5,678 nt of DNA from Anaerolineales bacterium. Its GTDB lineage: Bacteria > Chloroflexota > Anaerolineae > 4572-78 > J111. This document shows, one piece after another, positions 1 through 5,678 of this stretch (its first letter is position 1; each line of letters begins with the position of its first letter). The DNA lies in NCBI GenBank assembly GCA_012032575.1, contig JAAUSP010000506.1, positions 1 through 5,678 on the forward strand. Direction: 5' to 3'. The notes beneath the pieces were generated by a model. The model did not search any database. It saw nothing but the letters and a program-made list of their open reading frames with translations, and was not told where the DNA came from. Position numbers and translations under genes: made by a program.

Positions 1-585
1 CCCCAATTCCAGGGTGAGGCGCTGCAAATCCTCGCGGGTCAGGGCGTCGAGCGCCCCAAACGGCTCATCCATCAGCAGCAAATCGGGGTTGAGGGCCAGG
101 GTGCGGGCAATGGCGGTGCGCTGGCGCTGGCCGCCGGAAATCTGGTTGGGATACTGCCGGGCCACGTGGCGAATACCCAGCCGTTCCAGCCAGTCATCCA
201 CCCGCTGCCGCCGGTCGTCGAAGGACTCGTTGAGCGGCGTATGCTTGCCATCCGGCCCATAAAAGCGGCGAATATCCAGGCCCAAAGCGGCGTTATCCCA
301 GACGGTGGCCCAGGGCAGCAGGCCGTAATCCTGCAAAATCAGGCCGGTTTGGGGTCGGGGCCGGCCGATGGGCTGGTTGTCCACCAGCAGCGTGCCGCCG
401 CTGAGCTTGCGCAGCCCGGCAATCAGGTAGAGCAGGGTGCTCTTGCCGCAGCCGCTCGGCCCGATGATGGCCCAGGTTTCGCCACGCTGGACCTGCCAGG
501 AGAAATCCTGAAAGATGGTCGCTCCGCCGGGGTAGACAAAGGACATGTGGCTGAAATTAACGATGGTTTCGCTTGGGTTGGGCAT
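1..585 (-). CDS. ABC transporter ATP-binding protein, NitT/TauT (SsuB/TauB/NrtD) type, partial (C-terminus off left edge)
   Basis: This is the cytoplasmic ATPase of an importer of the nitrate/sulfonate/taurine class; it would power uptake together with a permease and a periplasmic binding protein not seen here. The 195 visible residues carry Walker A GPSGCGKST (42-50), a Q-loop in the context LILQDYGLLPW (82-92; the LLPW tail is typical of the NitT/TauT class), signature ISGGQRQR (149-156) and Walker B plus D-loop LLLMDEPFGALD (169-180). The H-loop and the C-terminal quarter lie beyond base 1. The ATG at 585 is preceded by an in-frame stop with no other ATG between, so the start is secure, although no strong Shine-Dalgarno is visible. 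Residues about 103-127 (FYGPDGKHTPLNE region) are longer than usual for the family. The substrate cannot be told from the ATPase alone; sulfonate, nitrate and pyrimidine (ThiY-type) importers all fit. Confidence 0.93.
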   Translation of the reverse strand, partial: MPNPSETIVNFSHMSFVYPGGATIFQDFSWQVQRGETWAIIGPSGCGKSTLLYLIAGLRKLSGGTLLVDNQPIGRPRPQTGLILQDYGLLPWATVWDNAALGLDIRRFYGPDGKHTPLNESFDDRRQRVDDWLERLGIRHVARQYPNQISGGQRQRTAIARTLALNPDLLLMDEPFGALDALTREDLQRLTLELG

Positions 586-596
586 GACGTTTAAGG

Positions 597-616
597 TTGA
601 ACGTGGATACGTTCAA
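597..616. promoter_or_regulatory. Perfect 8+4+8 inverted repeat in the leader of the ABC ATPase gene
   Basis: TTGAACGT-GGAT-ACGTTCAA is a perfect 8-bp dyad with a 4-nt centre, ending 11 bp before the ATPase start codon. Given the predicted promoter at 626-654, it falls at about +3 to +22 of the transcript. This position suits a repressor operator or a 5' stem-loop affecting translation. The dyad is seen directly; its role is inferred. Confidence 0.6.
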
Positions 617-625
617 TCCGTTAAT

Positions 626-654
626 ATCATATATGAGAGTCAGTGCAGGGGCAA
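626..654 (-). promoter_or_regulatory. Predicted sigma70-type promoter for the ABC ATPase gene
   Basis: Read on the minus strand: -35 TTGCCC (654-649), a 17-bp spacer and -10 TATGAT (631-626). The -10 matches consensus at 5 of 6 positions and the -35 at 4 of 6. Transcription would begin near 619, just before the inverted repeat at 597-616 and about 35 nt before the ATG. Confidence 0.55.
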
Positions 655-763
655 GCGTTACAGGCAACTTTGACCACCAGGCCAAAATATTGCTCGATTC
701 AGGGCCGGCGCGGGCACCAAAGTAACCTGGCATTAGTCTGAATTCGCTCTGGGCAAGCCAAAG

Positions 764-814
764 TTTTCCACATCCAATGGTTAATTATCCACAGTTATTC
801 CCTAATTATCCACA
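764..814 (+). promoter_or_regulatory. Array of three DnaA-box-like 9-mers at 21-bp period
   Basis: Three 9-mers fit the DnaA-box consensus TTWTNCACA on the same strand: TTTTCCACA (764-772), TTATCCACA (785-793) and TTATCCACA (806-814). Starts are exactly 21 bp apart, about two helical turns, so all sites would face the same side of the helix. The last two share a 12-bp block, TAATTATCCACA. An A-rich stretch (855-880) and a rightward promoter (844-873) follow. This could be a DnaA-binding regulatory cluster, a DnaA-titration site or part of a replication origin. No dnaA, dnaN, parAB or rep gene lies in the window, so the origin role is unproven. Confidence 0.6.
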
Positions 815-843
815 CTCTGACCCGGTTGACCGATTTAAAGGGC

Positions 844-873
844 TTGTCAGGGCGAAGAAAAGTATGATACAAT
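844..873 (+). promoter_or_regulatory. Predicted extended -10 sigma70-type promoter, rightward
   Basis: -35 TTGTCA (844-849; 5 of 6), an 18-bp spacer and -10 TACAAT (868-873; 5 of 6), with an upstream TG (865-866) giving an extended -10 element. Transcription would begin near 880. It would read through the structured leader at 901-993 and reach the DUF1801 gene at 1162, giving an unusually long leader of about 280 nt. The third DnaA-like box ends 29 bp upstream of the -35. Confidence 0.55.
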
Positions 874-900
874 AAAAAAGGGGGATGTGGAGATTTAGCA

Positions 901-993
901 TCAGTGGATCCAAATTTACCAGCAGCGGCGGCTCCCACGCCGCTGCTACGCAGGCGTGGGAGCCTGCTCCGCTTCAAAAATTGGATCTATTGA
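901..993 (+). repeat. Imperfect 93-bp palindrome with two mutually exclusive internal hairpins
   Basis: The outer arms 901-913 and 981-993 pair over 13 positions with two G-U wobbles (core GATCCAA / TTGGATC). Inside, arm 921-930 pairs perfectly with 938-947 (10 bp, 7-nt loop, AGCAGCGGCG / CGCCGCTGCT). Alternatively 930-941 pairs perfectly with 953-964 (12 bp, 11-nt loop, GGCTCCCACGCC / GGCGTGGGAGCC). The two inner stems share 930 and 938-941, so they cannot form together. The block begins about 20 nt after the predicted transcription start. It could be an attenuator-like leader RNA or a small palindromic mobile repeat (MITE or REP-like). No U-tract follows either stem, so simple intrinsic termination is not supported. 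Confidence 0.55.
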
Positions 994-1000
994 GCATATT

Positions 1001-1159
1001 TGTGGTACCAATAAAGACCCCAGATTTGACCAACTGGTGCGCCGGATGGAGCCATCCGCCAGGCTACGACGAGCATGGCCGCTGGCCGAAAAACGGTTGC
1101 AGGCCAGACTCCGCTGGTTTATCAGTCAAGCATTGAATATACTCTCAAAGGGGGATTAA
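1001..1159 (+). pseudogene. Possible relic of a phosphotransferase-like N-terminus
   Basis: An open frame ending at TAA 1157-1159 encodes a stretch around 1015-1086 reading DPRFDQLVRRMEPSARLRRA followed by WPLAE. From memory this resembles the beginning of aminoglycoside/choline-phosphotransferase-family proteins (DPRF..LV.R..P..RL.RAWPLAGG). The resemblance stops at WPLA; the rest (about 25 residues) is not recognisable, and no kinase core follows. There is no credible Shine-Dalgarno or ATG: the open frame begins with a GTG inside the hairpin block at 956. The stop sits 2 nt before the DUF1801 start. It could be a decayed gene end or chance; confidence is low. Confidence 0.25.
1151..1156 (+). 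promoter_or_regulatory. Shine-Dalgarno site of the DUF1801 gene
   Basis: GGGGGA lies 5 nt before the ATG at 1162 and settles that start over longer in-frame readings beginning at 1075. Confidence 0.75.
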
Positions 1160-1161
1160 CT

Positions 1162-1578
1162 ATGACCGAACTCAAAACCAAACCCACCGAACAAAGCGTG
1201 GAAGCGTTTCTGCAAGGAGTTGACAATGAGCAGAAACGCCAGGACTGCTTCACCGTGCTGGAACTGATGCGCCGGATCACCGGCGAGGAACCAAAAATGT
1301 GGGGCAGCAGCATGGTCGGCTTTGGCCGCTACCACTACAAGTACAACAGCGGCCATGAGGGCGATGCCTTCCTGACCGGCTTCTCGCCTCGCAAACAAAA
1401 CCTGACCCTTTATATCACCTCCGGCTTCGAGCAATTCCAGCCACTGCTGCAAAAACTGGGCAAACACACCACCGCCAAATCGTGCTTGTATATCAAGCGC
1501 CTCCAGGATATTGACCTGCCCACCCTGGAAGAACTGATCCGGCAGTCGGTCCAGACTATGAAACAGACCTGGACTTAA
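1162..1578 (+). CDS. DUF1801 domain-containing protein (YdhG-like)
   Basis: A 138-residue soluble protein that is essentially one DUF1801 domain (PF08818 family). Conserved blocks are EEPKMWG (42-48), SSMVGFGRYHYKY (49-61), TGFSPRKQNLTLYI (72-85) and LGKHTTAKSCLYIKRL (99-114), followed by an LEELIRQSV helix (122-130). Length and block order match stand-alone family members. The family is widespread and structurally characterised, but no biochemical role is firmly established, so none is given. The ATG at 1162 has GGGGGA upstream. It appears to be a single-gene unit: the nearest rightward promoter is at 844-873, and the next gene downstream is convergent. There is no signal peptide or membrane segment. 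Confidence 0.9.
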   Translation: MTELKTKPTEQSVEAFLQGVDNEQKRQDCFTVLELMRRITGEEPKMWGSSMVGFGRYHYKYNSGHEGDAFLTGFSPRKQNLTLYITSGFEQFQPLLQKLGKHTTAKSCLYIKRLQDIDLPTLEELIRQSVQTMKQTWT

Positions 1579-1603
1579 AATCTGAACGTCGCCGGGAGAA
1601 GCA

Positions 1604-1699
1604 TGTCATTCCCACCTGCGAAGCGGGAAGGAATCTTCTTTATCGTTGTAAAAATTCTTTGGCGAAGGCGGAGATTTCTCGCTGGCACTCGAAATGACA
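1604..1699. repeat. 96-bp inverted-repeat element with TGTCATT / AATGACA ends
   Basis: The ends TGTCATT (1604-1610) and AATGACA (1693-1699) are perfect inverse complements. The arms continue as imperfect copies of each other: left arm TGTCATTCC..GCGAAGCGGGAAGGAATC; right arm, read in reverse, TGTCATTTCGAG..AGCGAGAAATCTCC. This resembles a motif family (TGTCATT-CGAG-AGCGAG-AATCTC) dispersed between genes in many bacterial genomes. It lies between two convergent genes, so its transcript could fold and act as a bidirectional stop or stabiliser. It has no coding capacity. Confidence 0.55.
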
Positions 1700-1735
1700 C
1701 GCAGGAATCGGGCACATTTGTCCTAAGCTCATAGC

Positions 1736-1799
1736 GGTTCTGTGACCCGCGCCTCTGGCAAACATCCCATCATTGGCAAAGATCGGGGGTCTGCGACCC
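1736..1799. repeat. Small cluster of nested short repeats
   Basis: Two 13-mers, GGTTCTGTGACCC (1736-1748) and GGGTCTGCGACCC (1787-1799), match at 11 of 13 positions; the second is itself a 5-bp hairpin (GGGTC-TGC-GACCC). Between them, TGGCAAACATC (1756-1766) and TGGCAAAGATC (1774-1784) match at 10 of 11. On the minus strand the 1787-1799 hairpin lies downstream of the stop at 1828 but has no clear U-tract, so it is at best a weak terminator. The rest of 1700-1827 holds nothing else I can recognise. Confidence 0.35.
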
Positions 1800-1827
1800 T
1801 CTCTGAGCCTATCCCTGACTCAACCTC

Positions 1828-2475
1828 TTACTGAATGAGTTGGTTTAAGGCTGCCAGCAAAGCTGTTTGTTCTGCTTGAGTGAGGGGAGGAGTTATATCC
1901 GTCGTACCGGCGACAAGGGCCGTTTCCAGCACAGCCTGACTCATAACCTGGCGGTCCAGCCGGTCTTCGATGCTTTGCAATCGCTGCGGTGAGCGGGTAG
2001 GGCTGCTGATTGTCAGTCGCACGTGACCGGCCACACGGAGCTTCTCGTGCAGATCGAGGCGGGCGGCGAGCCAGCTTTCCCCTTCAATCACCGCAAACTG
2101 GTAGCGTCCACCGGGATTGAGGGGCGGCAGGCGCAGCGCTTGCAGGGGGGCACGTTCCGGCGGCAGGCTGGCCCGGTAGCTCAAAAATCCGGACAACGGC
2201 AGCACCCGCCGGTCCTCGCCTACCTGGGCATGCACTTCGGCATCCAGCGTGAGCAGTGCGGTGAGCAGTGGATAGCTTTCCGGGCCGCCGCTATGGTGCA
2301 AAGTTTCAGCCAGAGACAGGTTGAAGGTTGAAGGTTGAAGGTTGAAGGTTGTGGTCAGGGCAGCGTGGAGCAGTCCGCCGGCAAAAGCCTGCACGGCTTC
2401 AGCTTCCAGCAGGCGGGCCAGGGCTGCGCCGGTCGAAAGATATAAACCGTCGGGTTGTTCAAAAGTTATCGTCAT
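1828..2475 (-). CDS. CoxM/XdhB-like FAD-binding subunit family protein, short and diverged
   Basis: This 215-residue protein resembles the later two thirds of the medium, FAD-binding subunit of molybdenum hydroxylases (CO dehydrogenase CoxM family). Visible parts are a YPLLTALLTLDAEVHAQ strand (68-84), VLPLSGFL (91-98), LQALRLPP (111-118), and a C-terminal CO-deh-flavoprotein-like region, AVIEGESWLAARLDL (128-142) to VRLTISSPTRSPQRLQSIED (152-171). Family members are usually about 280-300 residues. The N-terminal FAD-contacting segment with its AGGT motif is absent, and a low-complexity insert TTFNLQPSTFNLSL (42-55) sits where the GG-x-GN region is expected. FAD binding is therefore doubtful. 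No CoxL or CoxS partner is nearby; it sits 17 bp after the glycosyltransferase gene and is probably cotranscribed. The ATG at 2475 has GGGGATGG upstream. The family call is from residue pattern, not a search. Confidence 0.55.
   Translation of the reverse strand: MTITFEQPDGLYLSTGAALARLLEAEAVQAFAGGLLHAALTTTFNLQPSTFNLSLAETLHHSGGPESYPLLTALLTLDAEVHAQVGEDRRVLPLSGFLSYRASLPPERAPLQALRLPPLNPGGRYQFAVIEGESWLAARLDLHEKLRVAGHVRLTISSPTRSPQRLQSIEDRLDRQVMSQAVLETALVAGTTDITPPLTQAEQTALLAALNQLIQ
2318..2351. repeat. Heptanucleotide tandem repeat (AGGTTGA x ~4.9) inside a coding region
   Basis: Four perfect AGGTTGA units (2318-2345) plus six bases of a fifth (2346-2351). On the coding (minus) strand the unit gives the peptide pattern TFNLQPSTFNL at residues about 43-53 of the CoxM-like protein. 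Since 7 is not a multiple of 3, gain or loss of one unit would shift the frame. Confidence 0.9.
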
Positions 2476-2492
2476 CCATCCCCATCCAAAAT

Positions 2493-4553
2493 CTACTTGC
2501 AGCCATCCGGGTCAACCGTAATGGGCAGCGTGACCTCGCCAAAGGTGGGGAACTGGTTGTCCCGCACCTGATACAAATTGACCACCAAATTCACGCCGGG
2601 CAGCGCTGCCGGCTGGCGGATGAGCATATCCACTTCATCGCGCACAATCTCCCCCGGCCTGATCTGCGAGGTGGGTAAATAACCGCGCATCAGGCCCAGG
2701 TGATCGTTTTTATCCAGCACGGTTTCGCCGCCCAAAGGCTGCACTGCCACAAAATAATCCTGGTCAAGCGGCTGCTCAACCCGCCAGAAGAGGGTCAAAC
2801 GCAGAAAACAGCCGGTGCGCTTGCGGCTAATCTGCTCGTGGTAAGCAATAATTGAAGCCTGACCGTCGAGAAATTGGCCGGGCGGAATCTGGGTCCAGGC
2901 TTCTTTTTCGGGCAGGGTCGTGGACATGGGCCGGGGTAACAACTCCCACAGGTAGGGGTGGCCGGTTGGGGCCAGAAAAATCTGGCCGCGCTTGGTGGCC
3001 GCCGACAACCAGGGAATAAAGTTCAAATCAATGGTTTCAATATCTATCAACACCCGCCGGCCCTGGTCAAAGCGATCTTCCAGCAGGGCAATACTTTCCT
3101 GCTCCGGCATGCGGCTGAGGGTCGTCGTCGAAAGCGGCTCGACCGGCTGGCCCAGCACGACCTGGGCGTAAATAAAATTGGGCAATACGCTGTTGTCCTG
3201 GCCGATAATGGTCAAGGGTGTACCGGCCCTGGCCATGGCGACCACCTCTTCCACCAAATCCTCGGCCTGCCAGTCGCCGCTCAGGTTAACCTCTTCATAA
3301 TTAGCCACGGCCAGGGGCCGGAAGAAAAAGTAAGCCCCGGCGGCCAGCCCCAGCGACAGCACCACCCGCACCGTGACCCGCAGCCAGCGATCTCTGATAG
3401 CTTCCCCTTTGATACGGATAGCACCCACAATCCACTGAATCAGATAACCCACCAGCACGCCCAGGCCAATACAGAGGGTCAGGGTGAGCGGGATAAGCAT
3501 GCTGTCCAGATCGGCCACGTGATAGGCTGCGCCAAAAAAGACAAAGGCCAGCAGCGGCGGGCCGAACAGAAACAGCCGACGCTCGGTGAGGAGCAGCCCC
3601 ACCAACCCCAAAAGCACACCCGCAACCGTTATCTGATCGGCCTGCTGACGCAGCAGCGTTTCCAGCGCCTGCCCCCAATCGGCCAGAGTGACCGGGATTT
3701 GGACCAGGCCCCACCACTCGCGGGTCAATATCACAAACCAAAAGATGTTCCAGTCGGATGTGTCGGCGTACAGCCAGGTTTGGCCCACCCGGAACGTGGC
3801 AGCCCAGGGTAAATAAAGGTACGACAGCGGAGGCACAGCCGCAGCGATAGCCAATACTACCCAGCGCAGGCCCAAAATCAGCACCCAGCCCCGGCCCCGG
3901 TCGGTTTCGGCCAGGGTTTTGAGCAGCACCCACAGGGCCATGGTCGGTAGCAAAATGAGGGCCGTGCGATGATGCGCCAGACCGGCCCCGACGGCCAGCC
4001 CCAGCGCCATCAGCCGCCGTTCGGTGGGCGCATCGGCCCAGTAGAGTGCCAGCCAATAGGTAAAGGCAAAAATAAAGGCGTTCAGGCTGTAGACTTCGGC
4101 CATGATCGCGCCGCGCCAAAAAATAAAGCTGATCCCCAGGACCATGCTGGCGACAATTGCCCCCACCCGGTCTTTGGTCAGTTTCCAGACGGTAAAATAA
4201 ACAAAAATCAAGGTTAGCAGGCTGGTGGTGGTTGACCAAAACGTGACCCGCCAGGCCACCGAGGTTTCGGTCAGGCCGGGTAATAACCCCACCAGCCTGA
4301 CAAAAATATTGGCTAAAAGGGTGTAAAGTGGATAGCCGGGCGAGTGCGGCGCGCCCCAGGTGCTGCCGGTAATTTGCAGCACCGCCGAGTCCCAGCCTTC
4401 GATGATCCACGAACTCATGCCCGGCGGCATGGTCTGCCAGTAGAGCCAGGCACATCCACCCACCACCGGAATCAGTTCCCAGGGCCAGTATAACAAGAGC
4501 AGTAGTCTTTGCCAGCTCAGCAGCGAAGGGGCGACACGGGCTTGAGTAACCAT
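2493..4553 (-). CDS. DUF2723 / TMEM260-type polytopic membrane glycosyltransferase
   Basis: A 686-residue integral membrane protein of the DUF2723 family (PF11028), related to TMEM260 O-mannosyltransferases, which act as GT-C-type enzymes on the outer face of the membrane. Numbering from this ATG: D55 in GWDSAVLQ after the first membrane span, HSPGYPLY (70-77), AEVYSLNAF (152-160), LAHHRTALILLP (193-204), and YHVADLDSMLIPL (344-356) late in the membrane domain. About ten or more hydrophobic spans run to residue ~415. A soluble C-terminal domain of ~270 residues follows, without a recognised fold and probably extracytoplasmic. The ATG at 4553 is preferred to a TTG 39 bases upstream because that TTG overlaps the predicted -35. 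It is the first gene of a leftward unit with the CoxM-like gene. Donor and acceptor are unknown; protein O-glycosylation or cell-surface glycan assembly is likely. Confidence 0.82.
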   Translation of the reverse strand: MVTQARVAPSLLSWQRLLLLLYWPWELIPVVGGCAWLYWQTMPPGMSSWIIEGWDSAVLQITGSTWGAPHSPGYPLYTLLANIFVRLVGLLPGLTETSVAWRVTFWSTTTSLLTLIFVYFTVWKLTKDRVGAIVASMVLGISFIFWRGAIMAEVYSLNAFIFAFTYWLALYWADAPTERRLMALGLAVGAGLAHHRTALILLPTMALWVLLKTLAETDRGRGWVLILGLRWVVLAIAAAVPPLSYLYLPWAATFRVGQTWLYADTSDWNIFWFVILTREWWGLVQIPVTLADWGQALETLLRQQADQITVAGVLLGLVGLLLTERRLFLFGPPLLAFVFFGAAYHVADLDSMLIPLTLTLCIGLGVLVGYLIQWIVGAIRIKGEAIRDRWLRVTVRVVLSLGLAAGAYFFFRPLAVANYEEVNLSGDWQAEDLVEEVVAMARAGTPLTIIGQDNSVLPNFIYAQVVLGQPVEPLSTTTLSRMPEQESIALLEDRFDQGRRVLIDIETIDLNFIPWLSAATKRGQIFLAPTGHPYLWELLPRPMSTTLPEKEAWTQIPPGQFLDGQASIIAYHEQISRKRTGCFLRLTLFWRVEQPLDQDYFVAVQPLGGETVLDKNDHLGLMRGYLPTSQIRPGEIVRDEVDMLIRQPAALPGVNLVVNLYQVRDNQFPTFGEVTLPITVDPDGCK

Positions 4554-4562
4554 AACGAGCCT

Positions 4563-4592
4563 ATGATAAAGCCAACAGGGGGCTTTTGGCAA
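4563..4592 (-). promoter_or_regulatory. Predicted promoter of the DUF2723 gene, giving a near-leaderless transcript
   Basis: Read on the minus strand: -35 TTGCCA (4592-4587; 5 of 6), an 18-bp spacer and -10 TATCAT (4568-4563; 5 of 6). Transcription would start about 4557-4555, only a few bases before the ATG at 4553. There is little room for a Shine-Dalgarno site on such a transcript. Confidence 0.5.
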
Positions 4593-4595
4593 AAG
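4583..4595. promoter_or_regulatory. 13-bp perfect palindrome over the -35 of the DUF2723 promoter
   Basis: CTTTTG-G-CAAAAG is perfectly symmetric about base 4589 and covers the predicted -35 hexamer (4587-4592). A protein dimer bound here would block or modulate leftward transcription. The symmetry is seen; the operator role is inferred. Confidence 0.4.
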
Positions 4596-4631
4596 TTAAA
4601 AAGAACACCAATTCGCTCTCCTGGAAACTGG

Positions 4632-4660
4632 TTGCTTTAGCCGCTGTTTCGGTGTACTAT
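4632..4660 (+). promoter_or_regulatory. Predicted promoter of the 4736-5071 gene
   Basis: -35 TTGCTT (4632-4637), a 17-bp spacer and -10 TACTAT (4655-4660). Transcription would start near 4667, leaving a leader of about 69 nt. The leader contains GACCGC (4677-4682) able to pair with GCGGTC at 4695-4700 or with a second copy at 4709-4714. Confidence 0.4.
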
Positions 4661-4720
4661 ATGACTGCCGACGACAGACCGCCGTCAATTTTCAGCGGTC
4701 AGCCGTCTGCGGTCGTTTTG

Positions 4721-4728
4721 AAAGGTGA
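4721..4728 (+). promoter_or_regulatory. Shine-Dalgarno site deciding the start at 4736
   Basis: AAAGGTGA ends 7 nt before the ATG at 4736. The longer in-frame reading from a TTG at 4586 lacks such a site and would run through the predicted promoter, so the shorter protein is preferred. Confidence 0.7.
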
Positions 4729-4735
4729 CATACAA

Positions 4736-5071
4736 ATGAGCTTCGGTATTAGCAAAACTATTCCGGCCCAGGATGGGATCGAAACGGTCAATGCCTTGTA
4801 TAACGGCGCACTGACCGAGTACGAATTCCATATGAAGGGCAAACCCTCCAAACTCAACGTGGGCGATTATGTTTATACCATTTTCAACGATCACCTGATC
4901 GGGCGGCTCAAGATCAAGCAGTTGATCGAGGGGGCCATCAACCCGGAGTCGGGCCAACCGCGCACGCTGATCCTGGTCGAAGCGCCGGGAGAGCGGCTGG
5001 CTGCGCCTGTGCCCAAAAAGGGCCATCGTGGCACTCGCTACTATGACGGGGCGGAGTGGCCCAAAAAATAG
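4736..5071 (+). CDS. Hypothetical protein, 111 residues, possibly PUA/ASCH-like
   Basis: I do not recognise this protein with confidence. It is soluble, with no signal peptide or membrane span. Its centre reads KLNVGDYVYTIFNDHLIGRL (about 43-62), followed by a KIKQLIEG strand/helix and TLILVEAPGERL. The pattern 'VGD-V-x-x-x-G-x-K' followed by a beta-rich segment is seen in small PUA/ASCH/EVE-type barrels that bind RNA or modified nucleotides, so that fold is a guess. The tail is basic and aromatic: KKGHRGTRYYDGAEWPKK. It starts at ATG 4736 behind AAAGGTGA and ends 19 bp before the TTG of the next gene, which suggests cotranscription. An RNA-binding role would fit a tRNA-synthetase neighbour, but this is only context. 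Confidence 0.65.
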   Translation: MSFGISKTIPAQDGIETVNALYNGALTEYEFHMKGKPSKLNVGDYVYTIFNDHLIGRLKIKQLIEGAINPESGQPRTLILVEAPGERLAAPVPKKGHRGTRYYDGAEWPKK

Positions 5072-5077
5072 TAAACT

Positions 5078-5084
5078 AAGGAGA
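5078..5084 (+). promoter_or_regulatory. Shine-Dalgarno site deciding the TTG start at 5091
   Basis: AAGGAGA lies 6 nt before TTG 5091. The site is near-perfect, the next codons begin the conserved AsnRS N-terminus (SNIVAIQSI), and no ATG is nearby, so the TTG start is well supported. Confidence 0.8.
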
Positions 5085-5090
5085 CTTAAA

Positions 5091-5678
5091 TTGAGCAACA
5101 TCGTAGCCATCCAAAGTATCGCCCAACACGTGGGCGAAGAAGTAACTATTCAGGGCTGGCTTTATGCCCGTACCGATAAAGGTAAATTACAGTTTCTCCA
5201 GGTACGCGATGGCACCGGCACCATGCAGGCCGTGCTCTTTCGCGGCAATGTGCCGGATGAGCGGCTGGCGCAGATGCTGGATCACTTCACGCAGTACGTC
5301 GGATCCTCGCCGGAGCAATCACCGGCCATCCTCTGCGCCATCGCCCACATGCAGACAGACCGCGGCGTGTGGTACCCCATGGGCGGCACCGGTGCAGTCC
5401 CCAAAGCACTGCGCAAGCTTGGCGGTGAATTGGGTGTGAACTTTGTCAACGGTGTACAGGTGCGTCGGATCCTCCGTGAAAATGGCCGCGTGGTCGGCGT
5501 GGAGACCAAGGAAGGTTCACGTTTCGAGGCTGATGCAGTGATCTCCAACATGGATGCCCTGCGCACCTATCGTGAACTGGTGGGTGGAACGGAGGCTCAG
5601 CGCTTTGAATCACGGCGAAGCTTCGAGCCTGCCTGTTCTGGTGTGGTGCTGTATCTGGGTTTGAAACAGCGCTACGAA
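5091..5678 (+). CDS. Chimeric ORF: asparaginyl-tRNA synthetase N-terminus joined in frame to a CrtI-like phytoene desaturase segment, partial (runs off right edge)
   Basis: Of 196 visible residues, 1-54 match the OB-fold anticodon-binding start of bacterial AsnRS (AsnS): VTIQGWLYARTDKGKLQFLQ (18-37), VRDGTGTMQAVLFRGNV (38-54). From about 55 the frame continues as the middle of a CrtI-family carotenoid desaturase: HFTQYVGSSPEQSPAI (65-80), AHMQTDRGVWYPMGGTGAVP (85-104), ELGV (113-116), GRVVGVETKEG (132-142), ADAVISNMD (147-155), PACSGVVLYLGL (180-191). These fit desaturases such as those of Planctomycetes. The AsnRS class II catalytic core is missing, as is the CrtI N-terminal GxGxxG fold (about 200 residues), so neither activity is expected from what is visible. 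The join lies near 5250-5260. It has a near-perfect Shine-Dalgarno and probably shares a transcript with the gene ending at 5071. Both halves are confidently recognised; whether the join is biological or an assembly artefact is not decidable here. Confidence 0.85.
   Translation, partial: MSNIVAIQSIAQHVGEEVTIQGWLYARTDKGKLQFLQVRDGTGTMQAVLFRGNVPDERLAQMLDHFTQYVGSSPEQSPAILCAIAHMQTDRGVWYPMGGTGAVPKALRKLGGELGVNFVNGVQVRRILRENGRVVGVETKEGSRFEADAVISNMDALRTYRELVGGTEAQRFESRRSFEPACSGVVLYLGLKQRYE

What the first reader, a model, noticed from the sequence alone, without database searches (positions are those of the whole stretch)
5091..5678. In-frame AsnRS OB-fold / CrtI desaturase chimera
The ORF passes without stop or frameshift from the start of an asparaginyl-tRNA synthetase (residues 1-54) into the interior of a phytoene-desaturase-like enzyme (from about residue 55). 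I know of no natural protein with this architecture. Each half lacks the other part it needs: no AsnRS aminoacylation core and no CrtI N-terminal FAD-binding fold. The simplest explanation is a contig chimera or a deletion/recombination joining asnS to crtI. A preserved frame has about a one-in-three chance of occurring at random, so it is not strong evidence of selection.
Basis: partly seen in the sequence, partly recalled or inferred. Interest (0 to 1): 0.8.

Follow-up and report, generated by a model that had tools for sequence, protein, structure and literature searches.

The report
Chimeric contig end joining two genes
A short metagenome contig joins the start of a tRNA-charging enzyme gene to the middle of an unrelated pigment-enzyme gene at a short stretch the two genes share by chance; this is very probably a sequencing or assembly artefact, not a new protein.

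Summary
ORF 5091-5678 reads asparaginyl-tRNA synthetase (AsnRS) to about residue 57, then the interior of a CrtI-type phytoene desaturase up to the last base.

The window appears to be a whole 5,678-base contig, open in a gene at both ends. The left part is Anaerolineae (Chloroflexota): its membrane-protein gene and AsnRS start match that group. Intact 445-residue AsnRS reach 89% identity over the first 57 residues. The right part is the last 417-429 bases. Its best protein relative is 70% identical; the 80 genome loci kept are mostly Alphaproteobacteria.

The joint lies at 5250-5261, in Val-Pro-Asp-Glu, which members of both families carry in register there. Bases 5241-5261 match the homologous codons of Azospirillum crtI at 19 of 21; only 28 of 400,000 random joints shared 4 or more residues. 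A joint on in-register shared codons keeps the frame open automatically.

Among listed hits no other protein has both domains: 1 of 120 (the window itself) and 0 of 120. Neither half keeps its catalytic parts. Verdict: chimeric contig end. No reads were available, so a real rearrangement is unlikely but not excluded.

The parts
5091..5249 (+). 5' end of asnS (asparaginyl-tRNA synthetase residues 1-53; TTG start; truncated OB-fold)
   Evidence: best 89% identity over 57 residues; 120 listed AsnRS relatives used
5250..5261 (+). joint zone: codons Val-Pro-Asp-Glu, compatible with both AsnRS and CrtI in register
   Evidence: VPDE at this place in 6 of 120 AsnRS and 14 of 113 CrtI relatives
5262..5678 (+). 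interior fragment of a CrtI-type phytoene desaturase, running off the contig end
4736..5071 (+). small unnamed protein (111 aa from its ATG) directly upstream of asnS
   Evidence: the ORF listing gives a longer frame from 4586; no Pfam or NCBIfam match for 4586-5071
2493..4553 (-). TMEM260/DUF2723-like membrane protein, Anaerolineae; places the left part of the contig
   Evidence: P0121 96% identical, 686 aa, its start fixing the ATG at 4553; named hits are Anaerolineae, Anaerolineales or Chloroflexota

Best explanation
The ORF is an artefact at the end of a short metagenome contig. The contig is an Anaerolineae (Chloroflexota) genome fragment that should continue into an intact asnS. At 5250-5261 the sequence switches into the middle of a crtI-type gene, most likely from another organism in the sample, for the last roughly 420 bases. 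The switch happened at a stretch that asnS and crtI share by chance (R-G-[N/H]-V-P-D-E; 19 of 21 bases alike in the nearest crtI DNA seen), either by a false join in assembly or by template switching or chimera formation in library amplification. Shown: the two-part make-up, the joint position, the shared stretch and the lack of any other such protein among the listed hits. Inferred: that it arose in vitro or in silico, that the crtI part is from another organism, and which artefact route applied. The confidence is for an artefact of either kind, the within-genome misassembly listed as a rival included.
For: Two unrelated domain matches meet at residues 52-57. Conserved AsnRS positions fit the window up to residue 57, and conserved CrtI positions fit from residue 54 on (exceptions in the Against line). 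Intact AsnRS of 445 aa with 89% identity over the first 57 residues occur in Anaerolineae (P0242). The left neighbour is 96% identical to P0121, and its named relatives are Anaerolineae or Chloroflexota. Five longest-contig lengths (2909, 9605, 19287, 24488, 34642) appear in both the TMEM260 and the AsnRS hit lists with shared sources, which suggests that this neighbourhood normally holds an ordinary asnS (an inference from lengths). The fused architecture was seen in 1 of 120 listed proteins (the window itself, one member, contig of 5678 bases) and in 0 of 120 listed. The seven crtI loci whose match reached far left of the joint have an ordinary CrtI N-terminus with a GxGxxG and no AsnRS-like stretch. 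VPDE occurs in register in 6 of 120 AsnRS and 14 of 113 CrtI. Window 5241-5261 agrees with Azospirillum crtI (L005, L009, L010, L012) at 19 of 21 bases, with a 12-base exact run. Random in-frame joints with at least 4 shared residues: 28 of 400,000. A second joint inside an AsnRS gene, with a PLP-enzyme (PF00291) part, is P0343.
Against: No reads, coverage or mate pairs were available. Composition does not prove a break: GC is 52.2% (159 nt) left and 60.0% (417 nt) right, GC3 58% and 67%, and five other genes of the window range from 63% to 82% GC3. The switch is not perfectly clean: beyond the joint, AsnRS relatives still agree with the window at residues 60 (19%), 79 (40%) and 83 (100%), and before it CrtI relatives agree at 43 (96%), 47 (83%) and 51 (96%). 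I take these as chance single-residue matches, residue 51 being part of the shared stretch. The parent crtI DNA was not found (best protein 70%), so the true length of the shared stretch is unknown. The exact run seen, 12 bases, is shorter than usual assembly words. Part of the 21-base match is expected if 5250-5261 itself came from crtI.
Confidence: 0.93

Rival explanations
1. A real illegitimate recombination in an Anaerolineae cell placed a piece of crtI into asnS at a short shared sequence, giving a broken gene. The cell would need another asnS copy or the indirect route to Asn-tRNA.
For: The frame is open and the overlap at the joint is the kind that microhomology-driven recombination uses.
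Against: No second occurrence among the listed hits. None of the 80 crtI-bearing record titles names a Chloroflexota, though 158 further matches were not listed. The joint lies about 420 bases from the contig end.
Confidence: 0.05
2. A functional fusion protein, with an OB-fold fragment serving as an RNA- or partner-binding module on a desaturase.
For: Open frame with a Shine-Dalgarno-like AAGGAG.
Against: The OB-fold is cut in half (36 of 75 model positions, against 74 of 75 in P0242). PF00152 is absent. The CrtI match starts at position 169 of 504, so the N-terminal FAD-binding part is missing. No homologous fusion seen among the 120 listed hits each.
Confidence: 0.01
3. A misassembly within one genome: the crtI fragment comes from elsewhere in the same Anaerolineae genome. 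This is a variant of the artefact reading and its share lies within that confidence.
For: Composition of the two parts is not clearly different, and the parent genome of crtI was not identified. No Chloroflexota genome could be searched here.
Against: Named relatives of the crtI part are from Pseudomonadota, Planctomycetota, Verrucomicrobiota and Gemmatimonadota (phyla of the named taxa recalled); none of the names shown is Chloroflexota. Most hits bear no taxon.
Confidence: 0.1

Closest known systems
Asparaginyl-tRNA synthetase (asnS; TIGR00457, PRK03932; PF01336 + PF00152)
   Same: Residues 1-57 align to Anaerolineae AsnRS, up to 89% identity over all 57. Intact relative P0242 matches solved AsnRS 5zg8 over residues 6-445
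   Different: Stops in mid OB-fold; the class II aminoacylation domain is absent
CrtI-type phytoene desaturase / diapolycopene oxygenase family (TIGR02734, PF01593)
   Same: Residues 54-196 align to CrtI, best 70% identity (P0002)
   Different: Lacks the N-terminal roughly 170 residues with the FAD-binding fold, and the C-terminus, which lies beyond the contig end
Interspecies chimeric contigs of metagenome assembly
   Same: Two gene parts with different relatives joined in mid-gene at a short shared sequence, near the end of a short contig. [quoted passage not shown]
   Different: PMC8171044 speaks of evolutionarily similar species; here the parents are unrelated genes, and the exact shared length and the read support are unknown

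Membership tests
Asparaginyl-tRNA synthetase | N-terminal OB-fold (PF01336), complete | tested here: not met
   Profile positions 1-36 of 75 only; intact relative P0242 has 1-74 of 75
Asparaginyl-tRNA synthetase | Class II catalytic domain PF00152 | tested here: not met
   Absent from the ORF; present in P0242 at 116-439
CrtI phytoene desaturase | N-terminal FAD/NAD-binding Rossmann fold | tested here: not met
   crtI_fam match begins at profile position 169 of 504; relative P0014 has NAD_binding_8 at residues 9-72
CrtI phytoene desaturase | Central CrtI region | tested here: met
   TIGR02734 E 1.6e-29, residues 52-192, 103 bits against a whole-protein cut-off of 238.1, as expected for a fragment
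CrtI phytoene desaturase | C-terminal part | not testable with these tools
   The contig ends at 5678
Chimeric contig | Mid-gene switch between unrelated genes with different relatives | tested here: met
Chimeric contig | Architecture confined to one contig | tested here: met
   Among listed hits only: 1 of 120 (the window itself); 0 of 120; 614 and 283 further hits were not shown and not inspected. Seven crtI loci with matches reaching far left are ordinary CrtI
Chimeric contig | Shared sequence at the joint | tested here: met
Chimeric contig | No or few spanning reads, coverage step | not testable with these tools
   No reads are held; no whole genome held for the window

The most novel reading that the evidence does not exclude
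A real, microhomology-driven insertion of a foreign crtI fragment into asnS in a living Anaerolineae lineage, making a transcribed OB-fragment/desaturase fusion.
Probability: 0.03. Interest if true: 0.4.

Novelty: not a real feature. Interest (0 to 1): 0.05.

Why it matters
It matters mainly as a caution. Single-contig domain fusions in metagenome catalogues should be checked for short shared sequence at the joint and for distance from the contig end. When the two parent genes share codons in register, the chimera is in frame by necessity, so an open frame is no evidence of a real fusion gene. P0343, an AsnRS joined to a PLP-enzyme part, looks like a second case of a joint inside asnS.

Tried and rejected
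Own-genome search for intact asnS and crtI: no genome is held for the window. Search of 149 genomes of the phylum of G002: 77 of 149 have a match, with AsnRS identities of only 39-50% in the best rows, so this is unlikely to be the window's phylum and it was not pursued. The 14 control genomes listed include no Chloroflexota. Viral contig scans with the ORF, the TMEM260-like protein and the small protein gave no relatives. Plasmids: 193 records match, 60 shown, and the features named there are crtI, other carotenoid desaturases or oxidoreductases (some rows name none). 27 records hold a place covering at least 80% of the query; the rows shown of that kind are 26-38% identical and bear desaturase names, oxidoreductase names or none, so I read them as weak CrtI alignments running past the joint, not fusions. 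Eight of the 80 loci have matches starting before residue 43; the seven that start at residue 36 or earlier (L002, L013, L017, L021, L022, L046, L057) were checked and have an ordinary CrtI N-terminus. Rfam: no match at gathering score. An 18-nt, 89% direct repeat, 4984-5001 against 5252-5269, touches the joint. I treat it as chance, because the left gene reads normally up to 5249 and the copy at 4984 lies in another gene. Composition as a test of a break: inconclusive. Literature: no paper holds 'asparaginyl-tRNA synthetase', 'phytoene desaturase' and 'gene fusion' together in the library searched. Structure prediction was not run, since a half OB-fold joined to a desaturase interior would not bear on the artefact question.

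Full report
What is there. The frame 5091-5678 is open to the last base of the window. Pfam gives an OB-fold match on residues 18-57 and an amine-oxidase match on 57-155. NCBIfam gives asnS on 7-52 and crtI_fam on 52-192, entering the CrtI profile at position 169 of 504. The likely start is TTG behind AAGGAG at 5078-5083. Two of the closest intact relatives, P0243 and P0244, also begin with a residue written L. The protein search lists the window's own protein as one member on a contig of length 5678. I infer that the window is a complete contig and that both of its end genes, an ABC transporter ATPase at 1-585 and this ORF, are cut by the contig ends.

Where the left part comes from. The membrane protein at 2493-4553 has relatives of 96% and 92% identity, and among the 120 listed hits those with a taxon in their name are Anaerolineae, Anaerolineales or Chloroflexota. 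The first 57 residues of the ORF are 89% identical to an intact 445-residue AsnRS from an Anaerolineae bacterium, P0242. All 120 listed hits carry both the OB-fold and the class II synthetase domain. P0242 matches the solved AsnRS 5zg8 over residues 6-445. Five longest-contig lengths (2909, 9605, 19287, 24488, 34642) appear in both lists with shared sources. I take this as a sign, not proof, that the membrane protein and a normal asnS are linked in relatives.

Where the right part comes from. In the collection of 84,980 species genomes, 238 stretches encode a relative and the best 80 were kept. Most of these match residues 43 or later to 196, with best-segment identities of 49-65%. By title 76 of 80 are Alphaproteobacteria such as Azospirillum, Methylobacterium and Roseomonas (class of the genera recalled); the others are L002 (a bacterium without further name), L023 (Proteobacteria), L061 (Lysobacterales) and L069 (Salinisphaera). 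None names a Chloroflexota. Seven loci whose match began at residue 36 or earlier were read further: each has an ordinary CrtI N-terminus with a GxGxxG, and the stretch before the joint scores 23-42 against AsnRS P0242, where the window's own stretch scores 246. The protein search gives 70% for P0002. The parent gene itself was not found.

The joint. I placed 120 AsnRS and 119 CrtI relatives in ungapped register with the ORF. Conserved AsnRS positions fit up to residue 57. From residue 58 to 90 agreement is zero or near zero except at 60 (19%), 76 (8%), 79 (40%) and 83 (100%). Conserved CrtI positions fit from residue 54 on; between 37 and 53 they agree only at 43 (96%), 47 (83%) and 51 (96%), with 9% or less elsewhere. 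Residues 54-57, Val-Pro-Asp-Glu, fit both: VPDE stands there in 6 of 120 AsnRS and 14 of 113 CrtI, 6 CrtI relatives not reaching that far left. At DNA level, 62 of 80 crtI loci carried the search motif (18 were dropped). Their 21 bases homologous to 5241-5261 agree with the window at 14.3 of 21 on average, against 6.3 for other in-frame windows in and around the gene. 26 of 62 reach 15 or more, against 2 of 31,310 background windows. The best five agree at 19 of 21, four of them with a 12-base exact run. Part of this agreement is expected if 5250-5261 is itself crtI DNA, but the codons before it (Arg-Gly, and the last two bases of Asn/His) also agree in those best rows. Among 400,000 random joints between 110 AsnRS and 119 CrtI, 28 had a shared run of 4 or more residues. 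So the two genes were most likely joined at a stretch they share, and because the sharing is in register the frame had to stay open.

How it arose. Joining at a short shared sequence, in mid-gene, between parts with different relatives, about 420 bases from the end of a short contig, is what a false assembly join or a library/amplification chimera produces. [quoted passage not shown] I cannot tell the two routes apart. The exact run seen, 12 bases, is shorter than usual assembly words, but the parent crtI could share more.

Why it is not a functional fusion. The OB-fold is cut at half (36 of 75 model positions; 74 of 75 in P0242), the class II domain is absent, and the FAD-binding N-terminus of CrtI is absent. 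No other protein with both domains was seen among the 120 listed of 734 hits, or the 120 listed of 403. The size limits (up to about 380 residues; about 237-754) together cover the fusion length that I expect from the profile, about 385-390 residues. A separate AsnRS chimera, P0343, joins AsnRS to the C-terminal part of a PLP-dependent enzyme at about residue 257-286; it is 1 of the 120 listed AsnRS hits.

What remains open. No reads were available, and no Chloroflexota genome could be searched (one search lists the controls). Composition is inconclusive: GC 52.2% left, 60.0% right; GC3 58% and 67%, against 63-82% in five other genes of the contig. A real rearrangement is therefore unlikely but not excluded.

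Noticed in passing
P0343 (protein, contig of 18126 bases): A Chloroflexota-type AsnRS that switches to the C-terminal part of a PLP-dependent enzyme (PF00291; cysteine-synthase-like by eye) at about residue 257-286; probably another chimera.
   Followed up: partly
window 901-993: Imperfect palindrome with 41-nt arms (76% complementary, 11-nt loop) between genes, perhaps a small mobile or repeat element.
   Followed up: no
window 2318-2351: 4.9 perfect copies of a heptamer AGGTTGA inside the minus-strand frame 1828-2475.
   Followed up: no
window 1162-1578: DUF1801 protein (PF08818, E 2e-14).
   Followed up: no
window 1605-1698: By eye, an intergenic stretch opening with GTCATTCC and closing with GAAATGAC, resembling dispersed palindromic repeats; the repeat search at 14 nt minimum did not report it.
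   Followed up: no
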